Below, piece by piece: positions 1 to 64,000 of a stretch of DNA of 64,000 bases. The DNA is from Amaricoccus macauensis (GTDB lineage Bacteria; Pseudomonadota; Alphaproteobacteria; Rhodobacterales; Rhodobacteraceae): assembly GCF_014201905.1 (NCBI RefSeq), contig NZ_JACHFM010000003.1:434001-498000 (forward strand), read 5' to 3'. Each line of letters starts with the position of its first letter. Positions within the stretch are counted from its first letter, which is position 1. Both the position numbers and the translations under genes were made by a program. A model generated the notes under the pieces. That model ran no database searches and was not told the origin of the DNA. It saw nothing but the letters and a program-made list of their open reading frames with translations.

Positions 1-813
1 CTCGCACGCGCGTCCGGTCTCGAGCAGATCGCGGGCCGGCAGCGGGGTGCCGAGGCGCTCGGCGGTCAGCCCGAGCTCCTGCCGTGCCGCGCGGCTCGCG
101 CCGACGATCAGGTCGTCGCGATCGACCGCGAGAAGTCCGCCGTTCTCGGCGAGCACGATTCGCGCGTCGGGGAAGGCGAGGCGGAAGACCTCTGCCTCGA
201 TGCGCCGCGCGGCGTCGGCGAGGGCGAGGCGGATGAGATCGACGAAGCCGTCGGCCAGGTCCGCGCGGCACGAGGAGACATCGAGGACGCCGGCGAGCTT
301 TGCGTCGTGGTCCCATATCGGCGCGGCGGAGCAGGAGAGCGAGGCGTTCTTGGCGAGAAAGTGCTGGTCGCGGTGGATGGTGAGCGGGCGGTGCTCGATC
401 AGGCAGGTGCCGATGCCGTTGGTCCCCACGGAGCTCTCGTCCCAGACCGCGCCGGTCCAGAGGCCCCAGCCGCGGAACACCGGGTCATCGACGGATGCGC
501 CGCGGCGATCGACCGGCACGCCGTTGCTGTCGGCCAGCAACACGCAGCAGCCGCTGCCGCCGACGGCCTGATAGAGCCGGTCGAGGGAGGGGCGCGCGGC
601 GTGGAGCAGGGGGCCCATGGCGTCGCGGTGGTCGCGCAGTTCGGCCTCGCCGAGCCGATGCGGCGCGGCGTCCGCGGCCGGGTCGAGCTTGTGGTGCTCG
701 GACGAGCGGCGCCACGATGCGGCGAGCGCCGAGCGGGCAGGGGCGTTGGAGGCGAGCGTCGCCTCGACACGGGCGGCATGGCGTGCGGCAGGACGTGGGG
801 TGCTTCGGGCCAT
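1..813 (-). CDS. AcoR-type regulator, GAF-domain N-terminus (partial, runs off left edge)
   Basis: Reading leftward from the ATG at 813, the frame stays open to base 1, giving 271 residues with no stop. Residues about 60-180 match the GAF-type sensory region of AcoR-family sigma-54 activators: GWGLWTGAVWDESSVGTNGI, then CLIEHRPLTIHRDQHFL and a VLDVSS strand. In that family an AAA+ sigma-54 interaction domain and a Fis-type helix-turn-helix follow; those parts would lie beyond the left edge and are inferred. A strong ribosome site (GGAGGAA) sits five bases before the ATG. A palindrome 73 bp upstream may be its operator. Ligand and target genes (acetoin, alcohol or aromatic catabolism in relatives) cannot be told from this half. 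Confidence 0.85.
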   Translation of the reverse strand, partial: MARSTPRPAARHAARVEATLASNAPARSALAASWRRSSEHHKLDPAADAAPHRLGEAELRDHRDAMGPLLHAARPSLDRLYQAVGGSGCCVLLADSNGVPVDRRGASVDDPVFRGWGLWTGAVWDESSVGTNGIGTCLIEHRPLTIHRDQHFLAKNASLSCSAAPIWDHDAKLAGVLDVSSCRADLADGFVDLIRLALADAARRIEAEVFRLAFPDARIVLAENGGLLAVDRDDLIVGASRAARQELGLTAERLGTPLPARDLLETGRACE

Positions 814-885
814 TTCTTCCTCCGGCGCACCGAGTCGTCCCTTTCGACAGGGATCTTCCCGGTCCCCGAGTTTCCGCGCGGTCCG

Positions 886-901
886 CCAGTTGGTCAACTG
901 G
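886..901. promoter_or_regulatory. Perfect 7-bp-arm palindrome upstream of the AcoR-like gene
   Basis: CCAGTTG-GT-CAACTGG is a perfect inverted repeat with a two-base centre, 73 bp upstream of the regulator start. Size and position fit a dimeric repressor or activator site; the binding protein is unknown. It could be autoregulatory. Confidence 0.4.
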
Positions 902-1175
902 TGATATGTCGGGGGTCGGAGGAAAGCGTGTGAGATAGATCGATCCATCAATCATGCAGATCACATCGGCATCTTGATCGTCGATCGCAGCATCACGTAT
1001 ACATTAAATAGAAGTGCCGCGCGCGGTGAGATCTGGGACATGGTATATCAGTAGACCATTTTCCGTGATTGACGTCGCAACGGAATTTCGCCCCGGGGGG
1101 CAGTCGAAATCAGCACGCTTGTGGCGCCAGTCCTGCGGCGGCGCCGCAGGTCGCCTTGGAAGACGGGGGACAGTC
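902..1175. other. Intergenic region, locally AT-richer, no gene recognised
   Basis: This is most of the 587-bp gap between the regulator and murJ. Bases about 930-1080 are clearly AT-richer than the surroundings and could hold the promoter of the leftward regulator. A compact hairpin lies at 1132-1150 (CCTGCGGC arms, three-base loop). I find no recognisable protein or RNA gene. Confidence 0.5.
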
Positions 1176-1373
1176 ATGTTCAACGAAGATGAGAGTGCGG
1201 GCGGCGTGCAGGACTTTGACGACACCTCGGGTCGGAGGCGAATTGTTGAAGAAAGTGGGTTTAACGTAACGCCGGAGTGGATCTGCATCGAGACTTGGTC
1301 GAGCGGATCTGACGCTAAGGAGCGTGCCCGGCGTCGGCGCCGGCGGTCGGGGGGCCGCCGGCGCCGCGATTGA
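1176..1373 (+). CDS. Possible 65-residue hypothetical protein, Arg-rich tail
   Basis: An ATG preceded by GGGGGAC opens a 65-codon frame. The first 45 residues are acidic and polar with one Cys and two Trp; the last 15 are nearly all Arg and Gly. That basic tail is encoded by a perfect hairpin that probably serves as the murJ terminator, which argues against the tail being selected as protein. Third positions are less G+C-rich than in the neighbouring genes. I recognise no family. It may be a chance frame. Confidence 0.25.
   Translation: MFNEDESAGGVQDFDDTSGRRRIVEESGFNVTPEWICIETWSSGSDAKERARRRRRRSGGRRRRD
1336..1365 (-). terminator. Strong GC hairpin downstream of murJ
   Basis: Arms of 11 bp (GGCGCCGGCGG at 1336-1346 with its complement at 1355-1365) enclose an 8-base loop, 36 bp beyond the murJ stop. 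There is no T-run, so it may act with Rho or as an mRNA 3' stabiliser. Confidence 0.45.
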
Positions 1374-1383
1374 ACCTCACGAG

Positions 1384-1410
1384 TTCCTAGCGACTGTTTC
1401 CTAGCGACTG
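1384..1410. repeat. 13-bp direct repeat duplicating the murJ stop region
   Basis: TTCCTAGCGACTG occurs at 1384-1396 and again at 1398-1410, one base apart. The right copy contains the murJ stop codon (CTA at 1401-1403 on the plus strand), so the last codons and stop of murJ are duplicated just past its end. Confidence 0.7.
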
Positions 1411-2957
1411 GCCGGGGAGCGGCGCAGGGCGGCGCGCACGTCGGATACCTTCAGCGCGCCAAACCCGAGAGCTGCGGCGGCGTAGACTCCGGCACCAACC
1501 ACGACGAGGGCCGCAAGCGTTGCATACTGCAGCGTCGGGTGAGCGATCGCTCCCGCGAGAACGTGTGCCGCGATCGCGAGGACGCCGCCCATGACGATGC
1601 AGGCGAGCAGAATCCGGGGAATCGCACGGCGCAGGCGTTCGTCGGCAGAGGCGGCGTCGCCCATGGCGCGCGTCCCCCACCAGAGCTGCAAGAGCATCGT
1701 CCAGCCGGCGACGGTGGTGCCAAGGGCCGCGGCAATGAAGCCGATGAAGGGCGCGAGGCCGATCGCGATCACCGCGTTCACGATCATCGCGTGAACCGCG
1801 AAGATGAAAGGCGAGCGGGTGTCCTCGCGCGCATAGTAGAGCGGTGAGATCACCTTCTGCATCACGAACGCCGGCAGGCCGGCGCCGTAGACCGCCACGG
1901 CCAGCGCCGTCGGCCAGGTGTCGGAGGCATCGAACGCGCCATGCTGGAACAGCACGGCGACGATCGGCACCGGGATTACCATGAGGGCGACCGCCGCAGG
2001 CAGCGTGAGGGCGAGCGTGAGCTCGGTCGCGCGGTTGATCGCGTCACGTCCCCCCGACCCGTCACCGGCCTTGAGGCGCCGCGAGAGGTCCGGGAGCATG
2101 ACGGTGCCGATGGCGATGCCGACGACGCCGAGCGGCAGCTGATAGAGCCGGTCGGCGTAGGAGAGCCACGCGACCGCGCCATCGAAGAACGAGCCGACCT
2201 GCCGTCCGACGATCAGGTTGATCTGCACCACGCCGCCGGCGAGGAGGGCGGGTACCATGATCACCGTCAGCCGCTTCATCTCCGGCGTCAGGCGCGGCCA
2301 GCGCGGCCGGATCGGCATGCCGATCTTCGCGCAGCCCCACCAGACGAGCGCGAGCTGCGCGACACCCGCCACCGGGACCGACCAGATCTGCCAGAGCCCG
2401 ATGTTGCCGCCCGACCACCAGCCCCAGAGCAGGAAGGCGATCATCACCACGTTCATCAGGATCGGTGCGGCGGCGGCGAGCGCGAAGCGACCGAGGGAGT
2501 TGAGGACGCCCGAGAGCAGCGCGGTCAGTGAGATGAAGAGGATGTAGGGAAACGCGATGCGGCCGTGTTCGACGGCGAGGGTGAAGCGTTCGTCGCCGTG
2601 AAAGCCCGAGGCGAGCGCATAGACGAACCACGGCATGACGACGATGCCGATACCCACCAGCGCGATGAGCACGAATCCGAGGCCGGACAGCGCATCGCGC
2701 GCGAAGCCCTCTGGGTCGTCGTTCGCCTCGACCTTCTTGGCGAACATCGGCACGAAGGCGAGGTTGAACGCGCCCTCTGCGAAGAACCGGCGGAACATGT
2801 TCGGCATGGTGAAGGCAATCAGGAATGCCTGCGCGACCGGGCCGGTGCCGAGGAAGCTCGCCATCAGGATGTCGCGCACGAGCCCGAGCACACGGCTCGC
2901 CATCGTCCACCCGCCGACCGCGAGGAAGGCGGGCAGGAGCCGGATCGGCTTGTTCAT
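1401..2957 (-). CDS. murJ: MurJ, lipid II flippase
   Basis: The 518-residue product is an integral membrane protein of the MurJ/MviN (MOP) family, which moves lipid-linked peptidoglycan precursor across the inner membrane. It starts MNKPIRLLPAFLAVGGWTMA; the family signature RVLGLVRDILMASFLG follows, then NMFRRFFAEGAFNLAFVP. Hydrophobic helices continue to the end, and length and the expected 14 helices fit the family. The ATG overlaps the glnD stop as ATGA (2954-2957), so translation is probably coupled. An open frame extends far upstream of this ATG, but it is only read-through in an alternative frame of glnD. Confidence 0.95.
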   Translation of the reverse strand: MNKPIRLLPAFLAVGGWTMASRVLGLVRDILMASFLGTGPVAQAFLIAFTMPNMFRRFFAEGAFNLAFVPMFAKKVEANDDPEGFARDALSGLGFVLIALVGIGIVVMPWFVYALASGFHGDERFTLAVEHGRIAFPYILFISLTALLSGVLNSLGRFALAAAAPILMNVVMIAFLLWGWWSGGNIGLWQIWSVPVAGVAQLALVWWGCAKIGMPIRPRWPRLTPEMKRLTVIMVPALLAGGVVQINLIVGRQVGSFFDGAVAWLSYADRLYQLPLGVVGIAIGTVMLPDLSRRLKAGDGSGGRDAINRATELTLALTLPAAVALMVIPVPIVAVLFQHGAFDASDTWPTALAVAVYGAGLPAFVMQKVISPLYYAREDTRSPFIFAVHAMIVNAVIAIGLAPFIGFIAAALGTTVAGWTMLLQLWWGTRAMGDAASADERLRRAIPRILLACIVMGGVLAIAAHVLAGAIAHPTLQYATLAALVVVGAGVYAAAALGFGALKVSDVRAALRRSPASR

Positions 2958-5794
2958 CTGGTCGCTCTGTCTGGTTCGGGAACTGCGGCGGCGATGGCGG
3001 CGCGGAGGCGCTGCTCGAGCTGCGAGCGCTTGGACTCGGTATAGAGCTTCAGCCCGAACAGATCCTTCACATAGAAGGCATCGACCGCCTGCTCGCCGAA
3101 GGTGGCGATGATCGCCGAGGAGATCGAGATCCCGTTCGCCGTCAGCGTCCGCGCGAGGTCGTAGAGCAGGCCGGGCCGGTCGCGGGTTTCCACCTCGATG
3201 ATGGTGTAGATGTCCGAGCCGGAGTTGTCGAAGCTGATCCGGGTCGGCACCTGGAAGTCGCGCTCGCGCTTCTTGATCTTGTCCTTGTCGCGCAGTGCCT
3301 CGCGCGCCTTGATCTGGCCGGCCATCGTGCCCTGGACTGAAGCCCGGAGACGGGCCATGCGCGCCTCTTCGTATGGCTTGCCGCTGGCATCCTGGATCCA
3401 GAAGGCGGCGGTGGCGACGCCGTCCGTGGTGGTGTAGGTGCGCGCGTCGACCACGTTCGCCCCCGCAAGCGCGAGCGCGCCGGCGAGGCGGGCGAAGATG
3501 CCCGGATGGTCGGCCATGGCGAAGCAGACCTGCGTGGCGTCGCGGTTCGCGTCGAGCTCGATCTCCATTTCGGGGCTGTCGTCCTTCAGACCCCGGCCGA
3601 GACGGGCGAAGATCGCGTGGGTGCGGGTGTCGAACCCGAGCCAGTAGGGGGCGTAGTGCCTGGCGCACTCGTCCTCCAGTTCGGACTGGGACCAGTCGGA
3701 AAGCGCCTCACCGAGCGCGGCCTTGGCCGCAGCCTCGCGCTCGGGGCGGCTCGGCGCCTGGGTGCCGCCGGTCAGCACGTCGATCGTCTCGTTGTAGAGC
3801 GTGCGCAGCAGCATCGCTTTCCAGTTGTTCCAGACCCCGGGGCCGACGCCGCGGATATCGCAGACGGTCAGCACGGTCAGGAACTTCAGCCGGGTCGGGC
3901 TCTTCACCTGACGGGCGAAGTCGCGGGCGGTTCGCGGGTCGGCGAGGTCGCGCTTCTGGGCAACGTCGGACATGAGCAGGTGATTCTGCACGAGCCAGAC
4001 CACGAGCTCGGTCTCCTGCGGCTCGAGGCCGAGGCGCGGGCAGAGCGTCTCGGCCACCTCGGCGCCGACCGTCGAATGGTCGCGGCCCGAGCCCTTGCCG
4101 ATGTCGTGCAGCAGCAGGGCGACGTAGAGCACGCGCCGGTCGACGCCACGCGCCATGATTTCCGAGACGATCGGCAAGTCGCCGGTGAGCTCCTTCCGTT
4201 CGATCGTCGAGAGGGTCGAGATCGTGCGGATCGTGTGCTCGTCCACGGTGTAGTAGTGGTACATGTTGAACTGCATCAGCGCGACGATGCGGCCGAACTC
4301 GGGGATGAAGGCGCCGAGAACCCCTACCTCGTTCATCAGCCGCAAGCCCCGTTCGGGGTTCTGGTGGCCGAGCAGCAGGTCGAGGAAGATGCGGTTCGCC
4401 TCGCGGTCGTTGCGCACGCCGTCGTCGATCAGGTCGAGGTTTGCCGCCACCCGGCGCAGCGCGTCCGGATGGATCGGGATATCGGCCGCAAGGCTCTCCT
4501 CGAAGAGCCGCAGGATGTTGACCGGATCGGTCTCGAAGGCGCGCTCGTCCAGCATGTCGAGCCGGCCGTTCTTCAGGGTAAAGCCCCGTCCCGTCGGGTC
4601 GCGGCCGAAGGTGAAGACCGTGCGGAGCTTCTCGCCGAAGGTCGGCTTCGATTTCACGTGCCGCGCCTCGAGGGCGGCGAGGAAGATGCGGGTGAGATCG
4701 CCCACGTGCTTCGCGTGGCGGAAGTAGTCGTGCATGAACTGCTCGACGCCGCGCTGGGCGCTGTCGTCGCGGTAGCCGAGCATGCCCGCAATATCGACCT
4801 GCGCGTCGAAGGTCAGCTGCTCCACCGGCCTGCCGTTCAGCAGGTGCAGGTGGACCCGCGTGGTCCAGAGGAAGGCCTCTGCGGCGGCGAGACTCGCGTA
4901 CTCTTCCGAGGTGAAGACGCCGACGCGCACCAGATCTTCGGTGGACCCGGCATGGTAGAGGTATTTGCCGATCCAGTAGAGCGTCTGGAGGTCGCGCAGG
5001 CCGCCCTTGCCTTCCTTGACATTCGGCTCGAGCAGGTAGCGCGAACTCCCCTGCCGATCATGCCGCGCGTTGCGCTCCTCGAGCTTCAGCTCGACGAACT
5101 GCGGACCGGTCGAGTCGAAAAGCTCGGACCAGAGGCGGGAGTCGAGTGCCTCCGCCAGCGCCTGGTTGCCCCAGAGGTAGCGGCTTTCCAGCAGGCTGGT
5201 GCGGATGCTCACGTCCTGCTTCGCGAGGCGCAGGCAGTCGTCGATGGAGCGGGTCGAGTGGCCGACCTTGAGACGGAGATCCCAGAGCACATAGAGGACG
5301 CTCTCGATCAGGCTCTCGCCCCAGGGCGTCTGTTTGTAGGGCGTGAGAAACAGCAGGTCGATGTCGGAAAACGGCGCCATCTCGGCGCGGCCAAAGCCGC
5401 CGACCGCGACGGCGGCGATGTGCTCGGACGACGTCGGGTTCGGCAGGACATGCATGCGCCGGACGCCGAGGTCGAGCACCAGACGCACGATTGTCCCGGA
5501 CATCCAGGCGTAGTCGTGGATCGCCCGATGCGCCTCGCGCGGGGCGCCGGCGATCGCCGCGGCGATCGCCGCGCGTGCTTCGGCGAGCGCATCGCGCAGC
5601 AGGGGCACCACGGCCGGGCGGATGGCGCAGCGGTCGCCCGCGGCGATTGCCTCGGCCGCGGCGCTGTCCATCGCCGCGGCGAGCGCCGGTGCGTCGATCA
5701 GGCGCTCGGGGTCGGCGACCAGGCCCGGCCACGGGTCGGGTGCGGTCGCCTCGGCCGTGGAAGACGGGAGCTGGTCAGAAGCCAACGGTGTCAA
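2954..5794 (-). CDS. glnD: GlnD, bifunctional PII uridylyltransferase/uridylyl-removing enzyme
   Basis: GlnD senses glutamine and adds or removes UMP on PII proteins, controlling nitrogen assimilation. Domains in order: nucleotidyltransferase with GGFGRAEMAPFSDIDLLF (residues about 132-149, metal-binding Asp pair), a helical linker, an HD hydrolase domain with LHDIGKGSGRDHS (about 560), and two C-terminal ACT domains (about 755 and 865) that bind glutamine. Length (946) is normal for alphaproteobacteria. The annotated start is a TTG that overlaps the upstream lipoprotein gene by 20 bp; another TTG lies three codons downstream and no strong ribosome site is visible, so the exact N-terminus is uncertain. 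It runs straight into murJ with an ATGA overlap. Confidence 0.95.
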   Translation of the reverse strand: MTPLASDQLPSSTAEATAPDPWPGLVADPERLIDAPALAAAMDSAAAEAIAAGDRCAIRPAVVPLLRDALAEARAAIAAAIAGAPREAHRAIHDYAWMSGTIVRLVLDLGVRRMHVLPNPTSSEHIAAVAVGGFGRAEMAPFSDIDLLFLTPYKQTPWGESLIESVLYVLWDLRLKVGHSTRSIDDCLRLAKQDVSIRTSLLESRYLWGNQALAEALDSRLWSELFDSTGPQFVELKLEERNARHDRQGSSRYLLEPNVKEGKGGLRDLQTLYWIGKYLYHAGSTEDLVRVGVFTSEEYASLAAAEAFLWTTRVHLHLLNGRPVEQLTFDAQVDIAGMLGYRDDSAQRGVEQFMHDYFRHAKHVGDLTRIFLAALEARHVKSKPTFGEKLRTVFTFGRDPTGRGFTLKNGRLDMLDERAFETDPVNILRLFEESLAADIPIHPDALRRVAANLDLIDDGVRNDREANRIFLDLLLGHQNPERGLRLMNEVGVLGAFIPEFGRIVALMQFNMYHYYTVDEHTIRTISTLSTIERKELTGDLPIVSEIMARGVDRRVLYVALLLHDIGKGSGRDHSTVGAEVAETLCPRLGLEPQETELVVWLVQNHLLMSDVAQKRDLADPRTARDFARQVKSPTRLKFLTVLTVCDIRGVGPGVWNNWKAMLLRTLYNETIDVLTGGTQAPSRPEREAAAKAALGEALSDWSQSELEDECARHYAPYWLGFDTRTHAIFARLGRGLKDDSPEMEIELDANRDATQVCFAMADHPGIFARLAGALALAGANVVDARTYTTTDGVATAAFWIQDASGKPYEEARMARLRASVQGTMAGQIKAREALRDKDKIKKRERDFQVPTRISFDNSGSDIYTIIEVETRDRPGLLYDLARTLTANGISISSAIIATFGEQAVDAFYVKDLFGLKLYTESKRSQLEQRLRAAIAAAVPEPDRATR

Positions 5795-6968
5795 ACGACC
5801 GCGCTGCCGGTTCGCGGACCACCGGTGCGCCGTTCTGCACTGCGATGATCGCGAGGTTGCGCTGTGCCCGGCCGGACGGTGTGAAGCGGAACGGGCCGTT
5901 CACGCCGGCAAAGCCGGAGGGTTGGGTCAGTCGCTCGGTGGAGAACGGGCTGCCGCCCTGGCTCCGCGCCTCGGCGATCAGCGCGCCGACCGCGGCCACG
6001 CCGTCATAGGCGAGCCCGGCGAGTTCATGCGGGCTCTCGCCGTAGGCGGCGTGGTAGCGGCCGTTGAACGCGGTGACGATGCCGGGATCGGGCGCCGCGA
6101 AGACGCCACCCTGCAGGCTCGGCGCCTGCAGCGCCTCGGCGGAGATGTCCCAGCGCTGCATCCCGAGGAACTGGCCCCGATCCGGGCCGACGCCGTTGCT
6201 GCGCAGTCCGTCGGCGATGAACGAAAGGCCGCCGGTCGGCCCGTCGGTCAGGATGATGCCGTTCGCCCCGGCGCCGAGCAGCGCCTGCGCCGCCGGCCCG
6301 GCGGCGGACTGGATGCCCTGAACCGAGAGATTGTAGCCCTGGCTTGCCGCAAGGGTCGCGCCGCGGTCGGCCGCAGCAGCCTGGACCGCGTCGCGGGCGG
6401 TCTCGCCCTCGAGCCCGGACGGGTAGACCACGCCGAACGGCCCGAGGCCGCGGGCCTGACCGTAGGCGATGAGCCGGTCGGCGGTGTTCTGGAAGGTGGT
6501 CCCGAGGATGTAGACGTTCGACCCGGCGACCGAGGGGTTGTTCGAGAAGCTGAGGAGCGTCAGGCCCGCGGCGGCCGCAGGGCCTTCCGCGCCGGCCGTC
6601 TCGGTGCTGAAGAGCGGGCCGACGATGATCTTCGCGCCCTCGGAAACCGCCTGGTTCGCCGCGGCGGCGCCACCCGACGTGGTGCCCGCGGTGGGATAGA
6701 CGACGAGATCGATCGTGGCGTTGTGCACGTCACCCTGGGCGAGGCGCGCGGCGTTCTCGAGGCTCCGGGCGATCTGCTCGCGACCCTCGTCGCCCGTGCC
6801 GTAGGGCAGGAGCAATGCCACCCTGACGGGCCCGTTCACGTCGACCGCGATGCCGTCGTTGACGGGCAGCCTCGCCTGCGAGACGCAGCCAGCCACGAGG
6901 GTGCCGGCGAGCGCCAGAGCTGCGGGCCGAAGGAGGTTGCGGATGGAGAATCGAGTTGACAGCATCAT
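5775..6968 (-). CDS. LpoA-like lipoprotein (penicillin-binding protein activator family)
   Basis: The 397-residue protein begins with a lipoprotein signal whose lipobox LVAGC places the lipidated Cys at residue 28. The rest is a type I periplasmic-binding fold (Peripla_BP_6/LpoA-like): VRVALLLPYGTGDEG at the first strand, IIVGPLFSTETAGAEG, and AYDGVAAVGALIAEA near the end. In relatives this family sits beside rsmI and is annotated as penicillin-binding protein activator. It has no ABC permease neighbours, which argues against a transport role. It is divergent from rsmI and overlaps the glnD start. Activation of a peptidoglycan synthase is inferred from family and context, not shown. Confidence 0.8.
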   Translation of the reverse strand: MMLSTRFSIRNLLRPAALALAGTLVAGCVSQARLPVNDGIAVDVNGPVRVALLLPYGTGDEGREQIARSLENAARLAQGDVHNATIDLVVYPTAGTTSGGAAAANQAVSEGAKIIVGPLFSTETAGAEGPAAAAGLTLLSFSNNPSVAGSNVYILGTTFQNTADRLIAYGQARGLGPFGVVYPSGLEGETARDAVQAAAADRGATLAASQGYNLSVQGIQSAAGPAAQALLGAGANGIILTDGPTGGLSFIADGLRSNGVGPDRGQFLGMQRWDISAEALQAPSLQGGVFAAPDPGIVTAFNGRYHAAYGESPHELAGLAYDGVAAVGALIAEARSQGGSPFSTERLTQPSGFAGVNGPFRFTPSGRAQRNLAIIAVQNGAPVVREPAARSFDTVGF

Positions 6969-7059
6969 CCCTCACCGTGACTTTCAGGGCGACTTTTCAG
7001 GTGCGCGGCAGGCGGTGTCGCCATTTCGTAGGGCCTTGGCAGGCGGAAGTAAACGAGGA

Positions 7060-7962
7060 ATGGACAGCGACCGGAGCGATGCGCCGGAGGCGGACGCACC
7101 GGAGCCGGAGGGCGACGGAACGCTGGCGGCCGGCCTCTATCTCGTGGCGACGCCCATCGGCAACGCCCGTGATATCAGCTTGCGCGCCCTCGACGTGCTG
7201 GGATCCGCCGATCTGCTCGCGGCCGAGGACACTCGCACGACCCGGCGGCTGCTCGAGATCCACGGGCTCAGGCGCGGCGGGCGGAGCCTCGTCGCCTATC
7301 ACGACCACAACGGTGCCGCGGTGCGTCCGCGGCTGCTGGCGGCGCTGGCCGAGGGGCGGAGCGTGGCGCTGGTCTCCGACGCGGGGACGCCGCTTCTGGC
7401 TGATCCGGGGTATCGTCTCGTGGCGGAGGCGCGGGCGGCCGGGCACGCGGTGACGGCGGTGCCGGGGGCTTCGGCACTGCTTTCGGCACTGTCGATCGCC
7501 GGGCTGCCGACCGACCGCTTTCTGTTCGCCGGCTTCCTGCCACCAAAGCGTGCAGCGCGCCGCCGGGCGCTCGGGGAACTCGCGGCGGTGCCGGCGACGC
7601 TCGTCTTCTACGAGTCGCCCCGACGCGTGGCGGAGTGCCTCGCGGACATGGCCGAGGTGCTTGGGGCCGAGCGGGAGGCGGCCGTTTGCCGCGAGCTCAC
7701 CAAGCGCTTCGAGGAGACGCGTCGCGGGTCGCTCGGGGAGCTTGCCACGACCTATGGCACCGAGCCGGACCCCCGAGGCGAGGTGGTTCTGCTCACCGGG
7801 CCGCCGGTTGCGAGTGCGCCTTCGGAAGAGACGCTCGATGCAGCCCTCGTGACCGCACTTGAAGAGCTCACGGTGCGCGACGCGGCGACCGAAGTGGCGG
7901 CGACGCTCGGTCTGCCACGCCGTGAGGTCTATGCCCGGGCGCTGGAACTGGCCCGGCGTTAA
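7060..7962 (+). CDS. rsmI: RsmI, 16S rRNA (cytidine-1402-2'-O)-methyltransferase
   Basis: The 300-residue protein has the SAM-dependent tetrapyrrole-methylase fold of RsmI: GLYLVATPIGNARDISLRAL near the N-terminus, AEDTRTTRRLLEIHGL, VSDAGTPLLADPGYRLV, and VPGASALLSALSIAGLPTD. RsmI 2'-O-methylates C1402 in the ribosomal decoding centre. I chose the ATG at 7060 because conserved sequence starts 26 residues later; the frame is open further upstream but that overlaps the divergent lipoprotein promoter. The acidic 20-residue lead (DSDRSDAPEADAPEPEGDG) is variable in the family. A YraN-family gene follows in the same direction. Confidence 0.93.
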   Translation: MDSDRSDAPEADAPEPEGDGTLAAGLYLVATPIGNARDISLRALDVLGSADLLAAEDTRTTRRLLEIHGLRRGGRSLVAYHDHNGAAVRPRLLAALAEGRSVALVSDAGTPLLADPGYRLVAEARAAGHAVTAVPGASALLSALSIAGLPTDRFLFAGFLPPKRAARRRALGELAAVPATLVFYESPRRVAECLADMAEVLGAEREAAVCRELTKRFEETRRGSLGELATTYGTEPDPRGEVVLLTGPPVASAPSEETLDAALVTALEELTVRDAATEVAATLGLPRREVYARALELARR

Positions 7963-8017
7963 CCAAGTCGATCGGCGGTGGCTTGTGGCGGTTGGGGGGC
8001 GGGGCCACACTCGGGCG

Positions 8018-8371
8018 ATGTTTACCGCACAGAACTTTCAGTCCGGCATTGCCGCGGAGGAACTCGCCGCCCGCTCCTATCGGATGGGGGGCGGAGAGAT
8101 CCGCGCGATGCGCTGGCGCTGTCCGGAGGGCGAGCTCGACATGGTCGTCGACCTGCCCGATGAGATCGTGTTCGTTGAGGTGAAGGCCCGCCGCCACCAC
8201 GATCCCGGCGCCGTCACCGAACGTCAGTGGGCGCGCATCGGGGCGGCTGCGACCCGCTATCTCGCCGAACAGACCGATGGCTCGCGGCCCTGTCGCTTCG
8301 ACCTCGCGCTGGTCGATCGTTTCGGCCGGCTCGAGCGCATCGAGAATGCCCGGGCCTTCGATGGCTGGTAG
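8018..8371 (+). CDS. YraN/UPF0102 family nuclease-like protein
   Basis: The 117-residue product matches the YraN family, a restriction-endonuclease-like fold of unsettled function that often sits beside rsmI. The core motif is ELDMVVDLPDEIVFVEVKAR (residues about 37-56), with the acidic and E-x-K residues of the nuclease fold. An ATG at 8018 gives MFTAQNFQSG; an in-frame GTG at 7985 would add 11 residues, so the start is not certain. The gap to rsmI is about 55 bp, consistent with co-transcription. A long hairpin follows the stop. Confidence 0.85.
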   Translation: MFTAQNFQSGIAAEELAARSYRMGGGEIRAMRWRCPEGELDMVVDLPDEIVFVEVKARRHHDPGAVTERQWARIGAAATRYLAEQTDGSRPCRFDLALVDRFGRLERIENARAFDGW

Positions 8372-8421
8372 CCGGGTCACGGTTTGCCACTGCACGTCGG
8401 GCCCCGATGGGCAAGCTCGAT

Positions 8422-8458
8422 GCCCACCGCCCGGCGAGGGACCCGCCGGGCGGTGGGC
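8422..8458. terminator. 15-bp-arm hairpin between convergent yraN-like and cold-shock genes
   Basis: GCCCACCGCCCGGCG (8422-8436) is perfectly complementary to 8444-8458 with a 7-base loop. It lies between the two convergent stops and can fold on either transcript. There is no T-run on either side. Confidence 0.6.
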
Positions 8459-8492
8459 GGCACGCTCGCGTGCTGCAAGCCGCCCTGTAAGT

Positions 8493-8702
8493 TTAGTCCG
8501 CCAGCGAGAGATTCGCTGCTGACTGGCGACCGTCGCGGCCGGTCTCCAGGTCGAAATTGACCTTCTGGCCGTCATCGAGACGCTGGATTCCGGCGCGTTG
8601 GAGCGCGGAGATGTGGACGAAGACATCCTTGGCGGCGCCATCCGGACGGATGAAGCCGAAGCCTTTGGTTTCATTGAACCACTTGACAGTACCGGAGGCC
8701 AT
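8493..8702 (-). CDS. CspA-family cold-shock protein
   Basis: This 69-residue single cold-shock domain carries both RNA-binding motifs: [14 protein letters not shown] (RNP1 region, KGFGFI) and DVFVHISAL (RNP2). Such proteins are single-stranded nucleic-acid chaperones that melt mRNA structure. The ATG at 8702 is preceded by only a weak ribosome site, and the upstream sequence contains alternative hairpins (8829-8859), in keeping with the leader-based control known for cspA-type genes. Convergent with the YraN-family gene. Confidence 0.93.
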
Positions 8703-9254
8703 CGGGCGCGTGTCCTTGTCGTTTGTGCCGCCCGCGAGGATGCGGCGGCCTGGCGCAGTCATCGAAGAACCGACTGTCCAGCCGTGAAGACAAGGGAGGT
8801 CGTTCCACGTAACAGAGCGAGCAGAGGCTCGGGTAAAAACCTCCCGAATGCAAGAGGTTCCGCATTTCGCGCCTATTGATACAACGTATGGTAGAGTGCC
8901 TGGCGCCGAGAATCCGACGCGCCGGAAGCGGCGGCGGGGCCGGCGCGTCAAGGGGCGCGGCACAACGCCGCTCGGCAACCCTGCGACAGCGCAAGGGCAG
9001 GCAGGGTGCGGCAGGCATGGGCGGACACGGATAGCCGCGCGGCGGGGAGACGCGGTGGCTCGGCTGGCCTTGGGGCATGTTTTCCTCCATTCGTTCCGGC
9101 GCAGCCGGATTTCGTGCCAGAATGTGGACGAGTTGCCATCGCGCGACGGGGCCGGAGAAACAGGCGCCGGCGGGCCGGGAGGAGACGCGGTCAGCGAAAC
9201 CGCAGCCGCTTGGCAGCGTTCCTGAAAAGGGGGCGGTGTGACAGGAGAGATGTT
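8703..9254. other. 552-bp intergenic region between divergent cold-shock and papain-fold genes
   Basis: No convincing gene is present. The left third would be the cold-shock leader, including a hairpin-forming stretch with five consecutive A (T on the transcript) at 8835-8839. Around 8860-8895 it is AT-richer and may hold the leftward promoter. The right part is G+C-rich and would carry the rightward promoter of the hydrolase gene; no clear -35/-10 is recognisable. Confidence 0.5.
8829..8859 (-). promoter_or_regulatory. Mutually exclusive hairpins in the cold-shock leader
   Basis: On the minus strand AACCTC and GAGGTT (8859-8854 and 8843-8838) form a stem running into a T5 tract, like an intrinsic terminator. 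A competing stem pairs TCGGG with CCCGA (8847-8843 and 8833-8829), sharing the base at 8843 and spanning the first stem's 3' arm. The site is about 130 bp before the start codon. A temperature- or protein-switched leader is possible; the transcription start is unknown. Confidence 0.35.
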
Positions 9255-10058
9255 GTGACTGCGACGGCGGAGGGTCTGGCGGACCGGTTTGGTCGGTTTC
9301 TGGCGCGGCGCCTGAATGAGGTGCCGCCCGGTGCGCACCCCTACACCCATGCCAACGTCGCGGCGCTGCGCCGTTCCCTGCGGCCGGGCGACGTGCTGCT
9401 TGTCGAGGGCAACAGCCGGGTCTCGAGCACCATCAAGTACCTGACGATGTCGACCTGGAGCCACGCCGCGCTCTGCGTCGGCAATGCCGTCGGCCGGGTT
9501 TCGGCGGATGGGGAACCGCTCGTCCTCGTCGAGGTGAACCTTGGGGACGGCTGCATCGCGGCGCCGCTCTCGAAGTACGAGTTCTACAACACCCGAATCT
9601 GTCGGCCGAGCCACCTGTTGGATGCCGATCTCGCCCGGGTGATCGACTTTATGGTTGGCAGTATCGGCAAGCGCTACGACATGAAGAACATCACTGACCT
9701 GCTGCGCTACGCTCTGCCTGAGCCGCCGGTACCGGCGCGCTGGCGACGCCGGATGCTGGCCGTTGGCTCGGGCGATCCGACCCGGGCAATCTGCTCAACG
9801 CTGATTGCTGAAGCCTTCGAGCGCATCCGCTATCCCATCCTGCCGAGGATCACGCGCGAGTTTCGGGCCAATCCGCGCGCCCGCGCGCATCGGCGAGAGA
9901 TATTGCACATCCGTCATCACTCCTTGTTCGCACCCCGTGACTTTGATCTTTCGCCGTATTTTCACATTGTGAAGCCGACGTTGGAGGCCGGGTTTGACTA
10001 CCGGCGCCTCCGCTGGGCCGAGACTGCGCTTGAAACGCCGCTGGAATCGGCATCCTGA
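9255..10058 (+). CDS. YiiX/YaeF-like permuted NlpC/P60 (papain-fold) hydrolase
   Basis: The 267-residue protein starts at a GTG with AGGAGAG five bases upstream. It shows the circularly permuted papain-like arrangement of the YiiX/YaeF group: a conserved PGDVLLVEG strand, His70 in [10 protein letters not shown], Glu93 in [11 protein letters not shown], and the nucleophile Cys180 in [12 protein letters not shown] near the C-terminus. In standard NlpC/P60 enzymes the Cys comes first, so the order is diagnostic. Members are predicted amidases or acyltransferases acting on peptides or lipids; the substrate is unknown. No signal peptide is visible, so it is probably cytoplasmic or peripheral. Neighbours give no functional hint. 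Confidence 0.75.
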
Positions 10059-10231
10059 AGTGGAACCTTCGGAGGCGAGTTCTGTTGATTTGGCGTCGTG
10101 CTGCCTCTATATGCTCGGCAGTTGATATACGGCTGGCGCATGCCAGGGTGGCAGAAATCGCAGACCCGCCGGGCGACGAAATCCGGTATGCCCAGACCGA
10201 TAAGAGAAAAGTCTTGAGGAAGGACGACGTA

Positions 10232-10552
10232 ATGTTCGATTACGTGGACGAGCTGGCGTTCACCAATGATCAGGGTGCGCGGGCTCAGAAACTGTTTGCC
10301 GCCGTGGTTCTGGCTGCGCTGGACGACGCCATCGCCGACGACAAGAAGTATGGCAATGGCCCCGACGTGATCGCTCGCTGGGCCCGTTCGCGTGACGGGC
10401 GCGAGGTCCTGATGTGTGCCGGCATCGATCCGAACGAGCGGACGGTGAAGGGGATGATGGATTTCGTGCGCCGTGGTGTCCGGACTTCGGTGGCCCTGAG
10501 TCGCGAGGAAAGCGAGCGCCAGCACGCCCGCGCCGAGGCCGAAGCCGCCTGA
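10232..10552 (+). CDS. DUF6280-like conserved protein
   Basis: This 106-residue soluble protein begins MFDYVDELAFTNDQGARAQK after a strong GAGGAAGGA site. A very conserved-looking middle follows: AAVVLAALDDAIADDKKYGN, then WARSRDGREVLMCAGIDPNE. From memory this resembles the DUF6280 family, widespread in Rhodobacterales and of unknown function. The C-terminus is charged (Glu, Arg, Ala). It is a single-gene unit closed by a strong terminator. An open frame upstream of the ATG has no ribosome site and was not used. Confidence 0.75.
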   Translation: MFDYVDELAFTNDQGARAQKLFAAVVLAALDDAIADDKKYGNGPDVIARWARSRDGREVLMCAGIDPNERTVKGMMDFVRRGVRTSVALSREESERQHARAEAEAA

Positions 10553-10594
10553 GACGCAGCTGCCCGCGCCCTGCCGGTGCGGTGCCAAGGTTGA

Positions 10595-10628
10595 AAAGCC
10601 CCGCCGGTCGATGACCGGCGGGGCTTTC
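10595..10628 (+). terminator. Intrinsic terminator after the DUF6280-like gene
   Basis: A 14-bp perfect stem (AAAGCCCCGCCGGT at 10595-10608, complement at 10614-10627) with a 5-base loop ends in TTT. It lies 43 bp past the stop codon; flanking A and T runs allow function on either strand. Confidence 0.85.
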
Positions 10629-10651
10629 GCATGTCCGTGGGATGCGACTCG

Positions 10652-10681
10652 TTGACACAGATACCAACCGGTCGGTAATCT
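10652..10681 (+). promoter_or_regulatory. Promoter with TetR-type operator for the MFS gene
   Basis: A perfect -35 TTGACA (10652-10657) is followed after 18 bp by TAATCT. The spacer holds the near-perfect palindrome TACCAACCGGTCGGTA (10662-10677; one mismatched pair), which looks like operators of TetR/AcrR repressors. A bound repressor would occlude RNA polymerase. The MFS ATG is 28 bp further on. No TetR gene is in the window. Confidence 0.55.
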
Positions 10682-10709
10682 TTGGCGGGCGCAGCGGCGG
10701 AGCGGGGCA

Positions 10710-11900
10710 ATGTACAGCATCCCTTACCGATGGGTGATCGTGGCGTTGGGCGGCCTGATGGGCTGCGTGGCAATCGGCGCGATGTTCTCGCTCGCGGTGT
10801 TTCTTGAGCCGATGGCGCGAGAGACCGGATGGTCGCGCGCCGGCATCTCGACCGCAATGTCGATCGACTTTCTCATCATGGGGGTGGCCGGGTTTCTGTG
10901 GGGCGCCGCAAGCGACCGCTTCGGACCTCGGCCGGTGGCGCTCATCGGGGCGGTGCTCCTCGGGGCAGGATTGCTGATCGCGAGCCAGACCACCCATCCG
11001 CGCAGCTTCCAGCTCGGCTTCGGGCTTCTCGTCGGGCTCTCCGCCGGGGCCTTCTTCGCGCCGATGATCGCTGCCGTCACCGGCTGGTTCGAGACGGGGC
11101 GGGGACTCGCAGTGTCACTGGCCAGCGTCGGCATGGGCATGGCGCCACTCACATTTACGCCCCTCGCGGGGTGGCTCGTCTCCGCCTACGACTGGCGAAC
11201 CGCAATGGCGGTGATGGGGCTCATAGCCTGGGCGCTGCTCCTGCCGGCCGCGTTTTTCGTCCGGCGCCCGCCGGCGCCGCAGGACGCTCAGGCGGATGTG
11301 CCGGACAACCCTGGCCGGGCCTTTCGCACGCCGCAGTTCTGGGTGCTGGGCGGCACCTTCTTCCTTTGCTGCGCCGCCCACGCCGGGCCGATCTTTCACA
11401 TGCTGAGCTATGCCTCGCTCTGCGGTCTTTCCACGATGGCCGCGGTCAGCGTCTACAGCGTCGAGGGGCTGGCCGGGCTCGCGGGGAGGCTGGTCTTCGG
11501 GATCGGTGCCGATCGTCTCGGGGTGAAGCGGGTGCTCGTTGCAGGGCTCGCGGTGCAGGCCGTGGCAATCCCGTCCTATCTGCTCGTGCGGGAGCTTGGT
11601 GAGTTCTATCTGCTCGCAGCGGTTTTCGGGATGGCCTACGGTGGTGTCATGCCGCTTTACGCAGTTCTCGCGCGCGAATACTTCGGTCAGGCGATCATGG
11701 GCACGGTTCTTGGAGCCGCCACGCTGCTGTCGTCCCTCGGCATGGCACTGGGGCCGGTGGGCGGAGGCTGGCTGTTTGACCAATTCGGCAGCTACACTTG
11801 GCTCTATCTCGGGTCCGCGGTGCTCGGTGTCGGTGCAGTGGCGATCTCGCTTGCGTTTCCTCCGCGCCCCGGCGAGCCGCGCCGGGTGGCGGAGGTGTGA
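10710..11900 (+). CDS. MFS transporter, monocarboxylate/oxalate-formate antiporter type
   Basis: A 396-residue polytopic protein with about 12 hydrophobic helices. The loop motif between helices 2 and 3 reads GAASDRFGPRPV, the MFS signature, and the second half has a matching GIGADRLGVKRV. Overall pattern (start YRWVIVALGGLMGCVAIGAM, WSRAGISTAMS, MAYGGVMPLYAVLAREYFG) resembles the OFA/monocarboxylate branch. A GGCGGAGCGGGG stretch precedes the ATG. It ends three bases before the convergent D-lactate dehydrogenase-like gene, and a carboxylate substrate is a reasonable guess. Probably repressed by a TetR-type regulator at the operator upstream. Confidence 0.8.
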   Translation: MYSIPYRWVIVALGGLMGCVAIGAMFSLAVFLEPMARETGWSRAGISTAMSIDFLIMGVAGFLWGAASDRFGPRPVALIGAVLLGAGLLIASQTTHPRSFQLGFGLLVGLSAGAFFAPMIAAVTGWFETGRGLAVSLASVGMGMAPLTFTPLAGWLVSAYDWRTAMAVMGLIAWALLLPAAFFVRRPPAPQDAQADVPDNPGRAFRTPQFWVLGGTFFLCCAAHAGPIFHMLSYASLCGLSTMAAVSVYSVEGLAGLAGRLVFGIGADRLGVKRVLVAGLAVQAVAIPSYLLVRELGEFYLLAAVFGMAYGGVMPLYAVLAREYFGQAIMGTVLGAATLLSSLGMALGPVGGGWLFDQFGSYTWLYLGSAVLGVGAVAISLAFPPRPGEPRRVAEV

Positions 11901-11903
11901 GGG

Positions 11904-12926
11904 TCAGGACATCGACGCGCCCGCGAGCCGCGTTGCGGTGACGGTGTTGGCGAGCGGTCGGCCTGCCGCCACGTCATCAAGGTTCGCGAGTGTCGTCTCG
12001 GCGATGTTCGCGAGCGCCTCCTCGGTCAGGAAAGCCTGATGGCCGGTGACGATCACGTTCGGAAAGGTGAGCAGTCGCTGAAAGACGTCATCCTCGACGA
12101 TCTCGTTCGAGAGATCCTCGAAGAACAGGTTCTCCTCCTGCTCGTAGACGTCGAGCGCGACACCGCCCACCATCCGTGACTTCAGCCCGGCGATGAGAGC
12201 GGTCGTGTCGACGAGAGCTCCCCGGCTGGTGTTGACGAGAAAGAACCCCGGGCGGGCGGCGGCAATGGCGCGGGCGTCGATCAGATGCCGGGTATCGGGC
12301 GTCAGGGGACAGTGCAGGGTGATGACGTCGCTGCCCTCCATCACCGAGTCCCGGGAGAGATAGGGAATGCCGAGGGCGGTGATTTCGGGGTTCTCGAACG
12401 GATCGCTCGCCACCACCTCGCATCCGAAGCCGAGCTTCAGGATGCGCGCGACGATCGCGCCGATCTTGCCGGTGCCGATCACCCCCACTCGCCGGCCGTG
12501 CAGGTTTCGCCCGATCAGGCCGTCAAGCGCGTAATTGTTCTCCCGTACCCGCGCCCAGGCGCGGGGGATGTTGCGGTCAAGCGCGAGGAGCATGCCGACG
12601 GTGAACTCCGCGACCGCGTGCGGCGAATAGGCGGGCACCCGCACCACGTCGATCCCTCGTTCGGCGGCGGCGGCGAGGTCGACGTTGTTGAAGCCGGCAC
12701 AGCGCAGCGCCACCACGCGCACACCGCCCGCCCCGAGGACGTCGAGAACAGTGGCGTCCAGGCGGTCGTTCACGAAGACGCACACCGCCTCGAAGCCGTC
12801 GGCGAGTCGGGCGGTCGCCTCGTCGAGGCGGGCCTCGAAGAAGGCGAGTTCGTGCGCTCCGGCGCGGTTTGCCTCGGTCAGGAACTGGCGGTCGTAGGGC
12901 TTGGTGGAGAAGACGGCGGTTCGCAT
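11904..12926 (-). CDS. D-lactate dehydrogenase-like 2-hydroxyacid dehydrogenase
   Basis: The 340-residue enzyme has a catalytic domain split by a Rossmann domain: VGVIGTGKIGAIVARIL binds NAD. The catalytic set of D-2-hydroxyacid dehydrogenases is present: Arg in NTSRGALVD, Glu in DVYEQEENLFFED, and His in VTGHQAFLTEEAL. The EQEENLFFEDLSN stretch is typical of fermentative LdhA-type D-lactate dehydrogenases (pyruvate to D-lactate). The start at MRTAVFSTKPYDRQFL fits the family and has GAAAGG upstream; an in-frame ATG eight codons earlier is less likely. Convergent with the MFS gene. Confidence 0.88.
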   Translation of the reverse strand: MRTAVFSTKPYDRQFLTEANRAGAHELAFFEARLDEATARLADGFEAVCVFVNDRLDATVLDVLGAGGVRVVALRCAGFNNVDLAAAAERGIDVVRVPAYSPHAVAEFTVGMLLALDRNIPRAWARVRENNYALDGLIGRNLHGRRVGVIGTGKIGAIVARILKLGFGCEVVASDPFENPEITALGIPYLSRDSVMEGSDVITLHCPLTPDTRHLIDARAIAAARPGFFLVNTSRGALVDTTALIAGLKSRMVGGVALDVYEQEENLFFEDLSNEIVEDDVFQRLLTFPNVIVTGHQAFLTEEALANIAETTLANLDDVAAGRPLANTVTATRLAGASMS

Positions 12927-12997
12927 GGCGGCCTTTCTCGTCCCGGCCACTCGGGCCGGCGGGGGGATGTCGGTGACGGGGAGGAGGCGCAGGTGAT

Positions 12998-13070
12998 GCG
13001 AGGGCGTGCGCGCCCTCGCGGATCGGGGTGGCGGCGTGCGACGTCGCCCGGAGATGTCCTTCGGGCGACG
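12998..13070 (-). terminator. Two hairpins after dnaE
   Basis: Hairpin one (minus-strand order): 9-bp arms at 13062-13070 and 13042-13050. Hairpin two: 9-bp arms GCGAGGGCG at 12998-13006 with 13011-13019. Both lie just past the dnaE stop and before the dehydrogenase start. No T-run. Confidence 0.45.
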
Positions 13071-13079
13071 CGGTCCACG

Positions 13080-16000
13080 TCAGAACTCCTCGACGTGAAT
13101 GACGCCCGGCACTGATTTGAGCGCGCTCAGGATTTGCGGGCTCATGGGGTAGGGTTCCGGGAGGGTGATCTCCACCTCGCCGGGCAGGTCGGGGTGGATC
13201 AGCACGAGGTTGATCGGGCCCTTGCGCCGACTGGTCATCTGCTCCGTCACCATGGCGAGGCGCGCGGAGAGCGACGGGGCGGCGGCCGGATCGCCGACGA
13301 AGATGCGCAGGCCCGCGGCGGCGGCGGCGGCAACGGCGGCCTCGATCGGCTGCACGCCCCGGGCGAGGAGGCGCATCTCGTCGCCCTCCACGGTGGCCTC
13401 CACGGTCAGGACCACGTTCTGCCCCGGCTCCAGATGGTCACGCGATGCCTCGAAGACATCGGAGAAGACCAGTGTCTCATAGAGGCCGGTCGGGTCGGAG
13501 AGGCGCAGGAAGGCGAAGCGCGAGCCGCGCGAGGACTTGCGCAAGTCGACGGCGGCGATGGTGCCGGCGATGCGCGCCACGGTCTGCGAGACGCCGGCGC
13601 ACTGGCGCACCAGCTCGGCGTGGGTGACCACCCGCTCGCGGCGGAGCGCGCCCTGGTAGTCGTCGAGTGGATGGCCCGAGAGATAGAAACCGATCGCCGC
13701 GTGTTCCTGCGACAACCGCTCCATGGGCGACCAGTCCTCGGGCTGGGGCAGGCGAGGCTCGGGCAAGGACGCGGTGGCATCACCGAAGAGCGAGACCTGT
13801 GCGGAGGCGCGTTCCTCGTGGGCGGAGGCGGAATAGGCGATGAGCAGTTCAAGGCTCTCCATCACCTTGCGGCGGTTCGAATCGAGCACGTCGAGCGCGC
13901 CGGCGCGGGCCAGCATCTCGAGCGCCCGGCGTCCGACCCGGCGCAGGTCGACACGGGCGGCGAAATCGAAGAGTCCGGCGAACCTGCCGCCGGCCTTGCG
14001 CGCCTCGGTGATGAGCCGCATCGCCTCGACGCCGACGTTCTTGAGCGCCCCGAGAGCGTAGACGATGCGCCCCTCCGAGACGGCGAAGGTGGCGTCCGAG
14101 CGATTGACGCAGGGCGGGACGGTCTCGATGCCGAGGCGGTCCACCTCCTGCTTGTAGCCGCCGAGCTTGTCGGTGAGATGGATGTCGCAGTTCATGACGG
14201 CGGCCATGAACTCGACCGGGTGGTTCGCCTTCAGCCACGCGGTCTGGTAGCTCACCACCGCATAGGCGGCGGCGTGGGACTTGTTGAAGCCGTAGTTCGC
14301 GAACTTGTCGAGCAGGTTCCACACCTCCTCGGCCTTGGCCTTCGGCACGCCGTTCTCGGCGGCGCCGTTCAGGAACAAGGGCTTCTGCGCGTCCATCTCG
14401 GCCTGGATCTTCTTGCCCATGGCGCGGCGCAGCAGGTCGGCGCCGCCGAGGGAATAGCCCGCCATCTTGCGGGCGATCTCCATCACCTGCTCCTGATAGA
14501 CGATGATCCCCTGCGTCTCGTCGAGGATCTGGTCGATCGTCGGATGCAGGCCCTCGCGCGGCTCGCGGCCGTTCTTGACGTTGCAGAACTTCGGGATGTT
14601 CTCCATCGGGCCGGGGCGGTAGAGCGCCACGAGCGCGATGATGTCCTCGATGCAGTTCGGCTTCAGCTGGCGCAGCGCCGAACGCATGCCGGTCGATTCC
14701 ACCTGGAAGACCGCCACCGTCTGGGCGCTGGCGTAGACCTCGTAGGTCCTTGCGTCGTCGAGGGGGATCGCGCCGATATCCACCGTGACGTTGCGGAGCT
14801 TCAGGAGGTCGATGGCGTTCTGGATGACGGTCAGCGTCTTCAGCCCGAGGAAGTCGAACTTCACCAGTCCGGCCTCTTCCACCCACTTCATGTTGTACTG
14901 GGTGGCGGGCATGTCCGAGCGTGGGTCGCGGTAGAGCGGCACCAGTTGCTCAAGCGGCCGGTCGCCGATGACGACACCTGCGGCGTGAGTCGAGGCATTC
15001 CGCAGAAGCCCTTCGACAGACTTGGCAATTTCCAGAAGGCGCGCGACCTGCGGCTCCCTTGACGCTTCCTCGCGCAGGCGCGGCTCGTCGGCGAGCGCCT
15101 TCTCGACGGAGACCGGCTTCACGCCCTCCATCGGGATCAGCTTCGAGAGCCGATCCACCTGGCCATAGGGCATCTGCAGCACCCGGCCCACGTCGCGCAC
15201 CGCGGCCTTGGAGAGCAGCGCACCGAAGGTGATGATCTGCGCAACCCGGTCGCGGCCGTACTTCTCCTGCACGTAGGCGATGACCTCCTCGCGGCGGTCC
15301 ATGCAGAAGTCGATGTCGAAGTCCGGCATCGAGATGCGCTCAGGATTCAGGAACCGCTCGAAGAGCAGCTGATAGCGCAGCGGGTCGAGGTCGGTGATCG
15401 TGAGCGCATAGGCCACGAGCGAGCCCGCGCCCGAGCCGCGGCCGGGGCCGACCGGGATGTCGTGCTCCTTCGCCCACTTGATGAAGTCCGCCACGATCAG
15501 GAAGTAGCCGGGGAAGCCCATGTTTTCGATGACGCCAAGCTCGAACTCGAGCCGGTCGCGATAGGCTTCAAGGCTCGCCGAGTGCGGGATGACCTCGAGG
15601 CGGGCGTCGAGGCCCTCGCGCGCCTGCCGCCGCAGTTCCTCCACCTCGTCTTCGGCGAAACGGGGCAGGATCGGATTGCGCTTCTTCGGGCGATAGGCGC
15701 AGCGGCGGGCGATCTCGACGGTGTTCGCCACCGCCTCGGGCAGGTCGGCGAAAAGCTCGACCATTTCCGCCTCGGTCTTGAAACAGTGCTCGGGCGTGAG
15801 GCGGCGGCGCGGCTCCTGCTGGTCGACGTAGGTGCCGTCGGCGATGCAGAGCAGCGCGTCGTGCGCCTCGTGCATGGTCCGGCTGGCGAAATGGACGTCG
15901 TTCGTCGCCACCAGCGGCAGGTCGAGGTCATAGGCAAGCGTGACGAGACCGGGTTCGGTCGCCTCTTCCGCTGGTGTCCGCGGCGCGCCGTTCTCCGGGT

Positions 16001-16538
16001 GGCGCTGTATCTCGACGTAGAGCCGGCCGGGAAAGACCTCCGCGAGGCGCTGGGCGAGCGCGCGGGCGCGTTCCGGGTGGCCGTCGCGCAACTGCGCCCC
16101 GAGCGGGCCATCGGCGCCACCGGTCAGGCAGAGGAGGCCGTCGGCGTGGGTGGCGAGGGTCTCGAGAGTGACGTGGGGAAGCTCGGCGCCGCAGTCGAGA
16201 TAGGCGGCGGAGGAGAGCTTGAGGAGATTGCCGAACCCGGTCTCGTCCTGCGCGAGCAGCACCACCGCGGCGGGCGCGGGCGCCCGGTCGCCCGGGTGCG
16301 CGGGCCGCGCGTAGGCCAGCGTGAGCTGGCATCCCATGATCGGCTGCACCGGCTTTTCGGCCTTCGCGCAGGCGTCGGAAAACTCCAGAGCGTTGAAAAG
16401 GTTGTTCGTATCGGTCAGCGCGACCGCCGGCATTCCCACCTTGCCGCAGAGCTTCGGCAGCGCCTTGGCGGCGATGGCGCCCTCAAGCAGCGAGTATGCG
16501 GAATGCACGCGGAGGTGGATGAATCGGGGCTCGGCCAT
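13080..16538 (-). CDS. dnaE: DnaE, DNA polymerase III alpha subunit
   Basis: This 1152-residue replicative polymerase subunit has the normal length of the DnaE1 class. It opens with the PHP domain (HLRVHSAYSLLEGAI, then ALTDTNNLFNALEF), followed by the C-family polymerase palm, where MPDFDIDFCMDRREEVIAYV (about residue 400) holds the two catalytic Asp residues. GPGRGSGAGSLVAYAL lies just before it. The helix-hairpin-helix and OB-fold region follows, then a C-terminal tail-binding domain. The start MAEPRFIHLRVHS gives the canonical N-terminus. It is monocistronic or follows the small DUF1328 gene upstream, with a very long hairpin in between. Confidence 0.97.
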   Translation of the reverse strand: MAEPRFIHLRVHSAYSLLEGAIAAKALPKLCGKVGMPAVALTDTNNLFNALEFSDACAKAEKPVQPIMGCQLTLAYARPAHPGDRAPAPAAVVLLAQDETGFGNLLKLSSAAYLDCGAELPHVTLETLATHADGLLCLTGGADGPLGAQLRDGHPERARALAQRLAEVFPGRLYVEIQRHPENGAPRTPAEEATEPGLVTLAYDLDLPLVATNDVHFASRTMHEAHDALLCIADGTYVDQQEPRRRLTPEHCFKTEAEMVELFADLPEAVANTVEIARRCAYRPKKRNPILPRFAEDEVEELRRQAREGLDARLEVIPHSASLEAYRDRLEFELGVIENMGFPGYFLIVADFIKWAKEHDIPVGPGRGSGAGSLVAYALTITDLDPLRYQLLFERFLNPERISMPDFDIDFCMDRREEVIAYVQEKYGRDRVAQIITFGALLSKAAVRDVGRVLQMPYGQVDRLSKLIPMEGVKPVSVEKALADEPRLREEASREPQVARLLEIAKSVEGLLRNASTHAAGVVIGDRPLEQLVPLYRDPRSDMPATQYNMKWVEEAGLVKFDFLGLKTLTVIQNAIDLLKLRNVTVDIGAIPLDDARTYEVYASAQTVAVFQVESTGMRSALRQLKPNCIEDIIALVALYRPGPMENIPKFCNVKNGREPREGLHPTIDQILDETQGIIVYQEQVMEIARKMAGYSLGGADLLRRAMGKKIQAEMDAQKPLFLNGAAENGVPKAKAEEVWNLLDKFANYGFNKSHAAAYAVVSYQTAWLKANHPVEFMAAVMNCDIHLTDKLGGYKQEVDRLGIETVPPCVNRSDATFAVSEGRIVYALGALKNVGVEAMRLITEARKAGGRFAGLFDFAARVDLRRVGRRALEMLARAGALDVLDSNRRKVMESLELLIAYSASAHEERASAQVSLFGDATASLPEPRLPQPEDWSPMERLSQEHAAIGFYLSGHPLDDYQGALRRERVVTHAELVRQCAGVSQTVARIAGTIAAVDLRKSSRGSRFAFLRLSDPTGLYETLVFSDVFEASRDHLEPGQNVVLTVEATVEGDEMRLLARGVQPIEAAVAAAAAAGLRIFVGDPAAAPSLSARLAMVTEQMTSRRKGPINLVLIHPDLPGEVEITLPEPYPMSPQILSALKSVPGVIHVEEF

Positions 16539-16581
16539 GGCCGCGACCCTAGCAGTCGCGCGAGGGTCTGCAAGACGGGGT

Positions 16582-16646
16582 GCGCCGGGAGCGGGCGCGG
16601 ATTGCCTGGCGACGGCCGCGAGGCGATCCGCGCCCGCTCCCGGCGC
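16582..16646. repeat. 21-bp perfect inverted repeat between DUF1328 gene and dnaE
   Basis: Bases 16582-16602 and 16626-16646 are perfect reverse complements. The 23-base loop can extend the stem by a G-T wobble and four more pairs (GCCT with AGGC), making about 26 bp. It begins 4 bp past the stop of the small gene and ends before dnaE. It probably terminates or insulates the stress-induced transcript; no T-run. Confidence 0.75.
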
Positions 16647-16649
16647 GTC

Positions 16650-16817
16650 TCAGCCGTTTCCGCGCACCATCCGGACGACCGCGGACAGGGCAAAAAACGC
16701 GAGCGCTACCTGAAAGACGATGCGCGCGAGCTCCACGGCCGCGCCTTCGCTGCCACCGAACCCGAGGATTGCTGCCCCGAGTGCGACGATAAGGGAGCCC
16801 AGGCCCCATTCGAGCAT
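16650..16817 (-). CDS. DUF1328 (YtjA-type) small membrane protein
   Basis: A 55-residue peptide, MLEWGLGSLIVALGAAILGF followed by GGSEGAAVELARIVF and a second hydrophobic helix ending in VVRMVRGNG. Two membrane helices with a GFGG turn and a basic end match the DUF1328/UPF0391 family, small inner-membrane proteins of unknown function often induced by stress. GGAGA sits six bases before the ATG. A perfect EcfG-type promoter lies 46 bp upstream of the start. It is short enough to be missed by ordinary gene calling. Confidence 0.85.
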   Translation of the reverse strand: MLEWGLGSLIVALGAAILGFGGSEGAAVELARIVFQVALAFFALSAVVRMVRGNG

Positions 16818-16862
16818 AAGGATTCTCCGATCAAGCTAGGACTTTGGTCGTAGACACACCAA

Positions 16863-16887
16863 AACGCACTAATCGCACGAATGTTCC
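16863..16887 (-). promoter_or_regulatory. EcfG-type (general stress sigma factor) promoter
   Basis: On the minus strand GGAAC (16887-16883), 16 bases, then CGTT (16866-16863) matches the alphaproteobacterial EcfG consensus GGAAC-N16/17-CGTT exactly. Start of transcription would fall near 16856, about 39 bp before the DUF1328 ATG. It overlaps no other gene and is just past the Crp/Fnr stop. Confidence 0.65.
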
Positions 16888-16892
16888 AGTGG

Positions 16893-17633
16893 TCAGATCA
16901 ACGGACGAGGTTCTCCATCGGTCCGTTCGTAGGCAGCGAGCGCCTCGAGTTCCGGCCGGTTCTCCAGGTAGATCGTGCCTTCCTGCCAGCGCATCAAGCC
17001 CTGATCACGCAGTTTGCGCAGGGTGCGGCTGAGATGCACGGAGGTGATGCCAAGGGCGTCGGCGAAATGCCCCTGCGCGAAGGGTGTCCGCAGCAGATCC
17101 CTGGTGGCGTAACCCACCGCCTTCGCCCGGTCGTATAGGTGCAGCGCCAGATAGACCGTGCGCTCGATGGCGCTGCGCTGCCCGACGCTCAGCAGAAGTC
17201 CGTCGAGCAACTGTTCCTCCCGCGCCGCGACCCAGGTCATGGCGTGGGCGAGGGCCGGATGGTCGTGATAGACCGACCAGAAGCTGTCACGCTGGAAGAC
17301 GCAGAGCCGGACCTGTGTCAGGGCCGTCACCGTGTGCTGCATGTCGTTCAGGATTGCGAGTTGCAGGCCGACCAGATCGCCGGGCAGCGCAAAGTTCAGA
17401 ACCTGCCGCCGGCCGTCCGCGATGCCCTTGTGGCGATAGGCCCAGCCCTCCAGCACCGTGTAGACGTGCGGGCTGGCGCTGTTCTCGAGCAGGATCGTCG
17501 CGCCGGGTTCGACCACCAGCTCGCCGCGCTTGAACTGGTGCATGAACTCGATCTCGGAGGGGCTGAGGGCGCGAAATGCCGGCAGTCGCCGCAGGGGGCA
17601 TTCCTCACATCGCACCGGCTCTTGCGGCGACAT
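16893..17633 (-). CDS. Crp/Fnr-family transcriptional regulator
   Basis: The 246-residue protein has an N-terminal cyclic-nucleotide-type beta barrel (GATILLENSASPHVYTVLEG, then LPGDLVGLQ) and a C-terminal winged helix-turn-helix with recognition segment GITSVHLSRTLRKLRDQGLM. The N-terminus has a CEEC pair (residues about 9-12) before PLRRLPAF, but the further cysteines needed for an FNR 4Fe-4S cluster are missing, so oxygen sensing is not supported. Its ligand is unknown. The start MSPQEPVRCEE has GGAGAG upstream. Monocistronic; the EcfG promoter of the small gene begins after its stop. Confidence 0.88.
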   Translation of the reverse strand: MSPQEPVRCEECPLRRLPAFRALSPSEIEFMHQFKRGELVVEPGATILLENSASPHVYTVLEGWAYRHKGIADGRRQVLNFALPGDLVGLQLAILNDMQHTVTALTQVRLCVFQRDSFWSVYHDHPALAHAMTWVAAREEQLLDGLLLSVGQRSAIERTVYLALHLYDRAKAVGYATRDLLRTPFAQGHFADALGITSVHLSRTLRKLRDQGLMRWQEGTIYLENRPELEALAAYERTDGEPRPLI

Positions 17634-17760
17634 CGCATCTCTCCATCCTGGGGTCCGCCGAGAGAAATGCAGCGCCTTCACCGGGCGTTCCATGGGCTGC
17701 CTGCGGAATGTGCAACGTGGCTGCCAACCGCCGATGGGAGGCGTCCGGCGGACCCGCGTC

Positions 17761-17814
17761 CCGGCAGCGGGTGCCGGACAAGACTGCGGACGGACGTTTG
17801 CTACGCCCGTCCGC
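17761..17814 (-). terminator. Tandem hairpins downstream of terC
   Basis: GCGGACGG (17786-17793) pairs with 17807-17814, and CCGGCA (17761-17766) with 17772-17777. They follow the TerC stop within 60-110 bp, in the 237-bp gap that also carries the Crp/Fnr promoter. Confidence 0.4.
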
Positions 17815-17870
17815 ATCGCCCTCGCGGGTGTGGTCCGACCGGGTGTGCCGGTTTCGGACGCCGGTTCGGC

Positions 17871-18611
17871 TCAGTGCGCGTCCTGGTCCGCCGGCCGGGT
17901 CTTGCCGAGCTTCTTGGCGCGCCAGAGGTTCAGGAACTCGACGATGCCGGAGAAGAGCATCGCGGTGTAGATGAACGCCCGCTCGATGTGGAAGTGCAGG
18001 CCATCCGCGACCAGCGCCATGCCGACCATCACCAGGAAGGCGAGGGCAAGCATCTTGGTCGACGGGTGCTGATGCACGAACTCGGCGATCGGGCCGGCGG
18101 CCAGCATCATCACGACGATGGCGACCATGACGGCGGCGACCATGACGGGCACGTGGTCGGCGATGCCCACGGCGGTGATGACGCTGTCGAGCGAGAAGAT
18201 CACGTCGAGCATCATGATCTGAATGATGATGGCGCGGAAGGTGACGTTGCGGATCGAGTGCTCCGCCGCCTCGTGCCCCTCGACTTCGTGGAAGATTTCC
18301 GTCGTCGCCTTCCAGAGCAGGAACAGGCCGCCGCCGAACAGGATCACGTCACGCCAGCTGAGTTCGAAGCCGGAGATCGTCATGAACGGCTCGGTGAGCC
18401 CGACGATCCAGCCAATCGACATGAGGAGCAGGATTCGCAGGATGAGCGCGCCCGAGAGGCCGATGATGCGCGCCTGGCGCCGTTGCTCGGGTGGCAGCTT
18501 CGATGCGGCGATCGAGATGAAGATGATGTTGTCGACACCGAGAACGATCTCGAGGACCGTCAGGGTGGCGAAGCTAATCCAGACGGCCGGATCAGACAGA
18601 AGTTCGAGCAT
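17871..18611 (-). CDS. TerC-family integral membrane protein
   Basis: The 246-residue protein has about seven hydrophobic helices. It carries the two acidic membrane motifs of TerC: LEIVLGVDNIIFISI near the start and DVIFSLDSVITAVGIADH in the middle. Such proteins are linked to metal (manganese) export and loading of exported metalloproteins. GAGGG precedes the ATG by seven bases. No other tellurite-resistance genes are near, so this is a stand-alone member. Two hairpins follow. Confidence 0.9.
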   Translation of the reverse strand: MLELLSDPAVWISFATLTVLEIVLGVDNIIFISIAASKLPPEQRRQARIIGLSGALILRILLLMSIGWIVGLTEPFMTISGFELSWRDVILFGGGLFLLWKATTEIFHEVEGHEAAEHSIRNVTFRAIIIQIMMLDVIFSLDSVITAVGIADHVPVMVAAVMVAIVVMMLAAGPIAEFVHQHPSTKMLALAFLVMVGMALVADGLHFHIERAFIYTAMLFSGIVEFLNLWRAKKLGKTRPADQDAH

Positions 18612-18676
18612 CGGGGTCCCTCGTTGTGTTCAGGGGCACATGGGATGCGACAGTTTGTCGCGCAACCACCGCAGGG

Positions 18677-19909
18677 TCAGTTTGTGGCATCTGCGAAAAG
18701 CCGGGCATCCCGGTCGGTGCCGCCGGCGAGGTCGGTTTCCACGATCTCGGCCGCCAGCCGTGAGAACGTGATGCCGTTGCCCCCATAGCCCATGACCGCG
18801 TGCATCCGCGGCTTGCGGGGCAGGCGCCGGATAATCGGCATTCCCGTCGTCGTCGAGCCAAACGCGCCGGCCCAGGCGAATTCAGGTGTGGCGTCGATGC
18901 CGGGCAGAAGCTTCGCAAGCTTTGCCGCGACGCGGGCGGTCTTCTCGGGGATCAGCGCGTCCCGGGCGTCCTCGTCGGTGAATTCCTCGTCCTCCCCGCC
19001 GCAGATCACCCGTCCGTCGTGCGTGGCACGGAGATAGAGATACGGGTCGGAGGCCTCCCACATGAAGGCGGCGTGCGGCCAGATCGCCCGTGGTTGCGGC
19101 CGGGTGGCGATTGCCCAGGTGGAGATGATCCGGTGCCGCTTTGCCGGAACCGGGTCAGTGAGTTCGTAGCCCGTGGCCAGCACCACGTGTGCCGCCCGGA
19201 TCACCGGCCCACCGGCGGTCACCACCTCGACACCATCGGCCGAGTGGCTGAAGTCCGTGGCCTTGACCGGTGCATAAAGCCGCGCGCCGCGCGCTCGAGC
19301 GGCGAGGAGCAGGCCTGCGGTCAGCTTGCGCGGGTCGAGCGAGAGATTGCCGGCGCTCTCGAGGGCTGCGTCGCGACGCAGGCCGTAGGTCTCCCGGAGG
19401 TCCGATCCATCGAGAAGCCGCGCGCTCAGCCCGGCCGCCCGCCGCGCCGCGCCTTCCTCGGCGAGACCATCGGCGTCGAGCACGTCGCCCGCGAGATAGA
19501 GCGAGCGGCGCGGAGCGAGGCGGCAGTCTATGCCGACGACCTCGATGCGCGCCATCAGGTTCGCGACCGCGAGCCGTGACCGGCGCCAGGCCCGCTCTGC
19601 CGCGTCCTTGCCGATCATCGCGGCGAGCTTCACCAGCGGCGTGTCGAGCTCGAACTGCACCAGCGCCGTGGTCGCGGCAGTGGAGCCGAGCATCGGGCCA
19701 CGCCGGTCGATCGCCATCACCGCGTGCCCCGCCTCGGTCAGGGCGTCGGCGATCATCGCGCCGGAGATGCCCATGCCGACAACCAGCACGTCGGTCCGGA
19801 CGTCGCGGGTGAGCGCCGCGGTGGGCACCCGCGGCGCACGGTACGCACTCCAGACCGGCCGCCCGGTCCGCAGATCGAGCTGTCTGCCCATTCGCTGCCA
19901 GCCAGTCAT
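18677..19909 (-). CDS. FAD-dependent oxidoreductase (DAO/glycine oxidase family)
   Basis: A 410-residue flavoenzyme. The dinucleotide-binding motif VLVVGMGISGAMIADALTEA starts at about residue 41, and the C-terminal family pattern GYGGNGITFSRLAAEIV is present near residue 380. VVLATGYELTDPVP is the second FAD-contacting strand. These mark the DAO superfamily, which oxidises amino acids, amines or similar substrates; the substrate cannot be told. It has no Rieske domain. The gene lies between terC and pyc, all on the minus strand with short gaps; a shared transcript with pyc (45-bp gap) is possible. Confidence 0.85.
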   Translation of the reverse strand: MTGWQRMGRQLDLRTGRPVWSAYRAPRVPTAALTRDVRTDVLVVGMGISGAMIADALTEAGHAVMAIDRRGPMLGSTAATTALVQFELDTPLVKLAAMIGKDAAERAWRRSRLAVANLMARIEVVGIDCRLAPRRSLYLAGDVLDADGLAEEGAARRAAGLSARLLDGSDLRETYGLRRDAALESAGNLSLDPRKLTAGLLLAARARGARLYAPVKATDFSHSADGVEVVTAGGPVIRAAHVVLATGYELTDPVPAKRHRIISTWAIATRPQPRAIWPHAAFMWEASDPYLYLRATHDGRVICGGEDEEFTDEDARDALIPEKTARVAAKLAKLLPGIDATPEFAWAGAFGSTTTGMPIIRRLPRKPRMHAVMGYGGNGITFSRLAAEIVETDLAGGTDRDARLFADATN

Positions 19910-19954
19910 GAACTCGTCCCGCTACCCTACGCCGGGGAGCGGGGGCGGGTTCCA

Positions 19955-22900
19955 TCAGTCGGCGCCGATCTCCACCAGCAGATCCTTCGCGTCGACCTGC
20001 GACCCCGGCGCGACATGGAGGGCGGTCACCGTGCCCGCCTTGTCGGCGTAGAGCCCGGTCTCCATCTTCATCGCCTCGATCGTCAGCATCAGGTCGCCCG
20101 GTTTCACCTTCTGCCCGTCCTTGACCGCGACCGACGCGATGACGCCCGGCATTGGCGCCGCCACGTGGCCGGGGTTGCCGGCCTCGGCTTTCGGGCGCTT
20201 GGGCGCGGAGGCCTGCGCCTTGCGGTTCGGCACGCGCACGGTGCGCGGCTGGCCGTTCAGCTCGAAGAAAACCCGCACGTCGCCCTGATCGTTGGTCTCG
20301 CCCACGGCCTGCAGCCGCACCTCGATGGTCTTGCCGGGGTCGATCTCGACGGAGGACTCCTGACCGGGCTCCATCCCGTAGAAATAGACCGGCGTCGGCA
20401 GAGTGCGCACCGGCCCGTATTCACGATGCCGGTTAAAGTAGTCCGAGAACACCTTGGGATACATGAGATATCCGTTGAAGTCCTCGTCGTCGATCGTCTC
20501 GCCCTCGCGCGCGAGCTTCTGGGCGTCGGCGCGAAGCTTGTCGAGATCGGCCGGCGGCATGACCGCGCCCGGCCGCTCGGTCGTCGCCGGTTCGCCCTTC
20601 AGGATCTTCGCCTGCAGCGCCTTCGGCCAGCCACCCGGCGGCTGCCCGAGGTTGCCCCGCATCATATCGACGACGCTCTCGGGGAAGGCCACGTCGATCG
20701 CCGGATCCTCGACCTGCTCGCGGGTGAGATTCTGCGCCACCATCATCAGCGCCATGTCGCCCACGACCTTCGAGCTCGGCGTCACCTTCACGATGTCACC
20801 GAACATGCGGTTCACCTCGGCGTACATGTGCGCCACCTCGTGCCAGCGCTCTTCGAGCCCCATGGAACGGGCCTGTGCCTTGAGGTTGGTGAACTGCCCG
20901 CCCGGCATCTCGTGGAGGTAGACCTCCGACGCCGGTGCCTTCAGTCCGGCCTCGAAGGCCGTGTACTGCGTCCGGACCGCCTCCCAGTAGTCCGAGAGCT
21001 GGCGGATCGCCTCGATGTCGAGCCCGGTGTCGCGCTCGGTGCGAGCCACCGCCTCGACGATCGAGCCGAGGCAGGGCTGCGAGGTGTTGCCCGAGAAGCT
21101 GTCCATCGCCGCATCGACCGCATCGACGCCCGCCGCGCTCGCCGCGAGAATGCTCGCCGCCGCCACGCCGCTGGTGTCATGGGTGTGGAAGTGGACGGGC
21201 AGGCCCACCTCCTCCTTCAGGGTCCTGATGAGCGTGTAGGCGGCGGGGGCCTTCAGAAGGCCCGCCATGTCCTTCACGCCCAGAATATGCGCGCCCGCGG
21301 CTTTCAGCTCCTGCGCCATGGCGACGTAGTACTTCAGATCGTACTTCGAGCGATCGGGGTCGTTCAGATCGCCGGTATAGCAGATCGCCGCCTCGCAGAC
21401 CTTGCCGGACTCGATCACCGCGTCCATGGCGACGCGCATGTTCTCGACCCAGTTCAGCGAGTCGAAGACCCGGAACACGTCGACGCCCGACTTCGCCGCC
21501 TGCGCCACGAAGGTCTGCACCACGTTGTCGGGATAGTTGGTGTAGCCGACGCCGTTCGAGGCGCGCAGCAGCATCTGGGTCATGAGATTCGGCATCGCCG
21601 CGCGCAGGTCGCGCAGCCGCTGCCACGGGCACTCCTGCAGGAAGCGGTAGGCCACATCGAAGGTCGCGCCGCCCCAGCATTCGACGCTGAAGAGCTGCGG
21701 CAGCATCTGCGCGTAGGCTGGTGCCACGCGGATCATGTCGTGGGAGCGCATCCGCGTCGCGAGCAGGCTCTGGTGCCCGTCGCGCATGGTCGTGTCGGTG
21801 ATGAGGAGCTGCTTCTGCGCCAGCATCCAGTCCGCAACCGCCTGCGCGCCCTTTTCCTCGAGGAGCTGCCGGGTGCCGGGCGCGGGCTCGCCGTGGCTGA
21901 CGACCGGCGGTTTCGGCGCGCGCGCCTCGGCCGGCGGCTTCGGGCGGCCGGCGGTCTCGGGGTGGCCGTTCACCGTGATGTCGGCGATGTAGGTCAGGAT
22001 CTTCGTCGCCCGGTCCCGCCGCTGGCTGAAGTGGAAGAGCTCGGGCGTCGTGTCGATGAACTTCGTGGTGTACGAGTAGTTCAGGAACGTCGGGTGCTTC
22101 AGAAGGTTCTCGACGAAGGCGATGTTGGTGGAGACGCCCCGGATGCGGAACTCGCGCAGCGCCCGGTCGAGGCGGGCGATCGCCATCTCCGGCGTCGGCG
22201 CCCAGGCCGTCACCTTTTCCAGCAGCGAGTCGTAGTACCGCGTGATGACCGCGCCGGAATAGGCCGTGCCCCCGTCCAGCCGGATCCCCATGCCGGTCGC
22301 GCCGCGATAGGCGGTGATCCGTCCGTAATCGGGGATGAAGTTGTTCTGCGGATCCTCCGTGGTGATCCGGCACTGGATGGCGTGGCCGTTGAGGGTGATG
22401 TCGGACTGCTTGGCCTTGCCGGTCGCCTCGGCCAGCGTCGCGCCCTCGGCGACGAGGATCTGTGCCCGCACGATGTCGATGCCGGTCACTTCCTCGGTGA
22501 CGGTGTGCTCCACCTGCACCCGGGGGTTCACCTCGATGAAGTAGAACTCGCCCGAGTCGCGATCCATCAGGAACTCGACGGTGCCCGCGCACTCGTAGTT
22601 CGCGGCCTCGGCGATCTTCAGGCCGAGCGCGCAGACGTAGTCCCGCTGTTCCTGCGTCAGGTACGGGGCAGGGGCGCGCTCCACCACCTTCTGGTTTCGC
22701 CGCTGCACCGAGCAGTCGCGCTCCCAGAGGTGATAGAGATGTCCGTACTTGTCGCCGAGGATCTGCACCTCGACGTGCCGGGCGTTGAGGATCATCTTCT
22801 CGAGGTAGCCCTCGCCGTTTCCGAAGGCGGACTCGGCCTCGCGACGGCCCTCCTGCACCTTCTCCACGAGCTCCTCCGGCTGCATGACCGGGCGCATGCC

Positions 22901-23407
22901 GCGGCCACCGCCGCCCCAGCTCGCCTTCAGCATGAAGGGATAGCCGACTTCGTCGGCCATCCGGCGTACCTCGTCCATGTCGTCGGGCAGCACTTCGGTC
23001 GCCGGGATCACCGGGACGCCGGCCGCGATCGCCACCTTGCGCGCGCTCGCCTTGTCGCCGAGCATCCGCATGGACTGAGCCTTCGGGCCGATGAAGGTGA
23101 TGCCGGCCTCCACGCAGGCATCGACGAAGTCCGGGTTCTCCGAAAGCAGCCCGTAGCCCGGATGAATGGCGTCGGCGCCACACATCTTCGCAACGCGGAT
23201 GATCTCCGGGATCGAGAGATACGCCGCCACCGGCCCGAGTCCCTCGCCGATGCGATAGGCCTCGTCCGCCTTGAAGCGGTGCAGGCTGAGCTTATCCTCT
23301 TCGGCGAAAACCGCGACGGTCCGCTTGCCCATCTCGTTTGCCGCGCGCATCACCCGGATGGCGATCTCGCCGCGGTTGGCGACCAGGATCTTGTTGAAGC
23401 TTGTCAT
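19955..23407 (-). CDS. pyc: Pyruvate carboxylase
   Basis: The 1150-residue single-chain enzyme converts pyruvate, bicarbonate and ATP to oxaloacetate. Domains: biotin carboxylase at the N-terminus (NKILVANRGEIAIRVMRAAN, ATP-grasp loop SWGGGGRGMRPVM, EVNPRVQVEHTVTEEVTGID); carboxyltransferase from about residue 530 (TDTTMRDGHQSLLATRMRSH); and a C-terminal biotinyl domain with TIEAMKMETGL, whose Lys near residue 1110 is the biotin site. Length is normal. Pyruvate carboxylase replenishes the TCA cycle during growth on sugars, lactate or pyruvate, complementing the dicarboxylate uptake genes elsewhere in this window. Confidence 0.97.
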   Translation of the reverse strand: MTSFNKILVANRGEIAIRVMRAANEMGKRTVAVFAEEDKLSLHRFKADEAYRIGEGLGPVAAYLSIPEIIRVAKMCGADAIHPGYGLLSENPDFVDACVEAGITFIGPKAQSMRMLGDKASARKVAIAAGVPVIPATEVLPDDMDEVRRMADEVGYPFMLKASWGGGGRGMRPVMQPEELVEKVQEGRREAESAFGNGEGYLEKMILNARHVEVQILGDKYGHLYHLWERDCSVQRRNQKVVERAPAPYLTQEQRDYVCALGLKIAEAANYECAGTVEFLMDRDSGEFYFIEVNPRVQVEHTVTEEVTGIDIVRAQILVAEGATLAEATGKAKQSDITLNGHAIQCRITTEDPQNNFIPDYGRITAYRGATGMGIRLDGGTAYSGAVITRYYDSLLEKVTAWAPTPEMAIARLDRALREFRIRGVSTNIAFVENLLKHPTFLNYSYTTKFIDTTPELFHFSQRRDRATKILTYIADITVNGHPETAGRPKPPAEARAPKPPVVSHGEPAPGTRQLLEEKGAQAVADWMLAQKQLLITDTTMRDGHQSLLATRMRSHDMIRVAPAYAQMLPQLFSVECWGGATFDVAYRFLQECPWQRLRDLRAAMPNLMTQMLLRASNGVGYTNYPDNVVQTFVAQAAKSGVDVFRVFDSLNWVENMRVAMDAVIESGKVCEAAICYTGDLNDPDRSKYDLKYYVAMAQELKAAGAHILGVKDMAGLLKAPAAYTLIRTLKEEVGLPVHFHTHDTSGVAAASILAASAAGVDAVDAAMDSFSGNTSQPCLGSIVEAVARTERDTGLDIEAIRQLSDYWEAVRTQYTAFEAGLKAPASEVYLHEMPGGQFTNLKAQARSMGLEERWHEVAHMYAEVNRMFGDIVKVTPSSKVVGDMALMMVAQNLTREQVEDPAIDVAFPESVVDMMRGNLGQPPGGWPKALQAKILKGEPATTERPGAVMPPADLDKLRADAQKLAREGETIDDEDFNGYLMYPKVFSDYFNRHREYGPVRTLPTPVYFYGMEPGQESSVEIDPGKTIEVRLQAVGETNDQGDVRVFFELNGQPRTVRVPNRKAQASAPKRPKAEAGNPGHVAAPMPGVIASVAVKDGQKVKPGDLMLTIEAMKMETGLYADKAGTVTALHVAPGSQVDAKDLLVEIGAD

Positions 23408-23520
23408 GTGGCCAGTCGCTCGCTCGAAAAGAAGGACCGCAAAGTGTTAGGACGGACCTTGCTGCAACGCAACGCTGTCGCCGGTGCCGGAGACTCGACG
23501 AAAGGCGGGCTCGATCGCAC

Positions 23521-23853
23521 ATGAAGGCTATGCATCGCTCTCTCCCCCTTGCGATCCTGCTCTTCATGGCGATGGCGTTGCCGTCGCAGGCGGCGGACAC
23601 GATGACCTGCCGGCCGAACGCGCTTGGCACCATCAGTTGCCCGGACAATGGCGCGCGGCCGAAGCCACGGCCGATCTACCGCGCTCCGGTGCAGGCCCTC
23701 GACCGCGTGGAGCAGAAGGCAGCGACGAAGAACCGGCCCGACACCTTCGTCCCGTCCCGCGAGACCCGCCGGCTCGGCGGCACGCTCATGCTCGAACGGG
23801 GGCTGTCCGGCCCCTGCCGCAAGGACACGCTCGGTAACCTGAACTGCCGGTAG
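23521..23853 (+). CDS. Small exported protein with duplicated C-x9-C motif
   Basis: The 110-residue product starts with a Sec signal (LPLAILLFMAMALPSQA, cleavage about residue 24). The mature part has exactly four Cys, arranged as two copies of one motif: CRPNALGTISC (30-40) and CRKDTLGNLNC (99-109), both C-R-x-[ND]-x-L-G-[TN]-[IL]-[SN]-C. Between them is a Lys/Arg/Pro-rich linker. Each motif may close a disulfide loop in the periplasm. I do not recognise a named family. It is divergent from pyc and convergent with the phosphate transporter. The ribosome site is weak (AAAGGCGGG about 12 bases upstream), so the start is likely but not certain. Confidence 0.65.
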   Translation: MKAMHRSLPLAILLFMAMALPSQAADTMTCRPNALGTISCPDNGARPKPRPIYRAPVQALDRVEQKAATKNRPDTFVPSRETRRLGGTLMLERGLSGPCRKDTLGNLNCR

Positions 23854-23868
23854 CGGCGCGCGCCGTCC

Positions 23869-25347
23869 TCAGGAGACGAGGCCGATCGACCAGAAGATGA
23901 GGGCCGAGAGCAGCGCGGTCAGCGGTACCGTCACCACCCACGCTGCACCGATCCCGAGCACGTGCACCCGGCGGACGAGCTTGCGCCGCTTGCGCTCCTC
24001 GGGCGCCACCGGCTTGCCCTTCTTCAGGTTCAGGACGCGCGCGCGGCGCTCCTCCTCCCACTCCCGGAAGAAGCCGACCCCGAAGACGCCCCCGAGCGCG
24101 ATGTGGGTCGAGGAGACCGGCAGCCCGAGGGCGGAGGCCGCGATGACCGTCACGGCTGCCGACAGCGCCACGCAATAGGCGCGCATCTGGTTCAGCTTGG
24201 TGATTTCCTGCCCGACCAGACGGATCAGCCGCGGCCCGAAGAGCAGCAACCCGAAGGAGATGCCGAGCGCGCCGATGGCCATGACCCAGGTCGGGATCGC
24301 GACCGCTTCGCTCGCATCGGCGGAGTGCACCGCATGAACGATCGCGGCGAGCGGCCCGACGGCGTTCGCCACGTCGTTCGCCCCGTGCGCGAAGGACAGG
24401 AGCGCGGCCGAGGCGATGAGCGGCAGGCTGAAGAGCTTCTTCAGGTCGCGTTTGCGGTTTGCCATCGCCTCGGATTGCCGGCGAATGATCGGCCGGAAGA
24501 TGGCCCATGCGATCAGGCCGACAGCGAGACCGAGCAGCAGCGATTGCGTCATGGAGATATCGGCCACCTGCCTCAGGCCCTTCAGGGCGAGGTAGGCGGC
24601 AAAGGTGCCTGCCATGAGGCCGATGAGCGCGGGCACCCAGCGGCGGGCCGCGTCGAGCCGGTCGGAGGCGTCCTTGATGTAGCGGTTGATGAATGCGAGC
24701 AGGATGGCGGCGATCAGGCCGCCCATTACCGGCGAGATGACCCACGAGGCGGCGATCTGGCCGAGCGTGCCCCACTGGACGGCGGCAAACCCCGCCGCGG
24801 CGACGCCCGCGCCCATCACGCCTCCGACGATGGCATGGGTGGTCGAGACCGGCGCCCCGAGCCAGGTCGCAAGATTGAGCCAGACCGACGAGGCGATCAG
24901 CGCCGCCATCATGGCGCGGATGAAGATCGTGGGATCGGCGACCGCGGAGGGCGCGACGATCCCGCTGGAAATCGTCGAGACCACGTCGCCGCCGGCAATC
25001 ATCGAGCCTGCGGTCTCGAAGATCGCGGCGATGACCAGCGCGCCCGACATGGTGAGCGCGTTCGCACCGACCGCCGGGCCCATGTTGTTCGCCACATCGT
25101 TCGCGCCGATGTTGAGCGCCATATACGCGCCGAAGGCGGCGGCGATGACGATGGTGATCGTCCCGGGACCGGCCCCGACGACGCCGGCCGCGGCGAGACC
25201 GCAGACCAGAATGAAGATCACGGCAAGGCCAACCGCCACGGTTGGCCTTGCGATCATCGCGCTGGCGTCCTCGAGGAGGGCAATGCGCCCGAGATCCTTG
25301 TCGAGGGTCTTCCACCGGTTGATTTTCGTTGGCGAGAGCTCGTCCAT
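23869..25347 (-). CDS. PiT-family inorganic phosphate transporter
   Basis: The 492-residue membrane protein has the duplicated PiT signature: NIGANDVANNMGPAVGANAL in the first half and FAHGANDVANAVGPLAAIVH in the second, plus paired APVSTTHAIVGGV and LPVSSTHIALGGV motifs. These mark the cation-coupled phosphate permease family. A longer reading from 25428 has no better support; MDELSPTKINRWKTL gives a plausible cytoplasmic lead. No PhoU-like pit accessory gene lies beside it and no clear Pho box is visible upstream. Confidence 0.92.
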   Translation of the reverse strand: MDELSPTKINRWKTLDKDLGRIALLEDASAMIARPTVAVGLAVIFILVCGLAAAGVVGAGPGTITIVIAAAFGAYMALNIGANDVANNMGPAVGANALTMSGALVIAAIFETAGSMIAGGDVVSTISSGIVAPSAVADPTIFIRAMMAALIASSVWLNLATWLGAPVSTTHAIVGGVMGAGVAAAGFAAVQWGTLGQIAASWVISPVMGGLIAAILLAFINRYIKDASDRLDAARRWVPALIGLMAGTFAAYLALKGLRQVADISMTQSLLLGLAVGLIAWAIFRPIIRRQSEAMANRKRDLKKLFSLPLIASAALLSFAHGANDVANAVGPLAAIVHAVHSADASEAVAIPTWVMAIGALGISFGLLLFGPRLIRLVGQEITKLNQMRAYCVALSAAVTVIAASALGLPVSSTHIALGGVFGVGFFREWEEERRARVLNLKKGKPVAPEERKRRKLVRRVHVLGIGAAWVVTVPLTALLSALIFWSIGLVS

Positions 25348-25607
25348 GAAGACCCGTGTCCCCCATTGTCGGCCCGGGCTTACCCAACGGCTGACGTTCG
25401 GCAAGCCCCAACCCGACGTTTGTGACACTTTTGCGTAGTTCGGGACACACTGCCCGCTCCGGGTCGATCGACCTCAAAGCCCGCTCCGCCGCCTGACCGG
25501 GTCATGCGGCGGCGGTCGTGACCACTGGGGTCTCGTCGGGGCTGTCCGCTCAGTCGACCAATGCGCGATGCCGGACCGTCTTCGGGCCGACACCGCGGGG
25601 GTCCGCT

Positions 25608-26708
25608 TCAGGCGACTGCCCGAACGCCGGTCCGACCAAGCTCCCTGTCGAAGAAATCACGGAGTTCGTTCAGAAATCTCTGCCGGCTGAAGCGTTCTGC
25701 GTGCGCGCGGATGCGCCGCGGATCAAGGCGCGGCTCGATGAGTTCGAAGCGCTGCACCGCGTCCGCGAGTGACGCGACCGTCTGCTCCACAAAGTGAACG
25801 CCGGTCACCCCGGGAACCACGGTTTCCAGCGCCCCGCCCCGGCCGCAGGCGATGACCGGGCGCCCCGACGCCATGGCTTCGAGTGGCACGATGCCGAAAT
25901 CCTCGACCCCGGGGAAGACGAGGGCGCGGCAGCGTGCGAGCCAGCCCGCCATCTCGGCGTCGTCGACCGGCCCGGTGAACCGGATGCCAGGCCCCGCGAG
26001 CGCGCGCAGCCGGTTGCTCACCCCGTCACCGACCACCACCAGCGGCCGTTCCATGCGGGTGAAGGCTTCGACCGCCAGTTCGATCTTCTTGTAGGGGGTG
26101 ATCTGACCGGCGCAGAGATAGGCATCGCCCGGGCTGCGGATCGCGAAGCGCGAGAGATCGACCGGCGGATGGATCACCGTCGACTCGCGCCGGTAATACT
26201 TCTCGATCCGCCGGGCGACGAAGGCCGAGTTGGCGATGAAGCGGTCCACGCGTGCCGCCGTCGTCACGTCCCACTGCCGGAGCCGCGGCCCGGCGAGGCG
26301 GAGGGCGGCACCGGCGAGCCGGCCCGCCTCGCGTTGATACTCCGGTGCCAGATCCCAGATGTAGCGCATCGGCGAATGGCAGTAGCAGACGTGCAAGGCG
26401 TCCGGCCGCGGGATGATCCCCTTCGCGGGCCCGGCCTCGCTCGACACCACGAGGTCGTAGGCCGAGAGATCGAACATTTCGAGCGCCAGCGGCATCAGCG
26501 GCAGGAGCTTCTTGTAGTGCCGGCGCCCGCCGATCTTCTGCAGGAACGACGTCTCGATCCGGTGCCGGGAGATCGTCTCCGAGATCGCGTCACGGTCGAC
26601 GACGAGGGTGAAGATGTCCGCGTCGGGGAAGAGCTCGCAGAGGGCCTCGAGCACCTTCTCGCCACCCCGCATCCCGACGAGCCAGTAGTGGACCAGCGCA
26701 ACCCGCAT
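25608..26708 (-). CDS. GT4-type glycosyltransferase
   Basis: The 366-residue enzyme has the two Rossmann domains of the GT-B fold: MRVALVHYWLVGMRGGEKVL at the N-terminus and, in the C-terminal half, PYKKIELAVEAF plus VEDFGIVPLEAMASGRPVIA, the nucleotide-sugar binding motif of family GT4. GAGGTGG precedes the ATG. It lies 10 bp after the sugar-1-phosphate transferase and is almost surely co-transcribed with it. Together they would start and extend a polyprenyl-linked exopolysaccharide or O-antigen unit in the inner membrane. The sugar is unknown. No polymerase or flippase is in the window. Confidence 0.85.
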   Translation of the reverse strand: MRVALVHYWLVGMRGGEKVLEALCELFPDADIFTLVVDRDAISETISRHRIETSFLQKIGGRRHYKKLLPLMPLALEMFDLSAYDLVVSSEAGPAKGIIPRPDALHVCYCHSPMRYIWDLAPEYQREAGRLAGAALRLAGPRLRQWDVTTAARVDRFIANSAFVARRIEKYYRRESTVIHPPVDLSRFAIRSPGDAYLCAGQITPYKKIELAVEAFTRMERPLVVVGDGVSNRLRALAGPGIRFTGPVDDAEMAGWLARCRALVFPGVEDFGIVPLEAMASGRPVIACGRGGALETVVPGVTGVHFVEQTVASLADAVQRFELIEPRLDPRRIRAHAERFSRQRFLNELRDFFDRELGRTGVRAVA

Positions 26709-26718
26709 CGCACCCACC

Positions 26719-27405
26719 TCAGAAGGCGCCGCGCCGCTCGAACGGCACCGCGAGGGTCCGCACGAGGATCGCGAGATCACGCCGCAGGCTCGGCATGCGC
26801 GCATAGCCCACATCGAGCTGCACCCGGCGTGCATAGCTCGTGTCGCTGCGCCCCCCCACCTGCCACGGGCCGGTCAGGCCCGGTCGTACCGCGAGGTACC
26901 AGTTGACCTGCGCGCCATAGTGGTCGAGCTCCTCGCCCACCACCGGCCGCGGGCCCACGAGGCTCATGTCGCCCGCGACCACGTTCCAGAGCTGCGGCAG
27001 TTCGTCGAGGCTCGTCCGCCGCAGGAACCGGCCGATCCGCCCGAGGATCCGCGGGTCGTTGCGAAGCTTGCGGACCTCGGCCCATTCCCGCGCCGCGGCG
27101 GGCGAGCTTGCGAGCAGGACCGCGAGACGGGCATCGGCGTCGGGGGCCATGGTCCGCAGCTTCCAGCAGCGGAAGCGGCGTCCGTCGCGGCCGACGCGCT
27201 CATGGCCGTAGAACGGGCTTACCCGGTACCGGAGCCAGATCGCTGCCACGAGAACCGGAACGAGGGGGAAAAGCACGACGAGGGCACCGATGCTGACCGT
27301 CACGTCGATCACACGCTTGAGCGGCTGTCGGACCTTGCGGATCAGCTGGCCGCCGGCAGGTTGAAGGCCGCCCGCCGGCTCCGCGTCGTCAGTAAGCGCA
27401 AACAT
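26719..27405 (-). CDS. Polyprenyl-phosphate sugar-1-phosphate transferase (ExoY/WcaJ family)
   Basis: The 228-residue protein has one N-terminal membrane helix (VTVSIGALVVLFPLVPVLVA) and the bacterial sugar transferase catalytic domain: GHERVGRDGRRFRCWKLRTM, then FLRRTSLDELPQLWNVVAGD, and SLVGPRPVVGEELDHY. These enzymes move a sugar phosphate to undecaprenyl phosphate, the first step of exopolysaccharide assembly. GAGGAG is six bases before the ATG. It heads a two-gene unit with the glycosyltransferase, behind an AT-rich promoter region. Confidence 0.92.
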   Translation of the reverse strand: MFALTDDAEPAGGLQPAGGQLIRKVRQPLKRVIDVTVSIGALVVLFPLVPVLVAAIWLRYRVSPFYGHERVGRDGRRFRCWKLRTMAPDADARLAVLLASSPAAAREWAEVRKLRNDPRILGRIGRFLRRTSLDELPQLWNVVAGDMSLVGPRPVVGEELDHYGAQVNWYLAVRPGLTGPWQVGGRSDTSYARRVQLDVGYARMPSLRRDLAILVRTLAVPFERRGAF

Positions 27406-27482
27406 GTCAACTCTCCTCGAAACTGACGAAACAGCGCGGCAATCTTCTGCCCGGATAGTCTGCGCTATTTGAAGCAACGAGG

Positions 27483-27534
27483 AGGTTAAATCTTGATGAA
27501 TGTCCTCTAAAGGTTAATATTATTAATAGGTTAA
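27483..27534. promoter_or_regulatory. AT-rich control region with repeated AGGTTAA before the polysaccharide genes
   Basis: AGGTTAA occurs at 27483-27489, 27511-27517 and 27528-27534, and between the last two is the palindrome TTAATATTATTAA (27514-27526). The stretch is far more AT-rich than anything nearby. It lies 80-130 bp upstream of the sugar transferase start. The TTAA elements recall CtrA half-sites, but none has the standard seven-base spacing. A dedicated activator or a MucR/H-NS-like silencer is possible. Confidence 0.45.
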
Positions 27535-27553
27535 CAGGCGGATACCTCCCGGG

Positions 27554-28342
27554 TCACCGCGAGATTTCATGCTTCACGAACCAGGTCTCGTTCAGCGCGT
27601 CAAACGTGCCATCGGCCTTCAGCGCGGCGATCGCGGCGTTGACCGGCGCGACCAGCTCGGAGCCCTTGGGGAAGATGAAGCCGAAGTCCTCGGTGCCGAG
27701 GGGTGTCCCGATGATCTTCAGTCGGTCCGGACGGGCCCGAACGTAGCCGTGGCCGGCCGTGGAATCGGTCAGCACCATGTCGACCGCGCCGGACTCGAGC
27801 GAGGTCAGGCTGTCGGCGAAGGTTTCATAGAGCTTGATCCGCGGGTTCGTTTCGTCCCCGTCGAGCATGTCGTAGACGGCCACATAGAACGGCGTCGTGC
27901 CGGGCTGGCTGCCGATGAGGGCCGTGCGGGTGCGGACGAAGCTCATGGCGTCGGTGAAGCGGGTCTCGTCGGCGCGGACCAGCATCACCATCTCGGACCG
28001 CATGTAGGGGTCGGAGAAGTCCACCTTGTCGCGCCGGTCGTCACGAATGGTGATGCCGTCCATGCCCATGTCGAACCGGCCGGCGGAGACGGCGGGGATC
28101 ATGGTTTCCCAGTTCGCCGTCCGGTAGCTCACCTTGATGTTGAGACGCTTCGCGATGGCCGCGACTGCGTCGTACTCCCAGCCGACCGCGTTGCCGGACT
28201 TGTCGATGAACTGGAGTGGAGGGTAGGCGTTCTCGCTTGCCACCACGACCTCCCGGCCGCCGAGATCGGGCAGATCCGCGGCGCTGGCGGGGATCGAGCC
28301 GGCGGAAAGCGTCAGGAGAAGGGCGGCGAGAAATGTACGCAT
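27554..28342 (-). CDS. Periplasmic amino-acid-type solute-binding protein (SBP family 3)
   Basis: The 262-residue product has a clear signal peptide ([17 protein letters not shown], cleavage near residue 21). The mature part follows the SBP_bac_3 pattern: [59 protein letters not shown], and a late VDMVLTD strand. Such proteins capture polar amino acids for ABC importers. No permease or ATPase gene is adjacent, so it is an orphan component, or a sensory binding protein. It is not clearly linked to the polysaccharide genes that follow it. Confidence 0.88.
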
Positions 28343-28423
28343 GCAATGGGCCTCGACGTCGGGTTTTCAACTGGCGGCTGAGTGCCAGCGCCACCATGGT
28401 TCAACGGCGGAGGGGCGGCAAGG

Positions 28424-28954
28424 TCAGGGTGTCTCGATCTCCCAACACTCATCGTAGAATGAGCAATAGGTGCCTGTTGCACCGAAGCGGCGGTACTGGG
28501 AGAGTTCCTTTTCGGACAATTCCGCCGGCTGGCCTGGCGCAGGCTCGCTTCGGTAAAGAACAAGCTGGTCCCCCGCGCGGATCACCCATTCGCCCGTTTG
28601 CATATGGCAATGGGTATCGAATGCGTCGGGCGATCGGCCAAGGGTGGCGTTGATCGCGTCGCAAGTCTCCATGCCGGAGAGCGGCATCGGTGTGCCGTCG
28701 ATCGTGAAGGCGAGCGATCGGATGATCGCCGGACCAAGCCCGACGTTGGCGAGCGCCACCTCGACGGTCCCGAGGCGGGAGTCCGCGATGACCGTCCATT
28801 CGAGCCGCGGCTGGACGCTCAGCCGGGCGTGGCGCCGGGTGACGCTCGACTGATAGGCGGCGACGGAGATCGCGCAGAGCGACACGAGAATCGGCAGCCA
28901 GATGCGAAGCACCTCGCCGACGAACCTCCAGCCGGGTCGATCGCGGCCTGGCAC
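28424..28954 (-). CDS. Hypothetical membrane-anchored protein with extracytoplasmic domain
   Basis: A GTG start with GGGAAGGG seven bases upstream gives 176 residues. One membrane helix lies near the N-terminus (VLRIWLPILVSLCAISVAAY), followed by a soluble domain with beta-rich character (VEVALANVGLGPAIIRSLAF) and cysteines in ETCDAI, THCHMQ and YCSFYDECWE. The VALANVGLGPAII pattern resembles that of small anchored proteins in which a beta-sandwich follows one helix, but I recognise no family. It stands alone between the binding protein and efp, with a short gap to each. Confidence 0.6.
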   Translation of the reverse strand: MPGRDRPGWRFVGEVLRIWLPILVSLCAISVAAYQSSVTRRHARLSVQPRLEWTVIADSRLGTVEVALANVGLGPAIIRSLAFTIDGTPMPLSGMETCDAINATLGRSPDAFDTHCHMQTGEWVIRAGDQLVLYRSEPAPGQPAELSEKELSQYRRFGATGTYCSFYDECWEIETP

Positions 28955-29018
28955 CGCTACACCCTTCCCCTGTCGGCGCGAGAGAGCGCACGGCGGCCCG
29001 AAGGCCGCGCGGGCCGGC

Positions 29019-29582
29019 TCAGGCGCGCTCGACGTATTCCATGGTCTCGGTCGAGACCACGACGGCTTCGCCCTCGCCCACGAACGGCGGGATCATGATG
29101 CGCACGCCATTGTCGAGGATCGCCGGCTTGAAGCTGTTCGCCGCCGTCTGACCCTTCACCGCCGGCTCGGTCTCGACGATGGTGCAGGTCACCTTGTCGG
29201 GAAGCTGCGCGTTCAGCGCCTCGTCCTCGTAGTACTCGACGACGATCGTCATGCCGTCCTGCAGGAACGCGCGGCGGTCGCCGAAGATGTCGGCGGCGAT
29301 CGTCACCTGCTCGAACGTCTCGGCGTCCATGAAGTGCAGGAGACCGTCGGACTCGTAGAGGAACTGCTGGTCCTTCTGGTCCAGCCGCACGCGCTCGACC
29401 TTGTCCGCCGACCGGAAGCGCTCGTTGAGCTTGCGGTTGTCCCGGATGTTCTTGAGCTCGACCTGGGCGAAGGCGCCGCCCTTGCCGGGCTTCACGTGGG
29501 CGACCTTGACCGCGACCCAGAGGCCACCGTCGTGCTCGAGGATGTTGCCGGGACGGATTTCGTTGCCGTTGATCTTGGCCAT
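29019..29582 (-). CDS. efp: Elongation factor P
   Basis: The 187-residue protein has three beta-barrel domains as in EF-P, which rescues ribosomes stalled on proline runs. The start [20 protein letters not shown] and the loop [20 protein letters not shown] are typical; Lys34 at the loop tip is the position modified in many bacteria. [20 protein letters not shown] is the C-terminal signature. No modification enzyme gene (epmA or earP) lies nearby. The window contains several proline-rich proteins (MacA-like, TonB-like) that would depend on EF-P. Confidence 0.97.
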
Positions 29583-29683
29583 CGGGAGGGGTTTCCGTGT
29601 GTGCAGGATTGCCGGTGCTATAGGGGTGCGAAGCGACGCTGGCAAGCGTGGCGCCGCGCGGCCTCCGGTAACCGGATCGGAAG

Positions 29684-31357
29684 TCAGGAAGCGGAGGCGC
29701 GCGGCGCGGGCGTCGAGAGTTCCGGCGGATCGGCGGCCGGAGCGCCCATGGCGTAGCCCTGGGCGTGGGTGAAGCCGGCGCGGCGCACGAGAGCCAGGTG
29801 CTCGTCGCGCTCGACGCCTTCGGCCGTGACCGCGATGCCCTGGGCGCGGGCAAGCGAGATGATCGCGCGGATAAGCTCGGCAGTCGCGGGGTTCGCCAGA
29901 TCCTGCACGAACGTCTTGTCGAGCTTGATCCGGTGGTGCGGCAGGCGCGCGAGGTAGGCGAGTGCGCTGTAGCCCGTGCCAAAATCGTCAAGCGCGATGC
30001 GGATGCCGCGGGTGATGAGCGCGTGAAGCTGCGCCGTGGTTTCGGGGTTGTCGCGCATGAGCACGGTCTCGGTGATCTCGAGCTCGAGCCGCTCGGCCGG
30101 GAAGCCGGTGTCGGCGAGGGCGCTGTCCACCTCGGCGAGAAAACCGCTCTGCTGAAACTGGAGTGGCGAGATGTTGACCGAGAGCGTGGTTGAGGCGGGC
30201 CACTCGGACGCGCGGCGCAGCGCGGTCCGCAGCGCCCAGCGACCGAGCGGCAGGATGAGGCCGGTCGCCTCCGCCATGGGGATGAATGACAGGGGCTGCA
30301 GTTCGCCCCGGGTGGGGTGGCGCCAGCGGATCAGCGCCTCGGCGCCACTGACGACACCCTCGGCGAGGTCGACGTAGGGCTGGTAGACCAGGTAGAGTTC
30401 GCCCCGTTGCGCGGCGTGAGCGAGATCAAGTTCGAGCCGGCTCTTGTCGAGTGACAGGGCGGCTTCGGTGGGTTCGTGCACGGCGCAGCGGTCGAGGCCG
30501 CCGGCCTTGGCGCGGCGCAGCGCGCTCTCGGCCTGGCCGAGCAGGGCCGCGGCACCGCGGGGGCCGTTCGTGCTGGTGACCATGCCGATGCAGGCCTGAA
30601 TCGCGAGCGTGCGTCCCCGCAGCACCAGTGGTTCGGAAACGGCCGCGAGGAGGGAATTCGCGAGCGGTTCGAGTTCGGCCGCAACACGCCGGGCGATGAC
30701 TGCGAAGCGATCGCCCTCCAGGCGAACGAGTTTGTCCGCCGGGCCGATCACCCGCTGGAGCCGGGCGCCGGTGACGGCGAGGACAGCGTCGCCAGCGGTG
30801 GAGCCGAGCGCGTTGTTGACCGACCGGAAGCGGTCGATGTCGAGGATCATCACCGTGGGGGCGGGGCCGGTGGCCGACGCGCGAAGCGCGGCATCGACCA
30901 GCCGATGCGTCTGGACGCGGGAGCGCACCGGACCGCGGGTCTCGTCTGGGTGCCAGGGTTCGGGCTCGGGCTCGGATTCGGGCACCAGGGCGCCGGCGAG
31001 AGTGGCCGCGTCCATGAGGCGGCGGCCGAGCTGCGGCCCGAGGCGGCGGCGGCGAACGTCGGCGACCAGCAGGAAACCCGCCGTCTCCCTCGGCGAGCGC
31101 AGTATCGGCGTGACCGCGGCGAATCCACAGGAGAGGCCGAAGGCCGACGGGTCGACCTGGGCCGGAGATGACGACGGCGACGGCATTGGCGGGGCGTTGG
31201 GCGGATCGGTGACGAAGAGCGCCCGCAGGGCGGGAGTCGTGGCGAGAAGATCCGTCCCGGTGCACCCCGTGAGGTATATGCCGGCCGCGCCGAGGCCCGC
31301 ATGCGAAAGAAAGCGGAAAGGCGCATCCGCAAACGGAATAGGATCGTGAATTGTCAT
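29684..31357 (-). CDS. EAL-domain c-di-GMP phosphodiesterase with degenerate GGDEF
   Basis: The 557-residue protein has an N-terminal sensory-like region (about 1-150), a GGDEF domain (about 155-300) and an EAL domain (about 310-550). The cyclase signature is degraded: the site reads RLEGDRFAV instead of GG[DE]EF, so no synthesis is expected. The phosphodiesterase site looks intact: [46 protein letters not shown] and EGVE. It should hydrolyse c-di-GMP, with the GGDEF part possibly binding GTP. No transmembrane segment is evident. The start [13 protein letters not shown] was preferred over an upstream ATG. Monocistronic. Confidence 0.9.
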
Positions 31358-31489
31358 CGCGGCCTGGGGCTTCCGGATGGCTGTGCTTGCTATCCGACTA
31401 CAACCTATGGGAGCAGCGGACAAGCGCAACTTGCAGTGCCGTCAACGCCAAGTTGAAGGTTGTTGGCGGGCCTTCAGCCGCAGGCCGTC

Positions 31490-32875
31490 TCAGGTGGCGA
31501 GGCTGCCCCAGAGATCGTAGGCGTCACTCTCCTCGACGGTGACCGAAACGATGTCGCCGGGACGGAGGCGCTCGAATCCCTCGTCAATGTAGAGATGGCC
31601 GTCGATTTCCGGCGCGTCGCCCTTCGTCCGGCAGGTCGCGGCCTCGCTGTCGACCTCGTCGACGATGACGTCGATGCGGGAACCGACGCGCGCGGCGAGC
31701 TTCTCCTCGCTGATCGCCGCGGCGGTTTCCATGAAGCGCTGCCAGCGCTCTTCCTTCACCGCCTCGGGAACCTGATCGGGCAGGTCGTTCGCCCGGGCGC
31801 CGGGGACATTCTCGAAACGGAAGCAGCCGACCCGGTCGAGTCGTGCCTCGCCGAGCCAGTCGAGCAGGTGCTCAAACTCGGCATCGGTCTCGCCGGGATA
31901 GCCGACGATGAAGGTCGAGCGCAGGGTGAGATCAGGACAGTCGGCGCGCCAGCGGGCGATCTCGTCGAGGGTCTTCGCGCTTGCCGCCGGGCGGGCCATG
32001 CGGCGCAGGACGTCCGGGTGCGAGTGCTGGAACGGGATGTCGAGGTACGGGAGCACCAGCCCTTCGACCATCAGCGGGATGAGATCGCGGACGTGCGGAT
32101 ACGGGTAGACATAGTGCAGCCGCACCCAGGCCCCGAACTGGCCGAGCTCGCGGGAGAGATCGGTCAGGTGCGTCCGAACCTCGCGGTCTTGCCACGGATG
32201 GCTGTCGTGGCGCCGGTCGACGCCGTAGGCCGAGGTGTCCTGACTGATGACGAGAAGCTCACGCACACCGGCGGCGACGAGCTTCTCCGCCTCGCGCAGC
32301 ACCGCATGGACCGGGCGCGAGACGAGCCGGCCGCGCATGTCGGGGATGATGCAGAACTTGCACTTGTGGTTACAGCCCTCGGAGATCTTGAGGTAGCTGT
32401 AGTGGCGGGGCGTGAGGTGGACAGCGCCCGCCGGCAGCAGATCGACGAACGGATCCGGCGAAGGCGGGACGGCTGCGTGGACCGCGTCGAGTACCGCCTC
32501 GTACTGGTGCGGGCCGGTGACGGCGAGGACGGTCGGGTGTGCGCCGCGGATCAGTGCTTCCTCCGCGCCGAGGCAGCCGGTGACGATGACGCGCCCGTTG
32601 CCGGCAAGCGCCTCGCCGATCGCCTCGAGGCTTTCGACGCGCGCCGAGTCGAGAAAGCCGCAGGTGTTGACGATGACCGCGTCTGCGCCGGCGTAGTCGG
32701 GCGAGATCGCGTAGCCCTCGGCGCGCAGGCGCGTGAGGATGCGCTCGCTGTCCACCAGTGCCTTGGGGCAGCCGAGGCTCACCATGCCAACGCGCGGCTG
32801 GCCGGGGCGGGCGGTCGCGTCGATCCGGGGTGCTGGAGCGCGGTCGGGGCGCAGGTCTGGCGGGTTGAGGCTCAT
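31490..32875 (-). CDS. rimO: RimO, ribosomal protein S12 methylthiotransferase
   Basis: The 461-residue radical SAM enzyme adds a methylthio group to an aspartate of ribosomal protein S12. The N-terminal methylthiotransferase domain opens with [20 protein letters not shown] and has [13 protein letters not shown] and TGCLGAEE (three cluster cysteines). The radical SAM cluster motif is [20 protein letters not shown] (C-x3-C-x2-C). A C-terminal TRAM domain ends the protein. The CPKALVDSE pattern separates RimO from MiaB. A single gene with its own start behind GGACGG. Confidence 0.95.
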
Positions 32876-32976
32876 GGCGGGCCGTCCTACACGCGGCGGC
32901 CGTTTCGGGCAAGCGGCAGCGTTGCCCCGGCGAGTGCAATCCGCCTCGCGATCGGGCGCCCATCGTGCGGGACGTG

Positions 32977-33006
32977 AGGGACGGCAGCGCCGGAACCGCT
33001 GCCCTC
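32977..33006 (-). terminator. Stem-loop downstream of cytochrome c gene
   Basis: GGCAGCG (32983-32989) pairs with CGCTGCC (32997-33003), flanked by a partial GAGGG/CTC extension, about 130 bp past the cytochrome stop and before the rimO start. No T-run. The rest of the 257-bp gap holds nothing recognisable. Confidence 0.35.
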
Positions 33007-33132
33007 GACGAGCGAGATCCCGTGACTCCCGAGAGCGCTCGATCTCCGGCTCTCTTCGCCGCCAGCAGCAGGTCCGGCGACGGAGCCCGTGGCTGGAGGC
33101 CCGTCGGGGGGACGGACCTCAGTGCGGAAGCG

Positions 33133-33522
33133 TTACGAGCAGCACTTCGACTCGATGTAGGCGATGACCGCCTTGCGATCGTCCTCTTTCTTCAGGCCCG
33201 GGAACGCCATCTTGTTCCCCGGGATGTCGGACTTCGGATCGGCGAGGTAGGCGTCGAGCGTCTCGGCGTTCCACACGAGGCCACCTTCACCAGCCTTGGT
33301 CATGGCGGGCGAATACTTGAAGCCCTCTTCGCCGCCGGCGGTCCGGCCGAAGATTTCGTTCAGCGACGGGCCGACGCGATCCTTGGCACCTTCGCCGACG
33401 GCATGGCAGGCGGCGCACTTCTTGAAGACTTTCTCGCCGGCGGCGACGAGATCATCCTGAGCCATTGCCGGCATGGTGCTAAGGCCGGCGAAGGCGATGG
33501 CGAGCAGGGTCCGGTTTAGCAT
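33133..33522 (-). CDS. Class I cytochrome c (c2/c550 type), periplasmic
   Basis: The 129-residue product has a signal peptide (LLAIAFAGLSTMPAMA, cleavage about residue 21) and a single heme site KKCAACH (Cys36, Cys39, His40). The second heme ligand would be Met105 in PGNKMAFPGL, as in mitochondrial-type cytochrome c2. GPSLNEIFGRTAG is the usual helix. It carries electrons between the bc1 complex and an oxidase or a photosynthetic or denitrifying partner. GGAAGG is seven bases before the ATG. The C-terminus KCCS has two extra cysteines, uncommon in this family. Divergent from the barrel genes. Confidence 0.93.
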   Translation of the reverse strand: MLNRTLLAIAFAGLSTMPAMAQDDLVAAGEKVFKKCAACHAVGEGAKDRVGPSLNEIFGRTAGGEEGFKYSPAMTKAGEGGLVWNAETLDAYLADPKSDIPGNKMAFPGLKKEDDRKAVIAYIESKCCS

Positions 33523-33660
33523 TTTCGGGCCTTCCTTGGCTGGCGTTCCCTCCGTCCGGCGGGTGCCGGACTTATCGGCGAACCATAGTGTTTCTGGTTG
33601 GTTCACCACAACCGCGTCATGATGGGCATTTGGTCGCATGTCCAGCCCCCGCGCGCCCTT

Positions 33661-33682
33661 TAAGTGTGAAGTACCGCACTTA
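33661..33682. promoter_or_regulatory. TAAGTG-N10-CACTTA palindrome between cytochrome c and barrel genes
   Basis: Arms at 33661-33666 and 33677-33682 are perfect complements. The site is 139 bp upstream of the cytochrome start and about 134 bp before the first barrel gene, within a 293-bp divergent region, so it could serve either gene. Regulator unknown. Confidence 0.3.
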
Positions 33683-33815
33683 GTGTCGTGGAGGTTGGAA
33701 ACAGGTCCTGGAGCTCGCCGGCGGATCACAAACCGTCGATCCAGGGTGGCGATGCCTTTCGTCCGTCGAGGATCACCCTAGGTGGCCACCAGTCACTGAT
33801 TGAGGGGGTATCGTG

Positions 33816-34451
33816 ATGTCACGAGCAACAATCATCATCGGCGCAGCCGCCACCGCGGCAATGCTTGCGGGGGCGGGCGCGGCGAGCGCCCAAGGGTACT
33901 ATCTGAAGGGCTTCGGCGGCTGGACCATCCCGCAGAACAACGATTTCACGCTGGATGACCGCAACCTTGGAACGGGAAGCAGCAGTGGCCTCGACTACGA
34001 CAGCGGCTACATCCTCGGCGCGGCCGCCGGGTACGAGGTCAACCCGCATGTCGCGCTGGAGCTCGAGTATGCTTATCGGAACTCGGACGCGACGCTGAAG
34101 GGCACGGGTGGGGCGGACGGCACGCTGAAATCGAACGCGTTCATGGCCAACGCCATCTACACTTTCAACGGCATCGGACCGAACGGGGCGTTCCGGCCCT
34201 ACGTCGGCGCGGGCCTCGGTGCGGCTGACCAGAAGTACAATCCCGGAGATTTCGGCAGCCTCGATGGCGACTACAACTTCGCCTATCAGGTCATCACTGG
34301 CGTGGCCTACGACGTGGCTCCGAACTGGACGTTGAACGGCGAGGTCCGGTATTTCGGCGTCACCGACCAGACGCTGGAAAACAGCGACTACGGCGTCAAG
34401 AACTCCTATGGTACCTTCGACGCCATCGTTGGCGCGACCTACCACTTCTGA
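33816..34451 (+). CDS. Outer-membrane beta-barrel protein, paralog 1
   Basis: The 211-residue protein has a signal peptide ending near AGAGAASA and a small barrel resembling the OmpA/OmpW-like OMP_b-brl family. Alternating strands run through GLDYDSGYILGAAAGYEV, VALELEYAYRNSD, FRPYVGAGLGAADQKY and LNGEVRYFGVT, and the last residue is Phe (GATYHF), the usual BAM insertion signal. GAGGGGG precedes the start; an in-frame GTG sits directly before the ATG. Function is probably structural or porin-like. A close paralog follows within 170 bp. Confidence 0.88.
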   Translation: MSRATIIIGAAATAAMLAGAGAASAQGYYLKGFGGWTIPQNNDFTLDDRNLGTGSSSGLDYDSGYILGAAAGYEVNPHVALELEYAYRNSDATLKGTGGADGTLKSNAFMANAIYTFNGIGPNGAFRPYVGAGLGAADQKYNPGDFGSLDGDYNFAYQVITGVAYDVAPNWTLNGEVRYFGVTDQTLENSDYGVKNSYGTFDAIVGATYHF

Positions 34452-34617
34452 GCCGGGAACGGGTGCCGGCGCCGCACTCCGGTGTCGCCGGCACCTCGCC
34501 TGCGTGGCGCGAAGGACGCAGGTCGCCGCAAACTTCCCCGCTGGGCGCGCGTGTCGCATCGGCATGCGACCGGACGGACGTAGGATGGCCGGGTCAATGA
34601 CACCCGGGAGGTCCGTC

Positions 34618-35265
34618 ATGTCGTCCACGATCCGCACAACCGCCGGCCTCGCCGTCGCCATTCTCCTCGCCGGGACCGGCTGGGCCGCGGCTCAGGGGCT
34701 CGGAACGAGCCGCGCCTACGTCAAGGTATTCGGCGGCGTCACCCTCCCGAAGGATGACAATTTCACCCTCGCGATCGAGGACGAGGATCCGGCCGCGAGC
34801 GGGCTCGACTACGATGCTGGCTACGTCATGGGCATCGCGGGCGGCTACAGCATCACTCCGAACGTGGCGTTGGAACTCGAGTACAGTTACCGTGCCAGCG
34901 ACGTCGAGCTCGACAGCGACGGGGGCCTTTCCGGTCAGATGAAGTCGAACGCCTATATGGCCAACGCGATCTACAGCTTCGATGCTGTCGATCAGGCCGG
35001 AGCGGTGAGGCCCTTCCTCGGAATCGGGCTCGGCGCCGCCGATCTCACCTACGAGCCCGACGGGATTCCCCGGCTCGGCGGTGATTACAGGTTCGCCTAC
35101 CAGGCGATCGCCGGCATCGGCTACCAGATGAACGAGAGCTGGACGATCTCGGGCGAGGTCCGTTACCTCGGCGTGAGCGAGAACGAGGTATCGAACTCAT
35201 TGGCGAACTTCGACACCACCTACCAGAGCTTCGACGCGTTGGTCGGCGCCACCTATCGCTTCTGA
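34618..35265 (+). CDS. Outer-membrane beta-barrel protein, paralog 2
   Basis: The 215-residue protein has signal peptide MSSTIRTTAGLAVAILLAGT and matures near AAAQG. It is clearly a sister of the preceding barrel: shared segments include SGLDYDAGY, VALELEYSYR, KSNAYMANAIYSF, GLGAADLTY and GATYRF at the end, so roughly half of the residues agree by eye. GGGAGG is six bases before the ATG. The two differ mainly in loops (ALAIEDEDPAAS here), as expected for surface-exposed parts after duplication. Confidence 0.88.
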   Translation: MSSTIRTTAGLAVAILLAGTGWAAAQGLGTSRAYVKVFGGVTLPKDDNFTLAIEDEDPAASGLDYDAGYVMGIAGGYSITPNVALELEYSYRASDVELDSDGGLSGQMKSNAYMANAIYSFDAVDQAGAVRPFLGIGLGAADLTYEPDGIPRLGGDYRFAYQAIAGIGYQMNESWTISGEVRYLGVSENEVSNSLANFDTTYQSFDALVGATYRF

Positions 35266-35337
35266 GCCCGCCGCCGGCTCTTGAGGGCGGCGCAGGCATC
35301 GCTAATGATCGGGGCCGCCGAAGAGGAGGCGCGCCCC

Positions 35338-36342
35338 ATGACAGCCGAACACGATCAGATCCCCGAGGCCGCGCTCGCCTGGGCCGAGGCGGGCAAGGGC
35401 GTGGCCCTTGCCACGGTTGTCGAGACCTGGGGCTCCGCGCCGCGCCCGCGCGGCTCGCAGCTCGCGATCTCGAGCGAGGCGGAGATGGCGGGCTCGGTTT
35501 CGGGCGGCTGCGTCGAGGGGGCAGTGGTCGCCGAGGCGCTCGACGCGCTCGCCGACGGCAAGCCGAGGATGCTCGACTACGGGGTGAGCGATGACGCGGC
35601 TTTCGCCGTGGGGCTCGCCTGTGGCGGGCGGATCCGGGTGATGGTGGAGCCGGTCGGTGTCGGGCAGGGACCAGACCGCGCGCTTCTCTCCGAGCTCGTC
35701 GCCACCCGCGCCGCACGGCAGCCGGTGGTCTATGCGGTGCGTCCGGGCGATTGGGCGCGGCGGCTCGTGTCCGGCCCCGATGATCCGCTCTGGCCTGAGG
35801 CCGAGGCGGCGCTCTTTGCCGATCGCGCGGATTTCGCCGGCGACTGGTTCCTCGGCACCCACAACCCGCCGCTAAGGATGGCGGTCGTCGGCGCGGTCCA
35901 CATCGCGCAGGCGCTGGTGCCCATGGCCGAGGTCGCCGGCTACGACGTGACGGTGATCGATCCGCGCGACGCCTTCGCCAGCGAGGCGCGCTTTCCCGGG
36001 ACGCCGCTGAGCCACGAGTGGCCGGACGAGGCCCTCGCGGAGGTCGGCCTCGACTCGCGCGTGGCCGTCGTGACGCTCACCCATGATCCGAAGCTCGACG
36101 ATCCGGCGATCGAGGCCGCGCTTGCCGCGCCGGTCTTCTACCTCGGGTGCCTCGGCTCCTCGCGCACCCATGCGAAGCGGGTGGAGCGGCTGCGGGCGAA
36201 GGGATTCGCCGACGCTCAGATCGCCCGAATCCACGCGCCGATCGGCGCCGACATCGGGGCGAAGTCTCCGGCGGAAATCGCCATCTCGATCCTCGCCCAG
36301 GTGACCGAGCGATTGCGGCGCCCCGAGACGCGGCGGCGCTGA
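35338..36342 (+). CDS. XdhC/CoxI-family molybdenum cofactor insertion protein
   Basis: The 334-residue protein carries the N-terminal XdhC motif (TVVETWGSAPRPRGSQLAI, SGGCVEGAVV) and a Rossmann C-terminal half with MAVVGAVHIAQALVPMAEVA and LTHDPKLDDPAI, then YLGCLGSSRTHAKRVERLR. XdhC proteins bind and sulfurate molybdopterin for xanthine dehydrogenase- or CO dehydrogenase-type enzymes. GAGGAGG precedes the ATG. It is followed 3 bp later by a molybdopterin-binding/MobA-like gene, so the pair is a maturation operon. No catalytic subunits are in the window. Confidence 0.9.
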   Translation: MTAEHDQIPEAALAWAEAGKGVALATVVETWGSAPRPRGSQLAISSEAEMAGSVSGGCVEGAVVAEALDALADGKPRMLDYGVSDDAAFAVGLACGGRIRVMVEPVGVGQGPDRALLSELVATRAARQPVVYAVRPGDWARRLVSGPDDPLWPEAEAALFADRADFAGDWFLGTHNPPLRMAVVGAVHIAQALVPMAEVAGYDVTVIDPRDAFASEARFPGTPLSHEWPDEALAEVGLDSRVAVVTLTHDPKLDDPAIEAALAAPVFYLGCLGSSRTHAKRVERLRAKGFADAQIARIHAPIGADIGAKSPAEIAISILAQVTERLRRPETRRR

Positions 36343-36345
36343 GCC

Positions 36346-37965
36346 ATGTGGTTCGGGTCGGTTCCCGTCGCCGAGGCCGAGGGCGCCGTGCTGGCGCATT
36401 CGATCGCCGCCGGTGGGCTGCGGCTGAAGAAGGGCCGCACGCTCGGCCCGGCGGATCTCGCGGCGCTGACGGCAGCCGGGGTCGATGCGGTGACGGTCGC
36501 GCGCCTCGATCCGGGTGACGTAGGCGAGGACGCCGCCGCGGAGGCGATCGCCACGGCGCTGGTGCCCGAGCGGGGCGGCCTCTCGGTCTCGGCGCCCTAC
36601 ACCGGGCGGGTCAATCTCTTTGCCACCGTGCCGGGCGTGCTGCGGGTCGATGATACGGCCGTCAACGGGCTGAACAGCCTCGATCCGGCGATCACCCTCG
36701 CAACCCTGCCGGCCTTCGCGCGCGTTGCGGCGCGGCAGATGGTCGCGACGGTGAAGATCATCCCCTATGCCGTCGCGGGCGAGTCGGTGCGGCTGGCGGT
36801 GCGCCGGCTGGTCCAGTCCGCGGGCGTCCTGCGGCTGCATCCGTTCCGGGAGCAGCGGGTCTCGCTCATCCTGACCCGGACGCCGGGCATGAAGGCGAGC
36901 CTGCTCACCAAGGGTGCCGAAACGGTCGGCGCCCGTCTCGCGGCGCTCGGGCAGGCATCCGAGCCTCCGGTCATCGTGGCGCACGAGACTGGCGCGGTCG
37001 CTGAAGCCGTGGCTGCGGCGACGGGCGATCTCGTGCTCGTCCTCGGCGCCTCGGCGACGTCGGACGCTGCGGACGTCTGCCCGGCCGGGGTGGTGGCAGC
37101 GGGCGGTGAACTCCTGCGGTTCGGGTTGCCGGTCGATCCGGGAAACCTGCTCTTTCTCGCGCGCCATCGCGGGCGGCCGGTGGTCGGCATGCCGGGCTGC
37201 GCCCGGTCGCCGGCCCTGAACGGCGCGGACTGGGTGCTCGAGCGTCTGGCGGCCGGGATCGAGATGACGGCGGCGGGTCTCTCCGGGATGGGCGTGGGCG
37301 GGCTCCTGAAGGAAATCCCGGCCCGGCCGCAGCCGCGTGCCGGTCGCGCGGCGCCTGTGGGGCGGGCGCGCGTCGCGGCGCTGGTGCTCGCAGCCGGGGC
37401 GTCCCGGCGGATGCGCGGCGCCGACAAGCTGCTGGAGGGCGTGGCGGGCGAGCCGGTGCTGGCGCGGGTCGCGCGCGCCGCCAACGCAAGCCAGGCGGAC
37501 GAGACGGTCGTGGTGTTGCAACCCGGCGCCGACGCGCGTCGTGCGACCCTCGCGGGGCTCGGGGCGACGATCGTCGAGGCGCCGGACTGGGCCGAGGGGA
37601 TGGCCGCCTCGCTCCGGGCCGGGCTCGCTGCGGTGCAGGCGCGCGCCGACGCCGTCGTCGTGCTGCTCGCGGACATGCCGGAAGTGGACGCGCGCGCCAT
37701 CGATCGCCTGATCGCGGCGTTCGACCCGGAGGAGGGGCGCGAGATCTGCCGCGCGGTGAGCGCCGACGGGACCCCGGGCCACCCGGTGCTCTTCGGAAGG
37801 CGCTTCTTCGAGACCCTTGCCGGGCTGACCGGCGACCGGGGCGCGCGCGAGGTGATCCGCGATGCGGGCGAGTTCGTCACGGAAGTCGCGACCGAAGGTC
37901 GGGGGGCGATCGTCGATCTGGACACACCCGAGGACTGGGCGGCGTGGCGGGCGGCGCGGGCCTGA
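36346..37965 (+). CDS. Fusion of molybdopterin-binding and MobA-like nucleotidyltransferase domains
   Basis: The 539-residue protein joins two modules. Residues about 1-330 resemble the MoeA/MoaB-type molybdopterin-binding region (GAVLAHSIAAGGLRLKKGRT, later GDLVLVLGASATSDAADVCP and GMPGCARSPALNGADWVLER). Residues about 345-539 are a MobA/MocA-type transferase: VAALVLAAGASRRMRGADKL, then VVVLLADMPEVDARAID and GTPGHPVLFGRRFFE. Fused proteins of this kind attach cytosine to molybdopterin for molybdenum hydroxylases. It starts 3 bp after xdhC, so translation is likely coupled. Confidence 0.85.
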   Translation: MWFGSVPVAEAEGAVLAHSIAAGGLRLKKGRTLGPADLAALTAAGVDAVTVARLDPGDVGEDAAAEAIATALVPERGGLSVSAPYTGRVNLFATVPGVLRVDDTAVNGLNSLDPAITLATLPAFARVAARQMVATVKIIPYAVAGESVRLAVRRLVQSAGVLRLHPFREQRVSLILTRTPGMKASLLTKGAETVGARLAALGQASEPPVIVAHETGAVAEAVAAATGDLVLVLGASATSDAADVCPAGVVAAGGELLRFGLPVDPGNLLFLARHRGRPVVGMPGCARSPALNGADWVLERLAAGIEMTAAGLSGMGVGGLLKEIPARPQPRAGRAAPVGRARVAALVLAAGASRRMRGADKLLEGVAGEPVLARVARAANASQADETVVVLQPGADARRATLAGLGATIVEAPDWAEGMAASLRAGLAAVQARADAVVVLLADMPEVDARAIDRLIAAFDPEEGREICRAVSADGTPGHPVLFGRRFFETLAGLTGDRGAREVIRDAGEFVTEVATEGRGAIVDLDTPEDWAAWRAARA

Positions 37966-37992
37966 TGCCACGCCGCCCGCCACGCCGGACGT

Positions 37993-38646
37993 TCAGCGCT
38001 TCCGGTAGGCCGTGGCCGCGAGCTCGATGTTGAAGAGGCTCCGGTCCGGCACCACGCCGGGCGTGAGGCTCGTGATGTCCACCCGGGTGCGGGCGCCGGT
38101 CTGGGTGGTGATCTCCCAGCTCGTGAGCGCGATCGGCTCGTTCGAGAAGCTCATCACCATGCTGCCGGCCTTGGGGTTCTCCGGGTCGACGACGGTGATG
38201 TGGGTGGCCGTGTCGTCGCGGGTCGCGCCCTGCACCAGACCGGGCTCGGTCAGGCTGATCCGGTCACGCAGCAGCAGGCCGAGCGGCGTGGAGTTCAGCG
38301 GATAGCGCGTCGGATTGCGGTTCGACTTCGGATCGAAGACCCCGACCCAGGAGCCGTCGGCGATCACCATGGCACCCTTGGGCGTGTCGTACTCGAAGCG
38401 GATGCGGCCGGGCTTCGCGAGATAGAATGTGCCCGTCTGGACCGAGCCGTTCGGGTTCGTCTGGCGAAAGCCACCCTGCGCCGAGCGAAGCCCGGTCAGG
38501 TAGGTGTTGATTGCGGTCGCGTCCACTTGCTTCGGGGCCACTTGCTTGGGGGCCGCCTGCTGCGCACGCGCCACGGGGGGCAGTGCGAGCGCGAGGGAGG
38601 GCAGGGCGACGGCGAGGAGGCTGCGGCGGGTGATCATGCCCGCCAT
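37993..38646 (-). CDS. lolA: LolA-like periplasmic lipoprotein carrier
   Basis: The product (217 residues from the ATG at 38646, or 214 from 38637) has a signal peptide (RRSLLAVALPSLALALPPVA, cleavage near AQQ). The mature part follows the LolA pattern: YLTGLRSAQGGFRQTNPNGS, TGTFYLAKPGRIRFEYDTPK, and IADGSWVGVFDPKSN. LolA ferries lipoproteins from LolCDE to the outer membrane. GAGAGG nine bases before 38646 favours the longer start. A PKQVAPKQV repeat sits just after the signal. It runs convergent to the xdhC operon; the next upstream gene on its strand is dctD. Confidence 0.88.
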   Translation of the reverse strand: MAGMITRRSLLAVALPSLALALPPVARAQQAAPKQVAPKQVDATAINTYLTGLRSAQGGFRQTNPNGSVQTGTFYLAKPGRIRFEYDTPKGAMVIADGSWVGVFDPKSNRNPTRYPLNSTPLGLLLRDRISLTEPGLVQGATRDDTATHITVVDPENPKAGSMVMSFSNEPIALTSWEITTQTGARTRVDITSLTPGVVPDRSLFNIELAATAYRKR

Positions 38647-38704
38647 ATAGCCCGGCCTCTCCGGCGTTGCACGTCCCGCCTCGCTCACATCGCCGGTACC
38701 GGTG

Positions 38705-40111
38705 CTAGCCATCCGTCCCGCCAAAGTCGGAGCGCACGATCCCGTGGCGCTTCAGCTTGTCGTAGAAGGTCTTGCGCGGCACCCCGAGCGCCTCGACCGT
38801 GGCGCGCACATCGCCCTGATGCCGCGCGAGCGCATCGCGGATCAGCCTCGCCTCATAGCGGTCGACGAGCTCGTGCAGCGTCCCGTCCGGCGCTTCAGCG
38901 GGGCTGGCGGCCTCCGGTTCGGTGGCCGCGGGCTCGAGGCCGAGTGTCACGCGATCGGCGTAGTGCATGAGCTCGCGCACGTTGCCCGGCCAGTCGTGGC
39001 GTTCGAGATGCTGGCGGATCGCCGCGGTGATGACCGGAACCGGGCGGCCGAACCGCTCGGCCGCGCGTCGGGCGAACAGCGCGAAGAGCAGCGGCGCGTC
39101 GGCCTTGCGCTCGCGAAGCGGCGGGATCGGCAGCGTCACCACGTTCAGCCGGTAGTAGAGATCGGCGCGGAAGTCGGCGCGCGCCGCCGGGCTGCCGAGG
39201 TCGACCTTGGTCGCCGCGACGATGCGCAGGTCGAGCCGCCGCTTCTCGTTGGTGCCGAGAGGCTCGACCTCGCGGGTCTCAAGTACCCGCAAGAGCTTCA
39301 CCTGAATCGCCGGAGGGCAGGATTCGATCTCGTCGAGGAAGAGCGTCCCGCCGCTCGCGTGCTCGATCCGGCCGATCCGCCGCTTGGCCGCCCCGGTGAA
39401 GGCGCCGGCCTCGTGGCCGAAAAGCTCGCTCTCGAGCACCGTCTCGGGCAGGGCGCCACAGTTCAGTGCCACGAAGTTGCCGCTGCGCCCGCTCCAGCGG
39501 TGCAGGAGTGCCGCGACCACCTCCTTGCCGGAGCCGGTCTCGCCGAGGACCAGCACATCGACCGCCGCGTCGGCCACCTGACGGATCGTGTCGCGCAGGC
39601 GCTTGATCGCGGGTGTCTCGCCGACGAGCGGGGCGTCCTCGCCGATCTCTGCCGCGGCCTTGCGCAACCTGCGGTTCTCGAGCACCAGCTGCCGCTTCTC
39701 GGCAGCCCGCGCGACGGCGCCCGCGAGGCGCGCCGCGTCGAAGGGTTTCGCGATGAAGTCGTAGACCCCGTCGCGGACGGCCTGCACCGCGAGATCGACA
39801 TCCGCATGGCCGGTGACGAGGATCACCGGGATCTCGGGATCGATGGCCCGCAGCCGCTCGAAGAGATCGAGCCCGCTCATGCGCGGCATCCTGATGTCCG
39901 AGACGACCGGGCCGGCGAAGTCCGGCCCGAGCGTCGCGAGAGCCGCCGCGCCGCTGTCGAAGACCTGTACGGCGAAGCCCGCGAGCTTCAGTGTCTGTGC
40001 CGTCGCCCGGCGCAGATCAGGATCGTCATCGACAAAGACGACCGGTCCCCTGCCACCAACACTGACGCCGCCGGCACCGCCACCAGCCGCAGCGCCGGCG
40101 CTCCCGCTCAC
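38705..40111 (-). CDS. dctD: DctD, sigma-54-dependent response regulator
   Basis: The 468-residue protein has a receiver domain with phospho-acceptor Asp72 ([12 protein letters not shown]), an AAA+ domain with Walker A GETGSGKE (190-197) and the sigma-54-contact loop GAFTGA (236-241), and a Fis-type helix-turn-helix (about 425-460, [20 protein letters not shown]). A glycine-rich lead of about 20 residues is unusual. Its start overlaps the dctB stop as ATGA, so the pair is co-translated. Phosphorylated DctD would bind the inverted repeat upstream of dctA and open the sigma-54 promoter there. Confidence 0.95.
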
Positions 40112-41865
40112 GCCGCCGCCCCGCGTGCATCCGCCGAGGCGCGTTGCAACTCGAGCACGAAGGTCGCGCCCGGCCCGTCGCCGGGCTCGAGCGCGAGACT
40201 GCCGCCGAACTCGCGTGCGAGATCGCCGGAGATCACGAGGCCGAGGCCGAGCCCGGTCTCCTTCGTGGTGCTGAATGGCATGAAGAGGCTCTCCCTCATC
40301 CGCGGGTCGAGCCCGGGGCCGTTGTCCGCGACCCGGATCGTCACCCGCTCGGGCGTCGCGTCGATCGAGAGGACGATGCCCGGGTCCGGTCGGCCCCGCA
40401 GCGCGTCCAGTGCATTGGACAGGAGGTTGACGAGGATCTGCTCCAGCCGGATTTGTCCGGCGAGGACCGTGAGCCCCGGTCGCGGCGGGGGGCGGTCGAT
40501 GCGCACGCCCGCGTCGCGGATCCGCCCGGCAAGCAGCGCCAGCGCCCCGTCGATCGCCTCGTCGACCGCCACCGCCCCGATCGGTGCGGTGCCGCGGCGT
40601 GCGAAGCCGCGCAGCATCCGGGTGATCCCGCCGATCCGCTCGGTCACCCGCACGATGGCGCCGAGATTGTCGCGCGCCTCGCCCGCGTCGCCGGCGTCGA
40701 GCAACTGCTGGCCGTTCTCGGCGTAGGTGCGGATCGCCGCGACCGGCTGGTTGATTTCATGGGCGACGCCGGCAGTGATCTGTCCGAGGATCGACAGGCG
40801 GTTGGCCTGGGCGAGTTCCTCGCGGACCCGGCGGACCCTCGTTTCGGCCGCCTCGCGCTCGGCCACCTCCTCGGCGACACGGCGCTCCAGTTCGAGGTTC
40901 ATTACCGCCAAGGCCCGGGCGAAGCGCCGGCGGCGCTGGAGCCAGACGAGGCCGGCGCAGGCGAGAAGGCCGGCGAGCAACGTCATGAGCGCGGCATTCC
41001 GCGCCGCCCGGCCGAGCGCCGTGTCGACCGGGACGTAGATCGAGAGATGCCAGTCCGGCGCCGCCGATCCCACCGGCGAGCCGGCGCCGGCATAGCGCGC
41101 GGCGCGCCCGTCCGTGGCGGTCCGGCTCAGGAGATAGAGCCCGTCCGCTTCGACCACCACCGGGATCGCAGGCTGCGCCGTGTCGTCCGCGCCCGGCACC
41201 TTGCCGAAGCGCCACTCCGGCTCGGTGGTTGCGATCACCGTCCCGGCTGCATCGCTCGTGACGACGACGAAGCCGCCGGAACGCCACCGCGCTTCGAGTT
41301 CGTCGAACTCGACCTTCACAACCACCACGCCGAGGGGACCGTCCGGGCCATCGACGCGGCGCGTGAGGTAGAGCCCGGGCCGGCGGCTGACGGTGCCGAG
41401 GGCATACTGCATCGCCGTCCCTCTCTCCATCGCCCCGATGAAGTACTCGCGGAAGCCATAGGACGAACCGACGAAGCTCTCGGGACGGTCGGCATTCGAT
41501 GCGGCGATCGCCATGCCGTCCTTGTTGACCACGTAGAGCACGGCCGAGCCCGCGTCGGCGGCGATGTCCGCGAGCTTGGCGTCGAGCCGCTCCTCGGCGG
41601 CGAGCGACGGGGCCAGAAGCAGCGCTGTCACCTCCGGGTCGCGCGCGAGGACCAGCGGGATCAGCCGCTGCTTCTCGATCACCGCTGACAACGCCGCATC
41701 CGCCAGCGGCAGCGCCGCTTCGGCACGCTGCACGAAATCGGCCGCGGCCCGCGAGCGCGCCACCTGCGCGGCGAGGAGAGAGAGCCCGATCAGCACGGTG
41801 AGGCCGAGCGTCAGGATGACCGGCCGCCGCGACCAGGCCCGTTTCGTTGCCGCCTCACTCGCCAT
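40108..41865 (-). CDS. dctB: DctB, C4-dicarboxylate sensor histidine kinase
   Basis: The 585-residue kinase has a membrane helix near the N-terminus ([20 protein letters not shown]), a large periplasmic sensor region of about 250 residues (PAS-like, with [20 protein letters not shown] and [17 protein letters not shown]), a second helix, a coiled segment, and the catalytic core: His369 in [26 protein letters not shown], and DNGPGLDP. DctB senses succinate, malate or fumarate. The ribosome site is the run of G preceding the ATG, which is part of a perfect C6G6 palindrome (41875-41886). Longer readings upstream are read-through. Confidence 0.94.
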
Positions 41866-41924
41866 CAAAGGTTTCCCCCCGGGGGGAGGGTAGTGCGGGA
41901 ATCGGGTCGGCACCAGCCCAACAT

Positions 41925-41940
41925 GTGCGGATTTCCGCAC
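41925..41940. promoter_or_regulatory. DctD upstream activating sequence (enhancer)
   Basis: GTGCGG-ATTT-CCGCAC is an inverted repeat that agrees with DctD sites known from rhizobia (TGTGCG...CGCACA form). Its centre is 73 bp upstream of the -24 element. A second inverted repeat, CCGCC-ATCC-GGCGG, follows at 41942-41955 and a partial GTGCGGGAATC site precedes it. Confidence 0.75.
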
Positions 41941-42004
41941 GCCGCCATCCGGCGGTCCATCGGGCAAGTAACTGTGAATACGCAACAATGCGGTTGTGCC
42001 AAAG

Positions 42005-42022
42005 TTGGCACGAAGTGTGCTT
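42005..42022 (+). promoter_or_regulatory. Sigma-54 (-24/-12) promoter of dctA
   Basis: TTGGCACGAAGTGTGCTT matches TTGGCACG-N4-TTGC with one difference in the -12 element. The -24 half is also the right arm of a perfect repeat GTGCCAA-AG-TTGGCAC (41996-42011). The dctA ATG lies 63 bp downstream. Confidence 0.85.
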
Positions 42023-42084
42023 TTGGTGGGGAAGGGCCGGCCTTGGCGGCGGGTCCCCAGAAACGGTCCACGCGGAGGAGCGAG

Positions 42085-43419
42085 ATGCAGATTCCCCACC
42101 ACGCCGGCGCGACGATGGCGCCAAAGCCGTTCTACCGGCAACTCTACGTCCAGGTACTGACGGCGATCGTGCTCGGCATCACCGTCGGCCACTTCTGGCC
42201 CGAGATCGGTGCCAGCCTGAAGCCGCTCGGCGACGCCTTCGTGAAGCTCGTGAAGATGATCATCGCCCCGGTCATCTTCCTGACCGTCACCACCGGCATT
42301 GCCGGCATGTCGGACCTGAAGAAGGTCGGCCGGGTTGCCGGCAAGGCATTCGCCTACTTCCTGACTTTTTCGACCCTCGCGCTCATCGTCGGCCTGATCG
42401 TCGGCAACGTCGTCGCGCCGGGTCACGGCCTCAACATCGATCCCGCGACCCTCGACGGTGCGGCGGTCGCCGACTATGCCGCGAAGGCGCATGACACCTC
42501 GATCGTCGGCTTTCTGACCGGCATCATCCCGTCGACGGTGGTCGGAGCCTTCTCGAGCGGCGACATCCTGCAGGTGCTGTTCTTCTCGGTGCTCTTCGGT
42601 ATCGCTCTCGCGGCGGTCGGCGAGCGCGGCGCCCCGGTCCTGAACTTCCTCCAGGCCGTCACCGCGCCGATGTTCAAGCTCGTCGAGATCCTGATGCGTG
42701 CGGCTCCGGTCGGTGCGTTCGGTGCGATGGCCTTCACCATCGGCAAGTATGGCATCGGCTCGGTCGTGAACCTCGCCATGCTCGTCGGCACCTTCTACCT
42801 GACCGCGCTCATCTTCGTGCTCGTGGTCCTCGGCGCGGTCGCCCGGCTCAACGGCTTCTCGATCCTGAAGCTCATCCGCTACCTGAAGGAAGAGCTGCTC
42901 CTCGTCCTCGGCACCTCGTCGTCCGAGGCGGCGCTGCCCTCCCTCATGGAGAAGCTCGAACTCGCCGGTGCCAAGCGTTCGGTCGTCGGTCTCGTGGTTC
43001 CGACCGGCTACTCGTTCAACCTCGACGGCACCAACATCTACATGACGCTGGCGGCGCTCTTCATCGCCCAGGCCTGCAACATCGACCTCTCGCTCGGCGA
43101 CCAGATCCTGCTGCTCCTCGTCGCCATGCTCTCCTCCAAGGGTGCCGCGGGCATCACCGGTGCGGGCTTCATCACCCTCGCGGCGACGCTCTCGGTGGTT
43201 CCCTCCGTGCCCGTCGCCGGCATGGCGCTCATCCTCGGCGTCGACCGCTTCATGTCCGAGGTCCGCGCGCTCACCAACTTCGTCGGCAACGCGGTCGCGA
43301 CCCTCGTCGTCGCCCGCTGGGAGGGCGAGCTCGACCAGACCCGCCTCAACGCCGTCCTCGGCGGCAAGGTCCCGCTCGACGATGAGGGCATGCCCGCCCA
43401 CGAGCCGATCACGGCCTGA
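42085..43419 (+). CDS. dctA: DctA, C4-dicarboxylate/cation symporter
   Basis: The 444-residue transporter belongs to the dicarboxylate/amino acid:cation symporter (glutamate transporter-fold) family. Eight hydrophobic helices and the re-entrant hairpins are visible: [20 protein letters not shown], then the serine-rich [40 protein letters not shown], and [13 protein letters not shown]. The SSSEAALP and NLDGTNIY stretches are the substrate-binding signatures of DctA. A GGAGGAG site is four bases before the ATG. Expression should depend on DctBD and sigma-54 through the upstream elements. Confidence 0.96.
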
Positions 43420-43463
43420 TCACCGCACGGCTGATCACTGCCGGAGCTGACGCTCCCGACATC

Positions 43464-43498
43464 GGAAGGGGTCCGGCATCGCGCCGGGCCCCTTCTTC
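43464..43498 (+). terminator. Terminator after dctA
   Basis: GAAGGGG-T-CCGGC pairs with GCCGG-G-CCCCTTC around a 5-base loop, followed by TTCC, about 45 bp past the dctA stop. Confidence 0.7.
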
Positions 43499-43557
43499 CA
43501 TGCGGGGTTCCCGATGCGGCTTGATCCGGCCCGCTCGCCCATGCTCTGGTCGTCGGC

Positions 43558-44613
43558 ATGACAGACATTCTCGATCGACTCGGTCTCACGGTGCCGCTCC
43601 TGCAGGCGCCCATGGCCGGGGTCACGACACCTGCGATGGCGGCCGCGGTCTCCGAGGCGGGTGGGCTCGGCGGGCTCGGGCTCGCGTCGTCCACGGCCGA
43701 TGCCGCGCGCATGGCGATCGCCGAGACCCGGGCACGAACCGACCGCCCGTTCAACGTCAACTTCTTCTGCCACGTTCCCGCCCGTCGCGACGCGGCGGTG
43801 GAGCGCGCGTGGATCGCCCGCGCCGAGCCGCTTTTCGCCGGCTTCGGTGCCGCACCGCCGGAGGAGCTTCGCGAGATCTACCGGAGTTTCCGCCACGACG
43901 ACGATGCGATGCTCGCGCTCCTCCTCGAGACCCGGCCCGCGGTTGCGAGCTTCCATTTCGGCCTGCCGCGCCCGGACCAGCTTGCCGCCCTGCGCGACGC
44001 GGGCATCATGCTGCTGGCGAGCGCGACCTCGCTTGACGAGGCCCGCGCGATCGAGGCGGCGGGCCTCGACGCGATCGTGGCGCAAGGGTGGGGTGCGGGT
44101 GGTCATCGCGGCATCTTCGATCCCGACGGCCCGGACGAGCGGCTCGAGACCGAGGCGCTCGTCGTGCGCCTCGCGCGCGAGTGCCGCCTGCCGGTCATCG
44201 CCGCCGGCGGCCTGATGGATGGCCGGGACATTGCCCGGGCGCTCGGCTGGGGTGCGGTCGCGGCGCAGCTCGGCACGATCTTCGTCGCCTGCTCCGAGAG
44301 CCTCGCCGACGCGGCCTATCGCGCGCGCCTGCTCGCCGGCGGCGAGACGGTGATGACCCGCGTCATCTCCGGCCGGCCGGCACGCTGCCTCGCGAACCGC
44401 TTCACCGACTGGGGCAGGGACGCGCCGGACGACACGGTCGCGCCCTATCCCTGCGCCTACGACCTCGGCAAGGCCCTGAACGCGGCCGCGGTCCGCGCGG
44501 GAGAGACCGGCTTTGGCGCGCAATGGTCCGGCGTCGGCGCCGCCCGGGCCCGGGTGCTGCCCGCCGGCGAGATCGTCGCCGCGCTGGCCAGCGAACTCGG
44601 TCAGGCCGGCTGA
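43558..44613 (+). CDS. Nitronate monooxygenase (2-nitropropane dioxygenase) family protein
   Basis: The 351-residue protein is an FMN-dependent TIM barrel. Family marks: LLQAPMAGVTTPAMAAAVSE at the start, NVNFFCHVPA, QGWGAGGHRGIFDP (the catalytic His in GGHRG), VIAAGGLMDGRDIARALGWG and AQLGTIFVACSES. Members oxidise nitronates such as propionate-3-nitronate, or act as other FMN barrel enzymes. It is separated from dctA by a terminator and stands about 90 bp before pyrC. Confidence 0.85.
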   Translation: MTDILDRLGLTVPLLQAPMAGVTTPAMAAAVSEAGGLGGLGLASSTADAARMAIAETRARTDRPFNVNFFCHVPARRDAAVERAWIARAEPLFAGFGAAPPEELREIYRSFRHDDDAMLALLLETRPAVASFHFGLPRPDQLAALRDAGIMLLASATSLDEARAIEAAGLDAIVAQGWGAGGHRGIFDPDGPDERLETEALVVRLARECRLPVIAAGGLMDGRDIARALGWGAVAAQLGTIFVACSESLADAAYRARLLAGGETVMTRVISGRPARCLANRFTDWGRDAPDDTVAPYPCAYDLGKALNAAAVRAGETGFGAQWSGVGAARARVLPAGEIVAALASELGQAG

Positions 44614-44704
44614 AACCGGAAGAGCGCGACACGGACGCCAGCGAGCCTTTGCCTTCCCCCGTCCGCCGGTGCTAGACGCGATCGCGCGAGGCAAGAGGGA
44701 CCCC

Positions 44705-45784
44705 ATGATGACCACTCTCACGGCGCCAGCCCCGGCAGGGGTCGATACGATCACCCTCCGCCGCCCGGACGACTGGCACATCCACCTGCGCGACGGGCCG
44801 ATGCTCGCCGCCGTCGTTCCCTACACCGCGGCGCAGTTCGCCCGCGGCATCATCATGCCGAACCTCGTGCCCCCGGTGACGACGCCGGCGGCCGCGAGCG
44901 CCTATCGCGAGCGCATCCGCGCGGCGCTGCCCGAGGGCTCGGATTTCCAGCCGATGATGACCTGCTATCTCACCGACGCGACCTCGCCCGACGAGATCGA
45001 GGCGGGGTTCACGCAAGGCATCTGGATCGCCGCCAAGCTCTACCCGGCCGGTGCCACCACCAATGCCCATCACGGCGTCACCGACATCCCGGCACTCGCC
45101 CCGGTGCTGGAGCGCATGGAGAAGATCGGGATGCCGCTCCTGATCCACGGCGAGGCGACCGACCCCGCGATCGACATCTTCGACCGGGAGGCCGCGTTCA
45201 TGGAGGCCTCGCTCCTGCCGCTCCTCGCCCGGCATCAGGGGCTGAAGGTCTGCGTCGAGCACGTCACCACCGCCGAGACCGCCGACATCGTGCGCGCCCA
45301 CGCCGGCCGGGTCGCCGCGACGATCACGCCGCACCACCTGATGATCAACCGCACCTCGATCTTTCAGGGCGGTCTGCGCCCGCATCTCTACTGCCTGCCG
45401 GTCGCGAAGCGCGAGCGCCACCGCCTCGCGCTGCGCAAGGCCGCGACCGGGGGCGAGGCCTGCTTCTTCCTCGGGACGGACACCGCGCCGCATCCGAAGG
45501 GCGCGAAGGAGAGCGCCTGCGGCTGTGCGGGCGTCTTCCTCGGTCCGGTCGCCTTGCAGTGCTACGCCCAGGTCTTCGACGAGGAGGGCGCGCTCGATCG
45601 CTTCGAGGCCTTCGCCTCGCTGAACGGCGCGCGCTTCCACGGGCTCGAGCCGAACACCGGCACCGTCACCCTCAACCGCCGCGCAGAGACCGCGCCCGAG
45701 ACCATCCGGGCAGGCGAGGATGAGGTGGTCGTCTTCCGCGGCGGCGAGGCGCTGCCCTGGTCGCTCGGAGAAGTCACGCGATGA
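44705..45784 (+). CDS. pyrC: Dihydroorotase, PyrC class II
   Basis: The 359-residue zinc enzyme closes the dihydroorotate ring in pyrimidine synthesis. Metal ligands are in place: His pair in DDWHIHLRDGP, the carboxylated Lys in WIAAKLYPAGATTNAHHGV, His in LLIHGEAT, His in CVEHVTTAE, and Asp in FLGTDTAPHPKGAKES. The pattern is that of the E. coli-type PyrC rather than the PyrB-associated class. Two ATG codons (44705 and 44708) stand in frame. Its stop overlaps the aminotransferase start as ATGA. Confidence 0.96.
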   Translation: MMTTLTAPAPAGVDTITLRRPDDWHIHLRDGPMLAAVVPYTAAQFARGIIMPNLVPPVTTPAAASAYRERIRAALPEGSDFQPMMTCYLTDATSPDEIEAGFTQGIWIAAKLYPAGATTNAHHGVTDIPALAPVLERMEKIGMPLLIHGEATDPAIDIFDREAAFMEASLLPLLARHQGLKVCVEHVTTAETADIVRAHAGRVAATITPHHLMINRTSIFQGGLRPHLYCLPVAKRERHRLALRKAATGGEACFFLGTDTAPHPKGAKESACGCAGVFLGPVALQCYAQVFDEEGALDRFEAFASLNGARFHGLEPNTGTVTLNRRAETAPETIRAGEDEVVVFRGGEALPWSLGEVTR

Positions 45785-47003
45785 ACGATATCCCTGAAGC
45801 CCCGGTCTTCGTCCCTGCCGCCCGGGTCACCCGCATCCGCGTGTCGCCCACCGTTGCGGCCGCTGCGCGAGCGCGCGAACTCAAGGCCGAGGGGCGCGAC
45901 ATCGTCGACATGACCGCCGGCGAGCCCGATTTCGACACGCCCGAGCCGGTGCGCGCCGCCGCGGTGGCGGCGATCGAGGCGGGGCAGACCCGCTATACCT
46001 CGACGAACGGCACGCCGGAGTTGCGCGCCGCGATCCGTGCCGACTTCAAGCGGCGGCTCGGTCTCGACTATGCCGATGGCGAGATCACTGTCGGTGGCGG
46101 CGGCAAGCCGGTGCTCTTCGTCGCGCTGATGGCGAGCCTCGACGAGGGCAGCGAGGTCATCGTCCCCGCGCCCTACTGGGTGAGCTATCCCGACATGGTG
46201 CTGGCGAACGACGGCACGCCCGTCATCGTCGAGTGCCCGGAGAGCGACGGCTTCAAGCTGACGCCCGAGGCGCTCGAGGCGGCGATCACGCCGAAGACCC
46301 GCTGGCTCATCCTGAACTCGCCGTCGAACCCGACGGGGGCGGCCTATTCGCGTGCCGAACTCGAGGCGCTCGGCGCGGTGCTCTTGCGGCATCCCCAGGT
46401 CTGGGTGCTCTCGGACGACATCTACGATCAGGTCTGGTTCAGCCCCGAGCCGATGACCACGATCGCCGCCGCCGTGCCGGCGCTCAAGGGGCGCACGCTG
46501 CTCGTCAACGGCGTCTCCAAGGCCTACGCCATGACCGGCTGGCGCCTCGGCTACGGCGCGGGACCCGCGCCGCTGGTCGCGGCGATCAACAAGCTCCAGT
46601 CGCAGATCTCGTCCTGCCCGTCCTCGGTCAGCCAGGCTGCGGCGACCGCGGCGCTTTCCGGCAACCAAGGCTTCGTCGAGGAGGCGTGCGCCGCTTATCG
46701 CGAGCGCCGCGACTATGCGGTTGCACGGCTTGCGGCGGTGCCGGGGCTCACCTGCCGGATGCCGGACGGGGCGTTCTATCTCTATCCCGGCTGCCCCGGC
46801 GCCATCGGCAAGCGCACGCCGGAGGGCAAGCTGATCGAGAGTGACGAGGATTTCGTCCGCTACCTCCTCGACAGTGTCGGCGTCGCGGCGGTCCACGGCG
46901 CGGCCTACGGGCTTTCGCCGTATTTCCGCCTGTCGATCGCCACCTCGCTCGCGACGATCGAGGCGGGTTGCGACCGCATCGAGGCGGCGATGAAGGCGCT
47001 GGC

Positions 47004-47007
<4 letters not shown>
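45781..47007 (+). CDS. Class I/II aminotransferase (aspartate aminotransferase type)
   Basis: The 408-residue PLP enzyme has the fold-type I pattern: MTAGEPDFDTPEPVR, YTSTNGTPELRAAI, LNSPSNPTGAAYSRAELEAL, the PLP Lys in VNGVSKAYAMTGWRLGYGAG, and YFRLSIATS with the substrate Arg at the end. This is the AspB-like Ib group. Coupled by ATGA to pyrC before it and to the SDR gene after it. Its likely donor is aspartate or glutamate; the exact substrate is not determined by sequence. Confidence 0.9.
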
Positions 47008-47771
<764 letters not shown>

Positions 47772-47798
47772 GAACGCCTGCCGCCGGGGAGGACTGCC

Positions 47799-48836
47799 AT
47801 GCGTGCCGTAGTCATTCACGGCCCCCGAGACCTGCGCGTGGAGGAGCGCGCGCCCGAGGCCCCCGGCCCCGGCGAGGTCGAGGTGGCGATCGAGGCAGGC
47901 GGCATCTGCGGCTCGGACCTGCACTACTATCACCACGGCGGGTTTGGCGCGGTGCGGGTCCGCGAGCCGATGATCCTCGGGCATGAGGTGGCGGGCCGGG
48001 TGGTCGCACTCGGGGACGGCGTCGAGGGGCTGGCGCCCGGCGACCGGGTGGCGGTCTCGCCGAGCCGGCCGTGCGGGGCCTGCCGCTACTGCCTCGAAGG
48101 CTTGCCGAACCACTGTCTCAACATGCGCTTCTATGGCAGCGCCATGCCGTTCCCGCACATTCAGGGGGCGTTCCGCGAGCGGCTGGTGGCGGTGGCCAGC
48201 CAGTGCCACCGGGTTGCCGACGGTGTGTCGGCGGCGGAGGCGGCGATGGCGGAGCCGCTGGCAGTGACGCTGCACGCGGTGGCGCGGGCGGGCTCGCTTC
48301 TCGGGGCCCGGGTGCTCGTCACCGGCTGCGGGCCGATCGGGGCGCTGGTCATCGTCGCGGCGCGGGTCTTTGGCGCGCGGGAGATCGTGGCGACCGACGT
48401 GGCCGAGCCGGTCCTGGCCGTCGCCCGGGCGGTGGGGGCGGACCGGACGATCAATGTCGCGGCGGAGCCGGAGGCGCTCGGGGGGTACGGAGCGGACAAG
48501 GGCAGCTTCGACGTGCAGTTCGAGTGCTCCGGCAACGACCGGGCCGTGGCGAGCGGTCTGGAGGTGCTGCGGCCGCGCGGGACGCTGGTGCAGCTCGGCC
48601 TCGGGTCCGGGGCCATGGCGGTGCCGATGAACGTGGTGACCGCGAAGGAGATCGAGGTCCGGGGCTCGTTCCGGTTCCACGACGAGTTCGGGCTCGCTGT
48701 CGATCTCATCAACCGGGGCCGGGTCGATCTCGCGCCGCTCATCACCGGGGGCTATCCTGTCGAAGAGGCGGTTGCGGCCTTCGAGGCGGCGACCGATCGC
48801 AGCCGGTCGATGAAGGTGCATCTGGCATTCGGGTGA
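47799..48836 (+). CDS. idnD: L-idonate 5-dehydrogenase-like zinc dehydrogenase
   Basis: The 345-residue MDR enzyme has the catalytic zinc ligands (GGICGSDLHYYHHGGFGAVR, LGHEVAGRVV), a structural zinc lobe with CGACRYCLEGLPNHC, and a Rossmann motif VLVTGCGPIGALVIVAARVF. GICGSDLHYYHHGG and the NHCLNMRFYGSAM segment are typical of L-idonate 5-dehydrogenases. GGGGAGG is upstream of the ATG. It ends an operon with pyrC-aminotransferase-idnO; a hairpin repeat follows 38 bp past the stop. Confidence 0.87.
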   Translation: MRAVVIHGPRDLRVEERAPEAPGPGEVEVAIEAGGICGSDLHYYHHGGFGAVRVREPMILGHEVAGRVVALGDGVEGLAPGDRVAVSPSRPCGACRYCLEGLPNHCLNMRFYGSAMPFPHIQGAFRERLVAVASQCHRVADGVSAAEAAMAEPLAVTLHAVARAGSLLGARVLVTGCGPIGALVIVAARVFGAREIVATDVAEPVLAVARAVGADRTINVAAEPEALGGYGADKGSFDVQFECSGNDRAVASGLEVLRPRGTLVQLGLGSGAMAVPMNVVTAKEIEVRGSFRFHDEFGLAVDLINRGRVDLAPLITGGYPVEEAVAAFEAATDRSRSMKVHLAFG

Positions 48837-48873
48837 CGCTGCGCAGAGTTGCGTTGATCGGACAAGCCGTGGG

Positions 48874-49028
48874 GCGACCGAAGCGGGCGCGAGCCCGCGA
48901 GTTCCGGCCCGACAAGCGCGCAGATTTCTGCGGGAGGATGCCATCCGGCCGTGGCTGCCCCGGCGGGCGCGGAATCGCGCCTGCCCCCCGCAGGGGCAGT
49001 CGCGGACGGATTTGTCGCGGGACAAATC
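48874..49028. repeat. Hairpin-rich dispersed repeat, copy A
   Basis: An intergenic element with a second copy at 62260-62421. Shared blocks begin GCGACCGAAGCG, then GCGAGTTCCGG and CGACAAGC, CGCAGATTTCTGCGG, GCCATCCGGCCGTGG and GCCCCGGCGGGCGC (to 48970), and finally GACGGATTTGTCGC. It folds into successive hairpins: GCGGGC/GCCCGC, CGCAGA/TCTGCG (48919-48932), CTGCCCC/GGGGCAG (48981-48999) and GATTTGTC/GACAAATC (49009-49028). It lies between the convergent idnD and macB-like stops. Confidence 0.75.
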
Positions 49029-49083
49029 GATCCGGTTTCGTCGTTTCGAGGGGTGGGAGGAGGAGCGCTTCCGCGCCGCTCCG

Positions 49084-51024
49084 TCAAGCCGGGGAGAGTG
49101 CGCGCACCGGGTCGAGGCGGGAGGCGCGGCGGGCGGGGAGGTAGCCGAAGACGACGCCGATCGCCATGGAGGCGGTGACCGCAAGGACGATGGACTGCGC
49201 CGAGTAGATCAGCCGGAAGTTCTCGCCGAAGGCGGTGAAGAGCCCGCCGGTGCCGAAGGCCGCGCCGACCCCGAGGGCGCCGCCGAGGGCGGAGACGAGC
49301 ACTGCCTCGATCAGGAACTGCCGCTGGATGTCGCTCCGCCGCGCGCCCACGGCCATCCGCACGCCGATCTCGCCGATCCGCTCGCTGACGGAGACCAGCA
49401 TGATGTTCATGACGCCGATGCCGCCGACCATCAGGCTGATGACCGCGATCGAGCCGATGAGCAGCGCCATGGTCTGGGTGGTGGCGGTGATCGTCTCGCG
49501 GATTTCGTCGGTGTTGACGATGAAGAAGTCCTGCCGCCCGTGGCGCTCGGCGAGAAGCGCCGTGGTGGCGGCCTCGGCGGCGGCGGGCTCCACGTCGTCG
49601 GCGACGCGGAGCGTGATGCTGCGCAGCACCCTAGAGCCGAGAAAGCGCGTCTGCACCGTGGTGAACGGCAGGTAGACGTTGAGGTTGTCGTTGCCGCCGA
49701 AGCCCTGCCGGGGATTGACGATGCCGACGACCCGCACCGGAACGCGCCCGACGAGGAGCACGTCGCCGATGGGCGCGCTGCCCTCTCCGAAGAGCGTGTC
49801 GCGCGTCCGGGTGTCGATCACCGCCACCTGCGCCCGCCCGGCGACCTCCTCGGGCGTGAAGAGCCGGCCGGCGGCCAGGGTGATGCCGCGGGCGTCGAAG
49901 AGGCTTGCCGCCGAGCCGGTGACGGTGGCGGACGAGGCGTTCGCCGCGTGGCGCAGGGTCGCCGAGGTCTGCACCGTCGGCGTGACGGCAGCGGCGTAGG
50001 GTTGCAGCGCCAGCGCGTCGGCGTCGGCGACGACGAGGGTGCGGATGCGGCCCGAGCGCACGTCGCCCATGTCCTCGCCGGGGAAGATTTCGAGCGTGCT
50101 GGTGCCGAGGCCGGAGATCGAGGCCAGCACCTGCTGCTGCGCGCCGGTGCCAAGCGCCACGACGTTCACCACCGCGGCGATGCCGATGATGATGCCGAGC
50201 ATGGTGAGAAACGTCCGAAGCCGATGCGCCGCCATGGCGACGACGGCCATGCGGAAGCTCTCGACCAGACCGGTCCAGAGGGCGGCGCTGGCCTTCTCGG
50301 GGGGATGCGTCGGGGGCAGGCCCGGGGTCACCGGCCGCGGGACGCGGTGATCGGCGACAATGACGCCGTCGCGGATCTCGATGATGCGCCCGGCGCGGCG
50401 GGCGACGTCCATGTCGTGGGTGACGATGATCACCGTGCGGCCGGCGGCGTTGAGCTCGTCGAGGATCGTCAGGACTTCCTCGCCCGAGTGGCTGTCGAGG
50501 GCGCCGGTCGGCTCGTCGGCGAGGATCACCTCGCCGCCGTTCATCAGCGCGCGGGCGATCGACACCCGCTGCTGCTGGCCGCCGGACAGCTGGCCGGGGC
50601 GGTAGCCGGTGCGATCGCCGAGGCCGAGGCGGGTGAGGAGCGCCTGCGCCCGGCTGCGGCGGGGCTCGGGGGCAAGGCCGGCGTAGACGCCCGGGATCGC
50701 CACGTTGGCCTCGGCGGTGAGTTCCGCGAGCAGGTGGTAGCGCTGGAAGATGAAGCCGAAGGTCTCGCGCCTGAGGGCCGCGCGCTCGTCGTTGTCGAGG
50801 CTCGCCACGTCGCGGCCGCGCACGCGGTAGGTGCCCGCACTCGCCACGTCGAGGCAGCCGAGGATGTTCATCAGCGTCGACTTGCCCGAGCCCGAGGCGC
50901 CGACGATCGCCACCATCTCGCCGGCGTTGATCTCGAGGCTGACGTCGCGGAGCACCGCGACGCGGTCTTCGCCGGAGGGGAAGGACTTCCAGACGCCGTG
51001 AAGGGCGAGGAGGGGGGTTGGCAT
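49084..51024 (-). CDS. MacB-type ABC transporter (fused ATPase and permease)
   Basis: The 646-residue protein has an N-terminal ATPase with Walker A GASGSGKST (42-50), signature LSGGQQQR, and DEPTGALDS, followed by a MacB-type permease of four helices. The first helix is LRTFLTMLGIIIGIAAVVNV; a large periplasmic domain follows, then three helices near the C-terminus (IGSIAVISLMVGGIGVMNIM). It works with the periplasmic adaptor encoded just upstream, as in MacAB-TolC efflux of macrolides, siderophores or peptides. The gap to the adaptor gene is 5 bp. Confidence 0.92.
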   Translation of the reverse strand: MPTPLLALHGVWKSFPSGEDRVAVLRDVSLEINAGEMVAIVGASGSGKSTLMNILGCLDVASAGTYRVRGRDVASLDNDERAALRRETFGFIFQRYHLLAELTAEANVAIPGVYAGLAPEPRRSRAQALLTRLGLGDRTGYRPGQLSGGQQQRVSIARALMNGGEVILADEPTGALDSHSGEEVLTILDELNAAGRTVIIVTHDMDVARRAGRIIEIRDGVIVADHRVPRPVTPGLPPTHPPEKASAALWTGLVESFRMAVVAMAAHRLRTFLTMLGIIIGIAAVVNVVALGTGAQQQVLASISGLGTSTLEIFPGEDMGDVRSGRIRTLVVADADALALQPYAAAVTPTVQTSATLRHAANASSATVTGSAASLFDARGITLAAGRLFTPEEVAGRAQVAVIDTRTRDTLFGEGSAPIGDVLLVGRVPVRVVGIVNPRQGFGGNDNLNVYLPFTTVQTRFLGSRVLRSITLRVADDVEPAAAEAATTALLAERHGRQDFFIVNTDEIRETITATTQTMALLIGSIAVISLMVGGIGVMNIMLVSVSERIGEIGVRMAVGARRSDIQRQFLIEAVLVSALGGALGVGAAFGTGGLFTAFGENFRLIYSAQSIVLAVTASMAIGVVFGYLPARRASRLDPVRALSPA

Positions 51025-51029
51025 GGGGA

Positions 51030-52382
51030 TCAGAAGCCCATGGGCGGGCGCATCCGCCGGGACATGCCGGGCGCGCCGCCCGTCCCGTCGCTGCCGCTGC
51101 CGAGGACGACGCGCTCGCCCTCGGTGAGGCCGGAGCGGATTTCCGCGGTGGTGCGGTCGTCGAGACCGACCTCGACGTCACGGCTTTCGGTGGTGCCGTC
51201 GGCCCGCGCCACGCTGACGCTGGCCCGTCCGTCCGGGGTCCGGGCTGCGAGCGCGGCCGAGGGGATCGTCGGCACGGCGGTGGCGCGGTCGAGGACCACG
51301 TGGACCTCGGCGGTCATGTAGGTGCGGAGCCGCCCGTCCGGGTTCGGCACCGAGAAGACGCCGTTGTAGTAGATCGCCTCGCTGGAGGTGGTGGAGACCG
51401 CGGCGCTCGACGAGCCGGTCAAGAGCGTGTCGGAGGTGATCGAGGTGGGTGCCGGCGCGATCGCCGTCAGGCTCGCGGCGTGGCGGACGTCGGGCTCGCC
51501 GAGGATGGTGAACCAGACCTCCTGTCCGGGGTGGACGTGGACGACGTCGGCCTCGGAGATGCCGGCCTCGATCGACATGGTGGCAAGCTCGCCCATGACG
51601 ACGATGGTCGGCGTCGTCTGGGTGGCGTTCACCGTCTGGCCCTGCTGGGTGACGACGGCGAGGATGGTGCCGTCCTGCGGCGCGGTGATGCGGGTGTAGC
51701 CGAGATCGACCTCCGCGTCCTCGACCGCGACCTTCGCGGACTCGATCCGGGCGCCGAGGGCGGCGATCCGGGCCTCGGTGATCGCCACGTCAGCCTCGGC
51801 CGCGTCGACGTCGGACTGGGTGACGCCAGCGCCGGCCATGCCGCGGCGCCGTTCGAGCAGGCGCTGCTGCTGGCCGAGGGTGGCGTTCGCCTCGTCGCGC
51901 TCGGCCTCGACTTCGGCGAGGTTCGCCCGCGCGATGCGGAGCGCGTTCTGGCGCGGCACCGGGTCGATTTCGGCGATGAGATCGCCCGCCTTGACCCGGT
52001 CGCCCATGGCGACGGCGAGGGTCTCGACGCGGCCCGAGACCTGGGCGCCGATGGCGACGAGGCTCGTGGGCTTCAGGAGCCCGGTGGCGAGGACCGAGGT
52101 CTCGACGTCGCCGATCGTGACCGGCGCGGTGACGAGTGCCACCGGCGGGGCGGTGTCGGTCCGCCACCAGAGCCAGCCGGCGAGGGCGAGCACGAGGGCG
52201 AGCACGAGCGCGAGGCCCGGGCGCCAGCGTCGGGTCGGGCGGCGCCGCATGGGGTGCTCTGGCGCAGGGGGCACGGGCGCAGGGGGCACGGGCTCGGGAG
52301 GCACGGGCGCGGGAGGCACGGGCGCGGGAGGCACGGGCGCCGGGGCGGGCTCGAACGTCGGGTTCGGGAGGGGGCGGTTCAT
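51030..52382 (-). CDS. MacA-type periplasmic adaptor with proline-repeat N-terminus
   Basis: From the ATG at 52382 the product is 450 residues. After a proline-rich lead (pentapeptide repeats such as PVPPA) there is a membrane helix (PGLALVLALVLALAGWLWW), then the lipoyl and coiled-coil hairpin of membrane-fusion proteins (VAIGAQVSGRVETLAVAMGD, later DLGYTRITAPQDGTILAVVT) and a beta-barrel end. A shorter start at 52250 (MRRRPTRRWRP) would give 406 residues and remove the repeats; it cannot be excluded. The macB-like gene follows 5 bp later. Confidence 0.9.
   Translation of the reverse strand: MNRPLPNPTFEPAPAPVPPAPVPPAPVPPEPVPPAPVPPAPEHPMRRRPTRRWRPGLALVLALVLALAGWLWWRTDTAPPVALVTAPVTIGDVETSVLATGLLKPTSLVAIGAQVSGRVETLAVAMGDRVKAGDLIAEIDPVPRQNALRIARANLAEVEAERDEANATLGQQQRLLERRRGMAGAGVTQSDVDAAEADVAITEARIAALGARIESAKVAVEDAEVDLGYTRITAPQDGTILAVVTQQGQTVNATQTTPTIVVMGELATMSIEAGISEADVVHVHPGQEVWFTILGEPDVRHAASLTAIAPAPTSITSDTLLTGSSSAAVSTTSSEAIYYNGVFSVPNPDGRLRTYMTAEVHVVLDRATAVPTIPSAALAARTPDGRASVSVARADGTTESRDVEVGLDDRTTAEIRSGLTEGERVVLGSGSDGTGGAPGMSRRMRPPMGF
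52270..52344. repeat. Tandem 15-bp coding repeat in the MacA-like N-terminus
   Basis: Five units of the type GGCACGGGCGCGGGA (plus strand) run head to tail with small changes, preceded by a degenerate partial unit. Each encodes five residues (PVPPA type) in the minus-strand gene. Unit number could vary by slippage without a frameshift. Confidence 0.85.
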
Positions 52383-52603
52383 TCTGCTCGGGCGGCCTCG
52401 TTCGGTCCCCCGTCGGGGATGCTTCTCCGCGATCGGGTGCGGGTTTCCCGGACTGGAACGTGGCGGGCCGGGGATTCCGTCGCGGGTGGCGCGGTTTTTC
52501 ACGTTGGCGCGTCAGAGGCTTCCACGTCCCGGGAGCCCGCCGGCTTTTTCATCGGGCGCGGGTCTGCTAGGCAGGGAGGTGGACCAGTGGAAGGGGCGTT
52601 GCC

Positions 52604-53395
52604 TTGGGTGGCTGGGGCGCGACGATTTCCGGGACGGGACATGCGGCGGTGCTTGCGCTGGCGGTCTGGGCATTGCCGTGGCTCCGCGCCGGGCCGGACC
52701 CGGGTGTGCCGGTGCTGGCTGTCCGGCTGGTCGAACCGTCAGAGTTGCTGGCTCCGCCGCCGGCCCCTGCACCCGCCGTGACGCCGGAGCCGGTGCCCGA
52801 GGTGGTGGCGCGGCCCGAGGCGACGGTGCCGCATCCCGAGATGCCGCCCGAGGCGCCACCGGTGGAGGGGCTGGGAGAGCGGTTCGATCCGGTCGCGCCG
52901 CTCGGGATCGGGGCGGCGCCGGAGGCGGTTGCGCCGGAGCCGGGGAGCCTCGCGCCGGAGGCGGGGGCGGTCGTGCCGGACGAGCAGTTCGGGACGGGGT
53001 TCGGCTCGGGGACGGAGTTCGGCTCGGGGCTTGGGGCGGGCTCGCGGCTCGTCCCGGGGGCGTCGGGGCGGCCGCCGGACGCGGCCGGGGAGGCGGTGGA
53101 AGCCTCGCCCGTCAGCGCCGAGGCGTATGGCGCCGGGGTGCGGGCGGCGGTCGAGCGGGCGAAGGTCTATCCGCGCGCGGCGCGAGAGCGCGGGCTCTTC
53201 GGCACGGCGGGGGTGACGTTTCTCGTTGGCCCGGCGGGCGAGGTGATGGCGCTGCGCCTCGTGCGCTCGTCCGGGGCGAAGGCGCTTGACGACGCCGCGC
53301 TGGCGGCGGTGCGCGACGCGCGGTTGCCGGTGCCGCCGGAGGGCGTGCCGCTCGGCTACGACCTTGGGATCAGCTTCACCCTGCGGGACAAGTGA
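52604..53395 (+). CDS. TonB-like energy-transducing protein
   Basis: From a TTG start (AAGGGG about eight bases upstream) the product is 263 residues. A hydrophobic N-terminal stretch (AAVLALAVWALPWL) is followed by a long Pro/Glu/Ala region (PPPAPAPAVTPEPVPEVVAR), glycine-serine repeats (GTGFGSGTEFGSGLGAGS), and a C-terminal TonB domain: YPRAARERGLFGTAGVTFLV, SSGAKALDDAALAAVRDARL and FTLRDK. TonB couples the proton gradient to outer-membrane receptors via ExbBD, which are not adjacent. The start codon is uncertain. Divergent from the MacAB-type genes. Confidence 0.78.
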   Translation: MGGWGATISGTGHAAVLALAVWALPWLRAGPDPGVPVLAVRLVEPSELLAPPPAPAPAVTPEPVPEVVARPEATVPHPEMPPEAPPVEGLGERFDPVAPLGIGAAPEAVAPEPGSLAPEAGAVVPDEQFGTGFGSGTEFGSGLGAGSRLVPGASGRPPDAAGEAVEASPVSAEAYGAGVRAAVERAKVYPRAARERGLFGTAGVTFLVGPAGEVMALRLVRSSGAKALDDAALAAVRDARLPVPPEGVPLGYDLGISFTLRDK

Positions 53396-53435
53396 GTTAT
53401 CGTCACGCAAAGCAATTTCGGGAGGCGGGAACGAC

Positions 53436-53957
53436 ATGGAGATGACCGGATCGCGGCAGATTGCCGCACCGCGTGATGTGGTCTGGGCCGCGCTCAATGA
53501 CCCGGAGGTGCTGCGTCTTGCCATCCCGGGATGCCAGGAACTGACCGGCAGCCCCGAGGACGGGTTTGAGGCGACGGTAAAGCAGAAGGTCGGGCCGGTG
53601 AGCGCGACCTTCGCGGGCAAGGTGTCGCTCGCGGACATCGTGCCGCTCGAGAGCTACACGATCTCCGGCGAGGGCAAGGGCGGCGCGGCCGGGCACGCCA
53701 AGGGCTCGGCGGCGGTCCGGCTCGAGGACAAGGACGACGGCACGCTGCTCACCTATGACGTGAAGGCGGCGGTCGGCGGCAAGATCGCGCAGCTCGGATC
53801 GCGGCTGATCGACGGCGCGGCGAAGAACATGGCGGACAAGTTCTTCGACAACTTCCGCGCGGCCATCGAGCCGCCGGCGGATGACGCGGACGAAACGGCG
53901 GCGCCCGAGGGGAAAAAGCCCGGCTGGTTCGGGCGGATGATCGGCCGAAAGGGCTGA
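53436..53957 (+). CDS. CoxG/SRPBCC-family protein
   Basis: The 173-residue protein begins with the CoxG pattern MEMTGSRQIAAPRDVVWAAL, NDPEVLRLAIPGCQELTGS and a LIDGAAKNMADKFFDNFRAA helix, followed by a charged linker and GWFGRMIGRKG end. CoxG has the START/SRPBCC fold and recruits CO dehydrogenase to the membrane in carboxydotrophs; many homologs occur with other molybdenum hydroxylases. Here no cox structural genes are near. The xdhC pair about 16 kb away could belong to the same theme, but the link is only suggestive. Good site GGAGGCGGG. Confidence 0.85.
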   Translation: MEMTGSRQIAAPRDVVWAALNDPEVLRLAIPGCQELTGSPEDGFEATVKQKVGPVSATFAGKVSLADIVPLESYTISGEGKGGAAGHAKGSAAVRLEDKDDGTLLTYDVKAAVGGKIAQLGSRLIDGAAKNMADKFFDNFRAAIEPPADDADETAAPEGKKPGWFGRMIGRKG

Positions 53958-54039
53958 TCCCTTCGCCGGAGTCCGGGGCGGGCTGGTCACGGGGGCCGCG
54001 CCACTTGGCAGCGGGGGTGGCCGGCCCTAGAAGCGAGGC

Positions 54040-55269
54040 ATGATCGCCTCACAGTCCACCCCTCCCGAATCGCATGTCCGGCGCAATGTCTGGGTGCTCG
54101 TTGCCGCGCAGGTGGTGCTCGGCTCGCAGCTTCCGGTCACGTTCATCCTCGGCGGTCTCGCCGGCCAGACGCTGGCGCCGAACCGCTGCCTCGCGACGCT
54201 GCCGATCTCGATGATCGTGCTCGGCTCGATGCTGTCGGCACCGCTGCTCGCCGGGATCATGCAGCGCCACGGCCGGCGGTTCGGCTTCATCATCGGCTCG
54301 GCGGGGGGCGGCGTCGGCTCCGCGCTCTCGGCCTTCGCGCTGGTGCAGGGGTCGTTCGGGATGTTCCTGTTCGGATCGCTGGTCTCCGGTCTCTACATGT
54401 CGGCGCAGGGATTCTACCGCTTCGCCGCGACCGACGGGGCGAGCGAGGCGTTCCGGCCGAAGGCGATCTCTTATGTCATGGGCGCGGGCCTCGCCTCGGC
54501 GATCACCGGGCCGATCCTCGTCAAGTACACCGTCGATGCGCTGGCGCCGGTGCCCTTCGCCGGCGCCTATGTCGCCGCGGCGGTGCTCAATCTCGTGGGC
54601 GTCTGGCTTTTCCTCGCCCTCGACAGCCCGCCTCCGCCGCAGCCCGCGCCTGGCAGCTCGCAGGGCCGGACCCGCATGGAGCTCTTGCGCACGCCGCGCA
54701 TCGCCGTCGCGATGATCTGCGCCATGGTCTCCTATGCGCTGATGAACCTCGTCATGACCTCGACGCCGCTCGCCATCGTCGGCTGCGGCTTTGGCACCAA
54801 CGATGCCGCGAACGTGGTCTCGGGCCACGTGCTCGCCATGTTCGCGCCGTCCTTCTTCACCGGGGCGCTCATCGCGCGCTTCGGGGCGGAGCGGGTGATC
54901 GCGGCGGGCCTCGTGGCGCTCGCGGCGGCGGGGGTCGTGGCGCTCTCCGGCGTCGCGCTCTGGCAGTTCTCGGTGGCGCTGATCCTGCTCGGGCTCGGCT
55001 GGAACTTCGGGTTCATCGGTGCGACGGCGATGCTCGCCGCGTCGCACACGCCGGAGGAACGGGGCCGGGTGCAGGGGATGAACGACTTCGCGGTCTTCGG
55101 CCTCGTCTGCCTCGCGTCGCTCGCCTCGGGCGGGCTGATGAACTGCATTGGCGGCGACGCGGTGACGGGATGGAACACCGTCAACATCGCCATGGCGCCG
55201 TTCCTCGCGGCGGCGGGCGGCGCGCTCATCTGGCTGGTGCTGCGGGAGATCCCGCGCCGGCGCGCCTGA
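54040..55269 (+). CDS. MFS transporter
   Basis: The 409-residue polytopic protein has about 12 hydrophobic helices, starting VLVAAQVVLGSQLPVTFILG. The loop between helices 2 and 3 (MQRHGRRFGFIIGSA) keeps the basic residues of the MFS signature but not its GRxSD form. The second half includes IARFGAERVIAAGLVAL. Pattern GWNFGFIGATAMLAASHTPEERGRVQGMNDF recalls the drug or sugar-phosphate-like efflux branch. No substrate can be assigned. It is convergent with xseA. Confidence 0.82.
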   Translation: MIASQSTPPESHVRRNVWVLVAAQVVLGSQLPVTFILGGLAGQTLAPNRCLATLPISMIVLGSMLSAPLLAGIMQRHGRRFGFIIGSAGGGVGSALSAFALVQGSFGMFLFGSLVSGLYMSAQGFYRFAATDGASEAFRPKAISYVMGAGLASAITGPILVKYTVDALAPVPFAGAYVAAAVLNLVGVWLFLALDSPPPPQPAPGSSQGRTRMELLRTPRIAVAMICAMVSYALMNLVMTSTPLAIVGCGFGTNDAANVVSGHVLAMFAPSFFTGALIARFGAERVIAAGLVALAAAGVVALSGVALWQFSVALILLGLGWNFGFIGATAMLAASHTPEERGRVQGMNDFAVFGLVCLASLASGGLMNCIGGDAVTGWNTVNIAMAPFLAAAGGALIWLVLREIPRRRA

Positions 55270-55276
55270 GGCCGCC

Positions 55277-55321
55277 GGTCCGTTCGAGCCGGCCCCGGGG
55301 AGGGGCGTGCGCGGACGGACC
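55277..55321. terminator. Inverted repeat between convergent MFS and xseA genes
   Basis: GGTCCGT (55277-55283) and ACGGACC (55315-55321) enclose a 31-base G+C-rich loop, just past the MFS stop. Weak evidence; it could serve both strands. Confidence 0.3.
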
Positions 55322-55361
55322 TGTCATCTGAATTCGGCGGTGGTCCGGGGCTTTCCCGACC

Positions 55362-56987
55362 TCAGAGCAGCGTGCCGCTTTCGTCCTCGGGCGCCGGCGC
55401 GCGGCGCCGGGCAGGCGTTGCAGGGCGGACGGCGAGGCGGCCGTCAGCGAATTCGAGCTCGAGACCCGGCGCGCGCTGGGCGACGGCCGCGCTGGTGACG
55501 ACGTTGCCCCTGAGGTCGCGCACGATGGCAAAGCCGCGGTCGAGCACGCGGGCGGGGCTGAGGCTTTCCAGGGTGCGGCGGAGGGCTTCGAGCGCCGGGC
55601 GTGCATCGCGCACCCGCGCGCCGCCGGCGCGGGCGAGGCGGTCGCCACGCGCGTCCAGCCGCTCGCGGCGCTGGGCGATGGCGCGGGTGAGACCGTCGGG
55701 CCGGAGGCCGAGGCTGGCGCGGGCGAGGCTCGCGCGGGCGCGCTCCAGTTCGAGCGCGAGCAGCCCCGGGCCGAAACGCCCGGCGGGCCCGCGCGCCATG
55801 GTGCGCTCGCGCGCGCGGATGTGGGCGAGCATGGCGTCGGGGCGCAGGCCCGCCTCGGCGCGGTCGAGCTGGCGCCGTCGCCGTTCGATGAGCAGCCCGA
55901 GAAGGCCGGGGCCGAACCGTCCGGCGGCACCACGGCTGAGCGCGAGGTGAAGGTTGCGGCTCAGCGCCTCGATGGCGCGGGGCAGGCGCTGGCTGAGCGC
56001 GTCGATACGCTGGGCGCGCTCGGCAAACAGCGCCTCCGGCCGGGGCAGGCCGCGGGAGAGGTCACGCAGGCGCTGGCCGCGCTGGTCGAGGCCGCGTCCG
56101 AGGGCGGCGCCCCGCCGGGCGTCGAGCGCGGCGACGGCCGCGACGAGATCGAGGCGCACCGGCACCGCCATCTCGGCCGCGGCGGTCGGCGTCGGCGCGC
56201 GGCGGTCGGCGGCGAGGTCGATCAGCGTCGTGTCGGTCTCGTGCCCGACGGCGGAGATGAGCGGGATGGCGCTCTCGGCGGCGGCGCGCACGACGATCTC
56301 CTCGTTGAAGCCCCAGAGGTCTTCGATCGAGCCGCCGCCGCGCGCGACGATGAGCACGTCCGGGCGCGGGATCGGCCCGCCCGGCGCGATGGCGTTGAAG
56401 CCCCGGATCGCGGCGGCGACGTCCGGGGCGCAGCGGTCGCCCTGCACCGTCACCGGCCAGAGCAGGACGGGCCGGGGGAAGCGGTCGCGCAGGCGGTGCA
56501 GGATGTCGCGGATCACCGCGCCCGACGGCGAGGTGATGACGCCGATCACCTCCGGCAGGAAGGGCAGGGGGCGTTTGCGCGCCGCGTCAAACAGGCCCTC
56601 GGCGGCGAGCGCCTTGCGGCGGGCCTCGAGCATCGCCATGAGCGCGCCGACGCCGGCGGGGGCGATCTCCTCGATGATCATCTGGTACTTCGAGGCGCCG
56701 GGGAAGGTGGTGAGGCGGCCGGTGGCGATCACCTCCATGCCCTCCTCGGGGCGGATCGCGAGGCCGCGGGCGGTGGTCTTCCAGATCACCGAGCCGAGGC
56801 TGGCATTCGCGTCCTTCAGGTCGAGGTAGATGTGGCCCGAGGCGGGGCGTGACACGCGGCCGACCTCGCCGCGCACGCGCACCCGGCCGAACTGGCCCTC
56901 GATCGTCTTCTTCACCGCGCCCGAGATCTCGGAGACGGTGAACTCCGGGGCGTTGGTGCCGGGTCGGGCGTCCTCGAAGAGGTCCAT
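55362..56987 (-). CDS. xseA: XseA, exonuclease VII large subunit, with internal duplication
   Basis: The 541-residue protein has an N-terminal OB fold (FTVSEISGAVKKTIEGQFGR, SGHIYLDLKD) and the catalytic region (GVITSPSGAVIRDILHRLRDR, ARGGGSIEDLWGFNEEIVVR, SAVGHETDTTLID). The coiled-coil region is longer than usual (E. coli has 456 residues). It contains a repeat: GRFGPGLL and its context appear at residues about 356 and again about 403 (47-residue period; the flanking LRPD motif is also repeated). XseA with XseB degrades single-stranded DNA. The start MDLFEDARPGTNA is the family N-terminus; longer readings are read-through. Confidence 0.95.
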   Translation of the reverse strand: MDLFEDARPGTNAPEFTVSEISGAVKKTIEGQFGRVRVRGEVGRVSRPASGHIYLDLKDANASLGSVIWKTTARGLAIRPEEGMEVIATGRLTTFPGASKYQMIIEEIAPAGVGALMAMLEARRKALAAEGLFDAARKRPLPFLPEVIGVITSPSGAVIRDILHRLRDRFPRPVLLWPVTVQGDRCAPDVAAAIRGFNAIAPGGPIPRPDVLIVARGGGSIEDLWGFNEEIVVRAAAESAIPLISAVGHETDTTLIDLAADRRAPTPTAAAEMAVPVRLDLVAAVAALDARRGAALGRGLDQRGQRLRDLSRGLPRPEALFAERAQRIDALSQRLPRAIEALSRNLHLALSRGAAGRFGPGLLGLLIERRRRQLDRAEAGLRPDAMLAHIRARERTMARGPAGRFGPGLLALELERARASLARASLGLRPDGLTRAIAQRRERLDARGDRLARAGGARVRDARPALEALRRTLESLSPARVLDRGFAIVRDLRGNVVTSAAVAQRAPGLELEFADGRLAVRPATPARRRAPAPEDESGTLL

Positions 56988-57064
56988 GCGCGTGCTCGTG
57001 CTTGCGGTGGCGGGGCGCGCACCATAGAACGCGGCCCCATCGAGGCCAAGCGAGCGCGCGCCAC

Positions 57065-58321
57065 ATGAACATCCTGATCCTGGGCGGCGGTGGCCGCGAA
57101 CACGCCCTCGCCTGGGCCTTCGCACAGAACCCGAAGTGCGACCGGCTGTTCTGCGCGCCGGGCAATGCCGGGATCGGCGAGGAGGCGACCTGCGTCGCGC
57201 TCGACATCCTCGACGGCGGGAAGCTGCTCGAGTTCGTGCGCGAGAACGACGTGGAGTTCGTCATGGTCGGCCCCGAGGCGCCGTTGGCGGAGGGCGTCGC
57301 GGACGCGCTGCGCGCGGGCGGGGTCGCGACGTTCGGCCCGGGGCGCGAGGCCGCGCGGCTCGAGGCGTCGAAGGCGTTCACCAAGGAAATCTGCGCGGCG
57401 AGCGGCGCGCCGACGGCGGCGAGCGAGACCTTCACCGACGCGGACGCCGCGCATGCCTATGTAGCGGCGAAGGGCGCGCCGATCGTGGTGAAGGCCGACG
57501 GGCTCGCAGCCGGCAAGGGTGTGACGGTCGCTGAAAGCGTGGCGGAGGCTGAGGCGGCGCTCGATGCGATCTTTGCCGAGGGGCCGGGCGCGCGGGTCGT
57601 CATCGAGGAATTCATGACCGGCGAGGAGGCGAGCCTCTTCGTGCTGGCGGACGGCGAGGAGTTGCTCATCCTCGGCACCGCGCAGGACCACAAGCGCGCC
57701 TTCGACGGGGACAAGGGGCCGAACACCGGCGGGATGGGGGCCTATTCCCCCGCACCGGTGATGACGCGGGAGGTGACGGAGCGGGCGATCGCCGAGATCG
57801 TGCGCCCGACGCTCGCCGAGATGGTTCGGCGCGGCACGCCCTATCAGGGGGTGCTCTACGTCGGGCTGATGATCGAGGCGGGGGCGCCGCGTCTGGTGGA
57901 GTACAACGTCCGCTTCGGCGACCCGGAGGCGCAGGTGCTGGCGATGCGGCTCGGCGCGCAGTTGCTCGACGCCTGCCTCGCCTGTGCGACGGGCGCGCTC
58001 GGGGAGGCGCGGGCGAACTTCGCCGACGACCACGCGATGACCGTGGTGATCGCGGCGAACGGCTATCCGGGCGAGGTGCAGCGCGGCGAGGCGATCGGGC
58101 TGGCCGAGGCGGCCGATCCCCGGGTGAAGGTGTTCCACGCGGGAACGAAGACGGTGGACGGAGAGCTTGTCTCGAACGGCGGCCGGGTGCTGAACGCGAC
58201 GGCGCGCGCCGCGAGCCTCGCCGAGGCGCGCGCGCTCGCCTATGGCGCGGCGCAGGCAGTCGACTGGCCCGGCGGGTTCTTCCGGCGTGACATCGGCTGG
58301 CGCGCGCTGGCACGCGACTGA
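57065..58321 (+). CDS. purD: PurD, phosphoribosylamine-glycine ligase
   Basis: The 418-residue ATP-grasp enzyme makes glycinamide ribotide in purine synthesis. It starts MNILILGGGGREHALAWAFA, with VGPEAPLAEGVADALRAGGV, the nucleotide-binding KADGLAAGKGVTVAES, QDHKRAFDGDKGPNTGGMGA, and EYNVRFGDPEAQVL. All are PurD marks and length is normal. Divergent from xseA; the gap is 77 bp and the ATG is preceded by a weak site only. Confidence 0.96.
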   Translation: MNILILGGGGREHALAWAFAQNPKCDRLFCAPGNAGIGEEATCVALDILDGGKLLEFVRENDVEFVMVGPEAPLAEGVADALRAGGVATFGPGREAARLEASKAFTKEICAASGAPTAASETFTDADAAHAYVAAKGAPIVVKADGLAAGKGVTVAESVAEAEAALDAIFAEGPGARVVIEEFMTGEEASLFVLADGEELLILGTAQDHKRAFDGDKGPNTGGMGAYSPAPVMTREVTERAIAEIVRPTLAEMVRRGTPYQGVLYVGLMIEAGAPRLVEYNVRFGDPEAQVLAMRLGAQLLDACLACATGALGEARANFADDHAMTVVIAANGYPGEVQRGEAIGLAEAADPRVKVFHAGTKTVDGELVSNGGRVLNATARAASLAEARALAYGAAQAVDWPGGFFRRDIGWRALARD

Positions 58322-58412
58322 GGCTGGCCGGCTACTGACCGGCGATTAATCGAGAAGCCCGTGGAGGGCGGCGGAATCCTGTGGTACCGCCGCGGCCGGA
58401 CCGGAGGAAACC

Positions 58413-60158
58413 ATGGATATCTTCGCTGACGTCAAGGCTCGTGTGCTCGATGCGCTCGGCCGTCTCGTGGACGCAGGCTCGCTGCCGCAGGGGCTCGCGT
58501 ACGACGCGGTGACGGTAGAGCCGCCGCGCGACGCCGCCCATGGCGACATGGCGACGAACGCGGCGATGGTGCTGGCACGCCCGGCGCGGATGGGCCCGCG
58601 TGACATCGCGAGCCTGCTCGCGGCGGAGCTTTCGGGCGCGCCGGGGATCGCCTCGGCCGAGGTGGCGGGGCCGGGTTTTCTCAACATCCGGCTGACGCCG
58701 GGGCGGTGGTTCGACGTGGTGCCGGCGGCACTCGCCGCGGGCACGGACTTCGGCCGCTCGGTGATGGGCGCGGGGCGGAAGGTGAATGTCGAGTTCGTCT
58801 CCGCCAACCCGACCGGGCCGATGCATGTGGGCCATGTGCGCGGCGCGGTCTTCGGTGACGCGCTCTCGGGGCTGCTCGGCTTCGCGGGCCATGAGGTGAC
58901 GCGGGAATACTACATCAACGACGGCGGCGCGCAGGTCGACGTCCTCGCCCGCTCGGCCTACGAGCGGTACCGCGAGGCGTGCGGGCTGGAGCCCGCCATC
59001 GCCGAGGGGCTTTATCCCGGCGACTACCTGATCCCCGTCGGTGAGGCGCTGAAGGCGAGGTATGGCGAGAGCCTGCTGGAGCGCCCCGAGGCGGAGTGGC
59101 TCGCCGAGGTGCGGGAGTTCGCGACCGAGGCGATGATGGCGATGATCCGCGAGGATCTGGCCCTTCTCGGCGTGACGATGGATGTCTTCTTCAGCGAGAA
59201 GTCGCTCTATGGAACTGGCCGGATCGAGGCGGCACTGGCGGCGCTCGAAGCCGACGGACTGATCTACGAAGGCACGCTCGAGCCGCCGAAGGGCAAGCTG
59301 CCGGAAGACTGGGAGCCGCGGCAGCAGACGCTGTTCCGCTCCACGGCCTATGGTGACGATACCGACCGGCCGGTGAAGAAGTCGGACGGAAGCTGGACAT
59401 ACTTCGCGCCGGACATCGCCTATCACTTCGACAAGATCGAGCGCGGGTTCGACGAGCTGATCGACGTGCTGGGCGCCGATCACGGCGGCTACGTCAAGCG
59501 CATGAAGGCGGCGGTGGCGGCGCTCTCGAAGAACCGGGTGCCGCTCGATGTGAAGCTCTGCCAGCTGGTGAAGCTCTTCAAGGGCGGCGAGCCCTTCAAG
59601 ATGTCGAAGCGCGCGGGCACGTTCGTGACGCTGCGCGACGTGGTCGAGCAGGTGGGACCGGACGTCACCCGCTTCGTCATGCTGACCCGCAAGAACGACG
59701 CGCCGCTCGACTTCGACTTCGACAAGGTGCTGGAGCAGTCGAAGGACAATCCGGTCTTTTACGTGCAGTATGCCCATGCGCGGGCTCAGTCGGTGCTGAA
59801 CCGCGCGGCCGATGGCGGGGTCGCGGTTGACGACGGGGCGCTGGCCGGGGCCGACCTCGCGCTGCTCGGCGCGCCGGGGGAGCTGGAGCTGGCGCGCAAG
59901 GCCGCAGAGTGGCCCCGGCAGGTAGAGATTGCCGCCGCGCACCACGAGCCGCACCGGATCGCCTTCTATCTCAATGAGTTGTCGGCGGACTTTCACAGTT
60001 TGCAGCATCAGGGCAAGCTCGACCCGTCGCTGCGCTTCATCCGCGATGACGCGCCGGACCTGACCCGCGCGCGGCTGGCGCTGGTGCGTGCGGCGCAGGT
60101 TGTCATTTCGTCAGGCTTGGGTATTCTCGGGGTCACCCCGATGAAAGAGATGCGCTGA
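58413..60158 (+). CDS. argS: ArgS, arginyl-tRNA synthetase
   Basis: The 581-residue class I synthetase has the HIGH-type motif in [20 protein letters not shown] (HVGH) and the KMSK-type motif in [19 protein letters not shown]. The N-terminal arginine tRNA-binding region and the C-terminal anticodon helix bundle are present, and length is normal. GGAGGAAACC lies before the ATG. It opens the Rhodobacterales-typical run argS-SPOR-nagZ-scpA-scpB, all on the plus strand. Confidence 0.97.
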
Positions 60159-60234
60159 CGCATCCGACGAGCACTTTGGGGTTGGAGCAGAGGCACCTAC
60201 GAGATATGGTGTTGTCAAAACAGGCACGTACCCC

Positions 60235-61245
60235 ATGCGCGATCTATACAGCGACGACTTCGAGTCGGTTGCGGCTGATGGTGCCGACCGACTGATCCCG
60301 GACGGCATGCGACGCGTCACCGGCGCGATCGTCTTTGTCGGCGTCATCGTGGTGATGGGGGTGTGGGCCTGGCGGCTCGGCACCCGCGACGCCACCGAGG
60401 TGCCGGTCATCCGGGCGATGGAAGGCCCGTCGCGGATGCAGCCGGCGGATCCGGGTGGCCTGCAGGCCGCCCATCAGGGTCTCGAAGTGAATGGCGTGCT
60501 CGGCGGCGCGCCGGAGGAGCGGTCGCGGGCGACTGCGATCCCGCCAGCACGCCCGACGCCGCCCGCGCTCGCGAAGGAAGATGCGCCGCAGGGCGAACTC
60601 GTGGCCTCCGCGCCGCAGGCGCTGGCCGAGAAGGTGGCGGGTCAGGTCGCGGCCGAGCTTGCGGCCCCGAACGAAGGTGCCGCCGCCGCCGCTGCGGTGC
60701 AGCCGATCCTGCCATCCGACGTGACGGCCGACGAGGAAGGACTCCTCGGCGGTGCCGGTGAGACGGCCGAGGTGCCGGATGCCGAGGTGGCGGGCGCGGA
60801 CGATGCCGCGGCGAGCGCCGTGCGCCCGCGGAACCGTCCGGCCGGCTTGCAGGTCGCGCGGGCGGAAGCCCCCGTACGGGCGACTTCTGCCGCCGCACCG
60901 CCGGTGGCAGAGGCTGCGCCGGAGCCGGTGGCAGCACGACCGGCGCCCGCCAAGGCCGCGTCGGTCGCGACGAATGAGGTGGGTTCGGTGCAGTCGGGCG
61001 CACGGCTGGTGCAGCTTGGCGCCTTCGACAGCGAGGAGATCACCCGCAAGGCCTGGTCGTCACTGGTGGCGAAGAACCCGGACCTGCTGAGCTCCAAGAG
61101 CCTCTACGTCGAGCGAACCACGTCGAACGCCCGGGTCTTCTACCGGCTGCGGGTGGCTGGCTTCCAGTCGGCTGACGACACGCGGCGGATGTGCGAGGCG
61201 CTGCGCGGACGCGGGGTCGCCTGCATTCCGGTCACCCTGCAGTAG
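60235..61245 (+). CDS. SPOR-domain membrane protein
   Basis: The 336-residue protein has a short cytoplasmic lead, one membrane helix (VTGAIVFVGVIVVMGVWAW, about residues 28-46), a long Ala/Pro/Glu-rich periplasmic linker of about 200 residues, and a C-terminal SPOR domain from about 255 (RLVQLGAFDSEEITRKAWSS, then YRLRVAGFQSADDTRRMCEA, VACIPVTLQ). SPOR domains bind denuded glycan at the division septum. The next gene, nagZ, acts on cell-wall fragments, starting 1 bp after its stop, so the two are linked to envelope remodelling. Confidence 0.92.
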   Translation: MRDLYSDDFESVAADGADRLIPDGMRRVTGAIVFVGVIVVMGVWAWRLGTRDATEVPVIRAMEGPSRMQPADPGGLQAAHQGLEVNGVLGGAPEERSRATAIPPARPTPPALAKEDAPQGELVASAPQALAEKVAGQVAAELAAPNEGAAAAAAVQPILPSDVTADEEGLLGGAGETAEVPDAEVAGADDAAASAVRPRNRPAGLQVARAEAPVRATSAAAPPVAEAAPEPVAARPAPAKAASVATNEVGSVQSGARLVQLGAFDSEEITRKAWSSLVAKNPDLLSSKSLYVERTTSNARVFYRLRVAGFQSADDTRRMCEALRGRGVACIPVTLQ

Positions 61246-61246
61246 G

Positions 61247-62251
61247 ATGGCAGCGCGCGCTGTCATATTCGGCTGCGGCGGGACGGCGGTCTCGGCCGCC
61301 GAACGGGCGTTCTTCGCCGATGCGGACCCGTGGGGCTTCATCCTCTTTGCCCGCAACGTCGAGAGCCCGGAGCAACTCGCCCGACTGACCGGCGAGCTGC
61401 GCGAGAGCGTCGGTCGTGACGCGCCGGTGCTCGTCGATCAGGAGGGCGGACGGGTGCAGCGGATGCGCGCGCCGCACTGGCGCGACTGGCTGCCCATGCT
61501 CGACGAGGCGGCGGCGCTCGCGCCGGCGGCCCGGGCGCGCGGTCTCTGGCTGCGCTCGCGGCTGATCGCGGCGGAGCTGCGCGCGGTCGGGATCGACGTG
61601 AACTGCGCTCCGGTGCTCGACCTCGCCTGCGACGAGACCCATGCGGTCATTCGCAACCGTTGCCTTGGTGGCGATCCCGCCGAGGTGGCGCGGCTCGGGC
61701 GGGTGGTGGCGGAGGGTTTCCTTGCCGGCGGCGTGCTGCCGGTCATCAAGCACATGCCGGGCCAGGGGCGCGCGGCGCTCGACAGCCATCTGGCGCTGCC
61801 GGAGGTGACGGCGGATCGCGGCCAGCTCGAAGCGGATTTCGCGCCGTTCCGCGCGCTCGTGGATCTGCCGATCGCCATGACGGCGCATGTGGTCTATCGC
61901 GCCCTCGACACCCGGCCGGCCACCCAGTCGCCGTCGGTGATCGGGCTGGTGCGCGACGACATCGGCTTCGACGGGCTGCTCCTGACCGACGATCTTTCGA
62001 TGAAGGCGCTGGCGGGGGATTTCGGCGACCGGGCGCGGGCGTCGCTGGCGGCCGGCTGCGACATCGTCCTGCACTGCAACGGTGATGCGGCCGAGATGGC
62101 GGCGGTGGCGGCGGCGGTGCCGGAGCTTTCCGGCTGCCGGGCGGATCGGGCGGCGGCGGCGCTGGCGCTGCGGCGCGCGCCCGGCGATGACGCGGCGGAG
62201 GCGGCGGCGGAATACGCGGCGCTCACCGCTGGAGCGGTTGGTGTCGCATGA
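61247..62251 (+). CDS. nagZ: NagZ-like beta-N-acetylhexosaminidase with PGQG substitution
   Basis: The 334-residue GH3 enzyme cleaves GlcNAc from anhydro-muropeptides in the cytoplasm. Family marks: FILFARNVESPEQLARLTGE, LVDQEGGRVQRMRAPHW, INC-type ATG to CAPVLDL, and the catalytic loop HMPGQGRAALDSHLALPEV, followed by MTAHVVYRALD and LLTDDLSMKAL with the nucleophile Asp. The usual PGHG is PGQG here: the His that contacts substrate is replaced, while the catalytic Asp-Ser-His dyad is kept. GGA just before the ATG overlaps the SPOR stop region. Confidence 0.93.
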   Translation: MAARAVIFGCGGTAVSAAERAFFADADPWGFILFARNVESPEQLARLTGELRESVGRDAPVLVDQEGGRVQRMRAPHWRDWLPMLDEAAALAPAARARGLWLRSRLIAAELRAVGIDVNCAPVLDLACDETHAVIRNRCLGGDPAEVARLGRVVAEGFLAGGVLPVIKHMPGQGRAALDSHLALPEVTADRGQLEADFAPFRALVDLPIAMTAHVVYRALDTRPATQSPSVIGLVRDDIGFDGLLLTDDLSMKALAGDFGDRARASLAAGCDIVLHCNGDAAEMAAVAAAVPELSGCRADRAAAALALRRAPGDDAAEAAAEYAALTAGAVGVA

Positions 62252-62259
62252 TGCATCGA

Positions 62260-62421
62260 GCGACCGAAGCGCGCCAGCGCGCGAGTTCCGGCGCGACAAG
62301 CCGAAGCACTGCCTTCGCCGCATCGGCGGCGGGACGCGCGGCGGCCAGCAGGGGCGCAGATTTCTGCGGAAGGGCGCCATCCGGCCGTGGTTGCCCCGGC
62401 GGGCGCCGACGGACTTGTCGC
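62260..62421. repeat. Hairpin-rich dispersed repeat, copy B
   Basis: The partner of the element at 48874-49028. It keeps the same block order: GCGACCGAAGCG, GCGAGTTCCGG and CGACAAGC, then a 52-bp insertion (62302-62353), then CGCAGATTTCTGCGG (hairpin 62355-62368), GCCATCCGGCCGTGG, GCCCCGGCGGGCGC and GACGGACTTGTCGC. The first hairpin has changed on both sides (GCGCGC arms here, GCGGGC/GCCCGC in copy A), which is covariation. It starts 9 bp past the nagZ stop and ends about 75 bp before the scpA ATG. Confidence 0.75.
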
Positions 62422-62495
62422 TTGCCAACTCCGTCAGGCGCAGCGCGTCGCACCGCGCCCGGCCCGGACGCTTCCCGCAACATGAAGGTCGGCTG

Positions 62496-63317
62496 ATGCC
62501 CGAGGATTTCTTCGACGCCGATTCGACCGCTGCCCGGCTCGCCGCCGAGGCGCTTGTCATCGACGTCGAGGGTTTCGAGGGACCGCTCGATCTGCTGCTG
62601 ACGCTGGCGCGGAGTCAGAAGGTCGACCTGCGGCGCATCTCGATCCTGAAGCTTTCCGAGCAGTACCTTGGCTTCGTCGAGGCGGCGAAGCGGCTCCGGA
62701 TCGAGCTTGCGGCCGACTATCTCGTCATGGCGGCGTGGCTCGCGTTCCTGAAGTCGCGGCTGCTGCTGCCGCCGGATCCGGCCGACGAGGGGCCGTCGGG
62801 CGATGATCTGGCGGCGCATCTGGCGTTCCAGCTCGAGCGGCTCGAGGCGATGCGCGGGGCGGCGGCGCAGCTCATGGGGCGTGATCAGCTCGGGCGCGAC
62901 GTCTTTGCGCGCGGCGATACCGAGACGGTGCGGCGCGACGTGCGGGTCACCTACGAGGCGTCGCTGGTCGACCTGATGCGCGCCTATGCCCGGATCAAGA
63001 CGAAGGACGATTTCACGCCGCTGCATTTCCGGCGCGGGCCGGTCTTTGCCATGGAGCAGGCGCTGGAGCGGATGCGCGGCATCCTCGGCACCTGCTTCGG
63101 CTGGCAGGAGCTTGCGGCCTGGCTGCCCGAGGACTGGCTTCACGAGGGCAAGCGGCGGCGGTCGGCGACGGCGGCGAGCTTTGCGGCGGCGCTGGAGCTT
63201 GCAAAGAACGGCGCACTCGAAATCCGCCAGGAAGGCGCGTTCGCGCCGATCTGGCTGAAGCCGCGACAAGACGGCGGGTTGGCAGACCAACGACAACAAG
63301 ACGGAGAGGCAGGATGA
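62496..63317 (+). CDS. scpA: ScpA, chromosome segregation/condensation protein
   Basis: The 273-residue kleisin pairs with SMC. The N-terminal SMC-head binding region reads FEGPLDLLLTLARSQKVDLR followed by ILKLSEQYLGFVEAAKRLRI and ADYLVMAAWLAFLKSRLLLP; the C-terminal winged helix follows ELAKNGALEIRQEGAFAPIW. GAAGG is seven bases before the ATG. Longer readings upstream cross the hairpin repeat and are not used. Its stop overlaps the scpB start (ATGA). Confidence 0.94.
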   Translation: MPEDFFDADSTAARLAAEALVIDVEGFEGPLDLLLTLARSQKVDLRRISILKLSEQYLGFVEAAKRLRIELAADYLVMAAWLAFLKSRLLLPPDPADEGPSGDDLAAHLAFQLERLEAMRGAAAQLMGRDQLGRDVFARGDTETVRRDVRVTYEASLVDLMRAYARIKTKDDFTPLHFRRGPVFAMEQALERMRGILGTCFGWQELAAWLPEDWLHEGKRRRSATAASFAAALELAKNGALEIRQEGAFAPIWLKPRQDGGLADQRQQDGEAG

Positions 63318-63949
63318 ACGACGAGGCAGGACAGGGGCTTTTCGAGGCCGCATTCGCCGTGCCGCCGATCGGCGAGCAGGAACGGATGCTTGAGGCTGTG
63401 CTCTTCGCCAGCCGTGAGCCGCTTTCGATGCGGGCGCTGGAAGAGCGCCTGCCGCGCGGCTGCGACGTGGGCGAGGCGCTGGTCGGGCTCGGGCGCAAGT
63501 ACGAGGGGCGCGGCGTGCAACTCGCCCGCGTCGGTGACGCCTGGGCGTTCCGCACCGCGGCCGATCTCGGCTTTCTGATGAGCCGCGAGGTCGAGGAGAC
63601 GCGCAAGCTGTCGCGCGCCGCCATCGAGACGCTCGCCATCGTTGCCTATCACCAGCCGGTGACGCGCGCCGAGATCGAGGAGATCCGCGGCGTCTCGGTG
63701 TCGGCGGGGACGCTCGACCAGCTGATGGAAATGGGCTGGGTGAAGCTCGGTCGTCGCCGGATGACGCCGGGGCGGCCGATGACCTTTGTGGTGACGCAAG
63801 GGTTTCTCGACCACTTCGGCCTCGGCTCCGAGCGCGACTTGCCGGGGATTGCCGAGCTTCGCGCCGCGGGGCTTCTCGACAACCGGCCGAGCCCCGAGAC
63901 GCCACCGTCCGAGGACGCGCCGGAAGGGCAGGGCGAGTTGCTCGACTGA
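63314..63949 (+). CDS. scpB: ScpB, SMC-ScpAB condensin subunit
   Basis: The 211-residue protein has two winged-helix domains: MLEAVLFASREPLSMRALEE and, in the second, KLSRAAIETLAIVAYHQPVT with RAEIEEIRGVSVSAGTLDQL. GRRRMTPGRPMTFVVTQGFL completes the core. ScpB dimers bind the centre of ScpA. It is translationally coupled to scpA by the ATGA at 63314-63317. An acidic tail (PSEDAPEGQGELLD) ends it, 51 bp before the window edge. Confidence 0.95.
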   Translation: MNDEAGQGLFEAAFAVPPIGEQERMLEAVLFASREPLSMRALEERLPRGCDVGEALVGLGRKYEGRGVQLARVGDAWAFRTAADLGFLMSREVEETRKLSRAAIETLAIVAYHQPVTRAEIEEIRGVSVSAGTLDQLMEMGWVKLGRRRMTPGRPMTFVVTQGFLDHFGLGSERDLPGIAELRAAGLLDNRPSPETPPSEDAPEGQGELLD

Positions 63950-64000
63950 GCGGAGGCCGGAGCGGAAATCACGCGGCGGCGGCCTCCGGCCTGGGGCGCA

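Follow-up and report, generated by a model that had tools for sequence, protein, structure and literature searches.

The closest described systems are the EcfG regulons of Rhizobium etli and Sphingopyxis granuli and the RpoE2 regulon of Sinorhizobium meliloti which, as is proposed for the locus analyzed here, combine an EcfG-type promoter with control by PhyR-NepR-EcfG. The promoter, GGAAC-N16-CGTT, has been published (PMC3892343, PMC7083833) and is given in exactly this form for R. etli and S. granuli; keyword searches of the main texts on the three regulons, supplementary tables aside, did not turn up DUF1328. In Rhodobacter sphaeroides, the effects of a phyR mutation are seen mainly under membrane and UV stress, and RSP_1271-1274 comprise phyR, a NepR-like gene, ecfG and a kinase gene, with a Crp-Fnr gene adjoining phyR (PMC5830050). 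A described DUF1328 protein is YtjA (53 aa; Salmonella and E. coli), which resembles the protein discussed here in having two predicted transmembrane segments and in being under a general-stress sigma factor but differs in that this factor is sigma-S, which is unrelated to EcfG. Salmonella YtjA is among the small proteins that are tightly controlled by sigma-S, its tagged form has been immunodetected, and the small membrane proteins of its set have been suggested by the authors to stabilize or modulate the membrane (PMC5437024). No paper joining the DUF1328 family to EcfG was found among open-licence full texts, supplements excluded; regulon tables elsewhere may list it.

The DUF1328 gene examined here lies in a 64-kb stretch of the Amaricoccus macauensis genome (“the window” denotes this entire stretch), at 16650-16817 on the minus strand, where an ORF call with an ATG start and a Pfam match define a 55-aa product; Shine-Dalgarno-like GGAGA (16824-16828, minus strand) is located 6 nt ahead of the ATG. 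Because the profile search yielded 28.0 bits for DUF1328 (PF07043), barely over the cut-off of 27, we regard this product, by sequence, as a divergent member of the family; it stayed below the cut-offs of the NCBIfam PRK13682-type models (best score 52.5 vs 71). The product has the traits of the family, namely, a length of about 50-60 aa, two hydrophobic helices and a G-F-G-G turn; in the family alignment, A15, G19, F20 and A31 are conserved at 90% or more. The AlphaFold2 model (mean pLDDT 81.6; pTM 0.42) consists of helices 2-20 and 24-52, that is, a predicted two-helix membrane hairpin with a glycine-rich GFGG turn and a basic tail. The search for sequence relatives in the PDB returned none (best E 0.32) and Foldseek returned no fold match for the model; given the pTM and the little that was gained beyond the two helices, structure was dropped as a clue to function. 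A 463-aa open frame that runs antisense over dnaE and the DUF1328 gene (15462-16853, plus strand) is probably a spurious ORF of high-GC DNA.

A motif search located an EcfG-type promoter, GGAAC-N16-CGTT, at 16887-16863 on the minus strand (-35 element, 16887-16883; -10 element, 16866-16863), 70 nt upstream of the DUF1328 ATG, so that this gene has a GGAAC-N16/17-CGTT site at promoter distance on its own strand. The arrangement described in a sequence-only reading of this DNA, a 55-residue DUF1328 gene behind this promoter and between dnaE (13080-16538, minus strand) and an upstream Crp/Fnr gene, was thus recovered in full. The site is the sole match in the window, and its mere presence is not significant because 0.26 matches are expected and 23 of 100 shuffled windows contain at least one. 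By a simple estimate, the chance of a match at such a place is about 3e-4; as we read the sequence, the position before DUF1328, rather than the existence of a match, carries the weight. A transcript start near 16856 (minus strand), predicted in the same reading and expected from its distance to the -10 element, is compatible with the sequence and would leave a 5' leader of about 39 nt. Under a different interpretation, the motif is a chance occurrence, and DUF1328 is either constitutively expressed or co-transcribed with the Crp/Fnr gene; besides the expectation of 0.26, the site starts only 5 nt past the Crp/Fnr stop codon, which would make read-through possible. However, no sigma-70-type site was called in 16400-17900, and the comparison with relatives, undertaken because a single site in a single genome is weak evidence, argues strongly against chance.

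The order-level sample consisted of 149 genomes from 73 genera, all of one bacterial family; 83 of these genomes carry 99 DUF1328 genes, and the 150 nt preceding the start of each gene were examined. The relaxed motif GGAAC-N16/17-NGTT was found in 94 of the 99 upstream regions, at distances of 48 to 139 nt from the start, compared to 214 of 9752 background windows from the same loci (2.2%; 0.0219) and none of the 99 regions when the pattern was reversed; the genomes in our samples share ancestry, so that these counts represent non-independent events and the p-values overstate significance. The strict CGTT form accounts for about half of the genes (48/99), and the spacer is 16 nt in 50 genes and 17 nt in 44. 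In a similar test, nepR, taken as the positive control, was preceded by the motif in 26 of 30 loci, which were drawn from the nepR places found. Among the five motif-less genes, three carry it farther away, at 423-460 nt upstream, as could be expected if they formed an operon with the gene before them; of the remaining two, one comes from a genome without NepR or a confident PhyR (G083) and one is without explanation (G110). The motif precedes all 5 DUF1328 genes of the same genus, 15 of 18 genes from other relatives in the family, 28 of 55 genes in a class-wide sample of 190 genomes (55 of 56 places, the window's own gene being excluded) and 9 of 12 genes from further alphaproteobacteria (12 of the 35 genes new in the phylum sample were read). 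By contrast, none of the 33 DUF1328 genes from Pseudomonadota outside Alphaproteobacteria has it, a further difference from YtjA. In a second DUF1328 subfamily, with a GFGR-x-SG turn and no basic tail, the motif precedes all 12 genes (loci L185-L187 and L189-L197). With 94 of the 99 genes of the family sharing the motif and 0 of 33 outside the class, the chance interpretation was rejected on conservation and is very improbable; the same recurrence ties the gene to the general stress response, as originally proposed from the promoter, far more strongly than a single motif could.

The circuit on which the promoter would depend is encoded in the same genome. The ecfG, nepR and phyR genes are adjacent in one locus (L003) on contig C2: ecfG (7702-8256 in locus coordinates) overlaps nepR (8253-8459), phyR is divergent, and an HWE histidine kinase gene (HWE_HK, 83.9 bits) is located about 1 kb beyond phyR. 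In the profile search of the genome, NepR (PF18557) scored 39.4 bits against a cut-off of 25.7, and PhyR combines sigma-like and receiver domains (PF22029, 86.4 bits; PF22233, 55.4 bits; Response_reg, 43.3 bits). The intact PhyR-NepR-EcfG system predicted from the promoter is therefore present. Before nepR, this genome has only GGAAC-N16-CATT, in place of the NGTT form that is seen in most of the related loci. Genome-wide, GGAAC-N16/17-CGTT has 72 matches vs 46 for the reversed control; 50 of the 72 sites were checked for downstream genes, and 17 of these got through a rough filter. Strict motifs precede, among others, genes for an entericidin and two Transgly_assoc proteins and, in the form GGAAC-N17-CGTT, a second EcfG-like ECF gene (PhyR_sigma2 domain, 52 bits; L034, G000:C2:515188); together, these presumably resemble known stress regulons.

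Across the family sample, NepR was found in 79 of the 83 genomes with DUF1328, whereas NepR occurs in the absence of DUF1328 in 19 genomes and a further 47 lack both (odds ratio 49, ancestry ignored). Three of the four NepR-negative DUF1328 genomes encode PhyR (48-50 bits) at most 2 kb from DUF1328 and retain the motif; the fourth (G083) yields only a sub-threshold match to a PhyR domain (22 bits) and lacks the motif. Because of these three, the detection of NepR in 98 of the 149 sampled genomes is a lower bound for the system, a distribution that fits the expectation that not every member of the order has it. A Fisher test that added the three PhyR-rescued genomes was dropped given that the PhyR search covered only part of the 47 genomes without both. 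In the class sample, the motif precedes 23 of 33 DUF1328 genes where the genome encodes PhyR or NepR vs 5 of 22 where neither was found (Fisher p 0.0009, kinship ignored); the latter five genes count against control by EcfG. Also counting against it, a published table reports Ensifer DUF1328 genes as down-regulated, with no mention of EcfG; the same holds for the divergence of the window's protein, the separation of its gene from nepR and the restriction of the strict CGTT form to about half of the family's genes. In 70 of the 83 genomes, no more than 10 kb separates DUF1328 from nepR or phyR, and phyR is downstream and convergent for 42 of the 99 genes. The conservation of the promoter, together with the co-occurrence and linkage with NepR and PhyR, makes DUF1328 very likely a core EcfG target in this family, judging from the sequences compared.

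The presence of the second EcfG-like gene raises the question of which sigma factor acts at this promoter: another ECF factor might use it instead of, or in addition to, the EcfG encoded next to nepR. The second gene itself sits behind GGAAC-N17-CGTT, and EcfG paralogues with shared promoter motifs have been described (PMC3892343, PMC7083833). Nevertheless, such a factor would most probably operate as part of this cascade, and DUF1328 tracks the presence of NepR and PhyR; we consider this alternative unlikely. That the general-stress sigma factor EcfG acts directly on the DUF1328 gene of the window is, by contrast, highly probable on the genomic evidence.

The upstream neighbor, which encodes a Crp/Fnr-family regulator (16893-17633, minus strand; ATG at 17633 preferred over 17816), is part of the same stress neighborhood, a connection missed in the sequence-only reading. 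A candidate EcfG-type promoter, GGAAC-N17-CATT (17666-17691, minus strand), is located at -58 from its ATG, with one match in the window and 0.40 expected. Relatives of this regulator (at least 35% identity) occur near 41 of the 98 other DUF1328 genes of the family, nearly all in divergent orientation upstream, and GGAAC-N16/17-CATT precedes 10 of these 42 Crp/Fnr genes, the window's own included. The CATT variant, which is common to the nepR gene of this genome, the Crp/Fnr gene of the window and nine other Crp/Fnr relatives, suggests a second accepted form of the -10 element. A relative of the same genus (G152) has the same order, Crp/Fnr followed by DUF1328, with a 71% identical Crp protein and its own strict motif. 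For 35 of the 99 DUF1328 genes, the relaxed motif is found upstream on the opposite strand as well, and the divergent ORFs upstream of the family's genes include DUF883_C, PLDc_N and ferritin-like proteins, the last of which we take to be of the Dps type. In an Afifella MAG (L316), five GGAAC-N16-NGTT sites fall within positions 1935-9399 of a 12.8-kb locus, where 0.37 are expected; one directly precedes a gene for a 52% identical Crp/Fnr protein, near MscS- and phospholipase-D-like ORFs. We read these sites as a putative stress island; no DUF1328-like ORF was recognized beside the Crp gene. The window's genome is an exception to the linkage: unlike in R. sphaeroides, where the Crp-Fnr gene adjoins phyR, the Crp/Fnr-DUF1328 pair is on contig C3 and the phyR-nepR-ecfG locus on C2. 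The arrangement probably reflects a single ancestral stress island, which the pair would have left in this genome.

Linkage of this kind invites the interpretation that DUF1328, along with its Crp/Fnr partner, is a component of the circuit rather than a mere output, for example by modulating the HWE kinase from the membrane or by forming a damping loop. The role of PhyR in membrane stress in R. sphaeroides (PMC5830050) fits this possibility, as do the near-obligate co-occurrence with NepR and the tight linkage described above. Yet the same neighborhood also includes plain outputs (DUF883_C, PLDc_N and ferritin-like proteins), 19 of the 98 genomes with NepR manage without DUF1328, and members of the DUF1328 family occur outside the class, where, to our knowledge, NepR is not expected. 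A role within the circuit thus appears improbable.

On the other side of the gene, a hairpin directly 3' of the DUF1328 stop codon and before dnaE (16582-16646, minus strand; arms 16582-16611 and 16617-16646) has 30-nt arms that are 93% complementary, and the 83-nt fold has an energy of -69.1 kcal/mol (z -8.7). It lacks a T-run, and no terminator-like site was called there; on its sequence, it likely insulates or terminates the DUF1328 transcript. The downstream dnaE gene is not thought to be part of the stress unit. In the five DUF1328 loci of the same genus, no dnaE match was found within at most 1.5 kb on either side, and among the relatives examined only two loci show matches, which are weak (25-26%) and lie at a distance of over 3 kb. 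A functional tie between DUF1328 and dnaE was rejected because dnaE was not seen beside DUF1328 in these relatives and the strong hairpin separates the two genes. The “ytjA” of a paper on dnaE co-evolution is the Bacillus yidD-type gene, a homonym.

The DUF1328 gene, its promoter, the sigma factor circuit and the conservation of the promoter and the linkage are all read directly from the genomes; we infer the EcfG dependence, the membrane insertion and the action of the protein. Under stress, phosphorylated PhyR would capture NepR and EcfG would be released, whereupon RNA polymerase would initiate at GGAAC-N16-CGTT and produce a short, probably single-gene mRNA ending at the hairpin that follows the stop codon. 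The 55-aa product would be an inner-membrane hairpin that accumulates in the inner membrane under stress, perhaps within a group of jointly controlled small envelope proteins. Once made, it could act on a membrane complex, changing its activity, or alter membrane packing or properties, although we consider this only a tentative suggestion.

Given that DUF1328 is apparently under EcfG here and that the Salmonella member depends on sigma-S, the family seems to be under two stress sigma factors that are unrelated to each other. A broader proposal, which we rate somewhat below an even chance, is that DUF1328 is a core general-stress effector run by EcfG in Alphaproteobacteria and by sigma-S in Gammaproteobacteria; that, in the bacterial family studied here, it belongs to one conserved island with phyR, nepR, ecfG and a dedicated Crp/Fnr regulator, the Crp-DUF1328 half of which has moved away in the window's genome; and that it possibly feeds back on the circuit. 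DUF1328 is a widespread, uncharacterized family, and the EcfG-type promoter precedes nearly every one of its genes in this bacterial family, mostly beside phyR-nepR-ecfG. Because the promoter-gene pairing recurs in most of the related bacteria, DUF1328 probably belongs to the regular repertoire of the general stress response of Alphaproteobacteria, as opposed to being an accidental find. This would guide the search for a phenotype toward an EcfG-competent strain, either under membrane stress or in stationary phase. Combined with the published sigma-S dependence, it suggests that two unrelated stress regulators have a set of small envelope proteins in common; if the proposal holds, the membrane hairpin would provide a basic stress function that each of the two regulators was selected to control.
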